A program made the position numbers and the translations under genes. From Oscillospiraceae bacterium (lineage in GTDB: Bacteria; Bacillota; Clostridia; Oscillospirales; Oscillospiraceae): a stretch of DNA of 64,000 bases. The notes below the pieces were generated by a model. It was not told where the DNA came from, searched no databases, and saw only the letters and a list, made by a program, of their open reading frames with translations. The stretch covers positions 1 to 64,000 of the forward strand of contig CAKASQ030000077.1 in the NCBI GenBank assembly GCA_916988195.3, written 5' to 3'. Below, piece by piece: positions 1-64,000 of this stretch (position 1 is the first letter of the stretch; each line of letters opens with the position of its first letter).

Positions 1-108
1 CATCCTTTTAGAACTTTTGTGCTATCATATCACATAAATTCAAGAAAATATACTTTTAACATTAACGGACTACTACGCATTGACGGAAAATTTTGCACAA
101 GGACAATC

Positions 109-138
109 AAGGCCGTGATCTTTGATCATGGCCTTTTT
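109..138 (+). terminator. Hairpin with T-run at the end of the MATE gene
   Basis: A 12-bp stem (109-120 with 124-135, one G-T pair) has a 3-base loop and is followed on the plus strand by five T. It overlaps the last codons of the minus-strand MATE gene. The T-run favours termination of a plus-strand transcript arriving from the left. Its use by the MATE mRNA is less clear, because the minus-strand side is not a clean T-run. Confidence 0.45.
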
Positions 139-1463
139 GCAGCTTTTGGACGATAATATTTGCTTGTTTTCTGGCGGTAGAGAAGCAGCAGGCCCCGGAT
201 GCAGAGCTCGACGGCCATGGCGATCCACATGCCGGTGAGGCCGAAGCGCCGCACCAGAACCAGCGCGCTTCCCACGCGGACGATCCAGATGCTGCCTAAA
301 TTCAGAAGGCTCGGCACAAGCGTATCGCCCGCGCCGCGCAGCGCGCCTGCCGCAACGATTGACGCGCCGAATAAAGGCTCTGCCAGAAGCTCGATGCGAA
401 GCACCCTTGCGGCCAGAGTCTGCACCTCGGGAACAGGCGTGAGAAGGCCGAAGACCATGGGGCAAATGAGCATCATGACAGCGCCCGTGCAGGTCATGAG
501 AAACGCGCCGAGGCCGATGCAGATATTGCCGCAGCGTTTGGCCTTTTCCAGATCTTTCGCGCCGACCGAGCGGCCGACGAGCGCAGCAGCCGCGTTTGCG
601 ATGCCGTAGCCCGGCATGTAGCAGATGCTTTCTGCCGTGACGGCAAAGGCGTTTGCTGCGACTGAGACTGCGCCGAGGGGCGCAATGATGGCCGTTGAGA
701 CGACCTGCGCGCCGCACATCGCGACCTCCTGCACGGCAACGGGCGTTCCGATCCTGAGCGCCGTTCTGAGAATCGATGCGTCAAATCTATGCTCCTCCCG
801 GCGCAGGCAGAGCTGGCCGTTTCTCGCGCAGCAAAAATATAGCATCAGAAGGCTCACGACCGCGCAGGCAAGCATCGTCCCAAGGCCCGCACCGAAGACG
901 CCGTGCTTTGGAATCAGAAGCGTGTTGAAGATCACGTCCAGCACGCACATGACGGCGTTTAAAATGCTCGGCGTGAGCATATCGCCCGCGCACTGAAGGA
1001 AGGACGAGGTAAGAGACGACATCTGCGTAAACGGAAGCATCCACGCGAACGTCAGAAAATAGCGCCCCGCATCGTATGTAATTTCTGCGTCGCCCTTGAG
1101 CCAGACGGGAAGGTGCATATGGATGGCCACGCCGATGAGGCACAGAAGACCGGCGACAAGAACGGCAGACAACAGCCCGTGCCGGACAACGTTCCTGGCT
1201 TCCTTTTCGTTTCCGGCTCCGATGCGGTGCGCCACCTGCACGGAAAAGCCCGCCGCAAGCGCATAGCACACACCGTTCATCAGCCATGTGCTCGACGCAA
1301 CAAGACCGATGGCAGCAGAAGCGTTCGCCCCGAGCCGGCCGACCATCGCAGAGTCGATGTACTGCATGGCGATTGTTGTGATCTGCGTGAGGATTGCAGG
1401 CAGGCTCAGCCGCCAGACCTCCCGCAATTGTGGCTTGATCGATTGAAAACTGGTTCTATTCAT
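126..1463 (-). CDS. MATE family multidrug efflux transporter
   Basis: A 445-residue polytopic membrane protein of the MATE family, which exports cationic drugs or metabolites using a sodium or proton gradient. It shows about twelve hydrophobic segments in two similar halves. The first half begins with 'LSLPAILTQITTIAMQYIDSAMVG', shortened here to the typical core LPAILTQI and DSAMVGRLG, and the second half carries a related GTPVAVQEVAM segment. Length is normal (about 440-460). The start ATG is preceded by GGAG at a suitable distance. It is a single gene ending in a hairpin, separated from the downstream-facing suf operon by that operon's terminator. The substrate cannot be told from sequence. 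Confidence 0.9.
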   Translation of the reverse strand: MNRTSFQSIKPQLREVWRLSLPAILTQITTIAMQYIDSAMVGRLGANASAAIGLVASSTWLMNGVCYALAAGFSVQVAHRIGAGNEKEARNVVRHGLLSAVLVAGLLCLIGVAIHMHLPVWLKGDAEITYDAGRYFLTFAWMLPFTQMSSLTSSFLQCAGDMLTPSILNAVMCVLDVIFNTLLIPKHGVFGAGLGTMLACAVVSLLMLYFCCARNGQLCLRREEHRFDASILRTALRIGTPVAVQEVAMCGAQVVSTAIIAPLGAVSVAANAFAVTAESICYMPGYGIANAAAALVGRSVGAKDLEKAKRCGNICIGLGAFLMTCTGAVMMLICPMVFGLLTPVPEVQTLAARVLRIELLAEPLFGASIVAAGALRGAGDTLVPSLLNLGSIWIVRVGSALVLVRRFGLTGMWIAMAVELCIRGLLLLYRQKTSKYYRPKAAKRP

Positions 1464-1474
1464 GTGTACTCCAT

Positions 1475-1511
1475 AAAAAAGCGATACCTGAAAGCTTCAA
1501 GTATCGCTTTT
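1475..1511 (-). terminator. Intrinsic terminator of the suf operon
   Basis: An 11-bp perfect stem (1477-1487 pairing with 1501-1511) has a 13-base loop. On the minus strand it is followed by six T (1475-1480 read in reverse). It lies 14 bases after the sufB-like stop codon, so it closes the sufCB transcript and also sits in the leader of the MATE gene. Confidence 0.8.
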
Positions 1512-1524
1512 CATCTGTGGATTG

Positions 1525-2451
1525 TTAGCGGAGGAAGCCCTCGAGGATTTTTTCCTCCGCTTCCTCGGGGGTAAGGCCGAGGGTTTCGAGCTTTAAAAGC
1601 TGCTCGCCCGCGATGCGGCCGATGGCGGCCTCGTGGATGAGGCCCGCATCGACGTGGTTGCACGAAATTTCGGGAATCGCGCGGACCTTCGCCGTGCCCA
1701 TGATGATCGCGTCGCACGACACATGGCCGAAGCACGGAGCGTTGCCCTGCACTCTGGGATAGAAGACCTGCGTGGACGCTTCCTTGGCGACGGAGCGGGA
1801 AATGACTCTTGTGCGTGAGCCCTCGCCGTTTAAAATCACGTCCATCTCGCTCACGGCGTGCTGGTCGGCATGCGTGAGGAGCTTTTCCGTGATCATGACC
1901 TCGGAGTTTGCGCCCTCGGCCACAACCTTGGTGTACCGCTTCGTATCGTCCACGCCAGCGATCTGACTCGTCAGCATTGTGATCTGCGCACCCTCGGCAA
2001 GGTAGACGATCGTCTGCGGGTTCAAAATGCGCTTGCCCGTGCCTTCGCCCTCGCCGTAGTGCTTTTCAATATAGGTGACCTTCGCGTTTTTCTCCACGTA
2101 GAACGTGTGGATGCCGTCGTGCTGGGAGTCGCAGTCGCCGCAGTTGTGAATGCCGCAGCCGGCGACGATCGTCACTTCCGAGCCTTCGCCGACAAAGAAG
2201 TCGTTATAGACCATGTCATGGAAGCCGGACTTTGTCAGGACAACCGGGATGTGCACATCCTCGTGCTTGGTAAAGGGCTTGATCTTGATATCGATGCCGT
2301 CTTTATCGGTCTTCGAGACGATCTCGATGTTATCCGTATTGCGCCGGTAGGCCTTCTGGCCGTCGGAGCGGATATTGACCGCGCCGGGTGCGTTTCCGTC
2401 CGCCATGTCGGCGACAACTTGTAAAATGTGCTTTTGTACGTCGTTCAGCAT
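1525..2451 (-). CDS. sufB: SufB/SufD family Fe-S cluster assembly scaffold protein
   Basis: A 308-residue SufB/SufD family protein, a scaffold component on which Fe-S clusters are assembled together with the SufC ATPase. It is much shorter than classical SufB (about 470). It matches the short SufB-like proteins that pair with SufC alone in anaerobic bacteria and archaea, the minimal SUF system. The right-handed beta-helix core is suggested by repeated short beta segments (residues 60-230). A Cys cluster, CGIHNCGDCDS, lies near residue 100. The start codon overlaps the sufC stop by 7 nt, indicating translational coupling. No SufS or SufU gene is adjacent, so the cysteine desulfurase would come from elsewhere. 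Confidence 0.85.
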   Translation of the reverse strand: MLNDVQKHILQVVADMADGNAPGAVNIRSDGQKAYRRNTDNIEIVSKTDKDGIDIKIKPFTKHEDVHIPVVLTKSGFHDMVYNDFFVGEGSEVTIVAGCGIHNCGDCDSQHDGIHTFYVEKNAKVTYIEKHYGEGEGTGKRILNPQTIVYLAEGAQITMLTSQIAGVDDTKRYTKVVAEGANSEVMITEKLLTHADQHAVSEMDVILNGEGSRTRVISRSVAKEASTQVFYPRVQGNAPCFGHVSCDAIIMGTAKVRAIPEISCNHVDAGLIHEAAIGRIAGEQLLKLETLGLTPEEAEEKILEGFLR

Positions 2452-3179
2452 GTGCCGTCCACCTCCAGCATGTTGCAGCCCGTGACCGTATCGGCCAGAA
2501 TCTGCGGATAAATTTCCTCTGCCGTACCGCGGCCGGTGACCTGACCGCCGGATATGAGGATGATCTCGTCGGCAAGGCGGATGATGCGCTCCTGATGGGA
2601 GATGATAATAATCGTTCTGCCGCCCTCGTCGTGGAGCCGCTGGAACGTCTCGGTCAGTCTGGCAAACGACCAGAGATCGATACCGGCTTCAGGCTCGTCG
2701 AAGAGCATGAGGCTCGCGTTTTTGGCAAGAATCGTCGCGATCTCGATGCGCTTGACCTCGCCGCCGGAAAGGCTGGTGTCCACATCGCGGTTCAGGTAAT
2801 CTCTGGCGCAGAGGCCGACTTTCGTGAGATACGAACATGCCTCGTCGTGCCCAAGCGTCTTGCCCGCTGCAACATTCAGAAGGTCCGAGACGCGGATGCC
2901 CTTGAACCGGGGCGGCTGCTGGAAGCCGTAGGAGATGCCGCGCTTGGCTCGTTCTGTGATGGAAAGGGCCGTGATATCCTCGCCGTTCCAGATAATCTGG
3001 CCTTCGGTGGGCGTAACAAGGCCCATGATAGCTTTGGCAAGCGTCGTTTTGCCGCCGCCGTTCGGGCCGGTGATGACGATGAACTTTCCATCCTCGACGG
3101 TCAGATCGATATGCTTGAGAATGTCTACCGTTCCGCTTTCGGCAGACGCGGCGAAGCTTAAATTTTTCAGTTCGAGCAT
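2445..3179 (-). CDS. sufC: SufC, ATPase of the minimal SUF Fe-S assembly system
   Basis: A 244-residue ABC-type ATPase. Walker A GPNGGGKTT is near residue 34, the signature LSGGEVKR near 140, and the Walker B region LMLFDEPEAGID follows. The 'EAGID' after Walker B is the SufC variant. It powers conformational change in the SufB-like scaffold rather than membrane transport, as no permease is nearby. The start at 3179 was chosen because it begins with the family's MLELKNLSF and has GAGG upstream; an upstream in-frame ATG lacks a binding site. It is first of a two-gene operon and is followed by sufB with a 7-nt overlap. Confidence 0.93.
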   Translation of the reverse strand: MLELKNLSFAASAESGTVDILKHIDLTVEDGKFIVITGPNGGGKTTLAKAIMGLVTPTEGQIIWNGEDITALSITERAKRGISYGFQQPPRFKGIRVSDLLNVAAGKTLGHDEACSYLTKVGLCARDYLNRDVDTSLSGGEVKRIEIATILAKNASLMLFDEPEAGIDLWSFARLTETFQRLHDEGGRTIIIISHQERIIRLADEIILISGGQVTGRGTAEEIYPQILADTVTGCNMLEVDGTC

Positions 3180-3211
3180 AATTTTTCCTCTTTTTCCGCA
3201 ATTGTCTGAAT

Positions 3212-3240
3212 AGTATACCACACATTTTTATGTTTCGCAA
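3212..3240 (-). promoter_or_regulatory. Sigma-A promoter of sufCB
   Basis: On the minus strand TTGCGA (-35, 3235-3240) and TATACT (-10, 3212-3217) are separated by exactly 17 bases. The -10 box lies about 33 bases upstream of the sufC start. Confidence 0.75.
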
Positions 3241-3245
3241 TGACC

Positions 3246-3268
3246 AACCCGCTTTCCCGGCGGGTTTT
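3246..3268. terminator. Short GC hairpin between divergent genes
   Basis: AACCCGC (3246-3252) pairs perfectly with GCGGGTT (3260-3266) around a 7-base loop, followed by TT on the plus strand. It sits between the divergent sufC and glmU-like promoters. It could insulate the two transcription units, but no gene points into it from the left. Confidence 0.4.
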
Positions 3269-3340
3269 AGGGCTTAAATGATAAAAATCTGGAAACCTGC
3301 GCGGCAGCTTTATTTTTTCCGAAATTTCCGGGGAAATTCC

Positions 3341-3369
3341 TATACAAAAGCGTTTTTATCTGCTATAAT
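3341..3369 (+). promoter_or_regulatory. Extended -10 promoter of the glmU-prs-pth-mfd cluster
   Basis: TATACA (3341-3346), a 17-base spacer and TATAAT (3364-3369), with an extended -10 TGC directly before TATAAT. A start near 3376 would make the far-upstream ATG at 3278 untranslatable, and this decides the start of the next gene. Confidence 0.75.
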
Positions 3370-3409
3370 GCTGGTACGTATGACTAGTCCCGTGTGGATG
3401 GAAGGATGT

Positions 3410-4603
3410 GTGAGTGCTTTGGCTGGACTGTCCGCAGTGATCTTTATTCCTGATGATACGCCCAAAACCGGTTTTTCCCGCCCAATGATGCTGCAAAATA
3501 TCATGGGTACGCCTTTGCTTTCGTGGTTGGCGTCCTCTTTGATGGCTGGCGGCGTTGGGCGGTTCTTTTTGGTCTGCCATGAGCGGTTCAAGCGCGAGGC
3601 GCGCGCGTGCTTCCCGGACGATGTGGAGTTCAGCTGCCCGTCCGTTGAGGCGACAAGCGACCAGCTGCACGTATTTTTATCCACAGCGGATGAAACAGAA
3701 GAGGATATCATCGTTGTGACGGGTCCGGCGGTCATTCTGCCGTTTGCGGCGGACGAGGAGCAGTTCGACTCCGCGCCCATCGCGAGCCCGGTCACGTCTG
3801 TATCGAAAGCTGCGCTCATGGCGGCGCTCGATGAAAAGTTTATTTTCACGGCATTCTTAAAGGATCACGGCGTACCGTATACCGACCGCGACGGCGTGTA
3901 CGGGGTTGCCGATTTGCAGGAGATGACGAGCTGGCAGCCGGTTTTATCGCGCGCGAAGCTCTACGAGCTCTCCCGGCAGGGCATCGAAATCTGGGACTAC
4001 AACACGACGTATGTCGACCCAGCGGCCTCCGTCGGCGCGGGAACAGCGCTTCTTCCCGGAACAATTCTGCGCGGGCAAACCTCAATCGGCAAAAACTGCA
4101 CGATCGGCCCCAACAGCTATCTCGAGAACGCGCGCGTCGGAGACGGCACAAAGGTCAACGCCTCGCAGATCTATAATTCGTCTGTGGGCTACGACACGCA
4201 TGTCGGCCCGTTTGCCTATATCCGCCCGGGATCGAACGTCGGAAACTGCGTGCGCGTGGGCGATTTCGTGGAGATCAAGAACTCCAACGTCAGCGACGGT
4301 ACAAAGATCTCGCATCTGACCTATGTGGGAGACAGCGACGTGGGAAAGAACGTCAACTTCGGCTGCGGCACCGTGACGGTCAACTACGACCGCGCGAAAA
4401 AATACCGCACCGTCATCGAAGACTCCGCCTTCATCGGCTGCAACACCAATCTCATCGCGCCTGTGCGCGTGGGAGAGGGCGCATATATTGCCGCGGGCTC
4501 GACCATTACGGACGACATTCCGGCGATGGCGCTCTCGATTGCAAGAGCCCGCCAGCAGAATAAGCGGGACTGGGCCAGCAAGCACAAGCTCAAAGAAAAA
4601 TAA
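3410..4603 (+). CDS. glmU: GlmU-like bifunctional protein with a degenerate uridyltransferase half
   Basis: The C-terminal ~200 residues are a clear left-handed beta-helix acetyltransferase of the GlmU type, which acetylates glucosamine-1-phosphate for UDP-GlcNAc synthesis. The catalytic-region KISHLTYVGD and NYDRAKKYRTVI are kept. The N-terminal ~185 residues occupy the place of the uridyltransferase but lack its signature: LAAGxGTRM is replaced by FIPDDTPKTGFSRPM, and no GTGHA, GDxPL, GYGRI or NTG-like motif can be found. The domain is also shorter than the usual ~229 residues. The GTG at 3410 follows GGAAGG; ATGs at 3380 and 3398 are possible. It leads the order glmU-prs-pth-mfd. The acetyltransferase call is firm, the second activity doubtful. 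Confidence 0.8.
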   Translation: MSALAGLSAVIFIPDDTPKTGFSRPMMLQNIMGTPLLSWLASSLMAGGVGRFFLVCHERFKREARACFPDDVEFSCPSVEATSDQLHVFLSTADETEEDIIVVTGPAVILPFAADEEQFDSAPIASPVTSVSKAALMAALDEKFIFTAFLKDHGVPYTDRDGVYGVADLQEMTSWQPVLSRAKLYELSRQGIEIWDYNTTYVDPAASVGAGTALLPGTILRGQTSIGKNCTIGPNSYLENARVGDGTKVNASQIYNSSVGYDTHVGPFAYIRPGSNVGNCVRVGDFVEIKNSNVSDGTKISHLTYVGDSDVGKNVNFGCGTVTVNYDRAKKYRTVIEDSAFIGCNTNLIAPVRVGEGAYIAAGSTITDDIPAMALSIARARQQNKRDWASKHKLKEK

Positions 4604-4687
4604 TTCTGTATTCCTGCGGAGGAATCCGCTGAATAAAAAGTCAGAAGAGAACAAAACGGAATTCAAAAATTATGGGGGTAATTTCAT

Positions 4688-5638
4688 ATGATTTCGCACG
4701 GTAAAAACGTCAAGGTCTTCTGTGCCAACGCAAACCGTCCGTTCGCCGAGGGCGTGTGCCGCAAGCTGTGGCTGCCGATGGGCGACTGCGCGGTCAACAA
4801 GTTTGCCGACGGCGAGGTTTCCGTCAGCATCAACGAGTCTGTGCGCGGAAGCGACGTGTTCATCGTCCAGTCCACCTGCAAGCCCGTCAACGACAACCTT
4901 ATGGAGCTGCTCGTCATGATCGACGCGTGCCGCCGCGCATCTGCCGGCCGTATCACCGCCGTCATGCCGTACTTCGGCTACGCCCGTCAGGACCGCAAGG
5001 CCAAGGGTCGTGACCCGATCTCCGCGAAGCTCGTCGCCAACATGATCGAAGCCGCAGGCGCTGACCGTGTGCTCACAATGGACCTGCATGCCGCGCAGAT
5101 TCAGGGCTTCTTTGATATCCCTGTGGACAACCTGCACGCAACCTCCGTGTTCGTCAAGTACTTCCTCGACAAGTTCGAAAACCCGGAGGACATGGTCGTC
5201 GTTTCCCCCGACGTAGGCTCGGTTGCCAGAAGCCGTTCGTTTGCCAACAAGATGGGCATGGGCCTTGCTATCGTCGACAAGCGCCGCGAGCGCGCCAACC
5301 AGTGCGAGGTCATGAACGTCATCGGCGACGTAAAGGGCAAGCGCTGCCTTCTCTATGATGATATGGTCGACACGGCGGGCTCTCTTTGCAACGCGGCGAA
5401 GGCGATCGTTGAAATCGGCGGCGCAACCGAGGTTTATGCCTGCGCAACGCACGGCGTTCTGTCCGGCCCGGCGCTCGAGCGGCTGGAAAACAGCTGCATC
5501 AAGGAGCTGGCGCTGCTCAACACCATCCCCGCGCCCGAAAACGCACCCAAGAAGATCCGCTACATCGACGTCGCGCCTGTCTTTGCCGACGCAATCCAGA
5601 GAATCTACGAAGAGACCTCGATGTCCGTTCTGTTCTGA
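4688..5638 (+). CDS. prs: Ribose-phosphate pyrophosphokinase (PRPP synthetase)
   Basis: A 316-residue cytosolic enzyme that makes phosphoribosyl pyrophosphate from ribose-5-phosphate and ATP, feeding purine, pyrimidine, histidine and NAD synthesis. The family landmarks are present in order: FADGEVSVSINESVRG near residue 40, YFGYARQDRK near 96, DLHAAQIQGFFDIPVDNL near 130, and the PRPP-binding loop LYDDMVDTAGSL near 222. Length matches class I enzymes. The start has a GGGGG-type binding site 9 bases upstream. The gene follows the glmU-like gene by 84 bases and is followed after one base by pth, so the cluster is likely co-transcribed. Confidence 0.96.
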   Translation: MISHGKNVKVFCANANRPFAEGVCRKLWLPMGDCAVNKFADGEVSVSINESVRGSDVFIVQSTCKPVNDNLMELLVMIDACRRASAGRITAVMPYFGYARQDRKAKGRDPISAKLVANMIEAAGADRVLTMDLHAAQIQGFFDIPVDNLHATSVFVKYFLDKFENPEDMVVVSPDVGSVARSRSFANKMGMGLAIVDKRRERANQCEVMNVIGDVKGKRCLLYDDMVDTAGSLCNAAKAIVEIGGATEVYACATHGVLSGPALERLENSCIKELALLNTIPAPENAPKKIRYIDVAPVFADAIQRIYEETSMSVLF

Positions 5639-5639
5639 T

Positions 5640-6233
5640 ATGCTTTTTTCGTCCAACGCTGCCGAGACCTGGCTCATTGCGGGTCTCGGCAACCCCGGCC
5701 GGGAGTATGAAAAGACCCGGCACAATACCGGCTTTCTCGCGCTCGATCTTTTAGCCAAGGCGCTCGGCGTACGCGTGAACAAGCCGAAATTCAAGGGCGA
5801 GGTCGGCGTGTGCGACTACAAGGGAAAGCGCCTGATTCTCGTCAAGCCCCAGACGTATATGAACGCGTCGGGCCTGTGCATTGAGCCCTGCGCGCACTTT
5901 TATAAAATCCCGCCGGAGCGGATCATCGTGATTTTTGACGACATTAGTCTGCCCGTTGGGCGCATCCGTGTGCGCAAAAACGGCTCGGCCGGCGGCCACA
6001 ATGGGATCAAGTCGATCATCTCGAGTCTCGGAACTGATGCGTTTCCGCGTGTGAAGGTCGGCGTGGGCGACAAGCCGCACCCAGACTATGATCTTGCCGA
6101 CTGGGTGCTCTCCAACATTCCGAAGGAAGACCAGGAGGCGTTCCAGACGGCGCTCCACCACGCGGCGGAAGCGGCACTATGCATCGTGGAAAACGGCACG
6201 GAAAAGGCCGCGAGCGCATACAATGGGAAATAA
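5640..6233 (+). CDS. pth: Peptidyl-tRNA hydrolase
   Basis: A 197-residue cytosolic hydrolase that releases tRNA from stalled peptidyl-tRNA. Conserved elements are GLGNPGREYEKTRHNTGF (asparagine and catalytic histidine), KPQTYMNASG, and IFDDISLPVGRIRVRKNGSAGGHNG, cited here in pieces, covering the catalytic aspartate and the substrate-binding loop. Length is normal. The ATG at 5640 starts one base after the prs stop codon; a longer open frame upstream is a shadow of prs. The tight spacing implies translational coupling in the glmU-prs-pth-mfd cluster. Confidence 0.95.
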   Translation: MLFSSNAAETWLIAGLGNPGREYEKTRHNTGFLALDLLAKALGVRVNKPKFKGEVGVCDYKGKRLILVKPQTYMNASGLCIEPCAHFYKIPPERIIVIFDDISLPVGRIRVRKNGSAGGHNGIKSIISSLGTDAFPRVKVGVGDKPHPDYDLADWVLSNIPKEDQEAFQTALHHAAEAALCIVENGTEKAASAYNGK

Positions 6234-6317
6234 CAGCCTGCCTCGTCCGAAGGAATTGTAGCTCCGGGCGCGGTTGGTTTTTCATATTCTTGTTTTATCC
6301 ACAGGTTTCGCGCGCAA

Positions 6318-6341
6318 CCCCCATGGTTTTTGCTATGGGGG
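6318..6341. other. Hairpin in the pth-mfd spacer
   Basis: The 160-base gap between pth and mfd holds CCCCCAT (6318-6324) pairing with ATGGGGG (6335-6341) around a 10-base loop. No T-run follows, so it is not a standard terminator. A perfect 9-mer DnaA-box match lies just before it (6295-6303), but one such match is expected by chance in a window this size. No convincing promoter is visible. Confidence 0.3.
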
Positions 6342-6402
6342 CAATCGGTCGCGGGCGAAACTTCCAGATTTTAGGCTATAGGAGGCGGTTACTCTGAACA
6401 TT

Positions 6403-9400
6403 TTGTTGCAGGTTCTGGATAAGAGCCCGGAATTTCATCAGCTGCAAGACTCTATTTCGCGCGGGAGCGTCGCGGCGATTTCGGGTCTGAGCCAGATTAC
6501 GCGCAGCCATTTTCTTGCCGCGCTGCATGCCTCCTGCGCGCGTCCGTCGGTCATGATCTGTCAGGACGAGATGGCCGCGTCGCGCTTGCAGGAAGAGCTC
6601 GAGAGCTTTCTCGGCGTACAGATTCCGATTCTCCCGGAACGAGAGCTAACCTTTGTGGAGGCCTCGGGCGTCTCGCGGCAGTGGGAGCAGAAGCGGCTGA
6701 AGCTTCTTTACGATTTGGCTGCCGGAAAGCTGCCGCTTGTCATTTCCAGCGCGCAGGCGTTATCACTCCGGACGATGCCGCGTGAGGTTCTGTTTTCGGC
6801 CAGCATTCGCCTTCGCGTGGGCGCAAGCTTCTCTCCGGAGGACTTGGCGGAAAAGCTCACGCAGGCGGGCTACGCGAGAACGTCGCTTGTTGAGGGCGCG
6901 GGACAGTTCGCGCTGCGCGGCGGAATCTTGGATGTATATTCCCCGGGCGAAAAGCAGCCGGTGCGGTGTGAGTTTTTTGGAGACGAGCTCGACGCGATGG
7001 GCTTTTTTGACCCCACGACGCAGCGCAGGACGGAAAATACGGAAGAGGCGATGCTTCTTCCCGTGGCCGAGAGCCTGCCACAGCTGCACCCGGAGGGGAT
7101 TTCCGGGCTGTGTCGGGATTTAGAGAGCATCATTGCGCGGCAAAGGCGGCGGAAAACGCCCCACGAGAACCTGATTACCACGCTCACGCGGGATATCGAA
7201 GCCTTGCAAAGCGGCGTGAACTTCCCGTCGGCCGACCGGTACATGGCGCTTATTTATCCGGAATTCGCCTGCGCGGCGGACTACCTTCCGAGCGAAACTG
7301 CTGTCTATTTCTGCGACCATGGGGCGCTCTCGCGCGCGGCAAAGGCGCAGGAGGAAGAATTCGGCCTCGGGCTCGACGCGTTTTTGGAGTCCGGACGATT
7401 GGTGGGAGAGCTGTGCGAATTTTATCTCAGCTTGGAAGACCTCGCCGCGAAGGTAAAGGGCCACCCGGCCGTCTATTTTGACAGCTTCCTCTCCGCGCGC
7501 TTTCCGGAGAGTCTTCCGCCTAAGCAGCTGCTTTCCGTTACGGCGCGGCAGCTTCCGGGCTATGGAGGAAGCCTTGAGACGGCGGTCAATGATCTGAAAA
7601 ACTACGTCAAAAACAACTATGGCTGCCTTGTGCTCTGCGGCGGCAAACGGCGCGGGGAAATTCTCAAGGAGATGCTCGGTAAAGAGGGCGTGAATGCGCT
7701 GCTCGCGTTTCCGGCGGTGCATCTGCCGCAGGCGGGGCAGATCTTCCTCACAGACGGCTCGCTTCCGGCGGGTCTTGAATATCCGGAGCTGCGATTTGCC
7801 ATCTTAACAGAGGGGCAGCTGCTCGTCAAAAAAACTGAGCGCAAGGTAACGCCCAAAAAAGCGCCCTCGAACCGCAAAAAGCTGGAGTCCTTCACCGACC
7901 TCACGCCGGGCGATCTCGTTGTCCACGAACACCACGGCATCGGCCGCTATGTCGGCATGGAACAGATGAAGGTGGGCGGCGCAGTCAAGGATTACGTGAA
8001 AATCGCGTATCAGGGGACAGATATGCTGTACGTTCCCGCGACGCAGCTGGACCTTGTCAGCAAGTATATTGGCTCCGGCGGAGAGAACCAGACGGTTCGG
8101 CTCAATAAGCTCGGCGGCGACCAATGGCAGAAGGCCAAGGCGAAGGCCAAGGCGGCGGCGAAAGATCTGGCTGCGGGGCTCATTCAACTCTACGCCGAGC
8201 GGAAAAGAAGGCCCGGCTTTGCGTTTTCGGCGGATTCGCCGTGGCAGAAGGAGTTTGAAGAGAGCTTTGAGTACGCGGAGACGGACGATCAGCTGCGGGC
8301 GATTGCGGAGATCAAGCACGATATGGAGTCTCCGGCTCCGATGGAGCGGCTCCTCTGCGGCGACGTTGGCTTCGGCAAGACGGAGGTTGCGCTGCGGGCG
8401 GTCATGAAGTGCATCTTAGACGGCAAGCAGGCCGCGATTCTGGTCCCGACAACGGTGCTTGCGCAGCAGCATTATTTAACGGCCCTCAAACGCTTCGGCT
8501 CGTTTCCGGTGACGATCGACGTGCTGTCTCGCTTCCGCACGGCGACGCAGATGAAAAAGACTTTGCAGGAGCTGGAGTCCGGCAAGATTGATTTAATCAT
8601 CGGCACGCACAAGCTGCTGCAAAAGAATGTGCATTTCAAGGATCTGGGGCTCTTAATTGTCGACGAGGAGCAGCGCTTCGGCGTGAGCCACAAGGAGCGG
8701 CTGAAGGAAATTTCGCGCGGGGTCGATGTTCTGACGCTGTCGGCGACGCCGATTCCGAGAACGCTCAACATGGCGCTCTCCGGACTTCGCGACATGTCGA
8801 CCATCGAGCAGCCGCCGCACGACCGGTACCCGGTGCAGACCTTCGTCCTCGAGCACAGCGACCGGATTCTGGACGAGGCGATTCGCCGGGAGCTGGCCTG
8901 CGGCGGGCAGGTGTATTATCTACACAACCGGGTCGAATCGATCGACGAGTGCGCGGCGAAGCTCAAGGAGCGGCTGGGAGACGTTGAGGTCGCGGTTGCG
9001 CACGGGAAGATGAATCAGGAGCAGTTGTCTGACGTGATGCAGGCAATGTCCGACGGACAGATTCAAATCTTAGTCTGCACGACGATCATTGAGACCGGTA
9101 TCGATATTCCGAACGTGAACACCCTCATCATTGAGGACGCGGATAAGCTCGGCCTTGCCCAGCTGCACCAGCTGCGCGGTCGCGTGGGACGGTCGAGCCG
9201 CCATGCTTACGCGTATCTGACCTTCCGGCGTGGAAAGGTCCTTTCTGAAATTGCCGAAAAGCGGCTGGAAGCCATCCGTGAGTACGCGGAGTTTGGCTCG
9301 GGATTCAAAATTGCGATGCGCGATTTGGAAATTCGCGGTGCGGGCGATTTGCTGGGCTCGGAGCAGTCGGGGCACATGCTGTCGGTCGGCTACGATATGT

Positions 9401-9906
9401 ATCTCAAATTGCTCGAAGACGCAGTACTCGAGGAGCGCGGGGAAGAGGCGCTCAAGGAGCCGGAATGCACGGCAGACCTCGACGTGACGGCGAACATTTC
9501 GAAGAGCTACGTTTCCTCCGGCGAGCAGCGCATGGATCTGTATCGCCGCATGGCGGCCATCCGCACGCAGGAGGATGCAGACGATCTGCTCGATGAAATC
9601 GTCGACCGGTACGGTGACCCCCCGAAGGGCGTGATGAACCTGATTGCAATTGCGCTTCTTCGCGCGCGGGCGGCATCGAGTGGCATTGTCGAACTCAGCC
9701 AGAAGGGGCAGACGCTCACGGTGAAGCTCGGCGTATTCGATTTTGCCGCGATCTCGAGCCTCTGCGAGGAAGCAAGCTTCAAGGGGCGTGTGTTCTTTGC
9801 CGCCGGGAAAACGCCGGCCATTACAGTAAAGCTCAGGTCGGGCGAGGATGCGCTGAAGCTGGCGCAGCTGCTTGTCGACCGGTACTGCCTGCTGCGGAAC
9901 AAATAA
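6403..9906 (+). CDS. mfd: Transcription-repair coupling factor Mfd
   Basis: A ~1,167-residue ATPase that removes RNA polymerase stalled at DNA lesions and recruits UvrA. An N-terminal UvrB-like region (residues 1-300) is followed by the CarD-like polymerase-interacting domain (FTDLTPGDLVVHEHHGIGRY, near 500). The RecG-like translocase motor has Walker A GDVGFGKTEVALRA near 655, DEEQ near 755 and SATPIPRTLN near 785. A C-terminal TRCF domain ends the protein. Length is typical. The start is unusual: GGAGG at 6381-6385 is 8 bases before CTG (6394), which would give an MNILLQVLD start like relatives, whereas the conventional TTG (6403) used here is 17 bases away. No ATG is available. Confidence 0.95.
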   Translation: MLQVLDKSPEFHQLQDSISRGSVAAISGLSQITRSHFLAALHASCARPSVMICQDEMAASRLQEELESFLGVQIPILPERELTFVEASGVSRQWEQKRLKLLYDLAAGKLPLVISSAQALSLRTMPREVLFSASIRLRVGASFSPEDLAEKLTQAGYARTSLVEGAGQFALRGGILDVYSPGEKQPVRCEFFGDELDAMGFFDPTTQRRTENTEEAMLLPVAESLPQLHPEGISGLCRDLESIIARQRRRKTPHENLITTLTRDIEALQSGVNFPSADRYMALIYPEFACAADYLPSETAVYFCDHGALSRAAKAQEEEFGLGLDAFLESGRLVGELCEFYLSLEDLAAKVKGHPAVYFDSFLSARFPESLPPKQLLSVTARQLPGYGGSLETAVNDLKNYVKNNYGCLVLCGGKRRGEILKEMLGKEGVNALLAFPAVHLPQAGQIFLTDGSLPAGLEYPELRFAILTEGQLLVKKTERKVTPKKAPSNRKKLESFTDLTPGDLVVHEHHGIGRYVGMEQMKVGGAVKDYVKIAYQGTDMLYVPATQLDLVSKYIGSGGENQTVRLNKLGGDQWQKAKAKAKAAAKDLAAGLIQLYAERKRRPGFAFSADSPWQKEFEESFEYAETDDQLRAIAEIKHDMESPAPMERLLCGDVGFGKTEVALRAVMKCILDGKQAAILVPTTVLAQQHYLTALKRFGSFPVTIDVLSRFRTATQMKKTLQELESGKIDLIIGTHKLLQKNVHFKDLGLLIVDEEQRFGVSHKERLKEISRGVDVLTLSATPIPRTLNMALSGLRDMSTIEQPPHDRYPVQTFVLEHSDRILDEAIRRELACGGQVYYLHNRVESIDECAAKLKERLGDVEVAVAHGKMNQEQLSDVMQAMSDGQIQILVCTTIIETGIDIPNVNTLIIEDADKLGLAQLHQLRGRVGRSSRHAYAYLTFRRGKVLSEIAEKRLEAIREYAEFGSGFKIAMRDLEIRGAGDLLGSEQSGHMLSVGYDMYLKLLEDAVLEERGEEALKEPECTADLDVTANISKSYVSSGEQRMDLYRRMAAIRTQEDADDLLDEIVDRYGDPPKGVMNLIAIALLRARAASSGIVELSQKGQTLTVKLGVFDFAAISSLCEEASFKGRVFFAAGKTPAITVKLRSGEDALKLAQLLVDRYCLLRNK

Positions 9907-10010
9907 GGGCGCTTCCTCGTCTATGCAAACAGGGAGGGAAGCCGGCGCAGGCGCTGGCAAATCTTAAGGATAAATTCATAATTTGCATGGCATTCTTGGT
10001 CGAATTGCCG

Positions 10011-10039
10011 TTGCAAAAAGAGGGGCGCTTCGGTATAAT
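10011..10039 (+). promoter_or_regulatory. Sigma-A promoter of the VanW-family gene
   Basis: TTGCAA (10011-10016), a 17-base spacer and TATAAT (10034-10039) lie about 70-90 bases upstream of the coding start, in an AT-richer stretch after mfd. Confidence 0.75.
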
Positions 10040-10108
10040 GATAGTTGTCATAATCTCAGCTTTTCTGGCTTGTGACGACATGTTACCGATTCCCGGCAGA
10101 TTCTGTCG

Positions 10109-12031
10109 GTGAAGATTGGAGGGATTCCTATCAGAAAGAAAGGAAAATTTGAGCAGAGCCGCGCGCCCAAGCGGCCGTCGATGGCCGAACAACAGGTCAG
10201 TAAGCCTGCGAAGCAGCCCAAAGAGGCAAAGGCTTCGTCCGGCGGCGGAAAGAAGGGGCTCATCATTGCGCTGGCGCTGGTTGTAGTCGTCGTGCTCGGT
10301 GTCTGCTCGTATGGCTTCGTGCTCAAAAATCAGGACGCGATTTACCCGAATGTCTATGTTGCGGGTGTGAATGTCGGCGGGCTTAAGCGGGACGCGGCAG
10401 TGTCCGCGGTGTCTGAGGCCGTGCAGAAGAGCTACGCGAGCGATACCTTAAATGTCGTGCTCCCCGACCGGACGCTGAGCCTGACCCCGGAGGTCACGCA
10501 GGTGGCGCTCAACCCTGATCAGGCGATTGACGAGGCGATGCGCTATGGCCGCTCGGGCGGCCCCATCTCGGCAGTTATCAATTATCTGCGCGCGGGCAAG
10601 AGCGAATATTCGGTCGACCTCGATTCGAGCCTCAATCTCGACACAGATTATATCCGCACGCTCGTCGACCAGACCGCGCGCGAGTGCGCGTCCGACAAGA
10701 TCGACCCTATTGTAAAGGTCAACGAAGAGGCCGGTACGATCACGATTACCGCCGGGTCTCCGGCAGTGTCTCTGGACGCTGACAAGCTCTATGACGCAGT
10801 CATTGCCCGCTTCTCGTCGGGCGATTTCAGCGACCTCGATTTTGAGTACGACACCGTGCCGTGCGAGAGCGTCGATTTGCAGCAGTATTATGATAAGTAC
10901 TGCAAGGAAATGACGGATGCGTATTACGACGAGGAAAAGAAGGAGCTTGTGCCCGAGGTCAACGGCTACGGCTTCGATCTTCCGTATTACACGCAGCAGC
11001 TTGCCATGGCCAAGGCGGGCGAGGTCATCACGATCCAGATGGAGGACCTCGTGCCCGAGGTGACGCTGGAGGAGCTTAAAAAGACGTACTTTGCGGACGT
11101 TCTGGCTTCCTACGACAGCCCGCATACTGCGAACGCCGCAAGAACGAAAAACCTCGAGCTTGCCTGCAAGGCGATTGACGGTACGATTTTGAACCCGGGC
11201 GATGAGTTCTCGTTCAACAAAATTGTCGGCGAGCGCACGAAGGAAAAGGGCTATCTGGCAGCAATCGTCTACACCGACGGCGGCAAGAGTGAATCGCAGG
11301 AGGGCGGCGGCATCTGCCAGGTTGCGTCTACGATCTACACCTGCACGCTGCTGGCAGATCTCGAGGTCACGGAGCGCGCGCCGCACATGTATCTGGTCAC
11401 GTATGTCGAGCCGGGCATGGACGCGACGATCTATTGGCCGAGTCTGGATTACAAGTTCAAAAACTCGACCGATATGCCGCTGCGCGTGGATGCGTCAGTT
11501 TCCGGCGGATACGTTCATATCAAGCTCGTCGGCACCAAGCAGGAGCATGACTACGATCATATCAAGCTCCGCGGCGTATATGCAAGCTCGACGGCCTGGA
11601 AGACGGTTGCCGAAATTAACGGCAAGAAAACGGAGATCACGATTGCCAAGGGCGCGGGCGTGGATGCAAACGGCAAGGCCATCGATCTGGCTGTCGACGC
11701 AGCGGGAAACAAGTATATTCTTGGTTCTGTCACAGAGAGCGAATATACCGGCTACACGATCAACGCCTATCGCGACTTTATCGCGGCCGACGGCAGCACG
11801 ATGCGCTCCGAGCTTCTGCACACCGACCAGTTCAAGCACCGCGACCGCTGCTACTCGGTCACGCCGTATACCGAGCCCGAGCCCGAAGTGCCGGAGGAGC
11901 CCGATCCCACCGACCCGGATGATCCGAGCTACGACCCGGATGATAACCCGGATGACAACGGAAACGGCGATTCCAATAACGATGGAACGTATACCGGAGA
12001 CCCGTCCGTGATGCCGGATTTCTGGAACTGA
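10109..12031 (+). CDS. VanW family cell-wall associated protein
   Basis: A 640-residue membrane-anchored protein. A basic N-terminus is followed by one transmembrane helix (about residues 50-70), so the bulk should lie outside the cell. Two copies of a peptidoglycan-binding-type domain (YoaR-like) span roughly 80-340. The VanW domain comes next (about 345-475; NPGDEFSFNKIVGERT and QEGGGICQVASTIY are typical). The tail is rich in Pro, Asp and Glu (from about 590). VanW domains are named from vancomycin clusters but are common housekeeping wall proteins of unknown biochemical role; no other van gene is here. The GTG start lacks a binding site, while GGAGGG at 10118 better fits a start near codon 8. 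Confidence 0.85.
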   Translation: MKIGGIPIRKKGKFEQSRAPKRPSMAEQQVSKPAKQPKEAKASSGGGKKGLIIALALVVVVVLGVCSYGFVLKNQDAIYPNVYVAGVNVGGLKRDAAVSAVSEAVQKSYASDTLNVVLPDRTLSLTPEVTQVALNPDQAIDEAMRYGRSGGPISAVINYLRAGKSEYSVDLDSSLNLDTDYIRTLVDQTARECASDKIDPIVKVNEEAGTITITAGSPAVSLDADKLYDAVIARFSSGDFSDLDFEYDTVPCESVDLQQYYDKYCKEMTDAYYDEEKKELVPEVNGYGFDLPYYTQQLAMAKAGEVITIQMEDLVPEVTLEELKKTYFADVLASYDSPHTANAARTKNLELACKAIDGTILNPGDEFSFNKIVGERTKEKGYLAAIVYTDGGKSESQEGGGICQVASTIYTCTLLADLEVTERAPHMYLVTYVEPGMDATIYWPSLDYKFKNSTDMPLRVDASVSGGYVHIKLVGTKQEHDYDHIKLRGVYASSTAWKTVAEINGKKTEITIAKGAGVDANGKAIDLAVDAAGNKYILGSVTESEYTGYTINAYRDFIAADGSTMRSELLHTDQFKHRDRCYSVTPYTEPEPEVPEEPDPTDPDDPSYDPDDNPDDNGNGDSNNDGTYTGDPSVMPDFWN

Positions 12032-12040
12032 TTCGCATAA

Positions 12041-12074
12041 AAAATCCTGTACCAAAATGGTACAGGATTTTTTT
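12041..12074. terminator. Bidirectional terminator between the VanW gene and rnhA
   Basis: A 13-bp perfect stem (12041-12053 with 12059-12071, loop AAAAT) is flanked by A-run and T-run, so it works for both converging genes. The stops of the VanW gene (12031) and rnhA (12077) lie within 10 bases of it. Confidence 0.9.
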
Positions 12075-12076
12075 GC

Positions 12077-12514
12077 TTATTTGAACCTCTGGCTCTCCAG
12101 AACGGCCTGCTGGTCGCAGCGGTTGTTGTATTCGTTTTCCGCGTGCCCTTTGACCCAGTGGCACTGCACGTCGTGCATGTCACAGAGGGAAAGGAGCGAC
12201 TCCCAGAGGTCGGGGTTCAGGGCGGGCTTTTTGTCGGATTTGACCCAGCCACGCGCTTTCCAGCCGCGCGCCCAGCCTTTTTCCAAGGCGTCAATGACGT
12301 ATTTGGAGTCGGAGTAGAGCTCGACCCGGCAAGGGGTTTTCAAAGCCCGTAAGGCCTCAATGACGGCGGTCAGCTCCATGCGGTTGTTGGTTGTCTTCGC
12401 CTCGCCGCCAGAGAGCTGCTTTTCGATTTCCCCGTAGCGGAGAATGGCGCACCAGCCGCCGGGGCCGGGGTTTCCGGAGCAAGCGCCGTCAGTATAAACG
12501 GTTACTGTTTTCAT
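12077..12514 (-). CDS. rnhA: Ribonuclease HI
   Basis: A 145-residue endonuclease that cuts RNA in RNA-DNA hybrids, for example Okazaki primers and R-loops. The catalytic carboxylates are visible in [12 protein letters not shown] (first Asp), [11 protein letters not shown] (Glu), [11 protein letters not shown] (second Asp) and the C-terminal NNRCDQQA (third Asp); [13 protein letters not shown] holds the mobile histidine. The start at 12514 was chosen for [10 protein letters not shown] and an upstream GAGG; a longer frame adds an unrelated basic leader. It lies downstream of gyrA on the same strand, separated by a large palindrome. Confidence 0.95.
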
Positions 12515-12551
12515 GGACAGACCTCTATGGTGGTGTCTTTTTTTGCCGTCC

Positions 12552-12616
12552 GTGGCGGCAAGCGCCAGGGTGATTCTGGCAGGCTTCTGCCAGTTTAAAC
12601 TGGCGCTCGCCGCCAC
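12552..12616. repeat. Nested palindrome between gyrA and rnhA
   Basis: Outer arms of 17 bases (12552-12568 and 12600-12616) are complementary with one mismatch. Inside, CTGGCAG (12576-12582) and CTGCCAG (12587-12593) form a second hairpin, and a perfect 16-base palindrome GCCAGTTTAAACTGGC spans 12589-12604. The arms allow alternative folds. There is no T-run, so it may be a REP/MITE-like insertion or an mRNA-stabilising 3' structure of gyrA. Confidence 0.7.
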
Positions 12617-12631
12617 AGCCAGCAGTAACGA

Positions 12632-15124
12632 TTATTCTTCTTCCTGTTCAGGATCGACCCGTTCAATCGAAATAACCCGGTTACCTTCCTCAACACGCAT
12701 CAAAATAACACCCTGCGTATCACGTTTGTAAACGTTAATATCAGAGGCCGCCATGCGGATGAGAACGCCGCCGTTTTCTATGAGCATCACGTCGTCTTCG
12801 TCGGAGACAATGGCAATGCCCGCGATGCGGCCGGTCTTTGCGGTGATGTTGTAATTCTTCAGACCCTTGCCGCCTCTTTGCTGCGGGCGGCGCTCACCGG
12901 TTTCATCGAGGCGCATATATTCTGTCAGCTCCGTGCGCTTCCCGTAGCCGAGCTCGGTAACGGTAAGAAGCTGCTTGCCGGGCTCTGCGATGCCAGCGCC
13001 AACAATTTCGTCGCCGTCACTGAGCGTAATACCCTTTACGCCCGCCGCGTCGCGGCCCATGATGCGCACATCCGTTTCGTTAAAGCAGATCGCCATGCCG
13101 TCCCTGGTGGCAAGGAGGATGTTATTTTCGCCGTTCGTCTTCATGACGGAGATAAGTTCGTCGCCGTCGTTCAGCGTCAGGGCGCGGATACCAGCTTTTC
13201 TCGCAGTATTGAGGCTTGAGAGAAGGACGCGCTTGACGGTGCCCTGCTTCGTGACGAACATGAGGTTATCTTCGTCAAATTCGTGGACGGTGATACCGGC
13301 AGTCACAGTCTCGCCGGGCTCGAGAGGCAGGATATTCACAATATTCGTGCCCTTTGCGGTTCGGCCTGCCTCGGGAATTTGATAGCCCTTCTTACGGTGG
13401 ACCTTGCCGAGGCTTGTGAAGAAGAGGATATAATCGTGCGTGGATGCGGAGAAGACGCTCTCGGCGAAGTCCTCTTCCTTGAACGATTGCCCGGTCACGC
13501 CGCGGCCGCCGCGCTTCTGGGCGCGATAGGTAGAGGCCGGGACGCGCTTGATATAGCCCGCGTGGGAGAGGGTAAAGACACACTGCTCCTCTTCAATGAG
13601 GTCTTCAATGTCGATCTCATCTTCCACGTCCTGAATTTCGGTGCGGCGCTCGTCGCCGTATTTGTCGCGGATGGCGATGAGCTCGTCTTTTAAAACGCCC
13701 TTGAGCATTTCTTCGTTGGAAAGAAGCTCGCGGTAGTACTCGATGCGCTTTTCGAGCTCGTCATATTCGTTCTGGAGCTTCTCGCGCTCGAGGCCTTGAA
13801 GCCGCTTGAGCTGCATGTCGAGCACGACCTGCGCCTGAATTTCACTCAGGTTGAATCTCGCCATCAGGCGTTCTTTCGCGTCGTCGTAGCTCTTGCGGAT
13901 GGTCTTGATGACCTCGTCGATGTTCTCCTCGGCGATGAGAAGACCTTCGAGCACATGCTGGCGCTCGAGCGCCTTTTTGAGGTCGTACTGTGTGCGGCGG
14001 GTGATGATCTCTTCCTGGAAGGCGAGATACTCGTCTAACATGTGGCGAAGAGAGAGGATCTTTGGCTGCGTCTGGTTATTCACCAAAGCCAGCATTGTCA
14101 CGCCAAACGTCGTCTGCATCTGTGTCTGGGCAAACAGGCGATTCAAGACCACCTGCGCGTTCGCGTCCTTTTTGAGCTCGATGACGATGCGCATACCGTT
14201 GCGGTCGGTTTCATCGCGGATATCGGAAATACCCTCGAGGCGCTTGTCGCGCACCTGGTCGGCCATGGCGGCAATGAGCTGGCGTTTGTTGACCTGATAG
14301 GGAAGCTCGGTGACGATGATGCGCTGGCGGTTCTGGCCGAACTCCTCGAGCTCGGTTCTGGCACGGACGGTGATTTTACCGCGGCCGGTCGAGTAGGCGG
14401 CGCGGATGCCGCTTCTGCCCATGATGATACCGCGCGTCGGGAAATCGGGGCCCTGAATGTGCTCCATGAGGTCGAGCAGATCTGCCTCCGGATTTTCCAG
14501 AATGCAGACGCATGCGTCGATGACCTCGCGGAGGTTGTGAGGCGGAATATTCGTCGCCATGCCGACGGCAATACCGGAAGAACCGTTGACAAGAAGGTTC
14601 GGGAACCGGGACGGGAGCACACGCGGCTCTTTTCTCGACTCGTCGAAGTTCGGGTCCCAATTGACGGTGTCTTTATCGATGTCGCGCAGCATCTCGTTGC
14701 AGAGCTTCGACATGCGCGCCTCGGTGTAACGGTAGGCCGCGGGGGGATCGCCATCGACAGAGCCGAAGTTGCCGTGGCCGTCGACCAGCATGTAACGCAT
14801 GGAAAAGTCCTGCGCAAGGCGGACCATTGCGTCGTAGACGGAAGCGTCGCCGTGCGGATGGTACCGGCCAAGGACGTCGCCGACGCAGGTCGCCGATTTT
14901 TTGAAGGGCTTGTCCGAAGTCAGGCCATCTTCGTACATGGCGTACAGAATACGCCGGTGAACCGGCTTGAGGCCATCGCGCACGTCGGGAAGCGCTCTTC
15001 CGACGATGACCGACATTGCGTAGTCAATGTACGACGACTTCATCTCCTGCACGAGCTCGGACTGTACAATCGTCTGTTCGGGGAACATGATGTCCTCGGG
15101 CTTGTAATCTTTCTTATGTGCCAT
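12632..15124 (-). CDS. gyrA: DNA gyrase subunit A
   Basis: An 830-residue subunit of the A2B2 type II topoisomerase that introduces negative supercoils. The breakage-reunion domain is N-terminal, with the active tyrosine in [11 protein letters not shown] (about residue 132). The six-bladed C-terminal DNA-wrapping domain contains the GyrA box [10 protein letters not shown] (about 550). The quinolone-resistance region reads [17 protein letters not shown], so the E. coli Ser83 position is Ala here, which occurs naturally in some lineages. The gene follows gyrB after 30 bases and is the last gene of the dnaA-side cluster. Confidence 0.97.
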
Positions 15125-15154
15125 AGATTGGTCTCCTTTTGGAGTTGTAGGGAC

Positions 15155-17113
15155 TTAAATGTCGAGATTTACAACGTACCTCGCGTTTTCCTCGATGAAT
15201 TCTTTTCTTGGCTCGACCTCTTCGCCCATGAGGACGGTGAAAATCTGGTCGGCGGCAACCGCGTCGTCGAGCGTGATGCGGCGAAGGGTTCTGGTTTCGG
15301 GATTCATGGTCGTCTCCCAGAGCTCGTGCGGGTCCATTTCGCCAAGGCCCTTGAAGCGGGAAATATCGATCTTCACGTTGGGATTACCGCCGCGCATCTC
15401 GCTCGAAATCTGGTCGCGCTGCTCGTCGGAGAACGCAACCTTTGTGGTTTTGCCGCGCGAGAGCTTATAAAGGGGCGGAACGGCGGAGTAAACATAGCCC
15501 TGCTCAATGAGGGGCCGCATGAAGCGGAAGAAGAACGTCAAAAGCAGCGTGCGGATATGCGAGCCGTCGACGTCGGCATCGGCCATGATGATGACCTTGT
15601 GATATCGGAGCTTCTCTAAATTAAATTCGTCTCCGATACCTGCGCCGAGAGCGGTAATGACGGGCTGGAGCTTATCGTTTCCGTAGACCTTATCGGCTCT
15701 CGCCTTCTCGACGTTCAGCATCTTGCCCCAGAGGGGAAGGATTGCCTGGAACCTCGAGTCACGTCCCTGCGTGGCAGAGCCGCCGGCGGAATCTCCCTCG
15801 ACGATGTAAATTTCGGTTAAGGTCGGGTCTGTATCGTTGCAGTCGCGGAGCTTATCTGGCATCTGGCCGGACTCTAAGCCGGTCTTGCGGCGAATGGCCT
15901 CTTTTGCTTTTCTCGCGGCCTCGCGCGCGCGGTTTGCCATCATGGCCTTGTCCAGAATCGCACGGGCGACGGCGGGATTTTCCTCAAAGAACGTCGAAAG
16001 CTGATCGGTCACGATGGAACTCACAAGTGCGCGGACGGAGGCGTTTCCGAGCTTGGCCTTTGTCTGGCCTTCAAACTGCGCGTCTGTCAACTTGACGGAG
16101 ATGATTGCGGTCAGGCCCTCGCGGACATCCTCACCGGAGACCTTGTCGTCTCCCTTGATGATGCCCTTTTTCTGGCCGTAGGCGTTGAGCACTGAGGTAA
16201 GCGCCCGCTTGAAGCCCTCTTCATGCATGCCGCCCTCAGGGGTATGGATGTCGTTTGCGAAGGAGACGATCGTCTCGCTAAAAGAGTCGTTATACTGGAG
16301 CGCGACCTCCGCCGTCTGGTCTCCCTTCTTACCCGCCATGTAGATGACGCTCGGATGGATTGGCGTTTTGTGCCGGTTGTACCACTGGACGAACTCGCGG
16401 ATACCGCCCTCGTAGCACATGGAATCGAAGCGTTCCTTTTCTGGCTTGTCGGCAGATTCAATGCGCTCGTCAGAAATGGTGATGTGAAGGCCGGCGTTCA
16501 GGAAGGCCTGCTCGCGCATTCTGGTATGAAGCGTCTCGTAGTCGTATTCCGTGGTATCGAACATCTCGGGGTCAGGCTTGAAGGTGACCTTTGTGCCGTG
16601 CTGGTCGGTCGTGCCGACAATTTGCATTTCCTTCGTGATGCTGCCGCGCGAGAACTGCATCTCGTAGATTTTCCCGTCACGGTACACGTCGACGACGAGC
16701 CATTCAGAAAGGGCGTTGACGACCGACGCACCCACGCCGTGAAGACCGCCGGAGACTTTATAGCCCCCGCCGCCGAATTTGCCGCCCGCGTGCAGAACGG
16801 TGTAAACGACCTCCAGCGCGGGCTTTCCGGTCTGCGCCTGAATATCGACGGGAATGCCGCGGCCATCGTCTAAAACGGTGATCGTGTTTCCCTCGTTGAT
16901 CGTTACCTGTACATGATGGCAATAGCCGGCCAGAGCCTCGTCGATCGCGTTGTCGACGATCTCATAGACCAGATGGTGAAGACCCGACACGCTCGTCGAG
17001 CCGATGTACATGCCGGGACGCTTGCGGACGGCTTCCAGACCCTCGAGAACCTGGATCTGGCTGGCGTCGTACTGCGTTTCCACGACTTCGTTTTTCAAAA
17101 TTTCTTCGCTCAT
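15155..17113 (-). CDS. gyrB: DNA gyrase subunit B
   Basis: A 652-residue ATPase subunit of gyrase. The GHKL ATP-binding domain is N-terminal (EIVDNAIDEALAG near residue 50; VLDDGRGIPVD near 80; GLHGVGASVVNALS near 123). The transducer domain follows, then the TOPRIM domain with YIVEGDSAGGSA (about 430) and the DxD metal site MADADVDGSH. Length suits Firmicutes GyrB. GGAG lies 7 bases before the ATG. It sits between remB and gyrA in the classical origin order. Confidence 0.97.
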   Translation of the reverse strand: MSEEILKNEVVETQYDASQIQVLEGLEAVRKRPGMYIGSTSVSGLHHLVYEIVDNAIDEALAGYCHHVQVTINEGNTITVLDDGRGIPVDIQAQTGKPALEVVYTVLHAGGKFGGGGYKVSGGLHGVGASVVNALSEWLVVDVYRDGKIYEMQFSRGSITKEMQIVGTTDQHGTKVTFKPDPEMFDTTEYDYETLHTRMREQAFLNAGLHITISDERIESADKPEKERFDSMCYEGGIREFVQWYNRHKTPIHPSVIYMAGKKGDQTAEVALQYNDSFSETIVSFANDIHTPEGGMHEEGFKRALTSVLNAYGQKKGIIKGDDKVSGEDVREGLTAIISVKLTDAQFEGQTKAKLGNASVRALVSSIVTDQLSTFFEENPAVARAILDKAMMANRAREAARKAKEAIRRKTGLESGQMPDKLRDCNDTDPTLTEIYIVEGDSAGGSATQGRDSRFQAILPLWGKMLNVEKARADKVYGNDKLQPVITALGAGIGDEFNLEKLRYHKVIIMADADVDGSHIRTLLLTFFFRFMRPLIEQGYVYSAVPPLYKLSRGKTTKVAFSDEQRDQISSEMRGGNPNVKIDISRFKGLGEMDPHELWETTMNPETRTLRRITLDDAVAADQIFTVLMGEEVEPRKEFIEENARYVVNLDI

Positions 17114-17160
17114 TGGATAACTCCTTTGTGTCTTCTCTGAAGAAGACGGGGTAGTAATAG

Positions 17161-17415
17161 CTATTTCGTTCCAGAAAAACGGCGCGCTAAGATGGAGGCG
17201 TTGTATTTTGTTAAGTACACGCGCGTCTGGCCGTATTCCTGCGTGAGGACGAAGGACTTGGGAAGCTCATCGGTTGCTTCGATGAGACTGCCGTCTTCCT
17301 GCGCACGCTGCAAAAACTCCCGTGTGCGCTTGGACCACGACGTATTATCGAGGTCAAATACGCCGAGCACCTGACTGGCCCGCACGGCGAGGTCCATGCC
17401 GATATCTACGTACAT
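17161..17415 (-). CDS. remB: RemB-like protein (DUF370, extracellular matrix regulator family)
   Basis: An 84-residue DUF370 protein. Its position between recF and gyrB is that of B. subtilis remB (yaaB), whose paralogue RemA is a DNA-binding activator of matrix genes. It begins MYVDIGMDLAVRASQVLGVFDLDNTSWS, typical of the family in its first twenty residues, and ends in a basic ARRFSG tail. The start codon lies inside the end of recF with a 10-nt overlap, so the two are translationally coupled. The role in this organism is inferred only from family and position. Confidence 0.85.
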   Translation of the reverse strand: MYVDIGMDLAVRASQVLGVFDLDNTSWSKRTREFLQRAQEDGSLIEATDELPKSFVLTQEYGQTRVYLTKYNASILARRFSGTK

Positions 17416-18512
17416 ACGAGCCCTCCCGCGCGAATTTCAAATGTTTTTCCGATTTCGGTCACGCGCCCAACCTCGCAGCAGGTGATGAAGACCTGACCTG
17501 AGGTGATCTGATTCAGCACAAAATCCTGTCTTGCTGCGTCGAGCTCGGAAAGAACGTCATCTAACAGCAGAACCGGCTCTTCGCCCGTGTCCCGGCGCAA
17601 TAATTCGCGCTCGGCAAGCTTCAGACTGATGGCCGCCGTGCGGGTCTGTCCCTGCGAGCCGAAAGCTTTGACGGGGATACCGTCCAGCAGCGCGTCAAAA
17701 TCGTCCTTATGTGGGCCGGTCAAGCATTGGCCGGAATCCAATTCTGCGCGGTAGTGCGCTTCCTGATGGGAAAGGATCTGCTCAAAGATGATTTTCTTGT
17801 CGGCGAACGGGTCTTCTACGGTCGAGACCGTGTGATATTGCAGCGTCAGATTCTCGCGGCCGGCGGAAAAGGCGCTGTGATAGGAGCTTGCCGCCGCGCC
17901 GAGCGCTTCTAAGTATCTGGCCCGGTGGGCAATGACGATGGCCCCGACCTGCGCGAGGCGGTAGTTATATTCCGGCAGTGGTTTCAAAAGGCTGGTTTTT
18001 TCGCGGTAGTCCTTTAAAATGCAGCTTTTGCTGTCAAGCAGGCGGTTATATTCCGCAAGCGCGTTTGCGTAGCCCGGCCGCAGCTGGCAGAGCGCGGTAT
18101 CGATGAGTCTTCTTCGTGGCTGGCTTCCGCCCTTTAGAACCAGAAGATCTTCGGGGCAAAAGAGAACCGTTGTCAAAACACCGGGGAGCTTTGCCGCGCT
18201 TTTCTGCTTCACGCCGCCAAGATAGAGCTGCCGCGGTCTTCTTCCCGCAAATAATACGGCGCGAACGGACTGCTCCCGTCCCTGCGAAAATACGTCGGCA
18301 GTTAAGTCCGCAAAGTCTGCTCCGAATCGGATAAGTTCCTGCGTTTTCGCTGTGCGGAAGCTGCGGCCGGTTGACAGGTAGGATACAGCTTCCAGAAGAT
18401 TCGTTTTTCCCTGCGCGTTTTCGCCTATAATCAGGTTCACGCCGGGGTCTAATTCCAATTGCAGCTGCTTGTAGTTTCGAAAGTCATACAGCCGCAGGCG
18501 CGAGAGCTTCAT
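17406..18512 (-). CDS. recF: DNA replication and repair protein RecF
   Basis: A 368-residue SMC-like ATPase that helps load RecA at single-strand gaps through RecFOR. Walker A GENAQGKTNLLEA is near residue 31. The ABC-type signature region SQGQTRTAAISLKLAE is near 280 and Walker B EPVLLLDDVLSELD near 310. Length is normal. It starts with MKLSRLRLYDFRNY, the usual N-terminus. It overlaps the upstream S4-domain gene by ATGA and remB by 10 nt, forming one operon. Confidence 0.96.
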   Translation of the reverse strand: MKLSRLRLYDFRNYKQLQLELDPGVNLIIGENAQGKTNLLEAVSYLSTGRSFRTAKTQELIRFGADFADLTADVFSQGREQSVRAVLFAGRRPRQLYLGGVKQKSAAKLPGVLTTVLFCPEDLLVLKGGSQPRRRLIDTALCQLRPGYANALAEYNRLLDSKSCILKDYREKTSLLKPLPEYNYRLAQVGAIVIAHRARYLEALGAAASSYHSAFSAGRENLTLQYHTVSTVEDPFADKKIIFEQILSHQEAHYRAELDSGQCLTGPHKDDFDALLDGIPVKAFGSQGQTRTAAISLKLAERELLRRDTGEEPVLLLDDVLSELDAARQDFVLNQITSGQVFITCCEVGRVTEIGKTFEIRAGGLVCT

Positions 18513-18763
18513 GCTTCCTCCTGCGAGACCGCCCAGACATTTCCTAGGAAGCCAACGGTATCGCCCGGGCGAAGCTTTTTACCGCGCTGGGTGCAGACCT
18601 CGCCGTTAACAGTGACCTGCTCGTTCTGGATAAAGGTCTTGGCCATGCCGCCGGACTCACAGACGTTGGCAAATTTCATGAAATCCTGCAGCTTAATAAA
18701 CTCCGTACGGATAGGAATGACAATTGGCTCGCCGGATAGTTTTTTTGTGACACGTACTTTCAT
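18509..18763 (-). CDS. yaaA: S4-domain RNA-binding protein (YaaA type)
   Basis: An 84-residue protein. An S4 RNA-binding fold fills the middle (LQDFMKFANVCESGGMAKTFI and VTVNGEVCTQRGKKLRPGD, cited within limits). The small S4 protein between dnaN and recF is a constant of Firmicutes origins; B. subtilis YaaA is linked to ribosome assembly. Spacing is 3 bases after dnaN, and its stop overlaps the recF start (ATGA), showing tight coupling. Confidence 0.88.
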   Translation of the reverse strand: MKVRVTKKLSGEPIVIPIRTEFIKLQDFMKFANVCESGGMAKTFIQNEQVTVNGEVCTQRGKKLRPGDTVGFLGNVWAVSQEEA

Positions 18764-18766
18764 GGC

Positions 18767-19876
18767 TTATTCTCCTGCCTTTAGGCGGACGGGGAGCACC
18801 ATGTAGCTGTACCGGTTTCCCTCGGTCGGATTCAAGACGATGGGGCTCAGGCCGTTGATCATCTCGAGTGTACACTCGCTGTCCGGCACGGCGCGCAGCG
18901 CATCAAGCAGATACTTGCAGTTAAAGCCGATCTCCAGGTCTTTGCCGTCTCCCGCAATGGGGCAGACGTCGTACGCCTCGCCGATCGTGGAGACAGTTCG
19001 AAGCTCGGCGGCATTGTCTCCAAATTTGCAGCGGACGGGGCTTTTGAGCTTTTCGGAAATGACGAGGCCGACGCGCTCGATGGAGTCGGTCAAACGGCTG
19101 ACGTTTCCAACCAGTTTTACGGGGTTGTTCTGCGGCAGCACACGCCGCCAATCGAGGAACTCACCCTCTAAAATGCGGCAGACGAGCGTCGCGTCTCCGA
19201 TGGTGAAGAGGATGTGCTTCGAGCCCGGATAGAACGTCGCGGGGTCGTCGGTATCGCCGAGGATCTTTTCGACCTCTTTTAAGGCTGCCGCCGGCGCGAC
19301 GAATTTGAGCGTTCGCTCCAGAGATTCCTCCGGGAGGTAGCGGCGCAGCGCCAAACGGTAGCCGTCGACTGCGACGCTTGTGATGGAGTCGTTGTCGACT
19401 TCAAACAGAACACCGGTATGGATGGGGCGCGCCTGATTTTCACTGACAGCGAAGATCGTACCGGAGATCATGGCCTTGAGCTCGTTCTGCGGGACGCGGA
19501 TACCTTTTTCGGAGTCCACGTCCGGAAGCTCGGGGTAGTCGTCGGCAGAGAGCGCAGTGATCGTAAACGATGAAATGCCGCCCTTGATGGAGACTTTGAA
19601 GCTCTCGTCGACCTGAATGCTAACGGTGTCGTCTGGGAGCTTGCGGACGATGTCAAAAAACAGCCTCGCGGGCATGACGCAGGCGCCGGTCTCCTGAATG
19701 TCGGCGTCAACGCTTACGGTAATGCCTGTTTCCAAATTATACCCCGTCAGCATCACTTTGACACCCGCGCGGATCAAAATGCCCTCGAGCCCCGAAATGG
19801 CGCTCTTCTGCGCGACCGTGCGCGAGGCGACGGAGATGGCGGAAACCAGCTGGTTTTTTTCACAGGTAAATTTCAT
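18767..19876 (-). CDS. dnaN: DNA polymerase III beta sliding clamp
   Basis: A 369-residue ring-forming clamp that tethers polymerase III to DNA. It has three topologically similar domains of about 120 residues. The N-terminus MKFTCEKNQLVSAISVASRTV and C-terminus YSYMVLPVRLKAGE are characteristic; the latter forms part of the partner-binding cleft (VLPVRL). Length is usual. The start has an AGGTATCC-type site upstream. A 272-base spacer with DnaA boxes separates it from dnaA. Confidence 0.97.
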   Translation of the reverse strand: MKFTCEKNQLVSAISVASRTVAQKSAISGLEGILIRAGVKVMLTGYNLETGITVSVDADIQETGACVMPARLFFDIVRKLPDDTVSIQVDESFKVSIKGGISSFTITALSADDYPELPDVDSEKGIRVPQNELKAMISGTIFAVSENQARPIHTGVLFEVDNDSITSVAVDGYRLALRRYLPEESLERTLKFVAPAAALKEVEKILGDTDDPATFYPGSKHILFTIGDATLVCRILEGEFLDWRRVLPQNNPVKLVGNVSRLTDSIERVGLVISEKLKSPVRCKFGDNAAELRTVSTIGEAYDVCPIAGDGKDLEIGFNCKYLLDALRAVPDSECTLEMINGLSPIVLNPTEGNRYSYMVLPVRLKAGE

Positions 19877-20148
19877 AAAAGGATACCTCCGGCTCTCTTT
19901 CTAACAGAAAGAAAGGATAAATTCAGTAGTAAGTAGCAGTAGGACGTTCGTCTTGTGGAAAAGTCGCGAAACCCTTGCGGGCGTAAGAAAAAATTGTACA
20001 CAGGGTTTGCAGAAAAATGAGAAGTTCTGCACAGGCTTTTGTGGACAGTTTCGAAAGGAGAAATATCCACATGCAACCTTTCCGTTTTACACAGACGCTT
20101 GTGGATAAAAAACTCTGTAAAAATACCCATCCGCGTTTGCGGCAGTTT
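19877..20148. other. Putative replication origin (oriC) between dnaA and dnaN
   Basis: The 272-base spacer holds several matches to the DnaA box TTATCCACA. There is a perfect one at 20100-20108 (reverse), one-mismatch copies at 20063-20071 (forward) and 19954-19962 (reverse), and a weaker one at 20040-20048. This density and the place next to dnaA fit a chromosomal origin. The unwinding element is not obvious; the A/T-rich part is at 19985-20040. No coding sequence is seen. Confidence 0.65.
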
Positions 20149-21462
20149 TTAGAGCTTGTTATTGACGTTTGCTGTGATGTCGCGGATGGTGTCGTTGAGC
20201 GGTGATGCGCTGTTTTGAAGCGTCTGCTCGACCTTTTTAAGTCCGTGCATGACCGTTGTGTGGTCGCGGTCAAATTCGCGGCCGATCTCGGGAAGAGACA
20301 GGTTTGTCATGGTGCGGATGAGGTACATTGCGACCTGCCGCGCCTCGGCGGTATTCTTGTTTTTAAGGGTGCTTCTGAGTACCTGCTCTTCGATGCCGTA
20401 ATACTGGCAGACCTCACTCACAATGATGCTCGGCGTGGGGAGGTTCTCGGTCTTGCCCTTGAACATGTCCTTGATGGCGCGCGCGACGTTCGGAACGTCC
20501 AGCACCATCCCGTTAAGCTCCTTGAAGGCCTTGATCTTTTTGACCGTGCCCTCAATCTGACGGACGTTGTTGGTAATGTTCTCGGCAATGTAGTTGCACA
20601 CGTCGTCCGGCAGATCGAAGCCGAGATTTACAGCTTTGTTCTTGATGATCGCCATGCGTGTTTCATAGTCGGGCGGCTGAATGTCCGCAAGAAGGCCCCA
20701 CTCAAAGCGGGTACGCAGACGGTCCTCCAGACGGACCATTTCATTGGGCGGCCGGTCGGAGGTTAGGACAATCTGCTTGTGGCTCTCATAGAGATTGTTG
20801 AAGGTATGGAAAAATTCCTCCTGCGTGGAGTCCTTGCCGGCGATGAACTGGATATCGTCGACGAGAAAGAGGTCCGCGCCGCGGTATTTGAGACGGAACT
20901 CGTTGTTTTTGCCTTCGCGCAGGGCGTTGATGAGCTCATTTGTAAACTGGTCGCCCTTGATGTAGACGATGTTGTAGTCCGGGTGGTGCTTATGAATCTC
21001 ATTGGCGATGGCATAAAGAAGATGCGTCTTCCCAACGCCGGACGGGCCGTAGATGAAAAGTGGGTTATACGAATCCGCAGGCTTTTCCGCAACGGCGACA
21101 GCGGCGGCGTTCGCAAACTTGTTGCTGTTGCCGACAATGAAGTTATCAAACGTAAACTGCGGGTTAAATTCAATGAAGCGCGGCTTCTTTTTGGAAGAGC
21201 GATAGGCTTCGATTTCCGTATCGTCGAGCACGACGAGCTCTAAGTCCATGTCGAAGAGCTCTTTGAGCGCGTCTTTGATGTAGGTTTCGCAACGCGAGAC
21301 GATCATGTCCTTGCGGAAGACAGTCGGGGAGTAGAGCACCAGCTTCTGGTCGGTCAGCTCCAGAACCTCTGTGTCGTCGAACCAGGTGGTAACGATGGTG
21401 TCGGTGAGCTTCTGCTCCATGTGGGCGAGCACTTTCGCCCAGATATAGGTAGAGGAGTACAA
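20149..21462 (-). CDS. dnaA: Chromosomal replication initiator DnaA
   Basis: A 437-residue AAA+ initiator that binds DnaA boxes and opens the origin. Domain I is N-terminal (IWAKVLAHMEQKLTDTIVTTWF in part). The AAA+ domain has Walker A GPSGVGKTHLLYA (about residue 137) and Walker B LFLVDDIQFIAG (about 200). Domain IV has the DnaA signature GREFDRDHTTVMHGLKK near 400. The TTG start at 21462 was chosen because AGGAG lies 7 bases upstream and the protein then begins like relatives. An upstream in-frame ATG would start almost at the promoter without a binding site. Confidence 0.97.
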   Translation of the reverse strand: MYSSTYIWAKVLAHMEQKLTDTIVTTWFDDTEVLELTDQKLVLYSPTVFRKDMIVSRCETYIKDALKELFDMDLELVVLDDTEIEAYRSSKKKPRFIEFNPQFTFDNFIVGNSNKFANAAAVAVAEKPADSYNPLFIYGPSGVGKTHLLYAIANEIHKHHPDYNIVYIKGDQFTNELINALREGKNNEFRLKYRGADLFLVDDIQFIAGKDSTQEEFFHTFNNLYESHKQIVLTSDRPPNEMVRLEDRLRTRFEWGLLADIQPPDYETRMAIIKNKAVNLGFDLPDDVCNYIAENITNNVRQIEGTVKKIKAFKELNGMVLDVPNVARAIKDMFKGKTENLPTPSIIVSEVCQYYGIEEQVLRSTLKNKNTAEARQVAMYLIRTMTNLSLPEIGREFDRDHTTVMHGLKKVEQTLQNSASPLNDTIRDITANVNNKL

Positions 21463-21536
21463 GAACAAGCTCCTTTCCGGTTTTATCGTGAAAATGCCCG
21501 GGAGTGTCCTAAAAATGGGCATACAAACACAACTTT

Positions 21537-21565
21537 ATTTTAGCACGGAAGAGGCTTCTTTGCAA
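21537..21565 (-). promoter_or_regulatory. Sigma-A promoter of dnaA
   Basis: On the minus strand TTGCAA (21560-21565), a 17-base spacer and TAAAAT (21537-21542) with an extended -10 TGC. The leader before the TTG start would be about 65-70 bases. No perfect DnaA box overlaps it. Confidence 0.75.
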
Positions 21566-21605
21566 GGGTATACACATTATTAAATAAGAATTTCAGGTGA
21601 AAAAG

Positions 21606-21637
21606 AAAAGAGATGCACAAAACCGTGCACCTCTTTT
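21606..21637 (-). terminator. Probable terminator of lexA
   Basis: A 13-bp stem with one mismatch (21606-21618 with 21625-21637) is followed on the minus strand by a T-rich run. It lies between the dnaA promoter and lexA and is separated from the lexA stop by the palindromic element at 21690-21794. Confidence 0.7.
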
Positions 21638-21689
21638 CGAATATTTTCAGTTTTGCTATTATCTATTTTTGTTTTGATAAAAGAATTTT

Positions 21690-21794
21690 GTAGGGGCGGA
21701 TGACTCTGTCCGCCCGGCAAATTACATGACCGAAACGCGATAATCTGCGGCGAATTCGCGGCTACCTTGGGCGGGCAGAGTCGCCCGCCCCTAC
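21690..21794. repeat. MITE-like element with 26-base inverted termini
   Basis: The arms 21690-21715 and 21769-21794 are inverted copies matching at 23 of 26 positions, starting GTAGGGGCGG and reading CTAC at the far end. Each arm folds on itself (GGGCGGA...TCCGCCC). The 53-base centre has no ORF. No clear target duplication is visible. It fills the 345-base gap between dnaA and lexA together with the terminator and the dnaA promoter. Confidence 0.75.
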
Positions 21795-21807
21795 GCAATA
21801 CGGAAAT

Positions 21808-22386
21808 TCAGTATTCGCGATAGACGGCCTTGACGAGGCCGATAATGCTGCAATCTGTACCGTCGATGGGGTCATACGCGGGGTTTTCGGGGAGCAGCCA
21901 GACTTTTCCCTTTTCGCGGCGGAAGCGCTTGACGGTTGCGGAGTCATCGAGAAGCGCGACCACGATCTGTCCGTTTTCGGCTGTTAGCTGCGGGCGGACA
22001 ACGACTTTATCTCCCGACAAAATACCGGCGCCTATCATGGAATCACCGCGCACGCGAAGGGCAAAGCAACGCTCATCTCCGTCCCACGGCAGATACCCTT
22101 CAATATTCTCTACGGCTAGGATCGGCTGACCGGCCGTGACCACGCCGACGATTGGGATCGAGCCGGAACGGCGCTCTTCGGGAAGCGAGATTGTCCGGTT
22201 CTTTTTGCCGTCCATATGGATGAGGCCCTCTTCCTTGAGGGCGTTCAGGTGATAATGGACCGTCGCCGTGGAGGCAAGGCCGACGCCCGCGCAGATCTCG
22301 CGCACCGAAGGGGGATACCCCTGATTGCGCATGAAATCTGTGATAAAGCGGAGAATTGCTTCTCGCTTGTCTGTTGTTCTGGCCAT
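21808..22386 (-). CDS. lexA: LexA, SOS response repressor
   Basis: A 192-residue repressor that autocleaves when RecA is activated by DNA damage. The N-terminal winged helix includes PPSVREICAGVGLAS (about 25-40). The cleavage site is VVTAGQP (Ala-Gly). The serine of the Ser-Lys dyad is in RGDSMIGAGI and the lysine in SATVKRF. The start at 22386 gives MARTTDKREAIL with GGGAG 8 bases upstream; a longer frame adds 13 unlikely residues. A candidate operator overlaps its own promoter, fitting autoregulation. Confidence 0.96.
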   Translation of the reverse strand: MARTTDKREAILRFITDFMRNQGYPPSVREICAGVGLASTATVHYHLNALKEEGLIHMDGKKNRTISLPEERRSGSIPIVGVVTAGQPILAVENIEGYLPWDGDERCFALRVRGDSMIGAGILSGDKVVVRPQLTAENGQIVVALLDDSATVKRFRREKGKVWLLPENPAYDPIDGTDCSIIGLVKAVYREY

Positions 22387-22415
22387 GCCGGTCGCTCCCT
22401 TCGTTTTGTTAGACC

Positions 22416-22454
22416 AGTATAGCATACTTTGGAAGAAAAATCAAACGTTTGTTT
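22416..22454 (-). promoter_or_regulatory. lexA promoter with overlapping SOS-like operator
   Basis: On the minus strand TTGATT (22439-22444), a 17-base spacer and TATACT (22416-22421) with an extended -10 TGC. AAAC-N4-GTTT at 22443-22454, a relaxed form of the Gram-positive GAAC-N4-GTTC box, overlaps the -35 and could be the LexA site. The promoter call is good; the operator is tentative. Confidence 0.6.
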
Positions 22455-23342
22455 TCATTCTAAGCCTTCAAAGGAAAAGTCCGGGATGTAGTCCTCTGTC
22501 GCGCTTGTAAAATCCTGCGTGAAGCCGGATTCAATGCCGAGAAAATCGAGGTAGGAAATGGCGGCGTCGTATTCTTCTTCGGTAATTTTCCGGTCGTAGG
22601 GCGGCAGCTCCTTTGCTTTTCCCATGGGAACGTACTGGCTCATGAGGCTGAACAGAACGTCTCCTTTTGGAAAGGTTTCGGCGAACCAGTCGAGAACGCC
22701 GAGCGTATTGTCGAGTTCGCCCGGAAGCATCAGATGGCGGACGATGAGGCCGCGCTGCATGATGTCGTCTTCTATGGCGGCGCTTCTGACTTGACGATGC
22801 ATTTCACGGATTGCGGCCTTTGTAGTTTCGACGTAGTCGGGCGCACGGCTTAATTTTACGGCAAGGCTTGGATTTGAATATTTCATATCGGGAAGGTAGA
22901 TATCAATGAGGCCCTCTAATTCTCGCAGGGTTTCGACGCGCTCGTAGCCGCCGCAGTTATAGACGATGGGAACGGGGAGCTTGGGTTTAAGCGCCGGTAA
23001 AATGGACGGGAGAAAATGCGTGGGGGTGACGAGATTGATATTCTGTACGCCATCGTCGATGAGCTTTAAGAAAATTTCGCGCAGATGGTCGGTTGTAATT
23101 TCTTTTCCGAGGTTTTGCTGAGAAATGATGCCGTTCTGGCAGAAGATGCATTTTAACGTACAACCGGAGAAGAAGACTGCGCCGGAGCCGAAGCTGCCGG
23201 AAATGACGGGCTCTTCCCAATAGTGTGCGGCAGCTCTGGCGGCGAAGAGCTTGTCTGGTTCACGGCAGAAGCCAAGCTCGCCTTTTGTTCGGTTAACACG
23301 GCAGCGCCTCGGGCAGAGCTCACAGTTTGTATATGAAAGCAT
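22455..23342 (-). CDS. Radical SAM protein, PflA/PflX-like
   Basis: A 295-residue radical SAM enzyme. The cluster-binding CxxxCxxC is in SGCTLKCIFCQN near residue 60. An extra Cys motif CELCPRRCRVNR opens the protein, as in PflX-type proteins often named pyruvate formate-lyase activating enzyme homologues. No glycyl radical enzyme lies nearby, so the substrate is unknown. The ATG has GGAGG 7 bases upstream. Its stop codon abuts the lexA operator region. It is transcribed alone from a promoter that faces the lipoprotein promoter. Confidence 0.85.
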   Translation of the reverse strand: MLSYTNCELCPRRCRVNRTKGELGFCREPDKLFAARAAAHYWEEPVISGSFGSGAVFFSGCTLKCIFCQNGIISQQNLGKEITTDHLREIFLKLIDDGVQNINLVTPTHFLPSILPALKPKLPVPIVYNCGGYERVETLRELEGLIDIYLPDMKYSNPSLAVKLSRAPDYVETTKAAIREMHRQVRSAAIEDDIMQRGLIVRHLMLPGELDNTLGVLDWFAETFPKGDVLFSLMSQYVPMGKAKELPPYDRKITEEEYDAAISYLDFLGIESGFTQDFTSATEDYIPDFSFEGLE

Positions 23343-23369
23343 GATTTGCCTCCTATGCGTAGTAGCTCT

Positions 23370-23398
23370 AGTATAGCGAATCCGGGCGCTTTACACAA
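23370..23398 (-). promoter_or_regulatory. Promoter of the radical SAM gene
   Basis: On the minus strand TTGTGT (23393-23398), 17 bases, TATACT (23370-23375). Its -35 overlaps that of the divergent lipoprotein promoter, so the two may compete for polymerase. Confidence 0.7.
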
Positions 23399-23418
23399 GC
23401 GGGGTTCTATGGTAAAAT
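23390..23418 (+). promoter_or_regulatory. Promoter of the lipoprotein gene
   Basis: TTTACA (23390-23395), 17 bases, TAAAAT (23413-23418), about 22 bases before the ATG at 23440. It may also serve rlmD. Confidence 0.7.
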
Positions 23419-23439
23419 CGCGAAAGAGGTGATAGTTTT

Positions 23440-24030
23440 ATGAAACGAGAATTTGCGGCGATTGCGGCCGCTTTGCTGATTTTATGTGGCTGCAGCGCGA
23501 AGAAGGTGCAGGATAGTTCTGCTGCAGCGCCTGCTGAAACGGAGACAACTTCTCAAACGCAGAATGCTTCTTCGGAAGCGCCAATGAATGATGCGGACGC
23601 GCCTGTTCATATGGAGACAGTTCCGTCTGGAGAGATGCAAACAAAGCCTATTGCGCCGGAGGCGCATTTTTCGGAGAGCTTTACGGACGTGCCGTATGAA
23701 TTTCAGGCAGATCTGGAGGAGGTCGTGAGCATTAGTCTGACGCTTCCTCATTTTACGCTCGATTCTGACGATGCGGCGAATGTAATCAATCAGACCTTTG
23801 TTGACTTGCAGAAAAACTTACAGAATTATATGGGCACGACGGTTTATGAAACGGCGCAGGCGCGTCATACGATCGGCTTTCTGGAGGGCAGCTATGTTGC
23901 CGGCTTGGAAGATGGAATTTTGTCGGTAACGTATACGGTGACTGAACGGTACGCGGATGACGACGGTGCAATCACACATGAAAACGTCTACCGGTTTGAT
24001 ACGTCGAGTGGCGAGCAATTGGACGCGTGA
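23440..24030 (+). CDS. Predicted lipoprotein of unknown function
   Basis: A 196-residue secreted lipoprotein. A short signal peptide ends in a lipobox LCGC (Cys about residue 18), then a Ser/Thr/Ala/Glu-rich linker to about residue 75. The folded C-terminal part ends GILSVTYTVTERY...YRFDTSSGEQL. That pattern recalls DUF4163/DUF3298 (PdaC/SigV-associated) domains, but it is only the first half of such a pair, so the assignment is weak. AGAGGTGA precedes the ATG. A parS site begins 3 bases after its stop. Confidence 0.75.
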   Translation: MKREFAAIAAALLILCGCSAKKVQDSSAAAPAETETTSQTQNASSEAPMNDADAPVHMETVPSGEMQTKPIAPEAHFSESFTDVPYEFQADLEEVVSISLTLPHFTLDSDDAANVINQTFVDLQKNLQNYMGTTVYETAQARHTIGFLEGSYVAGLEDGILSVTYTVTERYADDDGAITHENVYRFDTSSGEQLDA

Positions 24031-24032
24031 AA

Positions 24033-24048
24033 TGTTTCACGTGAAACA
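24033..24048. promoter_or_regulatory. parS centromere site (perfect 16-bp palindrome)
   Basis: TGTTTCACGTGAAACA is an exact match to the bacterial parS consensus bound by chromosomal ParB (Spo0J), which loads on parS and recruits SMC to segregate origins. It is about 2.6 kb from the dnaA promoter, where such sites cluster. It lies in the lipoprotein-rlmD spacer, 13 bases before the rlmD start, so ParB bound here could affect rlmD expression. Confidence 0.93.
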
Positions 24049-24061
24049 CGGAGAAAAACGA

Positions 24062-25726
24062 ATGCGGAAAAATGAAGCATACAGTGTAGAAATTACGGGC
24101 CTCACCGCCGAGGGCGCGGGCGTGGCGCGCATTGACGGACAGGTCGTGTTTGTGCCGGGAGTAATTCCGGATGAGCGATGTGAAATCAGAATCGATCACG
24201 TGGGAAGAACGTGCGCCTATGGCTCTCTGGTGCGAGTGGAAAAACCGTCCGAGCACCGGGTAACGCCGGAATGCGAAAGCTTCGGGCACTGCGGTGGGTG
24301 CGTGTTCTGGCACATGGACTATGCGTGTGAGCTGGAGCAGAAAAGACGGCGCGTGCAGGACGCGCTATCGCGCATTGGAGGCATTGATTTTCCAGACTTG
24401 CAGATCACGGGCAGCCAGAGCATTTACGGCTATCGCAACAAGGTGCAGTTTCCAGTGCAAGTGCAAAACGGAAAAGCAGTAGCCGGCTTTTATAAGGCCG
24501 GGTCACATACGGTAATTCCAATCACGGACTGCAAGATTCAGCCGGGGGTTGCGAAAACCATCCGTGCGGCGGTGCTTTCGTGGATGGAGAAGGAAAACGT
24601 TCCGGCCTACGACGAGCGGACGCATACAGGCCTTGTCCGGCATATTTATCTGCGGTACGGCGCAAAATCTGGGCAGACGCTGGTCTGCATTGTCGCAAAC
24701 TGCGAGGCGCTGCCTAAAAAGAAGGCGCTGGTGCGGGAAATTTTAGCGGCGGACGCGAACGTAACGGGAATCGTCGTTAACTACAATACAAAAAAGAGCA
24801 ACGTCATTTTGGGCGAGCGGTTCGAGACGCTCTATGGAGAAGGATACTTAGAGGATATGCTTCTGGGACTCACGTTCCGACTCTCACCCGCGGCCTTTTA
24901 TCAGGTGAACCACGATCAGGCAGAGCGGCTCTATGAAAAGGCCATCGAGTTTGCCAGGTTTACGGGAGAAGAGACAGCGCTGGATCTATACTGCGGCAGC
25001 GGAACGATTACGCTCTGTCTTGCGCGGCACGTGAAGACGGTCTACGGTGTGGAAATTGTAGACGCGGCGATTCGCGACGCAAAGGAGAACGCCCGGAAAA
25101 ATGGAATTGTAAACACTAAATTTTTCTGCGCCGACGCGGGACAGGCCGCCATTCAGTTCGCGCACGACGGCATCAAACCGGATGTGATCGTCGTCGACCC
25201 ACCGAGAAAGGGCGTGAGCGAGGATGTGATCGAAGCAATGGCACAGATGAGTCCTGAGAGGATCATCTATGTTTCGTGCGACCCCGCGACGCTCGCGCGC
25301 GATATCGCAAGACTGTGGGAGAAGGGATATGAAGCAAAAAAAGCGCACTGCTTCGATCTGTTCCCACGCTGCGCGCATGTGGAGACGGTAGTTCTTTTAT
25401 CCCACAAAAAAGCCGACAGTTATATCCACATTGATGTGGAGTTTGGAGAGGGCGAGGGCAAGATTCCGGTAGATAGTATTGCTAAAAGAGCCGAAGCGTA
25501 TAAGCCCAAAGAAAAAGTGACCTACAAAATGATTAAGGAGTACATAGAAGCGAAATACGGCTTCAAGGTACATACCGCATATATCGCAGAGGTAAAGCGA
25601 AATTTGGGATTGCCGATGTATGATGCTCCTAATGCGGTAGAAGAATTGAAACAGCCGAGGAAACATCCGACACCAGAAAAGGTAGAAGCAATCAAAGATG
25701 CACTTCGTTATTTTGCAGTGATATAA
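24062..25726 (+). CDS. rlmD: 23S rRNA (uracil-C5)-methyltransferase RlmD with element-derived C-terminal tail
   Basis: The first ~450 residues are a TrmA/RumA-type methyltransferase that modifies a 23S rRNA uridine with SAM. They show a TRAM domain, the Fe-S cysteines in CESFGHCGGCVFWHMDYAC, the SAM motif LDLYCGSGTITL, VVDPPRKGV and the catalytic Cys in IIYVSCDPATLARDIA. The usual end of the family (FPRCAHVETVVLLS) is at about residue 448. A further ~105 residues rich in Lys and Glu follow in DNA of visibly lower GC. This is where the ICE begins, so the tail is inferred to be supplied by the element. The ATG at 24062 was chosen for GGAG 8 bases upstream; a longer frame runs back through parS. 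Confidence 0.92.
   Translation: MRKNEAYSVEITGLTAEGAGVARIDGQVVFVPGVIPDERCEIRIDHVGRTCAYGSLVRVEKPSEHRVTPECESFGHCGGCVFWHMDYACELEQKRRRVQDALSRIGGIDFPDLQITGSQSIYGYRNKVQFPVQVQNGKAVAGFYKAGSHTVIPITDCKIQPGVAKTIRAAVLSWMEKENVPAYDERTHTGLVRHIYLRYGAKSGQTLVCIVANCEALPKKKALVREILAADANVTGIVVNYNTKKSNVILGERFETLYGEGYLEDMLLGLTFRLSPAAFYQVNHDQAERLYEKAIEFARFTGEETALDLYCGSGTITLCLARHVKTVYGVEIVDAAIRDAKENARKNGIVNTKFFCADAGQAAIQFAHDGIKPDVIVVDPPRKGVSEDVIEAMAQMSPERIIYVSCDPATLARDIARLWEKGYEAKKAHCFDLFPRCAHVETVVLLSHKKADSYIHIDVEFGEGEGKIPVDSIAKRAEAYKPKEKVTYKMIKEYIEAKYGFKVHTAYIAEVKRNLGLPMYDAPNAVEELKQPRKHPTPEKVEAIKDALRYFAVI
25376..25440 (+). other. Inferred left attachment region (attL) of the ICE in rlmD
   Basis: Host-like RlmD sequence (HVETVVLLS) ends around 25376-25402 and lower-GC element-like sequence follows. 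A perfect inverted repeat TCCACAT-TG-ATGTGGA at 25425-25440 may be a recombinase arm site. rumA/rlmD 3' ends are a known ICE integration hotspot. The exact crossover needs attR, which is outside the window. Confidence 0.45.
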
Positions 25727-25741
25727 AACTTTACTTACAAT
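25713..25741 (+). promoter_or_regulatory. Promoter driving the ICE operon leader
   Basis: TTGCAG (25713-25718), a 17-base spacer and TACAAT (25736-25741) overlap the rlmD stop codon. Transcription from about 25748 would meet two terminator hairpins before parA. Confidence 0.6.
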
Positions 25742-25757
25742 CGAATATTTCTTACAT

Positions 25758-25796
25758 AGCCGTTTATTCATTTATTTGAGTAAGCGGCTTTTTTCA
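25758..25796 (+). terminator. First leader terminator upstream of parA
   Basis: A 13-bp stem including two G-T pairs (25758-25770 with 25777-25789) and a T-run of six. It may terminate rlmD and attenuate the ICE promoter at 25713. Confidence 0.75.
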
Positions 25797-25826
25797 TCCC
25801 TATTTTTCGGAATAGGGATATTTTTT
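25797..25826 (+). terminator. Second leader terminator upstream of parA
   Basis: TCCCTATT (25797-25804) pairs with AATAGGGA (25811-25818), loop TTTCGG, then TATTTTTT. It begins directly after the first terminator and ends about 20 bases before the parA start. Confidence 0.75.
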
Positions 25827-25845
25827 GTAGAAGGAGGAGGTTTAT

Positions 25846-26667
25846 TTGAACACGCAAATCATCGCCATCGCCAACCAGAAAGGCGGCGTTGGCAAAACAA
25901 CAACCTGTGCGAACTTGGGAATAGGTCTGGCACAGGCCGGAAAGAAAGTGCTTCTGATCGACGGGGACCCACAAGGAAGTCTGACAATCAGCTTGGGAAA
26001 TCCGCAACCGGACAAGCTGCCATTTACACTGTCGGATGCAATGGGCAAAATTCTGATGGATCAGCCTATACGCCCCGGAGAAGGTATTCTGCATCATGCA
26101 GAAGGCGTTGACCTGATGCCTGCGGATATTCAGCTTTCCGGTATGGAGGTTTCTCTGGTAAACGCCATGAGCCGTGAAACGGTTTTACGGCAATATCTGG
26201 ACACACTGAAGGGACAATATTCCCATATCCTGATTGACTGTCAGCCCTCGTTGGGGATGCTTACGGTCAATGCGCTGGCGGCTGCGAACAGGATCATAAT
26301 TCCCGTTCAGGCAGAGTATCTGCCCGCCAAAGGACTGGAACAGCTTTTATCTACGGTCAGCAAGGTAAAACGGCAGATCAATCCAAAGCTCCAGATTGAC
26401 GGTATACTGCTGACGATGGTGGATAACCGCACCAACTTTGCCAAAGAGATTGCTGCTTTGCTGCGGGACACCTATGGAAGTAAAATCAAAGTCTTTGGAA
26501 CGGAGATTCCACACTCTGTCCGTGCAAAGGAAATTAGCGCAGAAGGAAAAAGCATTTTCGTCCATGACCCTGGCGGTAAGGTGGCAGAGGGGTATCGAAA
26601 TCTGACGAAGGAGGTGTTGAAACTTGAAAAGCAGCGCGAAAAAAGTAGAACTGGCATCGGTAGATGA
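25846..26667 (+). CDS. parA: ParA family ATPase of the ICE partition/stability system
   Basis: A 273-residue Soj/ParA ATPase. The deviant Walker A is KGGVGKTT (residues 12-19), Walker A' is LLIDGDPQGS and the switch region ILIDCQPSLGML. It starts directly at the Walker fold with no N-terminal DNA-binding domain, so it is the short type Ib/chromosomal kind. The TTG start is preceded by AAGGAGGAGG. The coding end overlaps parB by 44 nt. In ICEs such pairs stabilise the excised circle or regulate it. It is the first gene after the tandem leader terminators. Confidence 0.93.
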   Translation: MNTQIIAIANQKGGVGKTTTCANLGIGLAQAGKKVLLIDGDPQGSLTISLGNPQPDKLPFTLSDAMGKILMDQPIRPGEGILHHAEGVDLMPADIQLSGMEVSLVNAMSRETVLRQYLDTLKGQYSHILIDCQPSLGMLTVNALAAANRIIIPVQAEYLPAKGLEQLLSTVSKVKRQINPKLQIDGILLTMVDNRTNFAKEIAALLRDTYGSKIKVFGTEIPHSVRAKEISAEGKSIFVHDPGGKVAEGYRNLTKEVLKLEKQREKSRTGIGR

Positions 26668-27550
26668 TCTGTTTTCTACGGAGGAGAGCCGTGCCGATGC
26701 TCAGAGAGAAAAAGTAGTAGAAATCCCGCTGTCGGAACTGCACCCGTTCAAAGGGCATCCATTCAAAGTCAAGGATGACGAAGCCATGATGGAGACCGCA
26801 GACAGTATCAAGCAGTATGGCGTTCTGGTTCCGGCGATTGCTCGACCGGACCCGGAGGGCGGTTATGAGCTGGTAGCCGGACACAGGCGGCACAGAGCCA
26901 GTGAGCTGGCAGAAAAGGAGACCATGCCGGTCATTGTTCGGGATTTGGATGATGATGCCGCCACGATCATTATGGTTGACAGCAACCTGCAACGAGAAAG
27001 TCTGCTCCCCAGTGAAAGAGCATTTGCCTACAAGATGAAGCTGGATGCCATGAAACATCAGGGAGAGCGAGTTGATTTAACTTCGTCCCAAGTTGGGACG
27101 AAGTTGAGAGCCGATGAAATATTGGCTCAGCAGGCTGGTTCAAGCAGAAATCAAGTTCAGCGCTATATCCGTCTGACAGAGCTGATTCCTGAATTGATGG
27201 ATATGGTGGATGAAAAGAAGATTGCCCTGAACCCTGCCTATGAGCTGTCCTTTCTCAAAAAGGAGGAACAGGTAGACCTGTTGGACGCGATGGACAGCGA
27301 ACAGGCTACCCCTTCTCTTTCTCAAGCTCAGCGGCTCAAAAAATACAGTCAGGAGGGGCATCTGACCCTCGATATGATGCGTGTCATCATGGGTGAGGAA
27401 AAGAAAAGCGATCTGGACCGAGTGACATTTACCTCTGACACCTTGCGAAAGTATTTCCCTAAAAGCTATACGCCCCAGCGGATGCAGGAAACCATCATCA
27501 AGCTGCTGGAGGCATGGCAGAAAAAGCGTCAGAGAGATCAGGAACGATGA
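26624..27550 (+). CDS. parB: ParB/Spo0J-like partition protein of the ICE
   Basis: A 308-residue ParB-family protein. The N-terminal ParB/Srx (CTPase) domain includes AGHRRHRASELA (box II-like, about 86-97) and an SNLQRESLLPSE-type segment near 120. A helix-turn-helix (LAQQAGSSRNQVQRYIRLTEL) follows at about 170. The TTG start has AGGAGG 9 bases upstream and lies within parA. Its binding site is unknown; the perfect parS at 24033 is host-like and outside the element. A Lys-rich C-terminus may dimerise. Confidence 0.9.
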   Translation: MKSSAKKVELASVDDLFSTEESRADAQREKVVEIPLSELHPFKGHPFKVKDDEAMMETADSIKQYGVLVPAIARPDPEGGYELVAGHRRHRASELAEKETMPVIVRDLDDDAATIIMVDSNLQRESLLPSERAFAYKMKLDAMKHQGERVDLTSSQVGTKLRADEILAQQAGSSRNQVQRYIRLTELIPELMDMVDEKKIALNPAYELSFLKKEEQVDLLDAMDSEQATPSLSQAQRLKKYSQEGHLTLDMMRVIMGEEKKSDLDRVTFTSDTLRKYFPKSYTPQRMQETIIKLLEAWQKKRQRDQER

Positions 27551-27562
27551 AAGGAGCCGCCT

Positions 27563-27838
27563 ATGAGGGATATTTCAGCCCGTGAGCTGAAAGGACACAA
27601 CATTCTCGCCGTAGAGAGGTTTTGGGATAACACCCGCTGGATGATTGAGTTTTCCGTCCTGCGTCCCAGCACAGCTTACGGCAGCCCCGGAGAGGAAATG
27701 CGGCTGTTTTTGACCGAGGACGGGTATCAGGCTGCCCTGCAAAGCCAGCAGCGCCGGGAGATTAAGATCAAGCGTTACGCTCGTGTGATTGAGGGACATA
27801 TCCTCGATTTCAAACCGGGAAAACGCCGCCGCTCATAA
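27563..27838 (+). CDS. Small conserved ICE protein, paralogue of the gene at 29788
   Basis: A 91-residue basic protein of unknown function. It shares with the protein at 29788 the segment RLFLxxxGYxxALxSQ...IKIxxxAxV, so the two are paralogues within one operon. GAAAGGAG precedes the ATG. It lies 12 bases after parB. No catalytic motif or membrane segment is visible. Confidence 0.7.
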   Translation: MRDISARELKGHNILAVERFWDNTRWMIEFSVLRPSTAYGSPGEEMRLFLTEDGYQAALQSQQRREIKIKRYARVIEGHILDFKPGKRRRS

Positions 27839-27861
27839 ACCCATACAACGAAAGGAAAGGA

Positions 27862-28053
27862 ATGACTATGTGTACGGTAAAGGAAATTCAAGAAGCAATC
27901 CAGGAAGATTGCAAATCTCAGCATGACATGGATTCAACGGATATTGACCGAGTGATGCAAACACTTCCTTTCGCCCAGGAGGAGCCATTTACAGAGGCGC
28001 GTCCTCGAAAGCCGCTGTTTTGGTTCTATGCAAGAAAATTTGAAAAGTGTTGA
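27862..28053 (+). CDS. Small ICE protein of unknown function
   Basis: A 63-residue acidic then basic protein with no recognised domain. The ATG at 27868 fits the GGAAAGG binding site better than the one at 27862. Its stop is directly followed by a terminator hairpin, so it ends the parAB unit. Confidence 0.55.
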   Translation: MTMCTVKEIQEAIQEDCKSQHDMDSTDIDRVMQTLPFAQEEPFTEARPRKPLFWFYARKFEKC

Positions 28054-28055
28054 AC

Positions 28056-28091
28056 ACCGCAATTCTTTGGAATGAGGATTGCGGTTTTTTT
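28056..28091 (+). terminator. Intrinsic terminator after the parAB unit
   Basis: ACCGCAAT (28056-28063) pairs with ATTGCGGT (28078-28085) and is followed by six further T. It lies 3 bases after the stop of the small gene and 30 bases before the next start. Confidence 0.85.
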
Positions 28092-28120
28092 GTACCCAAA
28101 ATTCGGAAGGAGTGAGGTCG

Positions 28121-28984
28121 ATGGCCGTTTTTCGTATTGAACGGACCCGTGATTATACCGTGATGAGCAATCATCATTTACGAAATGCAAACCTGTCGTT
28201 AAAAGCCAAGGGGCTGCTTTCCATGATGCTGTCTTTGCCAGAGGACTGGAATTACACCACCCGTGGTCTTGCAAAGATCTGTAAGGAGGGCGTGGATGCC
28301 ATAGGCGCTGCGTTGCGGGAATTGGAGGCTGCCGGTTACATTGTGCGGCACAAGCTGCGTGACCGGCAGGGACGCATCAGCGATACAGAGTATGTCATAT
28401 ACGAGCAGCCACAGCTTAGAAAACCGGATACGGATTCACCAGATACGGAAAACCCGTATATGGATAAACCGGATACGGAAAAGCCCGCAGAATTAAATAT
28501 AGAGAAATCAAATACAGAAAAATCAATTACTTATGGATCAAGTACCGATTCCATTCCCTTCCGGGAAACAGCGGCGGCAAGACCGCCGGAACGGAAAGGA
28601 AGAGATGCGATGTCTGTCACAGAGATAGAAAATTATCGGGAATTGATTTTGGAGAATATCGAGTATGACTGTCTGAAGCAGCGTTATCCTCTCTACCTGG
28701 ATGACCTGAATGAGATCGTAGAGCTGTTGGTAGAAACGGTCTGTGCCAGACGAAAGACCACCCGGATCTCTGGGGCAGACTTTCCTCACGAGATCGTGCG
28801 TTCCCGTTTTTTGAAACTGGACAGCTCCCACATCGAGTTTGTCATGGACTGTCTGCAAAAGAACACCACCCAGGTACGCAACATGAAGCAGTACCTGCTT
28901 GCGGTGCTGTTCAATGCGCCTACCACCATGAATAATCACTTCACTTCATTGGTCAACCACGATATGCACGCAGGCGGCTGGTAA
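28121..28984 (+). CDS. DUF6017 replication-initiator-like protein with winged-helix N-terminus
   Basis: A 287-residue protein. The N-terminal ~90 residues form a winged-helix DNA-binding domain of the type found in RepA-like initiators (LSLKAKGLLSMMLSLPEDW and GVDAIGAALRELEAAGY). A low-complexity middle with repeated PDTE/NTEK units (about 105-150) follows, then a C-terminal domain of the DUF6017 kind. The start at 28121 follows AAGGAG by 8 bases. The role is probably initiation or control of ICE replication. It is separated from parAB by a terminator, so it needs its own promoter or readthrough. Confidence 0.75.
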   Translation: MAVFRIERTRDYTVMSNHHLRNANLSLKAKGLLSMMLSLPEDWNYTTRGLAKICKEGVDAIGAALRELEAAGYIVRHKLRDRQGRISDTEYVIYEQPQLRKPDTDSPDTENPYMDKPDTEKPAELNIEKSNTEKSITYGSSTDSIPFRETAAARPPERKGRDAMSVTEIENYRELILENIEYDCLKQRYPLYLDDLNEIVELLVETVCARRKTTRISGADFPHEIVRSRFLKLDSSHIEFVMDCLQKNTTQVRNMKQYLLAVLFNAPTTMNNHFTSLVNHDMHAGGW

Positions 28985-29018
28985 AGGCCGCCTTTTATCA
29001 TGCCAAAGGAGGCACGAC

Positions 29019-29765
29019 ATGAACCAGATGGAAATTTTCAAAAACCCGGAGTTTGGCAGTATCCGGGTCATCGAAGAAAACGGCAAATACCTGTTCTGCG
29101 GAACGGATGTGGCCGCTGCGCTGGGGTACAGCAATTCCCGCGATGCAATTATCCGCCATTGTAGGTATGTCGTGAAACGCGACGCACCTCACCCACAAAG
29201 CCCCGACCGCAAAATCAGTATGACTTTTATCCCCGAAGGAGATTTGTACCGCCTGATTGTTCACAGCAAATTGCCATCGGCAGAACAGTTTGAACAGTGG
29301 GTATTCGATGAGGTTCTGCCTACCATTCGCAAGCACGGGGCCTATCTCACAAGAGAGAAGCTTTGGGAGGTAGCTACTTCCCCGGAGGCTCTGATGAAGC
29401 TCTGCTCAGACTTGTTGGCTGAGCGTGAAGCAAATATTTCTCTGCGTAAGGAAAATGCACAGCTGGAGGGCAAAGCCGCTTTCTATGACCTGTTCATCGA
29501 CTTAAAGCACAGCACCAATCTCAGGACAACCGCCAAAGAGTTGGATGTCCCGGAGCGCCGGTTTGTTCGGTTTCTGATAGAACGACGGTTTGTGTACCGC
29601 ACAGCATCCGGCAATGTGCTGCCCTATGCCAATGTGAAAAATACGGGGCTGTTCTGTGTGAAAGACTACTGCAATCACGGGCATACCGGCTCCTACACGC
29701 TGGTTACGCCAAAGGGAAAGCTCTACTTTGCTCAGCTGCGGGAGATGATCTTGCTGGTCTCATAA
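29019..29765 (+). CDS. Phage-type antirepressor (BRO-N and KilAC domains)
   Basis: A 248-residue protein. An N-terminal BRO domain (FGSIRVIEENGKYLFCGTDV in part, about 10-110) is followed by a coiled stretch and a C-terminal KilAC/ANT domain (ending LVTPKGKLYFAQL). Such antirepressors bind repressors or DNA to release lytic or transfer functions. GGAGGC precedes the ATG. A role in control of ICE transfer is inferred from family and position. Confidence 0.85.
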   Translation: MNQMEIFKNPEFGSIRVIEENGKYLFCGTDVAAALGYSNSRDAIIRHCRYVVKRDAPHPQSPDRKISMTFIPEGDLYRLIVHSKLPSAEQFEQWVFDEVLPTIRKHGAYLTREKLWEVATSPEALMKLCSDLLAEREANISLRKENAQLEGKAAFYDLFIDLKHSTNLRTTAKELDVPERRFVRFLIERRFVYRTASGNVLPYANVKNTGLFCVKDYCNHGHTGSYTLVTPKGKLYFAQLREMILLVS

Positions 29766-29787
29766 GAACGGAAAGGAAGTGGGTTTT

Positions 29788-30099
29788 ATGCAGGAAGGCA
29801 AAACAATCGGGCAGCTGATGGAGGAAATGCGCCAGAAAGCCGGGGCGCAGAACTATCACGGTCATGACTACATGGATCTCCAGCGATTTGCGGAGAACAC
29901 CCGGCACATGATTATTTTTGATGTACTGACGCATGACTCCCCGGTTGGCTGGAAAGGAGAACGCACCCGCCTGTTTTTGTCAGATATAGGCTATGAAAAA
30001 GCTCTGGACAGTCAGGCAAATGGGCAGATCAAGATTCTCAGCCATGCAAAGGTCAGAAATGGAGATTTGTTTTATGACCACAAAGAACAGATACGATAG
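29788..30099 (+). CDS. Small conserved ICE protein, paralogue of the gene at 27563
   Basis: A 103-residue protein of unknown function. The C-terminal half (RLFLSDIGYEKALDSQANGQ, then IKILSHAKV) is related to the protein at 27563, while the N-terminal ~35 residues are different. The ATG at 29788 has AAGGAAG 8 bases upstream, better than the GTG at 29779. It sits 22 bases after the antirepressor. Confidence 0.65.
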   Translation: MQEGKTIGQLMEEMRQKAGAQNYHGHDYMDLQRFAENTRHMIIFDVLTHDSPVGWKGERTRLFLSDIGYEKALDSQANGQIKILSHAKVRNGDLFYDHKEQIR

Positions 30100-30111
30100 G
30101 AGGAATCCGAT

Positions 30112-30531
30112 ATGAATGAGGAAAAGAAAGTACCCTTTAAGTGGGAATATGGGGAAGAAACCATATCGCTGCAACTTGGAATGTATGCGAATAATCAGCG
30201 GCTTTATATCGGCATGATTACCCATACAGAAGATGGAGCAGAGGCGTTTGCAGATATGACGGTGAACCTACCAGGATATTCCCTGGACCCCGGAGAGGCG
30301 TTTATTTCCGGTGACATCAGCAAGGACCTGCTGCGATTCATCAAAGAGAACAAGTTGGGGAAGGTGCTTCCCTATCAGGTGCAGTCCGGTTATGGAAAAT
30401 ATTCTGCCGTTGCCTTTGATCTGGAGAAGTTGAAGGCATTTGACCCCAAAGGTGTGGCAGAGTTTCGGGAAGAGTGGAATCTGCCGGATAAGAAGCCGGT
30501 AAAGAAAAAGAACCGCGGGATGGAGCGATGA
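30112..30531 (+). CDS. DUF4313-like ICE protein
   Basis: A 139-residue soluble protein that I associate with DUF4313, a family of unknown role found in Tn1549-like elements. It has a beta-rich N-terminal half and a strongly basic C-terminus (KKPVKKKNRG). GGAGG precedes the ATG by 7 bases. It is followed by a 13-codon mini-ORF (30528-30569) that I do not count as a gene. Confidence 0.6.
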   Translation: MNEEKKVPFKWEYGEETISLQLGMYANNQRLYIGMITHTEDGAEAFADMTVNLPGYSLDPGEAFISGDISKDLLRFIKENKLGKVLPYQVQSGYGKYSAVAFDLEKLKAFDPKGVAEFREEWNLPDKKPVKKKNRGMER

Positions 30532-30617
30532 AGAAATATTTTCTCCGGCGGCTGGTGGTCCCGCCTTAGAAAGAAGTGCACCACCCCTGCACATTTTGTG
30601 GAAAGGAGGCGATGAAA

Positions 30618-31118
30618 ATGCAGGAAGAAGTGGAAAACAGGACTTTAACACTGGTTGTCAGTGGAACAAAGTTCACCGGCAGGCTGCTCAAAGCCGCCAT
30701 CAGCAAGTACATGGCCCACTGCAAGGAAAAGAAGCTGCAAAAGCAGAGAAGCCGTGACGCTCCTGTGACACCCCACGGCAAACAGACCGTCAAGCAGATC
30801 ATTGGTCAGAATCAGGGGATCTCCAATATTGAGATCACAGACCCATCTATCAGGGAGTTTGAGAAGATCGCCCGGAAATATGGTGTGGACTATGCGGTGA
30901 AGAAAGACCGCAGTAGCTCCCCACCCAAGTACCTGATCTTTTTCAAAGGCCGTGACGCCGATGCGCTGACCGCTGCATTTACCGAGTACACCAGCAAAAA
31001 GGTCAAGAAGGCCGAGAAAATGGAACGCCCGTCTGTGCTGGCAAAACTCAGTCAGTTCAAAGAGATGGTCAAAAATGCCGTGGTGGACCGCACCAAGCGA
31101 AAGGAGCTGGAACGATGA
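30618..31118 (+). CDS. PcfB family (DUF3801) conjugation protein
   Basis: A 166-residue basic protein of the PcfB family. In plasmid pCF10 PcfB is a relaxosome or accessory protein that contacts the coupling protein PcfC. The start at 30618 gives MQEEVENRTLTLVV and is 8 bases after GGAGG; ATGs at 30576 and 30612 are less well placed. Its stop overlaps the virD4 start as ATGA, so the two are coupled. This fits a joint role in delivering the transfer substrate. Confidence 0.85.
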   Translation: MQEEVENRTLTLVVSGTKFTGRLLKAAISKYMAHCKEKKLQKQRSRDAPVTPHGKQTVKQIIGQNQGISNIEITDPSIREFEKIARKYGVDYAVKKDRSSSPPKYLIFFKGRDADALTAAFTEYTSKKVKKAEKMERPSVLAKLSQFKEMVKNAVVDRTKRKELER

Positions 31119-32133
31119 AAAAGCAGTTTGACATCAAAAAGCTCGTTTTGCTGAACCTGCCCTATCTCCTGATGGGGCTGTTTGCTACCAACTTCGGGGA
31201 GGCATGGCGACTGGCTCAGGGGGCAAATGCTTCGGAGAAATTCCTTTCCCTGTTTGCTGTCCTGCCTGGGGCGTTGCAAAGTTTCTGGCCCAGCCTGCAC
31301 CCGTTGGATCTGCTGGTGGGGCTGTGCTGCGGTGCTGGCCTGCGTCTGGCGGTGTATCTCAAAAGTAAAAACGCCAAGAAGTACCGTCACGGCATGGAGT
31401 ATGGCTCTGCCCGTTGGGGAACCCGTGAGGATATTGCTCCCTACATCGACCCGGTGTTCCAGAACAATGTCATTCTCACAAAAACCGAAAGCCTGACCAT
31501 GAACAGCCGCCCCAAGGACCCAAAGACCGCCAGAAACAAAAATGTGCTGGTGATCGGCGGCTCCGGTTCCGGTAAGACCCGTTTCTGGCTCAAACCGAAT
31601 CTGATGCAGATGCACAGCAGCTACGTCGTGACTGACCCGAAGGGAACCATTTTGGTGGAGTGCGGAAAAATGCTCCAAAGGGGCGCACCCAAGCCAGGGA
31701 AAGACGGAAAGCCCATGAAGGATAAGCACGGCAAGGTCATTTATGAGCCGTACCGAATCAAGGTCCTAAATACAATCAACTTCAAGAAGTCCATGCACTA
31801 TAACCCTTTCGCCTATATCCATAGCGAAAAGGACATCTTGAAGCTGGTAACAACGCTGATCGCCAATACCAAAGGCGAAGGCAAGGCCGGAGACGATTTC
31901 TGGGTAAAAGCAGAAACCTTGTTGTACTGCGCGCTTATTGGCTATATCCATTATGAGGCTCCGGTGGAGGAGCAGAACTTCTCTACCCTCATTGAGTTCA
32001 TCAACGCCATGGAAGTCCGTGAGGATGACGAGGAGTTCAAAAACCCCGTAGACCTGATGTTTGATGCACTGGAAGCCGAGAAGCCAAATCACTTTGCGGT
32101 GCGCCAGTATAAGAAATATAAGCTGGCCGCCGG
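31115..32133 (+). pseudogene. virD4: VirD4 coupling protein, N-terminal part, interrupted by the inner element
   Basis: Codons 1-339 and two bases of codon 340 of a VirD4/TraG-type coupling ATPase, the pump that brings relaxase-DNA to the secretion channel. Two transmembrane segments lie at about residues 10-30 and 60-80. Walker A is GGSGSGKTRF (about 148). The sequence breaks after KYKLAAG at 32133, where the inner element begins; it resumes at 40230. This half lacks Walker B, so alone it cannot be an ATPase. The frame stays open through the junction into the recombinase. Joined to 40230-41040 it forms a 609-residue protein of normal length, so this is an interrupted gene rather than a decayed one. 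Confidence 0.93.
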
Positions 32134-32221
32134 TGTTGTATGCTCTAAAAGACTTCTTAATCAAGCGGTTGGGAAGTCTCTTAGAACACACAACCTAAAA
32201 CCGAAGAAAGGAGCGCAAGTT

Positions 32222-34108
32222 ATGAGAAAAAACGAGAAAATCACAGCTCTGTACGAACGACTGAGCCGTGATGACTTTGGCAAAGATGATGACCAGCAGC
32301 GTGAGAGCAATTCCATTTCCAATCAAAAGGCTATGTTGGAGGAGTTCGCCGCACGGCAGGGGTTTACGAACATTGTCCATTTCACGGACGATGGCATTAG
32401 TGGTACTTGCTTTGACCGTCCCGGATTTCTGGCAATGATGAAAGAGGTGGAAGCCGGGAATGTGGAGTACCTGTGTATCAAGGACATGAGCCGCATGGGT
32501 CGTGACTATCTGAAAGTCGGTCAGATTATGGAAATCCTGCGTCAGCGTGGCGTGCGACTTATCGCCATCAATGACGGCGTGGATAGTGCCAGAGGTGACG
32601 ATGATTTTACCCCTTTCCGCAACATTATGAACGAGTATTACGCCAGAGACACCAGCCGTAAAATCCGTTCCACTTTCCAGTCCAAAGGCAAGTCCGGCAA
32701 GCACCTCACAGGCACGGTCATTTACGGCTATCTCTGGAACGAAGCCAGAGACCAATGGTTGGTTGACCCCGAAGCCGCTGATGTGGTCAAGCGCATCTTT
32801 GCCATGACGATTGAGGGCTACGGTCCGTATCAGATCGCCAGCAAGCTGAAAGAAGAAAAAATCCTCATTCCGTCCGCTTACCTTGCCCAGCACGGCGAGG
32901 GTGTGAATAAAAACAAGACTTTCAAAGATGTGTACGGCTGGGGTTCTTCCACCATCTGCAACATTCTTGAAAAGCGTGAATATCTGGGACACACCATCAA
33001 CTTCAAGACTCGAAAGCACTTCAAGGACAAGAAAAGCCATTATGTCCCGGAGGACGAATGGACGATTTTCGAGAATACCCATGAAGCTATCATTGACCAG
33101 CAGACCTTTGACCTTGTGCAGAAAATCCGTGGGAATGTCAGACGCTACCCGGACGGCTGGGGCGAAGCAGCTCCCCTCACAGGCTTGCTTTATTGTGCCG
33201 ATTGCGGCGGCAAGATGTATGTCCACCGTACCAACAACGGCAAGCGTATTTCTCAATATACCTGTTCACAGTACACCAAAGTTCCTTGCGGAACGCTCTG
33301 CAAGACCCAGCACCGTATCAACGAAGATGTGGTACTGTCCCTTGTCTCGGAAATGCTGAAAGCCATTGCCGATTATGCGAAGCATGACAGAGCCGAGTTT
33401 GTCCGTGTGGTGCAGGAAGCGCAGTCCAGCCAGCAGACGGCAGAGGTCAGGAAGCAGCGGACACGCCTTGCCACAGCAAAGCAGAGAGTTTCCGAGCTGG
33501 AAGTCCTGCTCTGCAAAATCTATGAGGACAACATTTTAGGAAAGCTGTCTGACAGCAGATATGCCACTCTGGACGCTCAATATGAAAAGGAGCAGACCGA
33601 GCTTACCGCTGAAATCTCTGTTCTGGAAAAGGCTATCAAGAGCTACGAGAAGCACGAAAAGGACGCTGACCGTTTTATCGCTCTGATTGACAAGTATGAG
33701 AACTTCGACAAGCTGACGATTGCCATGCTCAATGAGTTTATTGAGAAAATCCTTGTGCATGAGCGTGACCGCAAGGGCAGTATTCAGACCACACAGGAGG
33801 TCGAGATTTACTTCAATTTCGTGGGTCGTTTCGTTCCCCCTGCGTTTGGAGAAGTGGAGCTTACCCCGGAGGAATTAGAGGAAATCCGCAAACGTGAGGA
33901 ACGCAAGGACAGGCTTCATCAGAACTACTTGAAGCGGAAAGCCAGCGGAGCGCAGAAGCGATACGAGGACAAAATCAAGAAGCGGAAAAAGGCAGAAATC
34001 GAAGCCAAGAAAGCCGCCATTCGTGCGGAGGACATTGCAAAGGGCGTGTTCGTCCCTGTCAGCAGTTTACCGCAGAGAGAGCCGATGAAAGGAGTACAAA
34101 CAGCATGA
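32222..34108 (+). CDS. Large serine recombinase of the inner element (TnpX/TndX-like)
   Basis: A 628-residue site-specific recombinase. The N-terminal catalytic domain has the nucleophile Ser in LYERLSRDD (Ser15) and arginines in KDMSRMGRDYLK. The recombinase domain follows (about 170-270), then a zinc ribbon (CADCGGKMYV and CSQY, about 325-350), a long coiled coil (about 400-500) and a basic tail. These are features of transposon-type large serine recombinases that excise circles at a 2-bp core. AAAGGAG is 8 bases before the ATG. The open frame extends upstream without a stop into virD4, so a VirD4-recombinase fusion could also be made. The stop overlaps tnpV (ATGA). Confidence 0.95.
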   Translation: MRKNEKITALYERLSRDDFGKDDDQQRESNSISNQKAMLEEFAARQGFTNIVHFTDDGISGTCFDRPGFLAMMKEVEAGNVEYLCIKDMSRMGRDYLKVGQIMEILRQRGVRLIAINDGVDSARGDDDFTPFRNIMNEYYARDTSRKIRSTFQSKGKSGKHLTGTVIYGYLWNEARDQWLVDPEAADVVKRIFAMTIEGYGPYQIASKLKEEKILIPSAYLAQHGEGVNKNKTFKDVYGWGSSTICNILEKREYLGHTINFKTRKHFKDKKSHYVPEDEWTIFENTHEAIIDQQTFDLVQKIRGNVRRYPDGWGEAAPLTGLLYCADCGGKMYVHRTNNGKRISQYTCSQYTKVPCGTLCKTQHRINEDVVLSLVSEMLKAIADYAKHDRAEFVRVVQEAQSSQQTAEVRKQRTRLATAKQRVSELEVLLCKIYEDNILGKLSDSRYATLDAQYEKEQTELTAEISVLEKAIKSYEKHEKDADRFIALIDKYENFDKLTIAMLNEFIEKILVHERDRKGSIQTTQEVEIYFNFVGRFVPPAFGEVELTPEELEEIRKREERKDRLHQNYLKRKASGAQKRYEDKIKKRKKAEIEAKKAAIRAEDIAKGVFVPVSSLPQREPMKGVQTA

Positions 34109-34449
34109 ATATCACTTACACACAGAACGGCGATTATCTTATCCCAAACATCATTATCCGCAAGACCAAGCCCCTCGGACACTACGGCAGACTTCGCAAG
34201 GCGTATCTGGAAATGCACCGTCCGATACTGTTCAATGAGCTGGTGCTATCCGACAAGCTCTTTGAGCATTGCGCCGAGATTGACGAAACAGCACGAAACC
34301 GCATGGAGCTGATCGTGCGGTCACTGGCAGAGCAAAACGGCGTGACCGAGCAACTGAAAGCCGAAAACCAAATGGAATGGGTGCGGCAGATGAACGCTTG
34401 CAAGGCACAGGCAGAGGAGATTGTGAAAGTGGAATTGATTTATGATTGA
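34105..34449 (+). CDS. tnpV: TnpV transposon protein
   Basis: A 114-residue protein of the TnpV family, first named in Tn4451, where it lies next to the tnpX recombinase gene; an excisionase-like or DNA-binding role is suspected but not established. Hallmarks are YTQNGDYLIP, KPLGHYGRLRKAYLE, HRPILFNEL, EIDETARNR and CKAQAEEI. It overlaps the recombinase stop by 4 nt and is thus co-expressed. A second TnpV is encoded in another frame inside the helicase gene at 55296. Confidence 0.88.
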   Translation: MNITYTQNGDYLIPNIIIRKTKPLGHYGRLRKAYLEMHRPILFNELVLSDKLFEHCAEIDETARNRMELIVRSLAEQNGVTEQLKAENQMEWVRQMNACKAQAEEIVKVELIYD

Positions 34450-34590
34450 GCGAGGAAGTCCGGGCAGAAAACTGTTCGGACTTTTCTCATGTAGTCCAAA
34501 GTTGCGGTAGAATTGTTCACGAGTTTTATGGTACAATTTATGCGAATAAAGAAAACGGAAAATTAGAATCTAACAAGAGAATGTGGTTGT

Positions 34591-34668
34591 ATGAAAAAAT
34601 CCATATTAGTATTTTGGGCAATCGTGTGTCTGTTACCTATTCAAAGGAGGTTTAAGAATTTTAAATGA
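34591..34668 (+). pseudogene. Remnant signal-peptide ORF of a lost small gene
   Basis: A 25-codon ORF starting MKKSILVFWAIVCLLPI looks like a cut-off signal peptide; the rest is non-homologous and runs through the binding site of the next ORF. In lactococcin-972-type operons a bacteriocin precursor precedes a DUF1430 membrane protein, so this may be a deleted precursor. AT-rich, unlike the flanking tnpV. The identification is inference. Confidence 0.3.
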
Positions 34669-34775
34669 AACATATAAGAAATATATTGCTGTTGATTACG
34701 ATTATTTTTGCTTTTGTTATGCAAGCTGAAGTATATCAAAATATAAAGCCAATCAGTTTCACGAGAAAACTATGA
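34665..34775 (+). pseudogene. Remnant N-terminus of a membrane protein
   Basis: A 36-codon ORF starting MKHIRNILLLITIIFAFVMQ, a typical hydrophobic N-terminus with AAAGGAGG upstream. It then runs antisense into the 3' end of the minus-strand DUF1430-like gene. This suggests that the original plus-strand DUF1430 gene was broken by an inversion here. The join is not in frame if the downstream piece is simply flipped back. Confidence 0.35.
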
Positions 34776-36175
34776 CTATAAGTATAATCCTCCCCGACAT
34801 TCGTCAGCATAAAATAGTGTGGACCAAGCTGTTCTGCATATTTTTTCGCAGCATTACGAATTGTGCTTTCATCGCATCCGTAGATCACCTCACCATTATA
34901 TGTTCCTGTTTCGATATAACTTCCATTCAAAGCAACAGCCTCATTTGCCTGATAAATAACAATCGGATTTGTTGCTCTTGACAATCCGTCAATAGCCTCT
35001 TCTCTGTTCGAATTGAGATAATAAAATTGCTCTCTGCCAGAATATTCTTTATAAACAACACGCAGTTCTTCTGCATTTTGGGTAAGAGAGTCAATTTCCT
35101 CTTTTGCGATATCTTTGTATGATTCCGCATTTTTTCCCTTTGGCGCGAAGACCACGATATCCTCTTTTTCATCATCTTCAGTAAGCATATCAGAAAACCC
35201 TTGCAGCATATCTCTGGCATTATGATTTACAAAAATATAATTATCCGTATCGCTTATCCGGCTGCCTATGCAGACCACCGGATTTATAGTGTTGTATTCA
35301 TTTTCGTAAAGGTCATTCCAAAATTCGCTCTCTTTGGATTCCTCCTCATTTTCTTCAAAAGGAGGTTCAATCTGCATAACTCCAAAATAGTAATCATTAT
35401 AATGATTTTCTAAAAGAGTAGTGTTTGTAAGTAAATTACCTTGAATGCTACTGAGATTTGTAGTTATTGTAAAAATCGTCATAGCAGTAGCAAATACTTT
35501 AAGACCGTTCAGAAGATAAAACATACCTTTTTTATCTGAAGCATTGGCAAAGGCTTTTTTTACATCAAAGCGGACAAAAGCAGCATAAGGAATTACGGAA
35601 AGAACTGCTCCGGCACAATACACTGCCAAAATGAGATGATCTTCATACGCTCCCGATATAAATTGAGAAACAAGCAACTTTGCTAAGACGAATAATGCAG
35701 CATATGAAATCATATCAGCCACTACAGCTTTTAGAGCAATCACAGCAGCATTTTCGCCCAGAGAAGCTCGTACAACTACTTCCTTTTGTCTGCGTATCAC
35801 CTCAATCATATTAAGTACAATCATCAATATGGCAACCAGGCCCCAAACAATGAACATCATATCAGTTTCGGTTGATTGCCAAAACTCTGGCTGCGATATA
35901 GAATATTCTTTTGCCAAATCTTGATATGTGGCAATAATGTCATCATCGTCACCGATATAGCTGACCATTATTTCCTGTCCATTGCCTGTGTTTTTTGCTT
36001 CTCTAAAATCTTCAAATTCTATTACGGTGATTCCGCCTATCAAAGCCGTATATGTTTTTTCCTCAATATCCATTGTGCTTTTAAGACTATCCCGAACAAC
36101 GGTATCATCACCATATTTTCTCTGTCCGAAGTCCAGCGAGCCGTCCGGCACATGGCGATTACTCACACCAACCAA
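34736..36175 (-). pseudogene. Bacteriocin-associated integral membrane protein (DUF1430-like), truncated and rearranged
   Basis: A 479-codon frame on the minus strand, the only minus-strand gene of the inner element and markedly AT-rich. It resembles DUF1430 bacteriocin-associated membrane proteins. A transmembrane helix is near residue 107 (MMFIVWGLVAILMIVLNM), a hydrophobic block spans about 140-205 and another about 220, and a long extracellular-type acidic region follows. Full members are about 650-700 residues; here the N-terminus is replaced by sequence (MVGVSNRHVPDGSLDFGQ) with no binding site, read antisense from the mob leader. No partner ABC ATPase is present. Probably inactive cargo. 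Confidence 0.6.
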
Positions 36176-36203
36176 GCGAACAGAGAAAAGGAGCTGAAAG
36201 CCG

Positions 36204-37700
36204 ATGGCACTATTTCATCTGAGCGTCACGCAGACTAAGCGAAGCGCAGGACAGTCCGCTATTGCTTCTGCCGCCTACCGTGCCGGGGAGCGATTGTATA
36301 GCGAGTATTACGGCGAATACAGCGACTACACCCGCAAGGGCGGCGTGATCTGCTCTGACATTTTCCTGCCGTCCCATGCACCGCCCGAATACGCAGACCG
36401 CCAGACCCTATGGAACGCCGTGGAAAAAGCCGAGCGTGGAAAGAACGCCCAGCTTGCATACAGCTTTGACATTGCCTTGCAGAATGAATTTTCCCTTGAG
36501 GAAAACATCGCTCTTGCAAGGCAATTTTTGTTGGAGAACTTTGTGAGCCGGGGCATGGTGGTTGACTTCGCCGTACACCAGCCAGACCGGGAGGACGGCG
36601 GCATACCAAACCCGCATTTTCATGTGCTTTGCCCCATCCGCCCCATCGAGCAGAACGGCAAATGGGGACTAAAGCAACGCCGGGTGTATGAGCTGGACGA
36701 GGACGGCAACCGTATCCGGGACGCAGACGGAAAGTTTGTGTTCAACGCCGTTCCCACTACCGACTGGGGCAGTCCCGAAACGCTGGAATACTGGCGGCAG
36801 ACATGGGCGGAGCTATGCAATGCCAAGTTTGCGGAAAAAGGTATTGATGTTCGTATCGACCACCGGAGCTATGAGCGTCAGGGCGTGGAGCTTCTTCCCA
36901 CCGTCCACGAGGGCGCAACCGTCCGGGCCATGGAGAAGAAAGGCATACGCACCGAGAAAGGCGAGTTCAACCGCTGGATCAAAGCCACCAATGCCGTTAT
37001 CCGTGACATCAAGAAGAAAATCACTCTCCTGTTTGATTGGATTGCCGAAGCAAAAGCGGAGCTTGCCAAGCCGCAGGCACCCGACCTTGTTTCTCTGCTG
37101 AACGCCTATTACACCAGCCGCAGAGCCGGGGCATATTCGCAGAAAGGCAAGGTCAGCAACCTAAAGGAGATGAACGAGACTTTCAATTATCTCCGGGCAA
37201 ACGGCATTTACTCCCTTGAGGATTTGGAACGCCGTGTCAGCGAACACAGTGCTGCCACAGAGAGCTTGAAGAAAACGCTGGACGAACAGACCGCTCGAAT
37301 GAAAGCGATTAAGCGGCTCTATGACAGCTCTGCTGCTTTCCAGAGCTTGAAGCCTGTCTATGACGGCTTGCAGAAAATCAAGTTTGAGAAGCCCAGAGCC
37401 AAGTACAAGGCAGAGCATGAAACGGAACTGAAACAGTTCTACGCCGCCAGACGCAAGCTGACCGGAGAATTCCCGGACGGCAAGGTGGATATGAAAAAGC
37501 TGACCGAAGAGTATGACGAGCTGGAACAGGCGCACAACACCACCTATGGCGAGTTTAAGACCGTCAGAGACGATTTACACCGTCTTTGGAAGGTCAAGTC
37601 ATGTGTAGATACTGCCGCCCGATTTAACGAGCGTACAGAGGAACAAATGCTCCAAAATCGACCCCAAACACGACAGAAAAAGGAGGATATGACACGATGA
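36204..37700 (+). CDS. MobA/MobL relaxase (MobQ class)
   Basis: A 498-residue relaxase that would nick the inner element's oriT and pilot its strand through another element's channel. The N-terminus MALFHLSVTQTKRSAGQSA and the following SAAYRAGERLYSEYYGE (candidate catalytic tyrosine) are typical of MobL. The metal-binding histidines are in NPHFHVLCPIRP (about 136-147). The C-terminal half is helical and basic. AAAAGGAG lies 10 bases upstream. The stop overlaps the next ORF as ATGA. The oriT is not identified; the spacer before the gene has been altered by the cargo rearrangement. Confidence 0.9.
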   Translation: MALFHLSVTQTKRSAGQSAIASAAYRAGERLYSEYYGEYSDYTRKGGVICSDIFLPSHAPPEYADRQTLWNAVEKAERGKNAQLAYSFDIALQNEFSLEENIALARQFLLENFVSRGMVVDFAVHQPDREDGGIPNPHFHVLCPIRPIEQNGKWGLKQRRVYELDEDGNRIRDADGKFVFNAVPTTDWGSPETLEYWRQTWAELCNAKFAEKGIDVRIDHRSYERQGVELLPTVHEGATVRAMEKKGIRTEKGEFNRWIKATNAVIRDIKKKITLLFDWIAEAKAELAKPQAPDLVSLLNAYYTSRRAGAYSQKGKVSNLKEMNETFNYLRANGIYSLEDLERRVSEHSAATESLKKTLDEQTARMKAIKRLYDSSAAFQSLKPVYDGLQKIKFEKPRAKYKAEHETELKQFYAARRKLTGEFPDGKVDMKKLTEEYDELEQAHNTTYGEFKTVRDDLHRLWKVKSCVDTAARFNERTEEQMLQNRPQTRQKKEDMTR

Positions 37701-37999
37701 AAAAATACGACTGGAAGAACGAGTACAACCCCATCCGCAGAACGGCAAAACGCCTTTTGAGCGGAGAACCTTTGACCGATGGCAGACCGCTTTCCGACCT
37801 GATCGAGCTGGACGAACACACCCGGAAATGCCTTGCCTTTGAAGCCACCCTCACCGACCGCCAGATTGATATGTTGCAGGAGCTGGGCTATCTGCCTGTT
37901 ATCATGAGACAGTACGGCGAGGAATGTGCGAACTGCCCCTACACGCTGGACGAGCGTGAGCATGGCATTTGCAGACGATGCGCTGTTTTCAAGAAGTAA
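37697..37999 (+). CDS. Small zinc-ribbon-like protein of the inner element
   Basis: A 100-residue protein of unknown function. The C-terminus has CANC...CRRC spaced like a zinc ribbon (about 80-96). The start overlaps the relaxase stop (ATGA) and it ends 11 bases before the primase gene. Co-expression suggests an accessory role in relaxosome assembly or replication. Confidence 0.7.
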   Translation: MKKYDWKNEYNPIRRTAKRLLSGEPLTDGRPLSDLIELDEHTRKCLAFEATLTDRQIDMLQELGYLPVIMRQYGEECANCPYTLDEREHGICRRCAVFKK

Positions 38000-38010
38000 G
38001 GAGGACGCCC

Positions 38011-39882
38011 ATGCAGTACACCCAAGCACAGATCGACCGGGCAAACGCCGTCAGTCTGGAAGATTTTCTCCGCACACAGGGAGAGACGCTTATCAAAAGC
38101 GGACGGGAATACCGCTGGAAAGAACATGACAGCCTGACCGTCCGGGGAAACAAGTGGTTTCGCCACAGCCAGAGCAAGGGCGGCTATCCCATTGATTTTG
38201 TCATGGAGTTTTACGGCAAGTCCTTTCCCGAAGCTGTCCAGATGTTGACAGGCGAAAACGGCGAGGGACAGGCCGAAGCCACCACAGCACCGCCCACAGC
38301 GTTCCACTTGCCCTTGCACAACAGAACAGCCGACAGAGCAATTCAATATCTTTGCGAAAGCCGAGGTCTCAACCCGAAACTGGTTGAGGCTTTTCTTCTT
38401 TCCGGGGATATTTACGAGGACGCAAAGCGGCACAATGTTGTGTTTGTCGGCAGAGACCGAAACGGCACACCGAGATATGCCCATGTGCGAGGAACGGCAG
38501 ACACATTCAGACAGGATATTACCGGGTCTGACAAGTCCTATCCGTTCCGCTATGAGGGCAACAGCAACCAGCTCTTTGTCTTTGAAGCGCCAATAGACCT
38601 GTTATCATTCATCTGCCTTTATCCGCAGGATTGGCAGACAAGAAATTATCTTGCCCTGGGCGGCGTTTCGGGCAAAGCCCTTGACCGTTTTCTTTCTGAA
38701 CGCAAGGACACCCGAAAAGTATTCCTCTGCCTTGACAGCGACACCGCAGGAAGTGAAGCCTGCTTCCGACTGGCGCAGGACATTCCCAGCGAGATCGCCG
38801 TCATTCGCCTTGTCCCGGCAAGGAAAGACTGGAACGATGTTCTCCGTCAGCAAGGGGACATTCCCAGCCGCAAATTCATAGCCGAAACAATCACGCTGCG
38901 AGAGCTGCCCACCGCCCAGCCTGTCCCAATGCTCCGTATGGCAGATGTGGAGCTGACGAGCGTGGATTGGCTATGGTTTCCGTATATCCCCTTTGGAAAG
39001 CTGACGATCATACAGGGCAACCCCGGCGAGGGCAAGACCTACTTTGCCATGCGTCTTGCGGCGGCTTGCACCAACCGAAAGCCCTTACCCGGTATGGAGA
39101 CACTTGAGCCTTTCAATATCATCTACCAGACCGCAGAGGACGGTTTGGGCGATACCGTTAAGCCCCGGCTGATGGAAGCTGACGCAGACCTTGAACGAGT
39201 GCTTGTCATTGACGATAGAGACACACCGCTGACCCTTGCCGATGAACGCATAGCAAGGGCAATCAGGGAGAACAACGCAAGGCTGGTTATCATTGACCCG
39301 GTGCAGGCGTTTCTGGGCGCAGATGTGGACATGAACCGGGCAAATGAAGTCCGTCCCATCTTCCGCAGTCTGGGAGACATTGCACAGGCTACCGGGTGCG
39401 CTATCGTGCTGATCGGACACCTCAACAAAGCCGCAGGAACGCAAAGCACCTACCGGGGATTGGGGTCTATCGACATTACGGCGGCAGTCCGCAGTCTGCT
39501 TTTTATCGGCAAGCTGAAGGACAGCCCCACAACGAGGGTGCTTATCCATGAGAAAAGCTCCCTTGCGCCGCCCGGACAGTCCCTTGCCTTTTCTTTGGGA
39601 GACGAGAAAGGCTTTGAATGGATAGGAGCTTATGACATTACCGCTGACGAGCTTCTTGCCGGGACAGACACCGCCAAGACCGAAAGCAAGACCGCACAGG
39701 CGCAAATGATCATTCTGGAACTGCTTGCAGACGGAAAGCGTATGCCGAGCGCAGAGCTGGAAAAGACGGTCAATGAGCGTGGGATTTCCTCACGCACCAT
39801 GAGAACGGCAAAGAGTCGTATCGGGGACAGACTTGTGACCGAGAAAGACGGCACATCATGGGTCTGCTATCTCCGAGACTGA
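38011..39882 (+). CDS. Primase-helicase fusion (DUF3991/Toprim plus RepA-like AAA ATPase)
   Basis: A 623-residue protein. The N-terminal half has a DUF3991-like segment and a Toprim fold (VFEAPIDLLSF about 191; VFLCLDSDTAGSEA about 240). The C-terminal half is a RecA-like hexameric helicase of the RepA type with Walker A GNPGEGKTYFAM (about 338), Walker B RLVIIDPVQAFLGA (about 427) and GHLNKAAG. A small winged-helix-like domain ends it. It would prime and unwind the mobilised strand, giving the inner element its own replication. AAGGAGG lies 6 bases before the ATG at 38011. Confidence 0.88.
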   Translation: MQYTQAQIDRANAVSLEDFLRTQGETLIKSGREYRWKEHDSLTVRGNKWFRHSQSKGGYPIDFVMEFYGKSFPEAVQMLTGENGEGQAEATTAPPTAFHLPLHNRTADRAIQYLCESRGLNPKLVEAFLLSGDIYEDAKRHNVVFVGRDRNGTPRYAHVRGTADTFRQDITGSDKSYPFRYEGNSNQLFVFEAPIDLLSFICLYPQDWQTRNYLALGGVSGKALDRFLSERKDTRKVFLCLDSDTAGSEACFRLAQDIPSEIAVIRLVPARKDWNDVLRQQGDIPSRKFIAETITLRELPTAQPVPMLRMADVELTSVDWLWFPYIPFGKLTIIQGNPGEGKTYFAMRLAAACTNRKPLPGMETLEPFNIIYQTAEDGLGDTVKPRLMEADADLERVLVIDDRDTPLTLADERIARAIRENNARLVIIDPVQAFLGADVDMNRANEVRPIFRSLGDIAQATGCAIVLIGHLNKAAGTQSTYRGLGSIDITAAVRSLLFIGKLKDSPTTRVLIHEKSSLAPPGQSLAFSLGDEKGFEWIGAYDITADELLAGTDTAKTESKTAQAQMIILELLADGKRMPSAELEKTVNERGISSRTMRTAKSRIGDRLVTEKDGTSWVCYLRD

Positions 39883-39883
39883 C

Positions 39884-40024
39884 AACAGGAACACGGCAAG
39901 CGTGGCAAAGACGGCAAGGTTTTTATAGATACCTTAATGTTGCCGCCTTGCCTGGTTCCCTCATACCGACACCGCCCGACGATGAACAGTCACCGGGCAT
40001 TTTTCATTTACAGGAGGATTTTGA
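39884..40024 (+). other. Spacer with inverted repeats before tnpW
   Basis: The 141-base spacer contains GGCAAGG (from 39932) with an inverted CCTTGCC about 25 bases on, and GCCCG...CGGGC followed by ATTTTT just before tnpW. The first could be a transfer or regulatory structure, the second a weak terminator. No ORF is seen. Confidence 0.4.
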
Positions 40025-40183
40025 ATGAACAATACCGCAACTAACAACACCCCTTGCCCGACTGTGAGAAAGCAGATCGGCAAGACCACCTATATCGTCC
40101 GTGTCCATTTCAGCGAGACCGCCAAGGAGACGATGGAGGACAAAATCAAGCGTATGCTCCGTGAAGAAGTCCGCAGAATGTAA
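40025..40183 (+). CDS. tnpW: TnpW transposon protein
   Basis: A 52-residue protein. The sequence PCPTVRKQIGKTTYIVRVHF then SETAKETMEDKIKRML is typical of TnpW, a small protein named in Tn4451-type transposons; its function is unknown. AGGAGG is 8 bases before the ATG. It is the last gene before the right end of the inner element. Confidence 0.85.
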   Translation: MNNTATNNTPCPTVRKQIGKTTYIVRVHFSETAKETMEDKIKRMLREEVRRM

Positions 40184-40203
40184 CTTCTTTTTGAATTTGA
40201 TGA

Positions 40204-40229
40204 AAAAGTCCTTGACTTTTCGTCTCTGG
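40204..40229. repeat. Right end of the inner element with terminal hairpin
   Basis: AAAAGTC (40204-40210) and GACTTTT (40214-40220) form a 7-bp inverted repeat with a 3-base gap, followed by CGTCTCTGG; the final GG is the shared dinucleotide. It is probably part of the recombinase attachment site. Confidence 0.55.
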
Positions 40230-41040
40230 CAAAACAGCCAAGTCGATTTTGATTTCCTGCGGTGCGCGTCTGGCCGTATTTGATATTGCGGAGCTGCGCG
40301 AGGTTACATCCTACGATGAGTTGGAACTGGATACGCTGGGAGACAGAAAAACGGCTCTGTTCCTCATTATGAGTGATACGGATGACAGTTTTAACTTTCT
40401 CATTTCCATGTGCTACACCCAGTTATTCAACCTGCTTTGTGAAAAGGCCGATGATGTGTATGGTGGCAGGCTTCCGGTTCATGTGCGCTGTTTGATTGAT
40501 GAGTGTGCTAACATTGGGCAGATTCCGAAGCTGGAAAAGCTGGTGGCCACGATCCGAAGCCGTGAAATCTCTGCCTGTCTGGTGTTGCAGGCACAGAGCC
40601 AGCTCAAGGCAATTTACAAAGATAATGCCGATACCATCATCGGCAATATGGATACTTCCATCTTCCTGGGTGGCAAAGAGCCAACAACGCTGAAAGAGCT
40701 GGCGGCTGTTCTGGGAAAGGAGACCATAGACACTTACAACACCGGAGAGAGCCGGGGACGGGAGACCTCCCACTCGCTCAACTATCAGAAATTGGGAAAA
40801 GAGCTGATGAGCCAGGACGAGCTGGCAGTTATGGATGGCGGCAAGTGCATCTTGCAGTTGCGCGGTGTGCGTCCGTTTCTTTCAGACAAGTATGACATTA
40901 CCAGACACCCTAATTTCAAATACACAGCTGATGCAGACAAGCGAAATACCTTTGATATTGAAGCATTTTTGTCTGCCAGACTAAAACTCAAGCCTGATGA
41001 GGTCTGCGATGTATATGAAGTAGACACGGAGGGCGTGTAA
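40230..41040 (+). pseudogene. virD4: VirD4 coupling protein, C-terminal part
   Basis: The last base of codon 340 to the stop of virD4. It begins (G)KTAKSILISCGARLAVFDIAE and contains Walker B CLIDECANIGQIP (about 75 residues in), the conserved LVLQAQSQLKAIY and SIFLGGKEPTT segments and the acidic tail. It has no own start with a good binding site; the ATG at 40249 is internal to the fold. Separation from Walker A makes this half inactive by itself. Removal of 32134-40229 joins both halves without any base change. Confidence 0.93.
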
Positions 41041-41136
41041 TACGGTTCCGCTGAGAAAGGAGTGATCGTATCTATTTGCCGCAACTGCCTCTGTTGAGGC
41101 CATTGGCGTACAAAGCGGACAATCGCAAGAAAAATA

Positions 41137-41235
41137 ATGAAAAAGGAGGACAGCCGGAATCATGCCCTCGGAAACCGGGCGGCAGATTGTTCCGGCTTTT
41201 GTATGCCTATGAAACATGACAAACCTATTTTTTAA
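41137..41235 (+). CDS. Possible 32-residue small protein between virD4 and the Maff2 gene
   Basis: A short ORF, MKKEDSRNHALGNRAADCSG onward, with two cysteines near its C-terminal third. It lies in the 218-base spacer after virD4. Only a weak AAGAAAAAT precedes the ATG. It may be a leader or chance ORF; nothing else is visible in the spacer. Confidence 0.25.
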   Translation: MKKEDSRNHALGNRAADCSGFCMPMKHDKPIF

Positions 41236-41258
41236 TCAGATTCCGGCTAACAAACTAT

Positions 41259-41477
41259 ATGGCATTTTTTGAACAGGCAATTACCGTTCTTCAGACTCTC
41301 GTTATCGCTCTGGGCGCTGGTCTTGGTATCTGGGGTGTCATCAACCTGTTGGAAGGTTACGGCAACGACAACCCTGGCGCCAAATCTCAGGGCATGAAGC
41401 AGCTTATGGCCGGTGCTGGTGTAGCCGTTGTTGGTATGGTTCTTGTACCTCTGCTCTCCGGGCTGTTCTCTGTCTAA
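41259..41477 (+). CDS. Maff2 family small membrane protein
   Basis: A 72-residue hydrophobic protein with two transmembrane helices (about 8-32 and 48-70) joined by a Gly/Asn loop. It belongs to the Maff2 mobile-element family and by size and position resembles a VirB2/TrbC-type pilin-like subunit of the conjugation channel. That role is inferred. It precedes the VirB6-like gene. Confidence 0.8.
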   Translation: MAFFEQAITVLQTLVIALGAGLGIWGVINLLEGYGNDNPGAKSQGMKQLMAGAGVAVVGMVLVPLLSGLFSV

Positions 41478-41546
41478 GCGTTCCTGCATGAAATCCTTGC
41501 CGCTCCCGCAGCTCTGCGGGGGCGGCGGAAAGGAGGTTGACACCGT

Positions 41547-42416
41547 ATGGATTTCTTACTTGAAGCCCTGACAAATTGGCTGAAAGAAATGCTGGTGGGC
41601 GGTATTATGAGCAACCTTTCGGGGATGTTTGACAGCGTAAACCAACAGGTCGCGAATATATCCGTACAGGTAGGACAGACCCCACAGGGATGGAATGGCA
41701 GTATTTTCAATATGATTGAGAATCTGTCAAACTCCATCATGGTGCCGATTGCAGGTGTGATCCTGGCTATCGTGATGACCGTAGACCTGATCCAGATGAT
41801 TGCAGACAAGAACAACCTGCATGATGTGGATACCTGGATGATTTTCAAGTGGGTGTTCAAATCAGCTGCCGCCATCCTCATTGTCACAAACACATGGAAT
41901 ATCGTGATGGGCGTCTTTGATATGGCGCAGAGCGTGGTGGCGCAGGCGGCAGGGATTATCAATTCGGATGCGTCCATTGACATTTCCTCAGTTATGACCG
42001 ATTTGGAACCGAGGCTGATGGAAATGGATTTGGGACCGCTGTTCGGACTGTGGTTCCAATCCCTCTTTATTGGCATTACCATGTGGGCGTTGTATATCTG
42101 TATCTTTATCGTTATTTATGGCCGTATGATCGAGATCTACCTTGTAACTTCGGTGGCTCCCGTTCCAATGGCTGCAATGATGGGCAAAGAATGGGGCGGT
42201 ATGGGACAGAATTACCTCCGATCCCTGCTGGCACTGGGCTTTCAGGCGTTTCTCATTATCGTCTGCGTGGCAATTTATGCTGTGCTGGTGCAGAACATCG
42301 CTATGGAAGATGACATCATCATGGCAATCTGGAGCTGCGTGGGCTACACTGTACTGCTATGTTTTACGCTGTTCAAAACCGGCAGTCTCGCCAAATCAGT
42401 CTTTCAGGCGCACTAA
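41547..42416 (+). CDS. VirB6/TrbL-like inner-membrane channel protein
   Basis: A 289-residue polytopic protein with five to six transmembrane segments (for example ITMWALYICIFIVIYGRMIE and the following VTSVAPVPMAA motif, typical of the TrbL/VirB6 group). It would form part of the T4SS translocation pore. GGAGGT precedes the ATG by 11 bases. The next gene starts 20 bases after its stop. Confidence 0.85.
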   Translation: MDFLLEALTNWLKEMLVGGIMSNLSGMFDSVNQQVANISVQVGQTPQGWNGSIFNMIENLSNSIMVPIAGVILAIVMTVDLIQMIADKNNLHDVDTWMIFKWVFKSAAAILIVTNTWNIVMGVFDMAQSVVAQAAGIINSDASIDISSVMTDLEPRLMEMDLGPLFGLWFQSLFIGITMWALYICIFIVIYGRMIEIYLVTSVAPVPMAAMMGKEWGGMGQNYLRSLLALGFQAFLIIVCVAIYAVLVQNIAMEDDIIMAIWSCVGYTVLLCFTLFKTGSLAKSVFQAH

Positions 42417-42436
42417 AACGGAAGGAGGTTTCTACA

Positions 42437-42892
42437 TTGGCTTATGTACCCGTACCCAAGGACTTAACAAAAGTCAAAACAAAGGTCATGTTCAATCTGA
42501 CCAAGCGGCAGCTTATCTGCTTCACGGGCGGAGCGCTTATTGGCGTACCGCTTTTCTTTTTGCTCAGAAAACCTACCGGAAACAGTGTAGCGGCTATGTG
42601 TATGATGCTGGTTATGCTGCCCTTCTTTATGCTGGCTATGTACGAAAAGCATGGACAGCCCCTGGAAAAGATCGTGGGCAACATTCTCAAAGTAGCTGTA
42701 ATCCGTCCAAAGCAGCGACCTTACCAGACCAACAACTTTTATGCCGTATTAAAGCGGCAGGAAATGCTCGATAAGGAGGTGTATGACATTGTTCACCGCA
42801 ATAAAAAAATGGCTGCATCGGATGTTCGGAAAAACCGAGGAAAAAACTGTGCAGCCGGTAAAGACAAAGAAAAAGCTGTCCCGCGCCGATAA
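42437..42892 (+). CDS. PrgI family conjugation membrane protein
   Basis: A 151-residue PrgI-type protein with an N-terminal PVPKDLTKVKTKV, two transmembrane helices (about 28-48 and 52-70) and a basic cytosolic tail. PrgI proteins work with VirB4 in Gram-positive T4SSs, similar to VirB3. The TTG start lies 8 bases after GGAGG. The final 110 nt overlap the virB4 start, an unusually long overlap for this operon. Confidence 0.85.
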   Translation: MAYVPVPKDLTKVKTKVMFNLTKRQLICFTGGALIGVPLFFLLRKPTGNSVAAMCMMLVMLPFFMLAMYEKHGQPLEKIVGNILKVAVIRPKQRPYQTNNFYAVLKRQEMLDKEVYDIVHRNKKMAASDVRKNRGKNCAAGKDKEKAVPRR

Positions 42893-45251
42893 GAAGCAGA
42901 TCGAAGCGGCCATTGCCCGCGCTAACCACACGGACAAAAAAGGAAAATCTGCGCAGGACAGTATCCCTTATGAACGGATGTGGCCGGACGGAATCTGCCG
43001 CGTATCGGACAGCCACTACACAAAGACCATCCAGTTTCAGGACATCAACTATCAGCTCTCCCAAAACGAAGATAAGACGGCAATCTTTGAGGGGTGGTGT
43101 GATTTCCTCAATTATTTTGACAGCTCGATTCATTTTCAGCTGTCTTTTTTGAACCTTGCGGCATCGGAGGAGACCTTTGCCAACTCCATTTCCATCCCGC
43201 CCCAGAGGGACGCCTTTGACAGTATCCGCGAGGAATACACCACAATGCTGCAAAATCAGCTGGCCAGAGGTAACAACGGTCTCATCAAGACCAAATACCT
43301 GACCTTTGGTATCGACGCGGACAGCATCAAAGCCGCCAAGCCCCGTCTGGAGCGTATTGAGACAGATATACTTAATAACTTCAAGCGTCTTGGTGTAGCT
43401 GCCAGAACGCTGGACGGTAAAGAAAGGCTTTTTCAGCTTCATGCGGTATTCCACATGGATGAACAACTCCCGTTTCAGTTTGAATGGGACTGGCTGGCTC
43501 CTTCCGGTCTGTCCACAAAGGATTTTATTGCACCAAGCTCCTTTGAGTTCCGCACCGGCAAGCAGTTCCGTATGGGTAAGAAATACGGAGCTGTTTCTTT
43601 TTTGCAGATCCTCGCACCGGAACTGAATGACCGTTTGCTGGCTGATTTTCTGGATATGGAAAGTTCGCTCATTGTGAGTATGCACATTCAGTCGGTGGAT
43701 CAGGTGAAAGCCATCAAAACGGTAAAGCGAAAGATTACCGACCTGGACCGCAGCAAGATCGAGGAACAGAAAAAAGCAGTCCGTGCCGGATACGACATGG
43801 ACATCATTCCATCTGACCTTGCTACCTACGGCAGTGAAGCGAAAAAACTCTTGCAGGATTTGCAGAGCCGCAACGAGAGAATGTTCCTTTTGACCTTTCT
43901 GGTGCTGAACACAGCGGACAATCCCCGTCAGCTTGGCAACAACATCTTTCAGGCAGGCTCTATTGCCCAGAAGTATAACTGTCAGCTGACCAGGCTGGAC
44001 TTCCAACAGGAAGAAGGGCTGATGAGCTGTCTGCCTCTGGGTCTCAATCAGATTGAGATTCAGCGAGGACTGACCACCAGTTCCACAGCTATCTTTGTGC
44101 CCTTTACTACGCAGGAACTGTTCCAGAACGGGAAAGAAGCTCTGTACTACGGCATCAATGCTCTGTCCAACAACCTCATCATGGTGGACAGAAAGCTGCT
44201 GAAAAACCCCAACGGCCTGATTCTGGGTACGCCGGGTTCCGGTAAGTCCTTCAGCGCAAAACGAGAAATTGCCAACTGCTTTTTGCTTACCAGTGATGAT
44301 GTTATTATCTGTGACCCGGAAGCGGAGTACGCACCTCTTGTTGAGCGTCTGCATGGGCAGGTCATCAAGATCTCACCTACTTCAACCAACTATATCAATC
44401 CGATGGATCTGAATCTGGACTATTCGGATGATGAAAGCCCGCTGTCACTCAAGTCTGACTTTATCCTCAGCTTGTGTGAGCTGATCGTGGGCGGTAAGGA
44501 GGGCTTGCAGCCGGTGCAGAAAACCATTATTGACCGTTGTGTACGGCTGGTTTACAACGAATATCTCAATGACCCAAAGCCGGAGAATATGCCGATTTTG
44601 GAGGACCTTTATAACCTGTTGCGGGAGCAGGAAGAAAAAGAAGCTCAGTACATTGCAACGGCATTGGAAATCTATGTAACGGGTTCTTTGAATGTGTTCA
44701 ATCATCAGAGCAATGTGGATATTGATAACCGGATTGTCTGCTACGACATCAAGGAACTGGGCAAGCAGCTTAAAAAAATCGGTATGCTGGTGGTACAGGA
44801 TCAGGTGTGGAACCGCGTTACCATCAACCGTGCCGCCCACAAGTCCACCCGTTACTACATCGACGAGATGCACCTGCTTTTGAAGGAGGAGCAGACCGCC
44901 GCCTATACGGTGGAAATCTGGAAGCGATTCAGAAAATGGGGCGGTATTCCGACAGGTATCACCCAGAATGTCAAAGACCTTTTGAGCAGCCGCGAGGTGG
45001 AAAATATCTTTGAAAATTCCGACTTCGTGTATATGCTCAACCAGGCAGGCGGAGACCGTCAGATCCTCGCCAAGCAGCTGGGTATTTCCACACACCAATT
45101 ATCTTATGTGACCCACTCCGGTGAGGGCGAGGGCCTGCTGTTTTATGGCTCTACAATCCTGCCTTTCGTGGATCACTTCCCGAAGAATACCGAGCTTTAC
45201 CGCATTATGACCACCAAACCCCAGGAACTGAAAAAGAAGGAGGATGAATGA
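42783..45251 (+). CDS. virB4: VirB4-type conjugation ATPase
   Basis: An 822-residue ATPase that energises T4SS assembly and transfer at the membrane. Walker A is GTPGSGKSFSAK (about 480), Walker B YYIDEMHLLL (about 690), then the VirB4 motifs NVKDLLSS and LLFYGSTILPF. Length is normal. AAGGAGG is only 3 bases from the ATG at 42783 but 9 from a TTG at 42789, which may be the true start. It overlaps prgI by ~110 nt and the next gene by 4. Confidence 0.94.
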   Translation: MTLFTAIKKWLHRMFGKTEEKTVQPVKTKKKLSRADKKQIEAAIARANHTDKKGKSAQDSIPYERMWPDGICRVSDSHYTKTIQFQDINYQLSQNEDKTAIFEGWCDFLNYFDSSIHFQLSFLNLAASEETFANSISIPPQRDAFDSIREEYTTMLQNQLARGNNGLIKTKYLTFGIDADSIKAAKPRLERIETDILNNFKRLGVAARTLDGKERLFQLHAVFHMDEQLPFQFEWDWLAPSGLSTKDFIAPSSFEFRTGKQFRMGKKYGAVSFLQILAPELNDRLLADFLDMESSLIVSMHIQSVDQVKAIKTVKRKITDLDRSKIEEQKKAVRAGYDMDIIPSDLATYGSEAKKLLQDLQSRNERMFLLTFLVLNTADNPRQLGNNIFQAGSIAQKYNCQLTRLDFQQEEGLMSCLPLGLNQIEIQRGLTTSSTAIFVPFTTQELFQNGKEALYYGINALSNNLIMVDRKLLKNPNGLILGTPGSGKSFSAKREIANCFLLTSDDVIICDPEAEYAPLVERLHGQVIKISPTSTNYINPMDLNLDYSDDESPLSLKSDFILSLCELIVGGKEGLQPVQKTIIDRCVRLVYNEYLNDPKPENMPILEDLYNLLREQEEKEAQYIATALEIYVTGSLNVFNHQSNVDIDNRIVCYDIKELGKQLKKIGMLVVQDQVWNRVTINRAAHKSTRYYIDEMHLLLKEEQTAAYTVEIWKRFRKWGGIPTGITQNVKDLLSSREVENIFENSDFVYMLNQAGGDRQILAKQLGISTHQLSYVTHSGEGEGLLFYGSTILPFVDHFPKNTELYRIMTTKPQELKKKEDE

Positions 45252-45631
45252 TGATGAACCCCAACATTTTGAATAAAAATCCGCTGATGTTTTTTGACAG
45301 GGCGGTAAATGCCCAGCGCAGCCAGCTACTTACAGTCATGGCCGATGCGGTAAGTGAGTGCCGCACGGCGGCAGATCAGGCAGCCGAACTGAATGAGACC
45401 GGTCAGGTGGGGCTTATCCGTCTGGCAGAGATCTGGAGCGCCATCCGTGCCAAGGAAGGTATGGGTGGTCTGGTCCTGGAAGGAACCGAAGCGAAGATCC
45501 TGTCCGATGTGGTGGCACAGTTTTATGCCTACCTGTCCGGCTGTATGTTCAACGATCCGGTGGGAATGGCCATTTATGCAGAGCTGCACTACATGATGTC
45601 CTCCCTCATGCTGGGAGAATGGTTTGAATAA
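45248..45631 (+). CDS. Conserved ICE protein of unknown function
   Basis: A 127-residue mostly helical soluble protein. The start overlaps virB4 (ATGA) and the end overlaps the CHAP hydrolase gene by 8 nt. No domain is recognised. Its fixed place between VirB4 and the hydrolase suggests a T4SS accessory function. Confidence 0.7.
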   Translation: MMMNPNILNKNPLMFFDRAVNAQRSQLLTVMADAVSECRTAADQAAELNETGQVGLIRLAEIWSAIRAKEGMGGLVLEGTEAKILSDVVAQFYAYLSGCMFNDPVGMAIYAELHYMMSSLMLGEWFE

Positions 45632-47360
45632 GGAACCGCGCCTGCGCTTTACTGATGAGGAACGGTCTGCCCCTGCACTGGAAAAGCCGATCCGTAAAGC
45701 GGAGAAAGCTGCGGCCAGAGCAGATAAGGCGCAGGCCAATATCCCAAAGAAAAAGGTCAGGCAGACGGTCATTGACCCGGATACCGGAAAAAAGACCTCG
45801 AAGCTGACCTTTGAGGACAAGAAAAAGCCACCTTCCAAAGTTTCTCAAGGAGTCAGGGAAGCTCCCGTCCATCTGGTCGTGGGCAAGCTCCACAAAGAGA
45901 TCCGGGAAACAGAGCAGGACAATGTGGGCGTGGAAAGCGCCCACAAGTCCGAGGAGGCGGTGGAGACCGGCGCTTATCTGGTGCGGGAGGGCTATCGCAG
46001 CCACAAGCTGAAGCCGTACCGCAAAGCAGCACAGGCAGAGCGTCAACTGGAAAAGGCAAATGTAAATGTTCTGTACCAGAAATCTTTGCAGGAAAATCCC
46101 CAGTTTGCCAGCAATCCGCTTTCCCGCTGGCAGCAAAAGCAGGCCATCAAAAGGCAGTATGCCGCCGCCAAACACGCCGGTCAGACTGCCGGAAATACCG
46201 CCCAGGCTGCGTCCAAAACCGGAAAAGTCGCAAGGACGGTAAAAGAAAAGGCACAGCAGGCAGGGGCATTCGTCATGCGCCACAAGAAGGGTTTCCTGAT
46301 GGCAGGGTTTTTGTTCCTCATTACCTGTATGCTGATGAATACCATGTCCTCCTGCTCCATGATGGCGCAGAGCATCGGTTCCGTTCTCTCCGGCACCACC
46401 TATCCGTCGGATGACCCGGAAATGCTGGCAGTGGAGGCAGATTATGCAGCCAGAGAAGTCCAGTTGCAGAAGGAAATCGACAACATTGAAAGCAGCCACC
46501 CAGGGTATGACGAGTATCGCTATGACCTTGGTATGATCGGCCATGACCCTCATGAGCTGGCAGCATTTCTGTCTGCCGTCTTGCAAGGTTACACCCAGCA
46601 GAGCGCTCAGGCAGAGCTGGCGCGTGTGTTTGCAGCACAGTATCAACTGACGCTTACTGAGGAAGTGGAGATTCGCTACCGCACGGAGACCTCCACCGAC
46701 CCGGAGACCGGCGAGACCACCTCAGAAGAAGTCCCCTATGAGTATTACATTTTGAATGTGAAACTCACCAGCAAGCCCATTTCCGCTGTGGCGTCGGAGT
46801 TACTGACCCCGGAGCAGATGGAAATGTATCAGGTTTACCGGCAGACCATGGGCAATAAGCCGCTGTTGTTTGGCGGTGGTTCCCCTGACATGAGCAATTC
46901 CGAGGACTTGACCGGTGTACAGTTCGTAAATGGAACCCGTCCCGGAAATCCGCAGTTGGTGGAGCTGGCCAAGCGTCAGGTCGGCAATGTGGGCGGCTAT
47001 CCTTATTGGAGCTGGTATGGCTTTGACAGCCGCGTGGAGTGGTGCGCCTGCTTTGTATCCTGGTGTTATAACCAGGCTGGAAAAAGTGAGCCGCGCTTTG
47101 CAGGCTGTGAGTGGCAGGGCGTTCCGTGGTTCCAGTCTCATGGACAATGGGGTGCAAGAGGCTATAACAATCTGGCTCCCGGAGATGCAATTTTCTTTGA
47201 TTGGGATTTGGATGGGACAGCAGACCATGTGGGTATCGTGATCGGTACGGATGGCAGCCGCGTTTATACTGTGGAGGGAAATTCCGGCGATGCCTGCAAG
47301 ATCAAAAGTTATGACCTGAATTATCAAAGCATTAAAGGCTATGGTCTGATGAACTGGTAA
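45624..47360 (+). CDS. CHAP-domain cell-wall hydrolase of the conjugation machine (VirB1-like)
   Basis: A 578-residue protein. A long basic cytosolic N-terminus (to about 215) is followed by one transmembrane helix (FLMAGFLFLITCMLMNTM, about 225-242), an extracellular region of about 200 residues, and a C-terminal CHAP amidase/peptidase domain. The likely catalytic Cys is in VEWCACFVSWCYNQAG (about 470) and the His in ADHVGIVIG (about 533). Such enzymes open peptidoglycan for the channel. The TTG start overlaps the preceding gene. Confidence 0.88.
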   Translation: MNKEPRLRFTDEERSAPALEKPIRKAEKAAARADKAQANIPKKKVRQTVIDPDTGKKTSKLTFEDKKKPPSKVSQGVREAPVHLVVGKLHKEIRETEQDNVGVESAHKSEEAVETGAYLVREGYRSHKLKPYRKAAQAERQLEKANVNVLYQKSLQENPQFASNPLSRWQQKQAIKRQYAAAKHAGQTAGNTAQAASKTGKVARTVKEKAQQAGAFVMRHKKGFLMAGFLFLITCMLMNTMSSCSMMAQSIGSVLSGTTYPSDDPEMLAVEADYAAREVQLQKEIDNIESSHPGYDEYRYDLGMIGHDPHELAAFLSAVLQGYTQQSAQAELARVFAAQYQLTLTEEVEIRYRTETSTDPETGETTSEEVPYEYYILNVKLTSKPISAVASELLTPEQMEMYQVYRQTMGNKPLLFGGGSPDMSNSEDLTGVQFVNGTRPGNPQLVELAKRQVGNVGGYPYWSWYGFDSRVEWCACFVSWCYNQAGKSEPRFAGCEWQGVPWFQSHGQWGARGYNNLAPGDAIFFDWDLDGTADHVGIVIGTDGSRVYTVEGNSGDACKIKSYDLNYQSIKGYGLMNW

Positions 47361-47388
47361 CAGACTTTGTGGAAAGGAGTGAACGGTT

Positions 47389-47646
47389 ATGGCAAAAAAC
47401 AAAATTGAACGTATCGACCAGGAAATTGAGAAAACCCGTGAGAAGATTGCGGAATATCAGGAAAAGCTCAAGACCCTGGAAGCACAGAAAACGGAGGCAG
47501 AGAATCTGGAAATCGTTCAGATGGTTCGTGCGTTACGCATGACTCCAGCACAGCTGAACGCTATGCTTTCCGGTGGAATGAACCACGGCAGAGATACAGC
47601 ACTGTCGGAATCAAATAATCAGGAGGCTACCGCTTATGAAGAATAA
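47389..47646 (+). CDS. DUF4315 family protein
   Basis: An 85-residue protein. The first ~50 residues form a charged coiled coil (IDQEIEKTREKIAEYQEKLK) and a short AQLNAML helix follows. DUF4315 proteins occur in Tn1549-like conjugation operons; function unknown. GGAGTG precedes the ATG. It overlaps the next gene by 11 nt. Confidence 0.8.
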   Translation: MAKNKIERIDQEIEKTREKIAEYQEKLKTLEAQKTEAENLEIVQMVRALRMTPAQLNAMLSGGMNHGRDTALSESNNQEATAYEE

Positions 47647-48400
47647 AAGAATTTGCAAAACACTTTCCGCCCTTTGCCTGACAATGGTTGTGGCATTTGG
47701 CTTTACAATCCCTGCTTTCGCACAGGGGTCAGAACAGGCTCCGGCGGCACCGGCAGAGGATTCTACCAATGACAGCAATGTGATTGTGGAAGAAACAGAA
47801 CCGGCACCGGCACTTACACCGGAGGGGAATGCGGCATTGGTGGATGATTTTGGAGGCAATAAGCAGCTTATTACTGTTACGACCAAAGCTGGAAATTACT
47901 TTTACATCTTGATTGATAGGGCGAATGAGGACAAGGAGACTGCTGTTCACTTTCTGAATCAGGTGGACGATGCAGACCTTGCGGCGCTGATGGAAGATGG
48001 AAAAACCAAAGAGGAGATGCCTGCGGTATGCAGCTGTTCAACAAAATGTGAAGCAGGGGCGGTCAATACGGCCTGCCCGGTCTGCGCAACTGATAAGAGT
48101 AAATGTACGGGCAAAGCACCGGAACCTCCGGCAGAAACATCGGAGCCGGAAAAAGAGAAGCCTGCCGGATTGAACCTGGCTGCGCTGGTCCTTTTGCTGG
48201 CTCTGCTTGGTGGCGGTGGCGTGTTTGCCTACTTGAAGCTCGTTAAGAATAAGCCTAAGACCAAGGGCAATGACAGTCTGGACGATTATGATTATGGAGA
48301 GGAAGATTCTGAGGAATGGGAAACCGAGGGTGAGGAGTCGGACGAGCCGTACGCTGACGGGGGCAGCACAGAAGAAGATGACGAGGACAGCGTGAAATGA
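47636..48400 (+). CDS. DUF4366 family surface protein
   Basis: A 254-residue exported protein with a signal peptide (cleavage near AFAQG, about 30), an Ala/Pro/Glu linker, and a globular region with NYFYILIDRA and six cysteines (CSCSTKCEAG, CPVC, KC). A transmembrane helix (LAALVLLLALLGGGGVFAYL) and a very acidic cytosolic tail follow. DUF4366 is standard in this ICE class. The topology suggests a cell-surface part of the conjugation machine. It overlaps the next gene by 4 nt. Confidence 0.82.
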   Translation: MKNKRICKTLSALCLTMVVAFGFTIPAFAQGSEQAPAAPAEDSTNDSNVIVEETEPAPALTPEGNAALVDDFGGNKQLITVTTKAGNYFYILIDRANEDKETAVHFLNQVDDADLAALMEDGKTKEEMPAVCSCSTKCEAGAVNTACPVCATDKSKCTGKAPEPPAETSEPEKEKPAGLNLAALVLLLALLGGGGVFAYLKLVKNKPKTKGNDSLDDYDYGEEDSEEWETEGEESDEPYADGGSTEEDDEDSVK

Positions 48401-48600
48401 CCCGATTCACAGACAGTCCCTATGAACGCATGATGACACGCAGGCCGGAGGGCGGGAAGGAAACTTCCCGTCCTCCTTCTTTACCCCACAGCCACCCCTG
48501 CTATGGTTGCGGGAATTATGGAAGACCCTGCGTAGGTATCTGTCACCGGGAAATGTCCCGATGGCTCAAAGAGAGGAGGAACCATCATGGCTCAACATAA
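48397..48600 (+). CDS. Small Cys-rich ICE protein
   Basis: A 67-residue protein with CYGCGNYGRPCVGICHRE, a possible metal-binding knuckle, between basic ends. The start overlaps the DUF4366 gene (ATGA) and the end overlaps topB by 14 nt, which supports translation. Function unknown. Confidence 0.6.
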   Translation: MTRFTDSPYERMMTRRPEGGKETSRPPSLPHSHPCYGCGNYGRPCVGICHREMSRWLKERRNHHGST

Positions 48601-50695
48601 ATTGGTAATTGCCGAAAAACCATCGGTTGCCCAAAGTTTGGCGGTGGTGATCGGCGCAACCGTCCGTAAGGACGGGTATCTGGAGGGTAATGGCTGGCGT
48701 GTCAGCTGGTGCGTGGGCCATCTGGCCGGTCTTGCGGATGCAGACAGCTATGACCCAAAGTATGCCAAGTGGCGATATGATGATCTGCCTATCCTGCCGG
48801 AACATTGGCAGATGGTGGTGGGAAAAGATAAGAAAAAGCAGTTTGATATTCTCAAAAAGCTGATGAATGCCCCGGATGTGACGGAAGTGGTAAATGCCTG
48901 TGATGCCGGACGCGAGGGCGAGATGATCTTCCGCAGCGTCTATGAGCTGGCAGACTGTCAAAAGCCTATGAAAAGGCTCTGGATTTCTTCGATGGAGGAC
49001 TCTGCCATAAGGGAAGGCTTTGCAAACCTGCGCCCCGGTGCGGATTATGACGGACTTCGGGATGCTGCCCTCTGCCGTGCCAAGGCCGACTGGCTGGTGG
49101 GAATCAATGCGACAAGGCTTTTTTCCGTGCTGTATCACCGTACCCTCAACATCGGGCGCGTGATGTCCCCAACACTGGCGCTCATTGTCCAGCGAGAAGC
49201 TGAGATCGACACCTTTAAGCCGATTCCCTTTTATACCGTGGCGCTGGAGCTGCCCGGTCTTACCGTATCCGGGGAGCGCATGGCGAATAAGGCCGCTGCC
49301 GAGCAGCTGAAAGAAGCCTGTCAGGGTGCAAATGTCACAATCAAAAAGGTGGAGTGCAAGGAAAAGTCCGAAAAGCCGCCTGCCCTCTATGACCTGACTA
49401 CCCTGCAAAGAGATGCCAACCGCCTGCTTGGATTTACAGCCCAGCAGACCCTGGACTATCTACAAAGCCTGTATGAAAAGAAGCTCTGCACCTATCCCCG
49501 TACTGACAGCCGCTATCTGACTGGTGATATGGCAGACAGCCTGCCGGTGCTGGTGAACCTGGTTGCCAGTGCTATGCCGTTTCGCAAAGGGATCGCCATT
49601 ACCTGTGATCCGCATACGGTCATCAACGATAAGAAAGTAACCGACCATCACGCAGTAATCCCTACCAGAAATCTCAAGGATGCAGACCTTTCTGCCCTTC
49701 CTGCGGGAGAAAAAGCGGTGCTGGAGCTGGTGGCCCTGCGTCTGATGTGCGCCGTAGCCCAGCCCCATATCTATTCGGAAACTGTTGTGATTGCAGCGTG
49801 TGCCGGTGGGGAGTTTACCACAAAAGGAAAAACGGTGAAGCATCCCGGATGGAAAGCACTGGAGGACGCTTATCGTGCCAAAATGAAGGATACAGAGCCG
49901 AAAAAAGAGGGCGTAGAGAAAGCCCTGCCGGAGCTGACCGAAGGACAGACACTTTCGGTTTCTGCGGCAATCGTCAAAGAAGGCAAAAGCAGTCCGCCTC
50001 AGCACTTTACGGAGGACACCCTATTGTCCGCAATGGAGACTGCCGGGAAAGATGATATGCCGGAGGATGCTGAGAGAAAAGGTCTGGGGACACCGGCCAC
50101 CCGTGCCGGTATTTTGGAAAAGCTGGTATCTGCCGGTTTTCTGGAGCGAAAAAAGAACAGAAAAACGGTGCAGCTTCTTCCTTCCCACGATGCAGTATCC
50201 CTGATCACGGTGCTGCCGGAACAACTGCAATCGCCGCTTCTGACTGCCGAGTGGGAGTATCGCCTGGGTGAGATCGAGCGCGGGCAGCTTGCTCCAGAGG
50301 AGTTTCTGGACGGGATCAGCACCATGCTGAAAGATCTGGTGGGGACTTATCAGGTCATCAAGGGAACTGAGTACCTGTTCACTCCGCCCCGTGAGGTGGT
50401 GGGCAAATGCCCTCGCTGCGGCGGTGAAGTTGCAGAACTGCAAAAAGGCTTCTTCTGTCAGAATGATTCTTGCAAATTTGCAATCTGGAAAAACAACAAA
50501 TGGTGGGCTGCCAAGAAAAAACAGCCGACCAAAGCTGTGGTGTCTGCGCTGCTGAACGATGGCTGTGTCCGTGTGACGGGGCTATATTCGGAGAAAACCG
50601 GCAAGACCTACGATGCCACTGTGGTTTTGGAGGACGATGGACAGTATGCCAACTTCAAGCTGGAATTTGACCAGCGGAAAGGAGGCAGCCGATGA
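48587..50695 (+). CDS. topB: DNA topoisomerase III
   Basis: A 702-residue type IA topoisomerase. The Toprim domain is N-terminal (IAEKPSVAQSLAVVIG and ACDAGREGEMIF). The catalytic tyrosine is in CTYPRTDSRYL (about 305). The decatenation/C-terminal region ends in a zinc ribbon (CPRCGGEVAEL and CQNDSC, about 607-625). ICE-encoded TopB is common and is thought to resolve intermediates of element replication or excision. It overlaps both neighbours. Confidence 0.95.
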   Translation: MAQHKLVIAEKPSVAQSLAVVIGATVRKDGYLEGNGWRVSWCVGHLAGLADADSYDPKYAKWRYDDLPILPEHWQMVVGKDKKKQFDILKKLMNAPDVTEVVNACDAGREGEMIFRSVYELADCQKPMKRLWISSMEDSAIREGFANLRPGADYDGLRDAALCRAKADWLVGINATRLFSVLYHRTLNIGRVMSPTLALIVQREAEIDTFKPIPFYTVALELPGLTVSGERMANKAAAEQLKEACQGANVTIKKVECKEKSEKPPALYDLTTLQRDANRLLGFTAQQTLDYLQSLYEKKLCTYPRTDSRYLTGDMADSLPVLVNLVASAMPFRKGIAITCDPHTVINDKKVTDHHAVIPTRNLKDADLSALPAGEKAVLELVALRLMCAVAQPHIYSETVVIAACAGGEFTTKGKTVKHPGWKALEDAYRAKMKDTEPKKEGVEKALPELTEGQTLSVSAAIVKEGKSSPPQHFTEDTLLSAMETAGKDDMPEDAERKGLGTPATRAGILEKLVSAGFLERKKNRKTVQLLPSHDAVSLITVLPEQLQSPLLTAEWEYRLGEIERGQLAPEEFLDGISTMLKDLVGTYQVIKGTEYLFTPPREVVGKCPRCGGEVAELQKGFFCQNDSCKFAIWKNNKWWAAKKKQPTKAVVSALLNDGCVRVTGLYSEKTGKTYDATVVLEDDGQYANFKLEFDQRKGGSR

Positions 50696-50970
50696 AGCTC
50701 TCTTTAGTGGAACGGGAAACCATTCTCCTCTATAACCAGGCAGAACCAATGGCTGAGGTCTATACCCACGATCCTCGTCTGATGGAGAAGCTGGAACTGC
50801 TGGCAAAAAAGCATCCCGACCAGATCACCCGAAAGGACGCCCATAACTTTACCGTCCCCAAGCGGTGTGTATCAGTCCGGGAGCCATACAGCACCGAGCG
50901 TCGCAAAGCTGCCAGTGAGCGTGCGAAAGCCGCCGGATACCAGCCCCCTGTGAAAAAGTCCGGCAGTTAA
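50692..50970 (+). CDS. Conserved small ICE protein of unknown function
   Basis: A 92-residue basic protein; its C-terminal STERRKAASERAKAAG stretch is probably helical and nucleic-acid binding. The start overlaps topB (ATGA) and it ends 6 bases before the primase gene. No domain is recognised. Confidence 0.65.
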   Translation: MKLSLVERETILLYNQAEPMAEVYTHDPRLMEKLELLAKKHPDQITRKDAHNFTVPKRCVSVREPYSTERRKAASERAKAAGYQPPVKKSGS

Positions 50971-50976
50971 AGGCAC

Positions 50977-53900
50977 ATGGCAGAGAATGTATTTGAAGCG
51001 GTCAAGCAGTCGGTCAGCACCAGAGAAGCGGCAGCGTTTTATGGGATCGAGGTCAAACGAAATGGTATGGCCTGCTGTCCCTTTCACGATGATAAGAACC
51101 CCAGCATGAAGGTAGACCAGCGGTTCCACTGCTTTGGTTGCGGTGAAGATGGGGATGTGATCGACTTTACCGCAAAGCTCTTTAACCTCTCCCCAAAAGA
51201 AGCGGCGGAGAAACTGGCACAGGACTTTGGCCTGATCTATGACAGTCAGGCCCCGCCCCGCAGGAGATATGTCCGGCAAAAAACCGAGGCACAGAAGTTT
51301 CGGGAGAATCGACAGCGCTGTTACCGTGTACTGTCCGATTACTACTATCTGCTGAAAAAATGGGAAGCCGACCGTTCTCCCAGGACACCGGAGGAAGAAC
51401 CGCACCCTCGCTTTGTGGAAGCTATCCAGAAGAAACCCTATGTGGAGTACCTGCTGGACCTTTTTCTTTATGAAAGTGAAGAAGAACAAAAGGCATGGAT
51501 TGCAGAACACACAGCAGAAATCACACACTTGGAAAGGAGATTGAAAATCATGGCTGAGAACAAACCCACCAACCGAGAACGGCTAAGGGAAATCACAGAT
51601 GGCATCGAGCAGGGCATCAAAGAACTGTTTGAAAGCGAAAAGTATATGCGCTATCTGTCCGTCATGTCCCGATTTCACCGCTATTCGGTAAACAACACCA
51701 TGCTCATCTATATGCAGAAGCCGGATGCCACTTTGGTAGCCGGATACAATAAGTGGAAAGACCAGTTTGAGCGTCATGTAAAAAAGGGCGAGCATGGCAT
51801 TACCATCATTGCCCCGACACCGTATAAGAAGAAAATCGAGGAGCAGAAGCTGGACCCGGATACCAAGGCTCCGATTTTGGATAAAGACGGAAAGATCGTT
51901 ACAGAGGAAAAAGAAATCGAGATCCCCATGTTTCGTCCGGTCAAGGTCTTTGATGTGAGCCAGACCGACGGGAAACCTTTGCCGGAGCTTGCATCATCCC
52001 TTTCCGGCAATGTGCCAAATTATGAGGCATTCATGGAGGCCCTGCGCCGCAGCGCACCGGTGCCGATTACTTTTGAAGCAATGGCTGCTGATACGGACGG
52101 CTATTTTTCTGCTGATCATCAGAAAATTGCCATTCGTCAGGGCATGAGTGAGGTTCAGACGGTTTCAGCCACAGTACACGAGATTGCCCACAGCAAGCTC
52201 CATGACCCTAAAAAATATGAAATGCTACCGTCATGGAAGGTTGTGCAGGAGAGTGAAGGTGGAACCAAGCATGATTTCAAGTTGGATTTTGCCACAGAAA
52301 AAGAAGCCGAACAGTTTGCTTCTGATATGGATTGGCGTTATGTGGACGAAAATCAGTTTGAATGGCGTCTTGCAGTTGAGGAAGATGCAACCGCAGAAAA
52401 ACAGGCAATCAAAAACCGTCACACGGAAGAAGTGGAGGCTGAAAGCATCTCCTATGCAGTCTGCAAATATTTTGGCATCGAGACAGGAGAAAACAGCTTT
52501 GGCTATATTGCCAGTTGGAGTCAGGGCAAGGAACTGAAAGAGTTGAGAGCCAGTTTGGAGACCATCAACAAAACCTCCGGCACTTTGATCTCCGACATTG
52601 AGCGCCACTATAAGGAAATCTGCAAAGAGCGCGGAATCGACCCTCATGCAAAGGTAGAGCCGGAAACCGCCCCGATAGAGCAGCCAACCAGCAATCTGAC
52701 TTACTATGTAGCAGAGTGCATGGAATTTCCAAACCTCGGAGAATACCACGATAACCTGTCTTTGGAGGAAGCTGTCCGCATTTATCAGGAGATTCCAGCA
52801 GAGCGAATGAACGGGATTAAAGGAATTGGTTTTGAACTGAAAGACGGAAGCGACTATGAAGGACCTTTTCCGATTTTGACCGGCCATACCATTGATCTGG
52901 ACACCATCCAGGCAATCGACTATTACCGTGATAATCCTCTGGTGCAAAAAGCAGTAAAGGAACTGGCTGCGGCAATGCCGGAAATGGAAGTGCTGGGGGC
53001 GGACGCCAATCAGCAGGAGGCTTTGTTTCTGATCGACAATGCCACCTATCTTCATATCCAGCCCTGTGACAGCGGCTGGGATTATACCCTTTACGATGCC
53101 GCATCCATGAAAGAGCTGGATGGAGGTCAGCTGGATATGCCGGAGCTTTCCTGCATGAAGGCAGTTCTCCAGATTTGTGATGATAACGATTTGAGCAGCA
53201 ATTCAGTAAAGTATGCGCCCCTGCCTATGATTGAAACCTTGCAGGACGCTGCTTATCAGCAGATGCAGGCAGAGGTCAGGCAGAGGACGTCTTCTTCCCA
53301 GCTGCCGGAAGCACAGGAGCAGGCACTGGATGAATACCCCATGCCGGATGAGCAGGTCTCCACACCAGATATGCAGGAATACGGCTACTCCTATGATGGG
53401 ATGTTCCCTGTTACCAGAGAACGGGCGCTGGAACTGGATGCCGCCGGTTTGACCGTTTATGTGCTGCATGAGGACAATACGGAGAGCATGGTGTTTGACC
53501 CGCAGGAAATCATGGATCATGGCGGTCTTTTTGGCGTGGACCGTGAGGAATGGGAGAAAAGCCCTCAGTTCCACGAAAAGGTCATGGAGCGTCAGGAACA
53601 TCAGCAGGAACGCGAACAGGCATTTCTATCCCAGAACAGAGATTGCTTTGCTATCTATCAGGTGAGCCGTGACGATCCGCAGAATGTGCGCTTTATGAAT
53701 CTGGATTGGTTAAAGTCCCATGACATTTCCATAGACCGCAGCAATTATGACCTCATTTACACAGCTCCGCTGAGGGAGTCTGGCACGGTACCGGAGCAGC
53801 TGGAAAAACTATATGAGCAGTTTAATCTGCAAAAGCCGGCGGATTTTCACAGTCCTTCTATGAGTGTCAGTGACATCGTTGCGATCAAGCAGGACGGTAA

Positions 53901-54228
53901 GGTATCCTGTCATTACTGTGACAGTGTTGGTTTTACCCAGATCCCCGGATTCCTGCCGGAAAATCCGTTGAAAAATGCGGAGATGGCCGTGGAGGACGAT
54001 TACGGCATGATCGACGGTATCATCAACAATGGCGCAAAAGAGCCTACGGTGGCAGAGCTGGAACAGCAGACCCGCAACGGTCAGCCCATTTCCCTCATGG
54101 ATTTGGCTACCGCTGCCCATCGGGAGGAACGGGAAAAGAAAAAGTCCGTCATGGAGCAGCTGAAAAGCCAGCCCAAGGCAGAACACAAAAAGACAGCGCC
54201 CAAAAAGAGTGCGGAAAGGGAGATTTGA
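50977..54228 (+). CDS. CHC2 zinc-finger primase fused to an ArdC-like antirestriction protein
   Basis: A 1,083-codon frame with two parts. Residues 1-190 are a primase-type CHC2 zinc finger (CPFHDDKNPSMKV with HCFGCGEDGDVIDF, about 33-65) and a charged linker. From residue 192 a second protein begins: an ArdC-type ssDNA-binding domain (SRFHRYSVNNTMLIYMQKP), a metallopeptidase-like site VHEIAHSKLH (about 408), and long repeat-poor C-terminal domains. The Met at 51550 has AAGGAG 10 bases upstream, so the ArdC part (about 892 residues) can also be made alone. ArdC-type proteins protect incoming ssDNA from restriction. TTRAP follows after 1 base. Confidence 0.85.
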   Translation: MAENVFEAVKQSVSTREAAAFYGIEVKRNGMACCPFHDDKNPSMKVDQRFHCFGCGEDGDVIDFTAKLFNLSPKEAAEKLAQDFGLIYDSQAPPRRRYVRQKTEAQKFRENRQRCYRVLSDYYYLLKKWEADRSPRTPEEEPHPRFVEAIQKKPYVEYLLDLFLYESEEEQKAWIAEHTAEITHLERRLKIMAENKPTNRERLREITDGIEQGIKELFESEKYMRYLSVMSRFHRYSVNNTMLIYMQKPDATLVAGYNKWKDQFERHVKKGEHGITIIAPTPYKKKIEEQKLDPDTKAPILDKDGKIVTEEKEIEIPMFRPVKVFDVSQTDGKPLPELASSLSGNVPNYEAFMEALRRSAPVPITFEAMAADTDGYFSADHQKIAIRQGMSEVQTVSATVHEIAHSKLHDPKKYEMLPSWKVVQESEGGTKHDFKLDFATEKEAEQFASDMDWRYVDENQFEWRLAVEEDATAEKQAIKNRHTEEVEAESISYAVCKYFGIETGENSFGYIASWSQGKELKELRASLETINKTSGTLISDIERHYKEICKERGIDPHAKVEPETAPIEQPTSNLTYYVAECMEFPNLGEYHDNLSLEEAVRIYQEIPAERMNGIKGIGFELKDGSDYEGPFPILTGHTIDLDTIQAIDYYRDNPLVQKAVKELAAAMPEMEVLGADANQQEALFLIDNATYLHIQPCDSGWDYTLYDAASMKELDGGQLDMPELSCMKAVLQICDDNDLSSNSVKYAPLPMIETLQDAAYQQMQAEVRQRTSSSQLPEAQEQALDEYPMPDEQVSTPDMQEYGYSYDGMFPVTRERALELDAAGLTVYVLHEDNTESMVFDPQEIMDHGGLFGVDREEWEKSPQFHEKVMERQEHQQEREQAFLSQNRDCFAIYQVSRDDPQNVRFMNLDWLKSHDISIDRSNYDLIYTAPLRESGTVPEQLEKLYEQFNLQKPADFHSPSMSVSDIVAIKQDGKVSCHYCDSVGFTQIPGFLPENPLKNAEMAVEDDYGMIDGIINNGAKEPTVAELEQQTRNGQPISLMDLATAAHREEREKKKSVMEQLKSQPKAEHKKTAPKKSAEREI

Positions 54229-54229
54229 T

Positions 54230-54445
54230 ATGGGAAACTTTACTTTTGAGGAAATGAACCTGATGTGCATTTACAATACCGGCAGCCGCACCGGACTGAT
54301 CGACAGCCTGCGTGAGATGCGCGGCGAGCTGGCCCCGGAGGAAACCGAGCTGCGGGAGTTGACAGACAGCGCACTGGGCAAGCTCCAGGCCATGAGTGAT
54401 GCCGAGTTTGCCGAGCTGGAGTTGTATCCGGATTTTGACCAGTAA
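54230..54445 (+). CDS. Transposon-transfer assisting protein (TTRAP)
   Basis: A 71-residue acidic protein typical of the TTRAP family: FTFEEMNLMCIYNTGSRT at the N-terminus and AMSDAEFAELELYPDF at the C-terminus. The name comes from clostridial conjugative transposons; the mechanism is unknown. The start is 6 bases after GGGAGA. It is followed by a strong terminator hairpin. Confidence 0.85.
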   Translation: MGNFTFEEMNLMCIYNTGSRTGLIDSLREMRGELAPEETELRELTDSALGKLQAMSDAEFAELELYPDFDQ

Positions 54446-54464
54446 ACACTATAATCGCAGGGAT

Positions 54465-54492
54465 GGGGTGGCAATATGCCACCCCACCTTTT
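54465..54492 (+). terminator. Intrinsic terminator between TTRAP and the helicase gene
   Basis: GGGGTGGCA (54465-54473) pairs perfectly with TGCCACCCC (54477-54485), 3-base loop, then ACCTTTTT. It ends 31 bases before the next start, so the helicase gene needs readthrough or another promoter, which I could not find. Confidence 0.8.
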
Positions 54493-54523
54493 TACCCCAA
54501 AACTGAAAGGAGGACAGAACACT

Positions 54524-57500
54524 ATGCCAACCAAAGCTGAACTATATGCACAGATGGCGGAGAAGGTAACAACGCAGCTCACGGGGAGCTGGCAGGAATG
54601 GGCAGGGTTCCTTACTACGGCAGCCCGACTTTACAAGTACCCGTTCCATGAGCAGTTGATGATCTACGCCCAGCGTCCGGACGCCACCGCCTGTGCAGAG
54701 TACGATTTGTGGAATGAAAAGATGGGCCGGTATGTAAGGCGCGGCTCCAAGGGAATTGCTCTGGTGGACGATTCCGGGGACAGGCCCCGCCTGCGCTATG
54801 TTTTTGATATTTCCGACACCGGAACCCGTGAACATTCCCGCACTCCCTGGCTGTGGCAGCTGGAGGAGAGCCATTTGGATTCGGTGCAGGCCATGCTTGA
54901 GCGCACCTATGATGTTTCCGGTGATGACCTCGCCGGACAGCTCACGGAGGTAGCCGGAAAACTGGCTGAGGAATACTGGACGGAGCATCAGCAAGACTTC
55001 TTCTATATCGTTGACGGTTCCTTTTTGGAGGAATATGATGAGTTTAACATCGGAGTACAGTTCAAGGCAGCAGCCACCGTCAGCATCACTTACGCTTTGA
55101 TGTCCCGCTGCGGACTGGAGCCAGAACGCTACTTCGACCACGAAGATTTCATGGCAATCTTTGATTTCAACACCCCGTCCACCATCGGAGCGCTGGGAAC
55201 AGCGGTCAGCCAGATCAACCAGCAGGTGCTGCGGCAGATCGGCGTTACCGTCCGAAATGCAGAGCGCGAAGCCAACCAAGAAAGGAGCAAACAAGATGAA
55301 CAATCCCATGACCTATATCCAGAACGGAGACTATCTGATTCCCGACCTGAAGCTGAGCCAGCAGCCGGAGAAACCCTTGGGCAAGTACGGAAGGATGAGG
55401 AAAACCTACCTGAAGGAACACCGTCCCATCCTCTACAACCAGATGCTGCTGAGCGAGAAGTTGTACCCGCACCTTCTGGAGATCGACGAGACCGCCCAGA
55501 GCAGACTGGAGCAGATGATGCCCCAGCTGGCGAAGGAAGCGGGAGCCACCGAGGACCTGAAAGCCAGCGATCCCATGAAGTGGGTGGGGCTGATGAACAC
55601 CTGCAAAGCTCAGGCCGAGGAGATCCTGATGGCGGAGCTTATCAACAGCTGACTCTAAACCTGTTCCTCTCCGAAGCGGAACAGATCCAATCCATAGATG
55701 AAGCAGAGAATGTAGCGCATACATCCTCTGCTTTTTCTTTTACCCAAAATGACATCGACCATGTGCTGCGTTTGGGCGGCAATACAGACCGTCAAAGGGA
55801 GCGTGTGGTTGCAGCCTTTGAAAAGCAGAAAACCACCGCTGAGATTGCCGAGATACTGAAAACGCTGTACCACGGCGGCAATGGCCTTGGCAGTGTGAGC
55901 GCATGGTATGCCGAGGATGGTATCCATCTTTCACATGGGAAGTCTGTCCGTTATGACAGGTCTGCCCAGGTCATTTCCTGGGAGAGTGCCGCAGAGCGTA
56001 TCGGGGAGCTTTTGGAAAGTGGTCAGTTTGCCTCCAATGTGGAGCTTGCAGAAGCGGCAGGCTATGAACGCTCCCTCCTCTCGGAAAAGCTCTGGCATCT
56101 GTATCACGATCTCAGTGAGGACGCCAGAAAAGGCGGATATTTGTCCTGCCTGTCAGAGATCAAAGGCAATGGTTTCCCGGAGGAGACCCGCCGCCTGATG
56201 GAGCAGCTGAGTGAACCGGCTTTCCGCCAGACCCTCAAGGAAGAATACGCCGCCTTCTGGACTGCCTATCAGCAGGACCGTGACCTGTTGCGTTTTCACT
56301 ATCATAGACCGAGGGAGATCTGGGAGAACCTGAAGGACCTTGACCTGCCCCGCAGGACCTTTTCTTCAGAGCTTTCCCAAGTGCCAACCGTCCAGCACTT
56401 TATTACCGAGGATGAGATCGACGCCGCCATGACCGGCGGAAGCAGTTTCGCCGGAGGAAAAGGCCGTATCTATGCGTTCTTCATGGAAAACCATACGGAT
56501 AAGGAAAAAGTGAGATTCCTCAAAGACGAGTATGGCATTGGCGGACGCTCTCATGCCCTGTCCGGCGCAACACACAGCGGCGAAGATCACGACGGGAAAG
56601 GGTTGCACTATAAAAAGCAGGACTGCCCGGATGTTCACTTGAACTGGGAAAAGGTTGCCAAGCGCATTACCTCTCTTGTCCAGAAAGGCCGCTATCTTAC
56701 CGAACAGGAACAGGCGCAGTATGACAAAATCCAGGCTGAAAAGGAATTGGCAGAAGAAGATGCCATCCAAGCCCAGCAGCCGGAGGTGGAGGAAGAAACG
56801 CCAAAGCCTACCCTTCGGGAGCAGTTTGAGCAGTATAAGACTGTGGTGACTGCCGCCATTTCCGAGGATGCCGCATACCGCAATGCCTGCGGGCATTCTG
56901 ACCGTGAAAATGTTGTCATCGAGGGCAATGCCGCTGTGCGCCGTGCGGTCCTTGGTTCTAAGGATATGGAGCTGATTCGCCTCTATTCGGATGTGCCGGA
57001 GTTCCGACAGCGACTGCACCGGGAAGTGATCGACGAAACCTATCCAAAGCTCCATGAACTTCTGCGCCCTCTTTCTCAGGAAGATATTGATACTGCCATT
57101 TGTGCATGGAACGGCAATATCGAGAGTAAACATGCTGTCGTCCGTTATATGAAAGACCATGCAAGAGAGAAAGATACCGCTGCATGGCTGGCTCAGGAAT
57201 ACAGTGGCAGCAACATCCCGTTCGTTGTCCGTGCCGGAAGCCCGGAGGAAACGCAGCTGCCCTGGCCGAAGGTACAGCGCAGGCTTGCCCAGCTGATTCA
57301 GGAGGACCGGTTCTATACCGAAGAAGAACAGGAACGTTTTGACAACATCGACCCCATCGCCATCCGGGAAGCCCTGGAGGAAAGAGGGATTGTCAACGGA
57401 CAGGTGGCAGACACGGAAAAACTGGACAATGCCCCGTTTATCCAACAGGTGATGTCAGATGCCGAGCAGATCGCAGATGCCGAGACAGAGCAGACTTCCA

Positions 57501-60500
57501 AAGTTTCCATTTCCGATGAGGAATATGACGCAGTTCGCCGCCCAATTCCGCAAAGAACCTCCTATGACCCAGCCGCCCCGGTCTATGCCGTGGGCGATAC
57601 CGTGTATATCGAGGATGACGCCTATCAGATCACCGAGCTGCGGGAGGACACCGTACAGCTTCTGCCCACCGGGATGGTATATCCCATCTACCGGGCAGAG
57701 CGCAAAGAACAGTTCGAGCAGCTGCTTCGGGCAGACCGCCGCAATGCTTACTATACCGAATTTCTTCCTATTGACCCGGACAAGGCAGATCAGGACTTGC
57801 GGGATGTATTGGCTCATGGACTGATGGATGAAGCGGATAAAAAGCAGATTTTCACGCTGCTGCAATCCGGCAGGAGCAACAGCGAGATCGCCTACTGGCT
57901 GAGCAGAGCCTATTCCGGTGAGATCGAGACACTGAATCTGGAGACCGGCGATATTGCCGATTACCGTACCACGGCACAGGGCATAGAACTGGAAGTCATG
58001 GATGCAGAGGAAAAGCGTCTGGCTATGCTGTATTTCCGCTGGGATGAAGTTGCGCCTTTGCTGCGCGGGATGTATGCCCGTCAGCAGGACGGTTTTGGAC
58101 AGGAACAGCCCCAACCGACTACCGAATCCCCGACCTTCCATTCCGAGACCATGGCCGTCTATCCGGGCGATAAGAACCATCTACCTTATGATGTGGTGGT
58201 GGAACAGCTGCATATCGAGGAGCCGGAGCCGCCAGCACCTGTGACAGAGCCGGAGAAAACCTTTGAGGAAGTGCTGGACGAACACTCGGTTTCCATTCAG
58301 GTCAATGGCCAGTGGCAGACCTTCCCCAATGCCAAAGCTGCCGAGGAAGCCTCCTATGAGGAATACAAGGCCAACCTGCGCCGCAATGCACAGAACTTCC
58401 GTATTACCGATGAGCATTTGGGTGAAGGCGGTCCGAAAGCCAAGTTCCAGGCAAATATCAATGCGATTCGTTTGCTGAAAGAACTGGAAGTTGCCGGACA
58501 GCAGGCAAGCCCCGAACAGCAGGAGGTTCTTTCTCGATACGTGGGCTGGGGCGGTCTCTCTGATGCTTTTGACCCGGAGAAACCGGCATGGGCTTTAGAG
58601 TATGCCCAGCTAAAAGAACTGCTGACCCGGTCGGAATATGCCGCCGCCAGAAGCTCTACCCTCAACGCCCATTACACCAGCCCTACGGTCATTCAGGCCA
58701 TCTATGAAGCGGTGGACCGTATGGGATTTGAGACCGGAAATATTCTGGAGCCGTCTATGGGTGTGGGCAATTTCTTTGGTATGCTGCCGGAGAAAATACG
58801 AAACAGCCATTTGTACGGCGTGGAGCTGGACCCTGTTTCCGGGCGCATCGCAAAGCAGCTCTATCCCAAGGCGGACATCACAGTAGGAGGCTTTGAGACC
58901 ACCGATAGGCGTGACTTCTTTGACCTTGCCATCGGCAATGTGCCGTTCGGTCAGTATCAGGTCAACGACAAAGCCTACAACAAGCTGAATTTCAGTATTC
59001 ATAACTACTTTTTCGCCAAAGCACTCGACCAGGTGCGTCCCGGCGGCGTGGTAGCTTTTGTGACCTCCCGATATACCATGGACGCCAAGGATTCCACCGT
59101 GCGCCGCTATCTTGCCCAGCGTGCCGAGCTGCTGGGAGCCATCCGTCTGCCCAATGACGCTTTCAAGAAAAACGCTGGTGCAGAGGTCGTTTCGGACATC
59201 ATTTTCCTGCAAAAGCGTGACCGTCCGTTGGACATCGTGCCGGAGTGGACGCAGACCGGACAGACGCAGGATGGATTTGCCATTAACCGCTACTTCCTGG
59301 ACCACCCGGAAATGGTGCTGGGCCGACAGGAACCGGAAAGCACCGCCCATGGCATGGACTACACCGTGAATCCCATTGAGGGGCTGGAGCTTGCCGATCA
59401 GCTGCATGATGCTGTGAAGTACATTCATGGGACTTATCAGGAGGCAGAGCTGCCGGAGCTGGGCGAAGGCGAAGCCATTGACACCTCCATTCCTGCCGAT
59501 CCTAATGTGAAGAACTATTCCTATGCCATTGTAGACGGGCAGGTGTACTACCGGGAAAACAGCCGCATGGTGCGCCCGGATCTCAACACCACTGCAGAAG
59601 CCCGCGTAAAAGGTCTTGTGGGACTGCGGGATTGTGTGCAGGAACTGATCGACCTTCAGATGGATGCAGCGGTTCCGGACAGCACCATTACCCAAAAGCA
59701 GGCGGAACTGAACAGCCTCTATGATAGCTTTTCTGCAAAATATGGCCTTATCAATGACCGTGCAAACCGACTGGCCTATGCAGACGATTCTTCCTATTAC
59801 CTGCTCTGTGCGCTGGAAGTCATCGACGAGGACGGGAAACTGGAACGTAAGGCAGATATGTTCACCAAGCGGACCATCAAGCCCCATCAGGCGGTGGCTG
59901 TGGTGGATACGGCAAGTGAAGCACTGGCGGTGTCCATCTCGGAAAAAGCCTGCGTGGATATGGACTATATGAGCCAGCTTACCGGAAAAACAAAAGAAGA
60001 ACTGGCCGGAGAGCTGCAAGGCGTAATCTTCCGTGTACCGGGACAGTTGGAGCAGGACGGAACGCCCCATTATGTGACTGCTGATGAATACCTTTCCGGC
60101 AATGTACGCCGAAAACTGCGTCAGGCGCAGCGGGCGGCACAGCAGGACCCTTCTTTTGCAGTCAATGTGGAAGCCCTTACCGCCGCCCAGCCCAAAGACC
60201 TGGATGCGTCGGAGATCGAGGTGCGTCTGGGCGCTACATGGATCGACAAGGAATATATCCAGCAGTTTATGTATGAGACCTTTAATACCCCGTTTTATCT
60301 CCAGCGCAGTATCGGGGTCAACTATTCGTCCTTTACTGCTGAATGGCAGATCAAGGGGAAATCTTCTGTATCCTACAACGATGTGGCAGCTTATACCACC
60401 TACGGAACCAGCCGTGCCAATGCCTACAAGATTTTGGAGGACAGCCTGAACCTGCGGGATGTCCGCATCTATGACACCATAGAGGACGCAGACGGAAAAG

Positions 60501-63307
60501 AGCGCCGCGTACTGAACGCCAAGGAGACCACCCTGGCTGCTCAAAAACAGCAGGCGATCCGGGAAGCCTTTAGGGACTGGATCTGGAGAGACCCGGAGCG
60601 TCGCCAGACTTTGGTGCGCCAGTACAACGAAGAAATGAACGCTACCCGTCCCCGCGAGTATGATGGCAGCCATATCACTTTTGGCGGCATGAACCCGGCC
60701 ATTACCCTGCGGGAACACCAGAAAAGCGCCATCGCCCATGTGCTGTATGGAGGAAATACCCTGTTGGCACATGAAGTAGGCGCAGGCAAAACTTTTGAAA
60801 TGGTAGCTGCTTCGATGGAAGCCAAACGCCTGGGACTGTGCCAGAAATCTCTCTTTGTGGTTCCAAACCATCTGACCGAGCAGTGGGCGTCGGAGTTTCT
60901 GCGTCTCTATCCTTCCGCCAATATCTTAGTTACCACAAAAAAGGACTTTGAGACCCATAACCGAAAGAAGTTCTGCGCTCGTATTGCGACGGGTGATTAT
61001 GATGCCATTATCATGGGACACAGTCAGTTTGAGCGTATCCCCATCAGCCGGGAGCGTCAGGAACGGCTTCTTTATGAACAGATCGACGAGATCACTGAGG
61101 GGATTGCAGAGGTACAGGCCAGTGGCGGCGAGCGTTTTACCGTCAAGCAGCTGGAGCGTACCAGAAAGTCTCTGGAAGCCAGACTGGAAAAGCTGCAAGC
61201 CGAAGGGCGAAAAGACGATGTGGTAACCTTCGAGCAGCTGGGTGTGGACCGTTTGTTTGTGGACGAGGCCCACAACTACAAAAACCTGTTTTTATACACC
61301 AAAATGCGGAATGTGGCAGGTCTCTCCACCAGCGATGCCCAAAAGTCCAGCGATATGTTCGCCAAGTGCCGCTATATGGACGAGATCACCGGAAACCGTG
61401 GCGTGATTTTTGCCACCGGCACACCGGTCAGCAACTCCATGACCGAGCTTTACACCATGCAGCGTTACCTTCAGTATGAACGCCTGCAAGAACTGAACAT
61501 GACCCACTTCGACTGCTGGGCTTCCCGATTTGGGGAGACCGTCACAGCATTGGAGCTGGCGCCGGAGGGAACCGGCTACCGGGCAAGAACGAGATTCAGC
61601 AAGTTCTTTAACCTGCCGGAGCTGATGAACCTGTTCAAAGAAGTGGCGGACATCAAGACCGCCGACCAACTGAACCTGCCCACCCCGGAGGTGGAATACC
61701 ACAACATCGTGGCGCAGCCTACCGAACATCAGCAGGAAATGGTCAAGGCCCTTTCGGAGCGCGCATCGCTGGTACACAGCGGAACCGTTGACCCGTCCCA
61801 GGACAATATGCTCAAGATTACCTCGGATGGCCGTAAGCTGGGCCTGGACCAGAGAATCGTCAACCAGATGCTGCCGGATGAACCTGGCACAAAGGTCAAT
61901 CAGTGCGTGGACAACATCATGCAGATCTGGCGGGATGGCAAAGCTGACAAGCTGACCCAGCTGGTGTTCTGCGACATTTCTACACCGCAGGCAAAAGCTC
62001 CTGCAAGCAAGGCGGCGAAAACGCTGGATAATCCACTGCTTCACGCATTGGAAGGCGCTGTGCCTCTGCCGGAGCAGGAACCGGTCTTTACGGTATATGA
62101 CGATATTCGTCAGAAACTTATTGCTCAGGGAATGCCTGCCGACCAGATCGCTTTTATCCATGAAGCCAATACCGAAGTGCGGAAAAAGGAGCTGTTCTCT
62201 AAGGTCCGTACCGGTCAGGTGCGTGTCCTATTAGGCAGCACCGCCAAGATGGGCGCAGGCACCAATGTGCAGGACCGTCTGGTGGCACTGCATGACCTGG
62301 ACTGTCCGTGGAGGCCGGGAGACCTTGCCCAGCGCAAGGGCCGTATCGAGCGCCAGGGTAACCAGAATCCTCTTGTCCATGTGTACCGCTATGTGACCGA
62401 AGGAACCTTTGACGCATACCTCTGGCAGACGGTGGAGAATAAACAAAAATTCATCAGCCAGATCATGACCAGCAAAAGTCCGGTTCGCTCCTGCGATGAT
62501 GTGGATGAAACAGCCCTCAGTTTTGCCGAGATCAAAGCTCTGTGCGCCGGAGATCCCCGCATCAAGGAGCGTATGGATTTGGATGTGGAGGTATCCCGCC
62601 TGAAGCTGATGAAAGCCGACCACCAGAGCAAGCAATATCGTCTGGAGGACCAGCTACTCAAATACTTCCCGGAGGAAATTGAAAAGCACAAAGGTTTTAT
62701 CATGGGCTTTGAATCTGACCTGGAGGTTTTGGCAGTTCACCCGCACCCGGAGGACGGTTTTGCTGGTATGGAAATCCGCGGCGATCTGCTGACCGATAAG
62801 GAGAACGCCGGCGCAGCCCTTTTGGATGCCTGCAAGGAGGTCAAAACCTCCGATCCGGTGCAGATCGGCAGCTACCGGGGCTATGCCATATCCGTGGAAT
62901 TTTCCGCTTGGAAACAGGAGTATACGCTCCTGCTGAAAGGACAGATGACCCACCGGGCAACCCTTGGTACAGACCCGCGCGGAAATCTTACCCGTATCGA
63001 CAACGCACTGGCGCAGATGCCCCAGCGTTTGGAAGCGGTCAAAAATCAGCTGGAGAACCTTTACCAGCAGCAGGCCGCAGCCAAGGAGGAAGTAGGAAAG
63101 CCGTTCCCCTTTGAGGACGATCTGCGGGTCAAGTCCGCCCGTCTGGTGGAACTGGACACCTTGCTGAACATTGACGGCAAGGGTCATGCCCAGCCGGAAA
63201 CTGTGGTTGCCAAGAGTGCGCGGCCATCGGTGCTGGACAGCCTGAAACGCCCTATGCCGCCACGCAGCCTTGAAAAGAAACCAAAACAACACGAGGAGGT
63301 ACGATGA
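54524..63307 (+). CDS. Giant DNA methylase / SNF2-like helicase of the ICE
   Basis: A 2,927-residue protein. Residues 1-255 form an ArdC-like N-domain. Residues ~258-377 are a Glu/Gly/Pro/Arg/Asp-rich linker that is read over the tnpV gene at 55296. A charged middle follows. An N6-adenine methyltransferase-like domain has LEPSMGVGNFFGM (about 1406) and AIGNVPFGQYQ (about 1470). A DEAD/SNF2 helicase has Walker A AHEVGAGKTFEM (about 2083), VDEAHNYKNL (about 2246), GTPVSNSMTELY and the C-lobe GAGTNVQDR...GRIERQGNQ (about 2576). It may protect or remodel ICE DNA in the recipient. The start at 54524 follows AAAGGAGG by 10 bases; its stop overlaps the next gene. Confidence 0.92.
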   Translation: MPTKAELYAQMAEKVTTQLTGSWQEWAGFLTTAARLYKYPFHEQLMIYAQRPDATACAEYDLWNEKMGRYVRRGSKGIALVDDSGDRPRLRYVFDISDTGTREHSRTPWLWQLEESHLDSVQAMLERTYDVSGDDLAGQLTEVAGKLAEEYWTEHQQDFFYIVDGSFLEEYDEFNIGVQFKAAATVSITYALMSRCGLEPERYFDHEDFMAIFDFNTPSTIGALGTAVSQINQQVLRQIGVTVRNAEREANQERSKQDEQSHDLYPERRLSDSRPEAEPAAGETLGQVRKDEENLPEGTPSHPLQPDAAEREVVPAPSGDRRDRPEQTGADDAPAGEGSGSHRGPESQRSHEVGGADEHLQSSGRGDPDGGAYQQLTLNLFLSEAEQIQSIDEAENVAHTSSAFSFTQNDIDHVLRLGGNTDRQRERVVAAFEKQKTTAEIAEILKTLYHGGNGLGSVSAWYAEDGIHLSHGKSVRYDRSAQVISWESAAERIGELLESGQFASNVELAEAAGYERSLLSEKLWHLYHDLSEDARKGGYLSCLSEIKGNGFPEETRRLMEQLSEPAFRQTLKEEYAAFWTAYQQDRDLLRFHYHRPREIWENLKDLDLPRRTFSSELSQVPTVQHFITEDEIDAAMTGGSSFAGGKGRIYAFFMENHTDKEKVRFLKDEYGIGGRSHALSGATHSGEDHDGKGLHYKKQDCPDVHLNWEKVAKRITSLVQKGRYLTEQEQAQYDKIQAEKELAEEDAIQAQQPEVEEETPKPTLREQFEQYKTVVTAAISEDAAYRNACGHSDRENVVIEGNAAVRRAVLGSKDMELIRLYSDVPEFRQRLHREVIDETYPKLHELLRPLSQEDIDTAICAWNGNIESKHAVVRYMKDHAREKDTAAWLAQEYSGSNIPFVVRAGSPEETQLPWPKVQRRLAQLIQEDRFYTEEEQERFDNIDPIAIREALEERGIVNGQVADTEKLDNAPFIQQVMSDAEQIADAETEQTSKVSISDEEYDAVRRPIPQRTSYDPAAPVYAVGDTVYIEDDAYQITELREDTVQLLPTGMVYPIYRAERKEQFEQLLRADRRNAYYTEFLPIDPDKADQDLRDVLAHGLMDEADKKQIFTLLQSGRSNSEIAYWLSRAYSGEIETLNLETGDIADYRTTAQGIELEVMDAEEKRLAMLYFRWDEVAPLLRGMYARQQDGFGQEQPQPTTESPTFHSETMAVYPGDKNHLPYDVVVEQLHIEEPEPPAPVTEPEKTFEEVLDEHSVSIQVNGQWQTFPNAKAAEEASYEEYKANLRRNAQNFRITDEHLGEGGPKAKFQANINAIRLLKELEVAGQQASPEQQEVLSRYVGWGGLSDAFDPEKPAWALEYAQLKELLTRSEYAAARSSTLNAHYTSPTVIQAIYEAVDRMGFETGNILEPSMGVGNFFGMLPEKIRNSHLYGVELDPVSGRIAKQLYPKADITVGGFETTDRRDFFDLAIGNVPFGQYQVNDKAYNKLNFSIHNYFFAKALDQVRPGGVVAFVTSRYTMDAKDSTVRRYLAQRAELLGAIRLPNDAFKKNAGAEVVSDIIFLQKRDRPLDIVPEWTQTGQTQDGFAINRYFLDHPEMVLGRQEPESTAHGMDYTVNPIEGLELADQLHDAVKYIHGTYQEAELPELGEGEAIDTSIPADPNVKNYSYAIVDGQVYYRENSRMVRPDLNTTAEARVKGLVGLRDCVQELIDLQMDAAVPDSTITQKQAELNSLYDSFSAKYGLINDRANRLAYADDSSYYLLCALEVIDEDGKLERKADMFTKRTIKPHQAVAVVDTASEALAVSISEKACVDMDYMSQLTGKTKEELAGELQGVIFRVPGQLEQDGTPHYVTADEYLSGNVRRKLRQAQRAAQQDPSFAVNVEALTAAQPKDLDASEIEVRLGATWIDKEYIQQFMYETFNTPFYLQRSIGVNYSSFTAEWQIKGKSSVSYNDVAAYTTYGTSRANAYKILEDSLNLRDVRIYDTIEDADGKERRVLNAKETTLAAQKQQAIREAFRDWIWRDPERRQTLVRQYNEEMNATRPREYDGSHITFGGMNPAITLREHQKSAIAHVLYGGNTLLAHEVGAGKTFEMVAASMEAKRLGLCQKSLFVVPNHLTEQWASEFLRLYPSANILVTTKKDFETHNRKKFCARIATGDYDAIIMGHSQFERIPISRERQERLLYEQIDEITEGIAEVQASGGERFTVKQLERTRKSLEARLEKLQAEGRKDDVVTFEQLGVDRLFVDEAHNYKNLFLYTKMRNVAGLSTSDAQKSSDMFAKCRYMDEITGNRGVIFATGTPVSNSMTELYTMQRYLQYERLQELNMTHFDCWASRFGETVTALELAPEGTGYRARTRFSKFFNLPELMNLFKEVADIKTADQLNLPTPEVEYHNIVAQPTEHQQEMVKALSERASLVHSGTVDPSQDNMLKITSDGRKLGLDQRIVNQMLPDEPGTKVNQCVDNIMQIWRDGKADKLTQLVFCDISTPQAKAPASKAAKTLDNPLLHALEGAVPLPEQEPVFTVYDDIRQKLIAQGMPADQIAFIHEANTEVRKKELFSKVRTGQVRVLLGSTAKMGAGTNVQDRLVALHDLDCPWRPGDLAQRKGRIERQGNQNPLVHVYRYVTEGTFDAYLWQTVENKQKFISQIMTSKSPVRSCDDVDETALSFAEIKALCAGDPRIKERMDLDVEVSRLKLMKADHQSKQYRLEDQLLKYFPEEIEKHKGFIMGFESDLEVLAVHPHPEDGFAGMEIRGDLLTDKENAGAALLDACKEVKTSDPVQIGSYRGYAISVEFSAWKQEYTLLLKGQMTHRATLGTDPRGNLTRIDNALAQMPQRLEAVKNQLENLYQQQAAAKEEVGKPFPFEDDLRVKSARLVELDTLLNIDGKGHAQPETVVAKSARPSVLDSLKRPMPPRSLEKKPKQHEEVR
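55296..55652 (+). CDS. tnpV: Second TnpV gene, embedded in another frame of the helicase ORF
   Basis: A 118-codon ORF shifted +1 against the surrounding helicase frame. Its product matches the TnpV at 34105 along its length: YIQNGDYLIP, KPLGKYGRMRKTYLKE, HRPILYNQ, EIDETAQSR and CKAQAEEILMAEL. AAAGGAG lies 8 bases before the ATG, as in a real gene. Both frames are therefore open over 357 bases, and the TnpV frame carries the family homology. The helicase frame gives only a low-complexity linker. Whether the protein is made is unproven. Confidence 0.8.
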   Translation: MNNPMTYIQNGDYLIPDLKLSQQPEKPLGKYGRMRKTYLKEHRPILYNQMLLSEKLYPHLLEIDETAQSRLEQMMPQLAKEAGATEDLKASDPMKWVGLMNTCKAQAEEILMAELINS

Positions 63308-64000
63308 TTATGAATGCAACAGATTGGAATACAGCTCTTTATGGGAAAATGTCTGATGAACAGGATAAATTCCGGGACTGGCTGAAAAGCCAGCCCCCGG
63401 AGGAAATCCTGCACCACACCTATGAGTACACGGTGCGGGAGGACATCGTGATGGCGATGGAGCAGCTGGAGCTGACCGACACACAGGCACAGGCGCTTTT
63501 GGATTCCCCCTCGCCGCTGGCTGATGTGTACCGTTATTTTGAAAAGCTGGAGACCGGCTACATGGATGTGATCCGGAACAGCATTGAAAACCGTGCCGAT
63601 GATGTGTGCAAGGCGCAGGAAGAATTACGAACTGCCCCTTTCTACCACCATTCTGCCGCCTATGCGTCCGAGCATGGAGAGATGGCACAATATAACCGTT
63701 CGTATCAGGCGAACAGCGCCTGCAAAGAAGCCATTGAGCAGACCATCAGCGCCCACTATGCAGAGAACCGGCTGGATACGGAGGCGGCGGTCAAAGATGT
63801 GCTGGAAAAGTTCGGGGCGGAACGGGTACAGTTCATTCTTGTAAACACCATCCAGCACAAGAACCATGACGGGCGTATCTCTCAGGACAATAAAGCCTGG
63901 GCAAAAACCATTCCCATGCCGGAGGACAGCGGCGCTTCCCGCCACTGTGCCTATCTGGTTGTGGATGGGGTCAATCCCGGTCTGACCGATCTGTTTACCA
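63304..64000 (+). CDS. DUF3849-containing protein (partial, runs off the window)
   Basis: The first 232 codons of a gene that continues beyond the window. The ATG overlaps the helicase stop as ATGA. After a helical N-terminus (about 1-100) the segment YASEHGEMAQYNRSYQANSA to FGAERVQFILVNTIQHKNHDG matches DUF3849, a family of unknown role in Tn1549-like ICEs. No stop codon is reached, so total length is unknown. Confidence 0.8.
   Translation, partial: MIMNATDWNTALYGKMSDEQDKFRDWLKSQPPEEILHHTYEYTVREDIVMAMEQLELTDTQAQALLDSPSPLADVYRYFEKLETGYMDVIRNSIENRADDVCKAQEELRTAPFYHHSAAYASEHGEMAQYNRSYQANSACKEAIEQTISAHYAENRLDTEAAVKDVLEKFGAERVQFILVNTIQHKNHDGRISQDNKAWAKTIPMPEDSGASRHCAYLVVDGVNPGLTDLFT

Follow-up and report, generated by a model that had tools for sequence, protein, structure and literature searches.

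A putative recombinase C-terminal domain exchanged with the 3' end of rlmD by an integrated element in an Oscillospiraceae bacterium

In the streptococci, ICEs and IMEs inserted in rumA (the rlmD gene) have been described to trade the 3' part of their integrase gene reciprocally for that of rumA, with a change of reading frame in both proteins, and different activities of the two resulting integrase forms were suggested with reference to phage Mx8 (Ambroset et al., 2016; PMC4701971). As summarized in that work, Myxococcus phage Mx8 carries attP inside its integrase gene, and its integration generates a new integrase 3' end and alters integrase activity (PMC4701971). In Clostridium difficile, studies of CTn5 report that this element moved into rumA, fusing it to CD1844A, that a CD1844A-like tail is present on another RumA protein (Van Eijk et al., 2015; PMC4320837), that elements of the CTn5/Tn6103 type shuttle between rumA and an adhesin gene and may occur in tandem (PMC4320837, PMC3158075), and that they are flanked by perfect 5-bp direct repeats (Brouwer et al., 2011; PMC3158075). 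Furthermore, artificial fusions of serine integrases with RDFs have established that a fused domain can change directionality (PMC5737554).

The locus analyzed here lies in a window of 64,000 nucleotides (the whole stretch under analysis) that is part of a 107-kb contig (C77), and it presents the features of the streptococcal class: a recombinase with Resolvase, Recombinase, and zinc ribbon recombinase domains, an insertion site close to the rlmD 3' end, a short direct repeat, and an attR located in the integrase gene. The streptococcal rumA ICEs likewise rely on one serine integrase, in which these three Pfam domains are also present, target rlmD, and have attR inside the integrase gene, but a frame change is stated for them, whereas neither side loses its frame here, and the exchanged piece is identified here as a conserved recombinase domain, unlike in the streptococcal description. 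The CTn5/Tn6103-type elements resemble the present one in their 5-bp repeats, rumA fusion, and tandems, a likeness of published descriptions rather than of aligned sequences; the passages of PMC4320837 and PMC3158075 on these elements do not trace CD1844A to a recombinase, whereas the tail is traced to one here. Mx8 also has attP within its integrase gene, but its enzyme is an unrelated tyrosine integrase, and in the account of it in PMC4701971 no housekeeping enzyme trades ends with the integrase for a conserved domain. The integrase-RDF fusions, in turn, are engineered, whereas the C-terminal domain (CTD) described here is natural and has no shown relation to RDFs. The swap itself has thus been reported before for the streptococcal rumA ICEs and observed with CTn5; what is added here is the recognition of the tail as a conserved domain of recombinases, some of which carry it permanently, a circular example, a kept frame, selection, and decay scars, with the exchange resolved base by base and in many species. 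The features of the locus are as follows.

24032-25726, + strand: rlmD-tail ORF, 564 aa.
24032-25381, + strand: host rlmD (23S rRNA U1939 methyltransferase) up to the recombination core; TIGR00479, E = 3e-128.
25382-25386, + strand: attL core GAGAC, a Glu codon plus the AC of a Thr codon; boundary of the DNA shared by six tails.
25387-25726, + strand: element-borne tail, which now closes the rlmD ORF; the same domain is found on recombinases.
25758-25789 and 25796-25819, + strand: two terminator-like hairpins directly 3' of the tail (pattern scan).
25382-64000, + strand: integrated element, the part in the window; it continues to C77:83842, for a total of 58,461 bases.
C77:82203-83900: recombinase gene spanning attR, with Resolvase, Recombinase, and Zn_ribbon_recom domains.

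In profile searches, the TIGR00479 RlmD model covers residues 24-451 of the 564-aa ORF, and the alignment with solved RlmD relatives reaches residue 458 and no further, in agreement with a preliminary description of this DNA that had RlmD homology ending at HVETVVLLS. That description had also proposed a foreign, basic tail of lower GC, read in frame, followed by an ICE promoter. The foreign in-frame tail is upheld: it comprises 107 codons, matches no Pfam or NCBIfam family at curated cut-offs, and shows a drop in GC from 0.55 in rlmD to 0.42 (GC3, 0.64 to 0.43), while no 324-nt window within rlmD falls below 0.52 and just 8 of 938 windows across the remaining contig are as low as the tail. 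Its basic character is mild (about 20 K+R versus 17 D+E), and the promoter is not borne out, with one promoter-like site after the tail versus 1.2 expected by chance. Terminator-like sites are instead found there (three versus 0.5 expected in the pattern scan). The two hairpins at 25758-25819 would end rlmD-tail transcripts and, in the circular form of the element, recombinase-CTD transcripts; given their position directly after the tail, the element therefore seems to terminate the transcript of its target gene as well.

The RlmD loci of 29 relatives were read, one of which is cut off before its 3' end. Nearly all of the remaining RlmDs reach their end at most about 20 residues past the HVETV motif. 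An unrelated end of 60 residues is seen in one, a different tail in only two, and broken tail remnants containing stop codons in a further two. The RlmD from the same genus ends HVETVVLMSRKDT, without the tail, and the comparison with element-free relatives advocated in the preliminary description finds the same tail absent from them. Native RlmD needs just about 10-20 residues from HVETV onward, and since HVETVVLL completes its fold, the tail would be tolerated.

The first base of the element falls in the core GAGAC at 25382-25386, inside the HVETVV codons, a more precise junction than that of the preliminary description, and a matching core lies beyond the window, at C77:83838-83842, inside the large serine recombinase gene and in the same frame as in rlmD. 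A search of the contig for the exact 11-base junction repeat yielded nothing useful, since the core is only 5 bases long, and the right-end core was located by a repeat search with mismatches allowed. The C-terminus of the recombinase reads GNTVETVVLLEKTETGRKTRIVEK, with GNT-VET-VVLLEKTETGRKTRIVEK around the core, and the displaced native 3' end that had been predicted for the far end of the element, VETVVLLEKTETGRKTRIVEK, follows the core there. RlmD keeps its reading frame across the junction with the element, as had also been proposed, and joining the flanks in silico at GAGAC generates two in-frame products: an RlmD that lacks the tail and ends HVETVVLLEKTETGRKTRIVEK, and a recombinase of 658 residues whose C-terminus is the tail found in the window. 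The location of GAGAC in the same frame within the recombinase, followed by the native RlmD end, places attP within the recombinase gene, so that integration exchanges the C-termini of RlmD and recombinase.

Comparison with other genomes points to the same bases. Six tails that are at least 98% identical share DNA only from GAGAC onward; to the left of it lie RlmD genes in three species, recombinases in two cases, and a non-genic sequence in one. At the right junction, a 98.5% identity between recombinase regions, which extends over 3.8 kb, is lost immediately past GAGAC. In other genomes, the ends that follow VE(T) in recombinases of the same subfamily differ and include VETVCLLSRK, VETVVLMSRVDK, VETVILLSHTSHQTVL, and VECVILIKQITNNQGDIL, the last of which is a right end that narrows the core to GAG. 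By these alignments, the crossover takes place inside GAGAC, and probably inside GAG. In five other genomes, the tail is followed on its own strand by such a recombinase, 43-57 kb further downstream, and in a circular contig from a distant relative (IMG/VR 3300021400_004437; 10,418 bases, with an exact 107-base terminal repeat), the only circular contig found with both, recombinase and tail form a single ORF. This contig also encodes two similar methyltransferase-like ORFs. Most recombinase-tail ORFs seen in assembled genomes probably reflect tandem elements, with the tail belonging to the next element, and tandems do occur, with one recombinase carrying the next element's tail. Among the 79 best loci of the genome scan described below, the RlmD and recombinase fusions keep the frame, as does a streptococcal phage RlmD-tail ORF.

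Relatives of the tail are encoded at 402 places in the 84,980 genomes scanned, and the best 79 of these 402 loci comprise 51 RlmD-type proteins, 10 recombinases, 17 loci elsewhere, and one that is cut off. When the 17 unassigned loci were checked for an out-of-frame RlmD, one proved to be an RlmD with a frameshifted tail (L149), and apart from it no RlmD was detected within 2.5 kb. At non-RlmD sites the sequence left of the core is mostly CATGTGGAGAC or a close variant, which makes this DNA motif, and not RlmD as such, the target. Within the same genome, a 10-kb element (contig C9, about 11.1-21.4 kb) resides in a lipoprotein gene; its recombinase is 46% identical to that of C77 and ends ETMVETL, and a related tail is fused in frame to the lipoprotein. 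This element performs the same swap on the lipoprotein gene, whose form free of the element was sought in 20 relatives and not found. In a separate case (L151:9900-10030), which is a secondary site, a divergent ORF resembling a recombinase carries the tail in a shifted frame (STAFPQK...).

Sister recombinases bearing the domain permanently, and without the core, are encoded at about 27 further viral-contig loci (mostly 35-39% identical), and they form a clade with support of 96/100 in a recombinase tree whose root is not fixed and which implies no order of the swapped and permanent states. The presence of the domain in the single ORF of the circle and its permanence on the sister recombinases identify the tail as the C-terminal domain of the element's own large serine recombinase. 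The proposal that the element supplies the 3' end of rlmD consequently needs qualification: the tail does arrive with the element, but as a recombinase CTD and not as a purpose-made spare part. Median dN/dS for the tail is 0.048 over 3,489 pairs, whether on RlmD, on a recombinase, or elsewhere, and the tail is under strong purifying selection; conserved, and permanent in the sister clade, the CTD therefore matters to the recombinase. All 27 tails compared match phrog_27283, a family without assigned function, and Pfam, PDB-sequence, and Foldseek searches of the tail returned no identity. The AF2 model of the tail has three or four helices at moderate confidence, with no fold match; the winged-helix family HTH_33 reaches an E of only 0.086, and a winged-helix DNA-binding domain would be a guess. 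A last beta strand common to RlmD and recombinase, formed by the core peptide, was also considered, and it was dropped because the peptide, although it closes the solved fold in RlmD, is placed by AF2 in an unstructured linker stretch of the recombinase.

Taken as a whole, the evidence makes it highly probable that the locus reflects an ICE whose recombinase carries attP in its own gene and which carries out a frame-keeping 3' swap with rlmD, with a probable adjustment of recombinase activity. In this model, attP is located in the linker between the zinc-ribbon/coiled-coil part of the recombinase and its CTD, and its core, GAGAC, is also that of the rlmD target and is read there in the same frame (xVET), allowing the 3' parts to be swapped without loss of frame. 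Crossover at the core provides RlmD with the recombinase CTD and the recombinase with the short native RlmD end, leaving both frames intact, and excision would restore the two genes. The integrating recombinase, expressed from the circle, would hence possess the CTD, and the excising one, expressed from the integrated copy, would lack it. By analogy with phage Mx8 and the RDF fusions, and given the selection on the tail, the swap probably reports the state of the element and sets recombinase activity or directionality. A stricter version, tenable although short of probable, is a hard-wired directionality switch in which the CTD form integrates and the CTD-less form excises, the CTD parked on RlmD under the host promoter is inactive or acts in trans, and attP evolved in the linker so as to couple enzyme form to DNA state.

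Three other readings have to be weighed against this model. The swap may be real but neutral, with attP falling in the recombinase gene by chance and both recombinase forms behaving alike. Recombinases with very different host-derived ends do persist, and CTn5 and its relatives are described as excising when integrated (PMC3158075), so that a CTD-less form, if built alike, can excise; on the other hand, the CTD is strongly conserved and permanent in the sister clade, and the same kind of swap altered the activity or specificity of the Mx8 integrase, according to the summary in PMC4701971. Neutrality is thus a genuine possibility, but a somewhat doubtful one. A replacement 3' end evolved for the purpose of keeping the host RlmD working would account for an RlmD left in frame and given a stop codon and terminators, and for the 51 of the 79 best loci where the tail is on RlmD-type proteins, but it is very improbable in view of the 10-20 residues from HVETV that native RlmD needs, the point to which solved relatives align, of the tails found on recombinases, a lipoprotein, and non-genic flanks, and of their permanence on sister recombinases without an rlmD-like core. 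Lastly, the single continuous ORF might suggest that the tail is a C-terminal domain native to the RlmD of this lineage, a reading that can practically be set aside given the HVETVVLMSRKDT end in the same genus, the stop soon after HVETV in nearly all other relatives, the broken remnants in two of them, the shift in composition, the identity of the tail across species, and the displaced native end at attR.

The exchange of a recombinase CTD with rlmD provides an explanation for the hitherto unexplained C-terminal extension of many Clostridia and some Bacilli RlmDs, which is a parked mobile recombinase domain and not an RlmD domain, and it turns the RlmD tail into a simple means of spotting inserted elements and the scars that they leave. 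Furthermore, because the domain is permanent in the sister recombinases and swapped in this group, the system constitutes a natural experiment on direction control in large serine recombinases.

The element encodes ParA, ParB, a MobA/MobL relaxase, and a TraG P-loop protein, and, set against the relaxase, VirD4, and VirB4 of a CTn5/Tn1549-type conjugation module, its conjugation genes comprise MobA/MobL, the N-part of VirD4, and the TraG P-loop protein, with VirD4 interrupted by a nested insert. The VirD4/TraG gene (window 31115-34108) is split by this insert of about 8.1 kb (about 32134-40227), which contains the MobA/MobL relaxase gene (36204-37700) and is a mobilizable element nested in the ICE; the VirD4 N-part reads in frame into another serine recombinase, of the DUF4368 type and the second in the ICE, and the VirD4/TraG gene is uninterrupted in two relatives (L097 and L014). 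Outside these elements, a member of the tail family annotated as hypothetical protein is encoded on Enterococcus plasmids, such as NZ_KR936172.1 (L029:11309-11587), where it is probably the remnant of such an element, and in many resistance plasmids this gene adjoins spw, lsa(E), and lnu(B).
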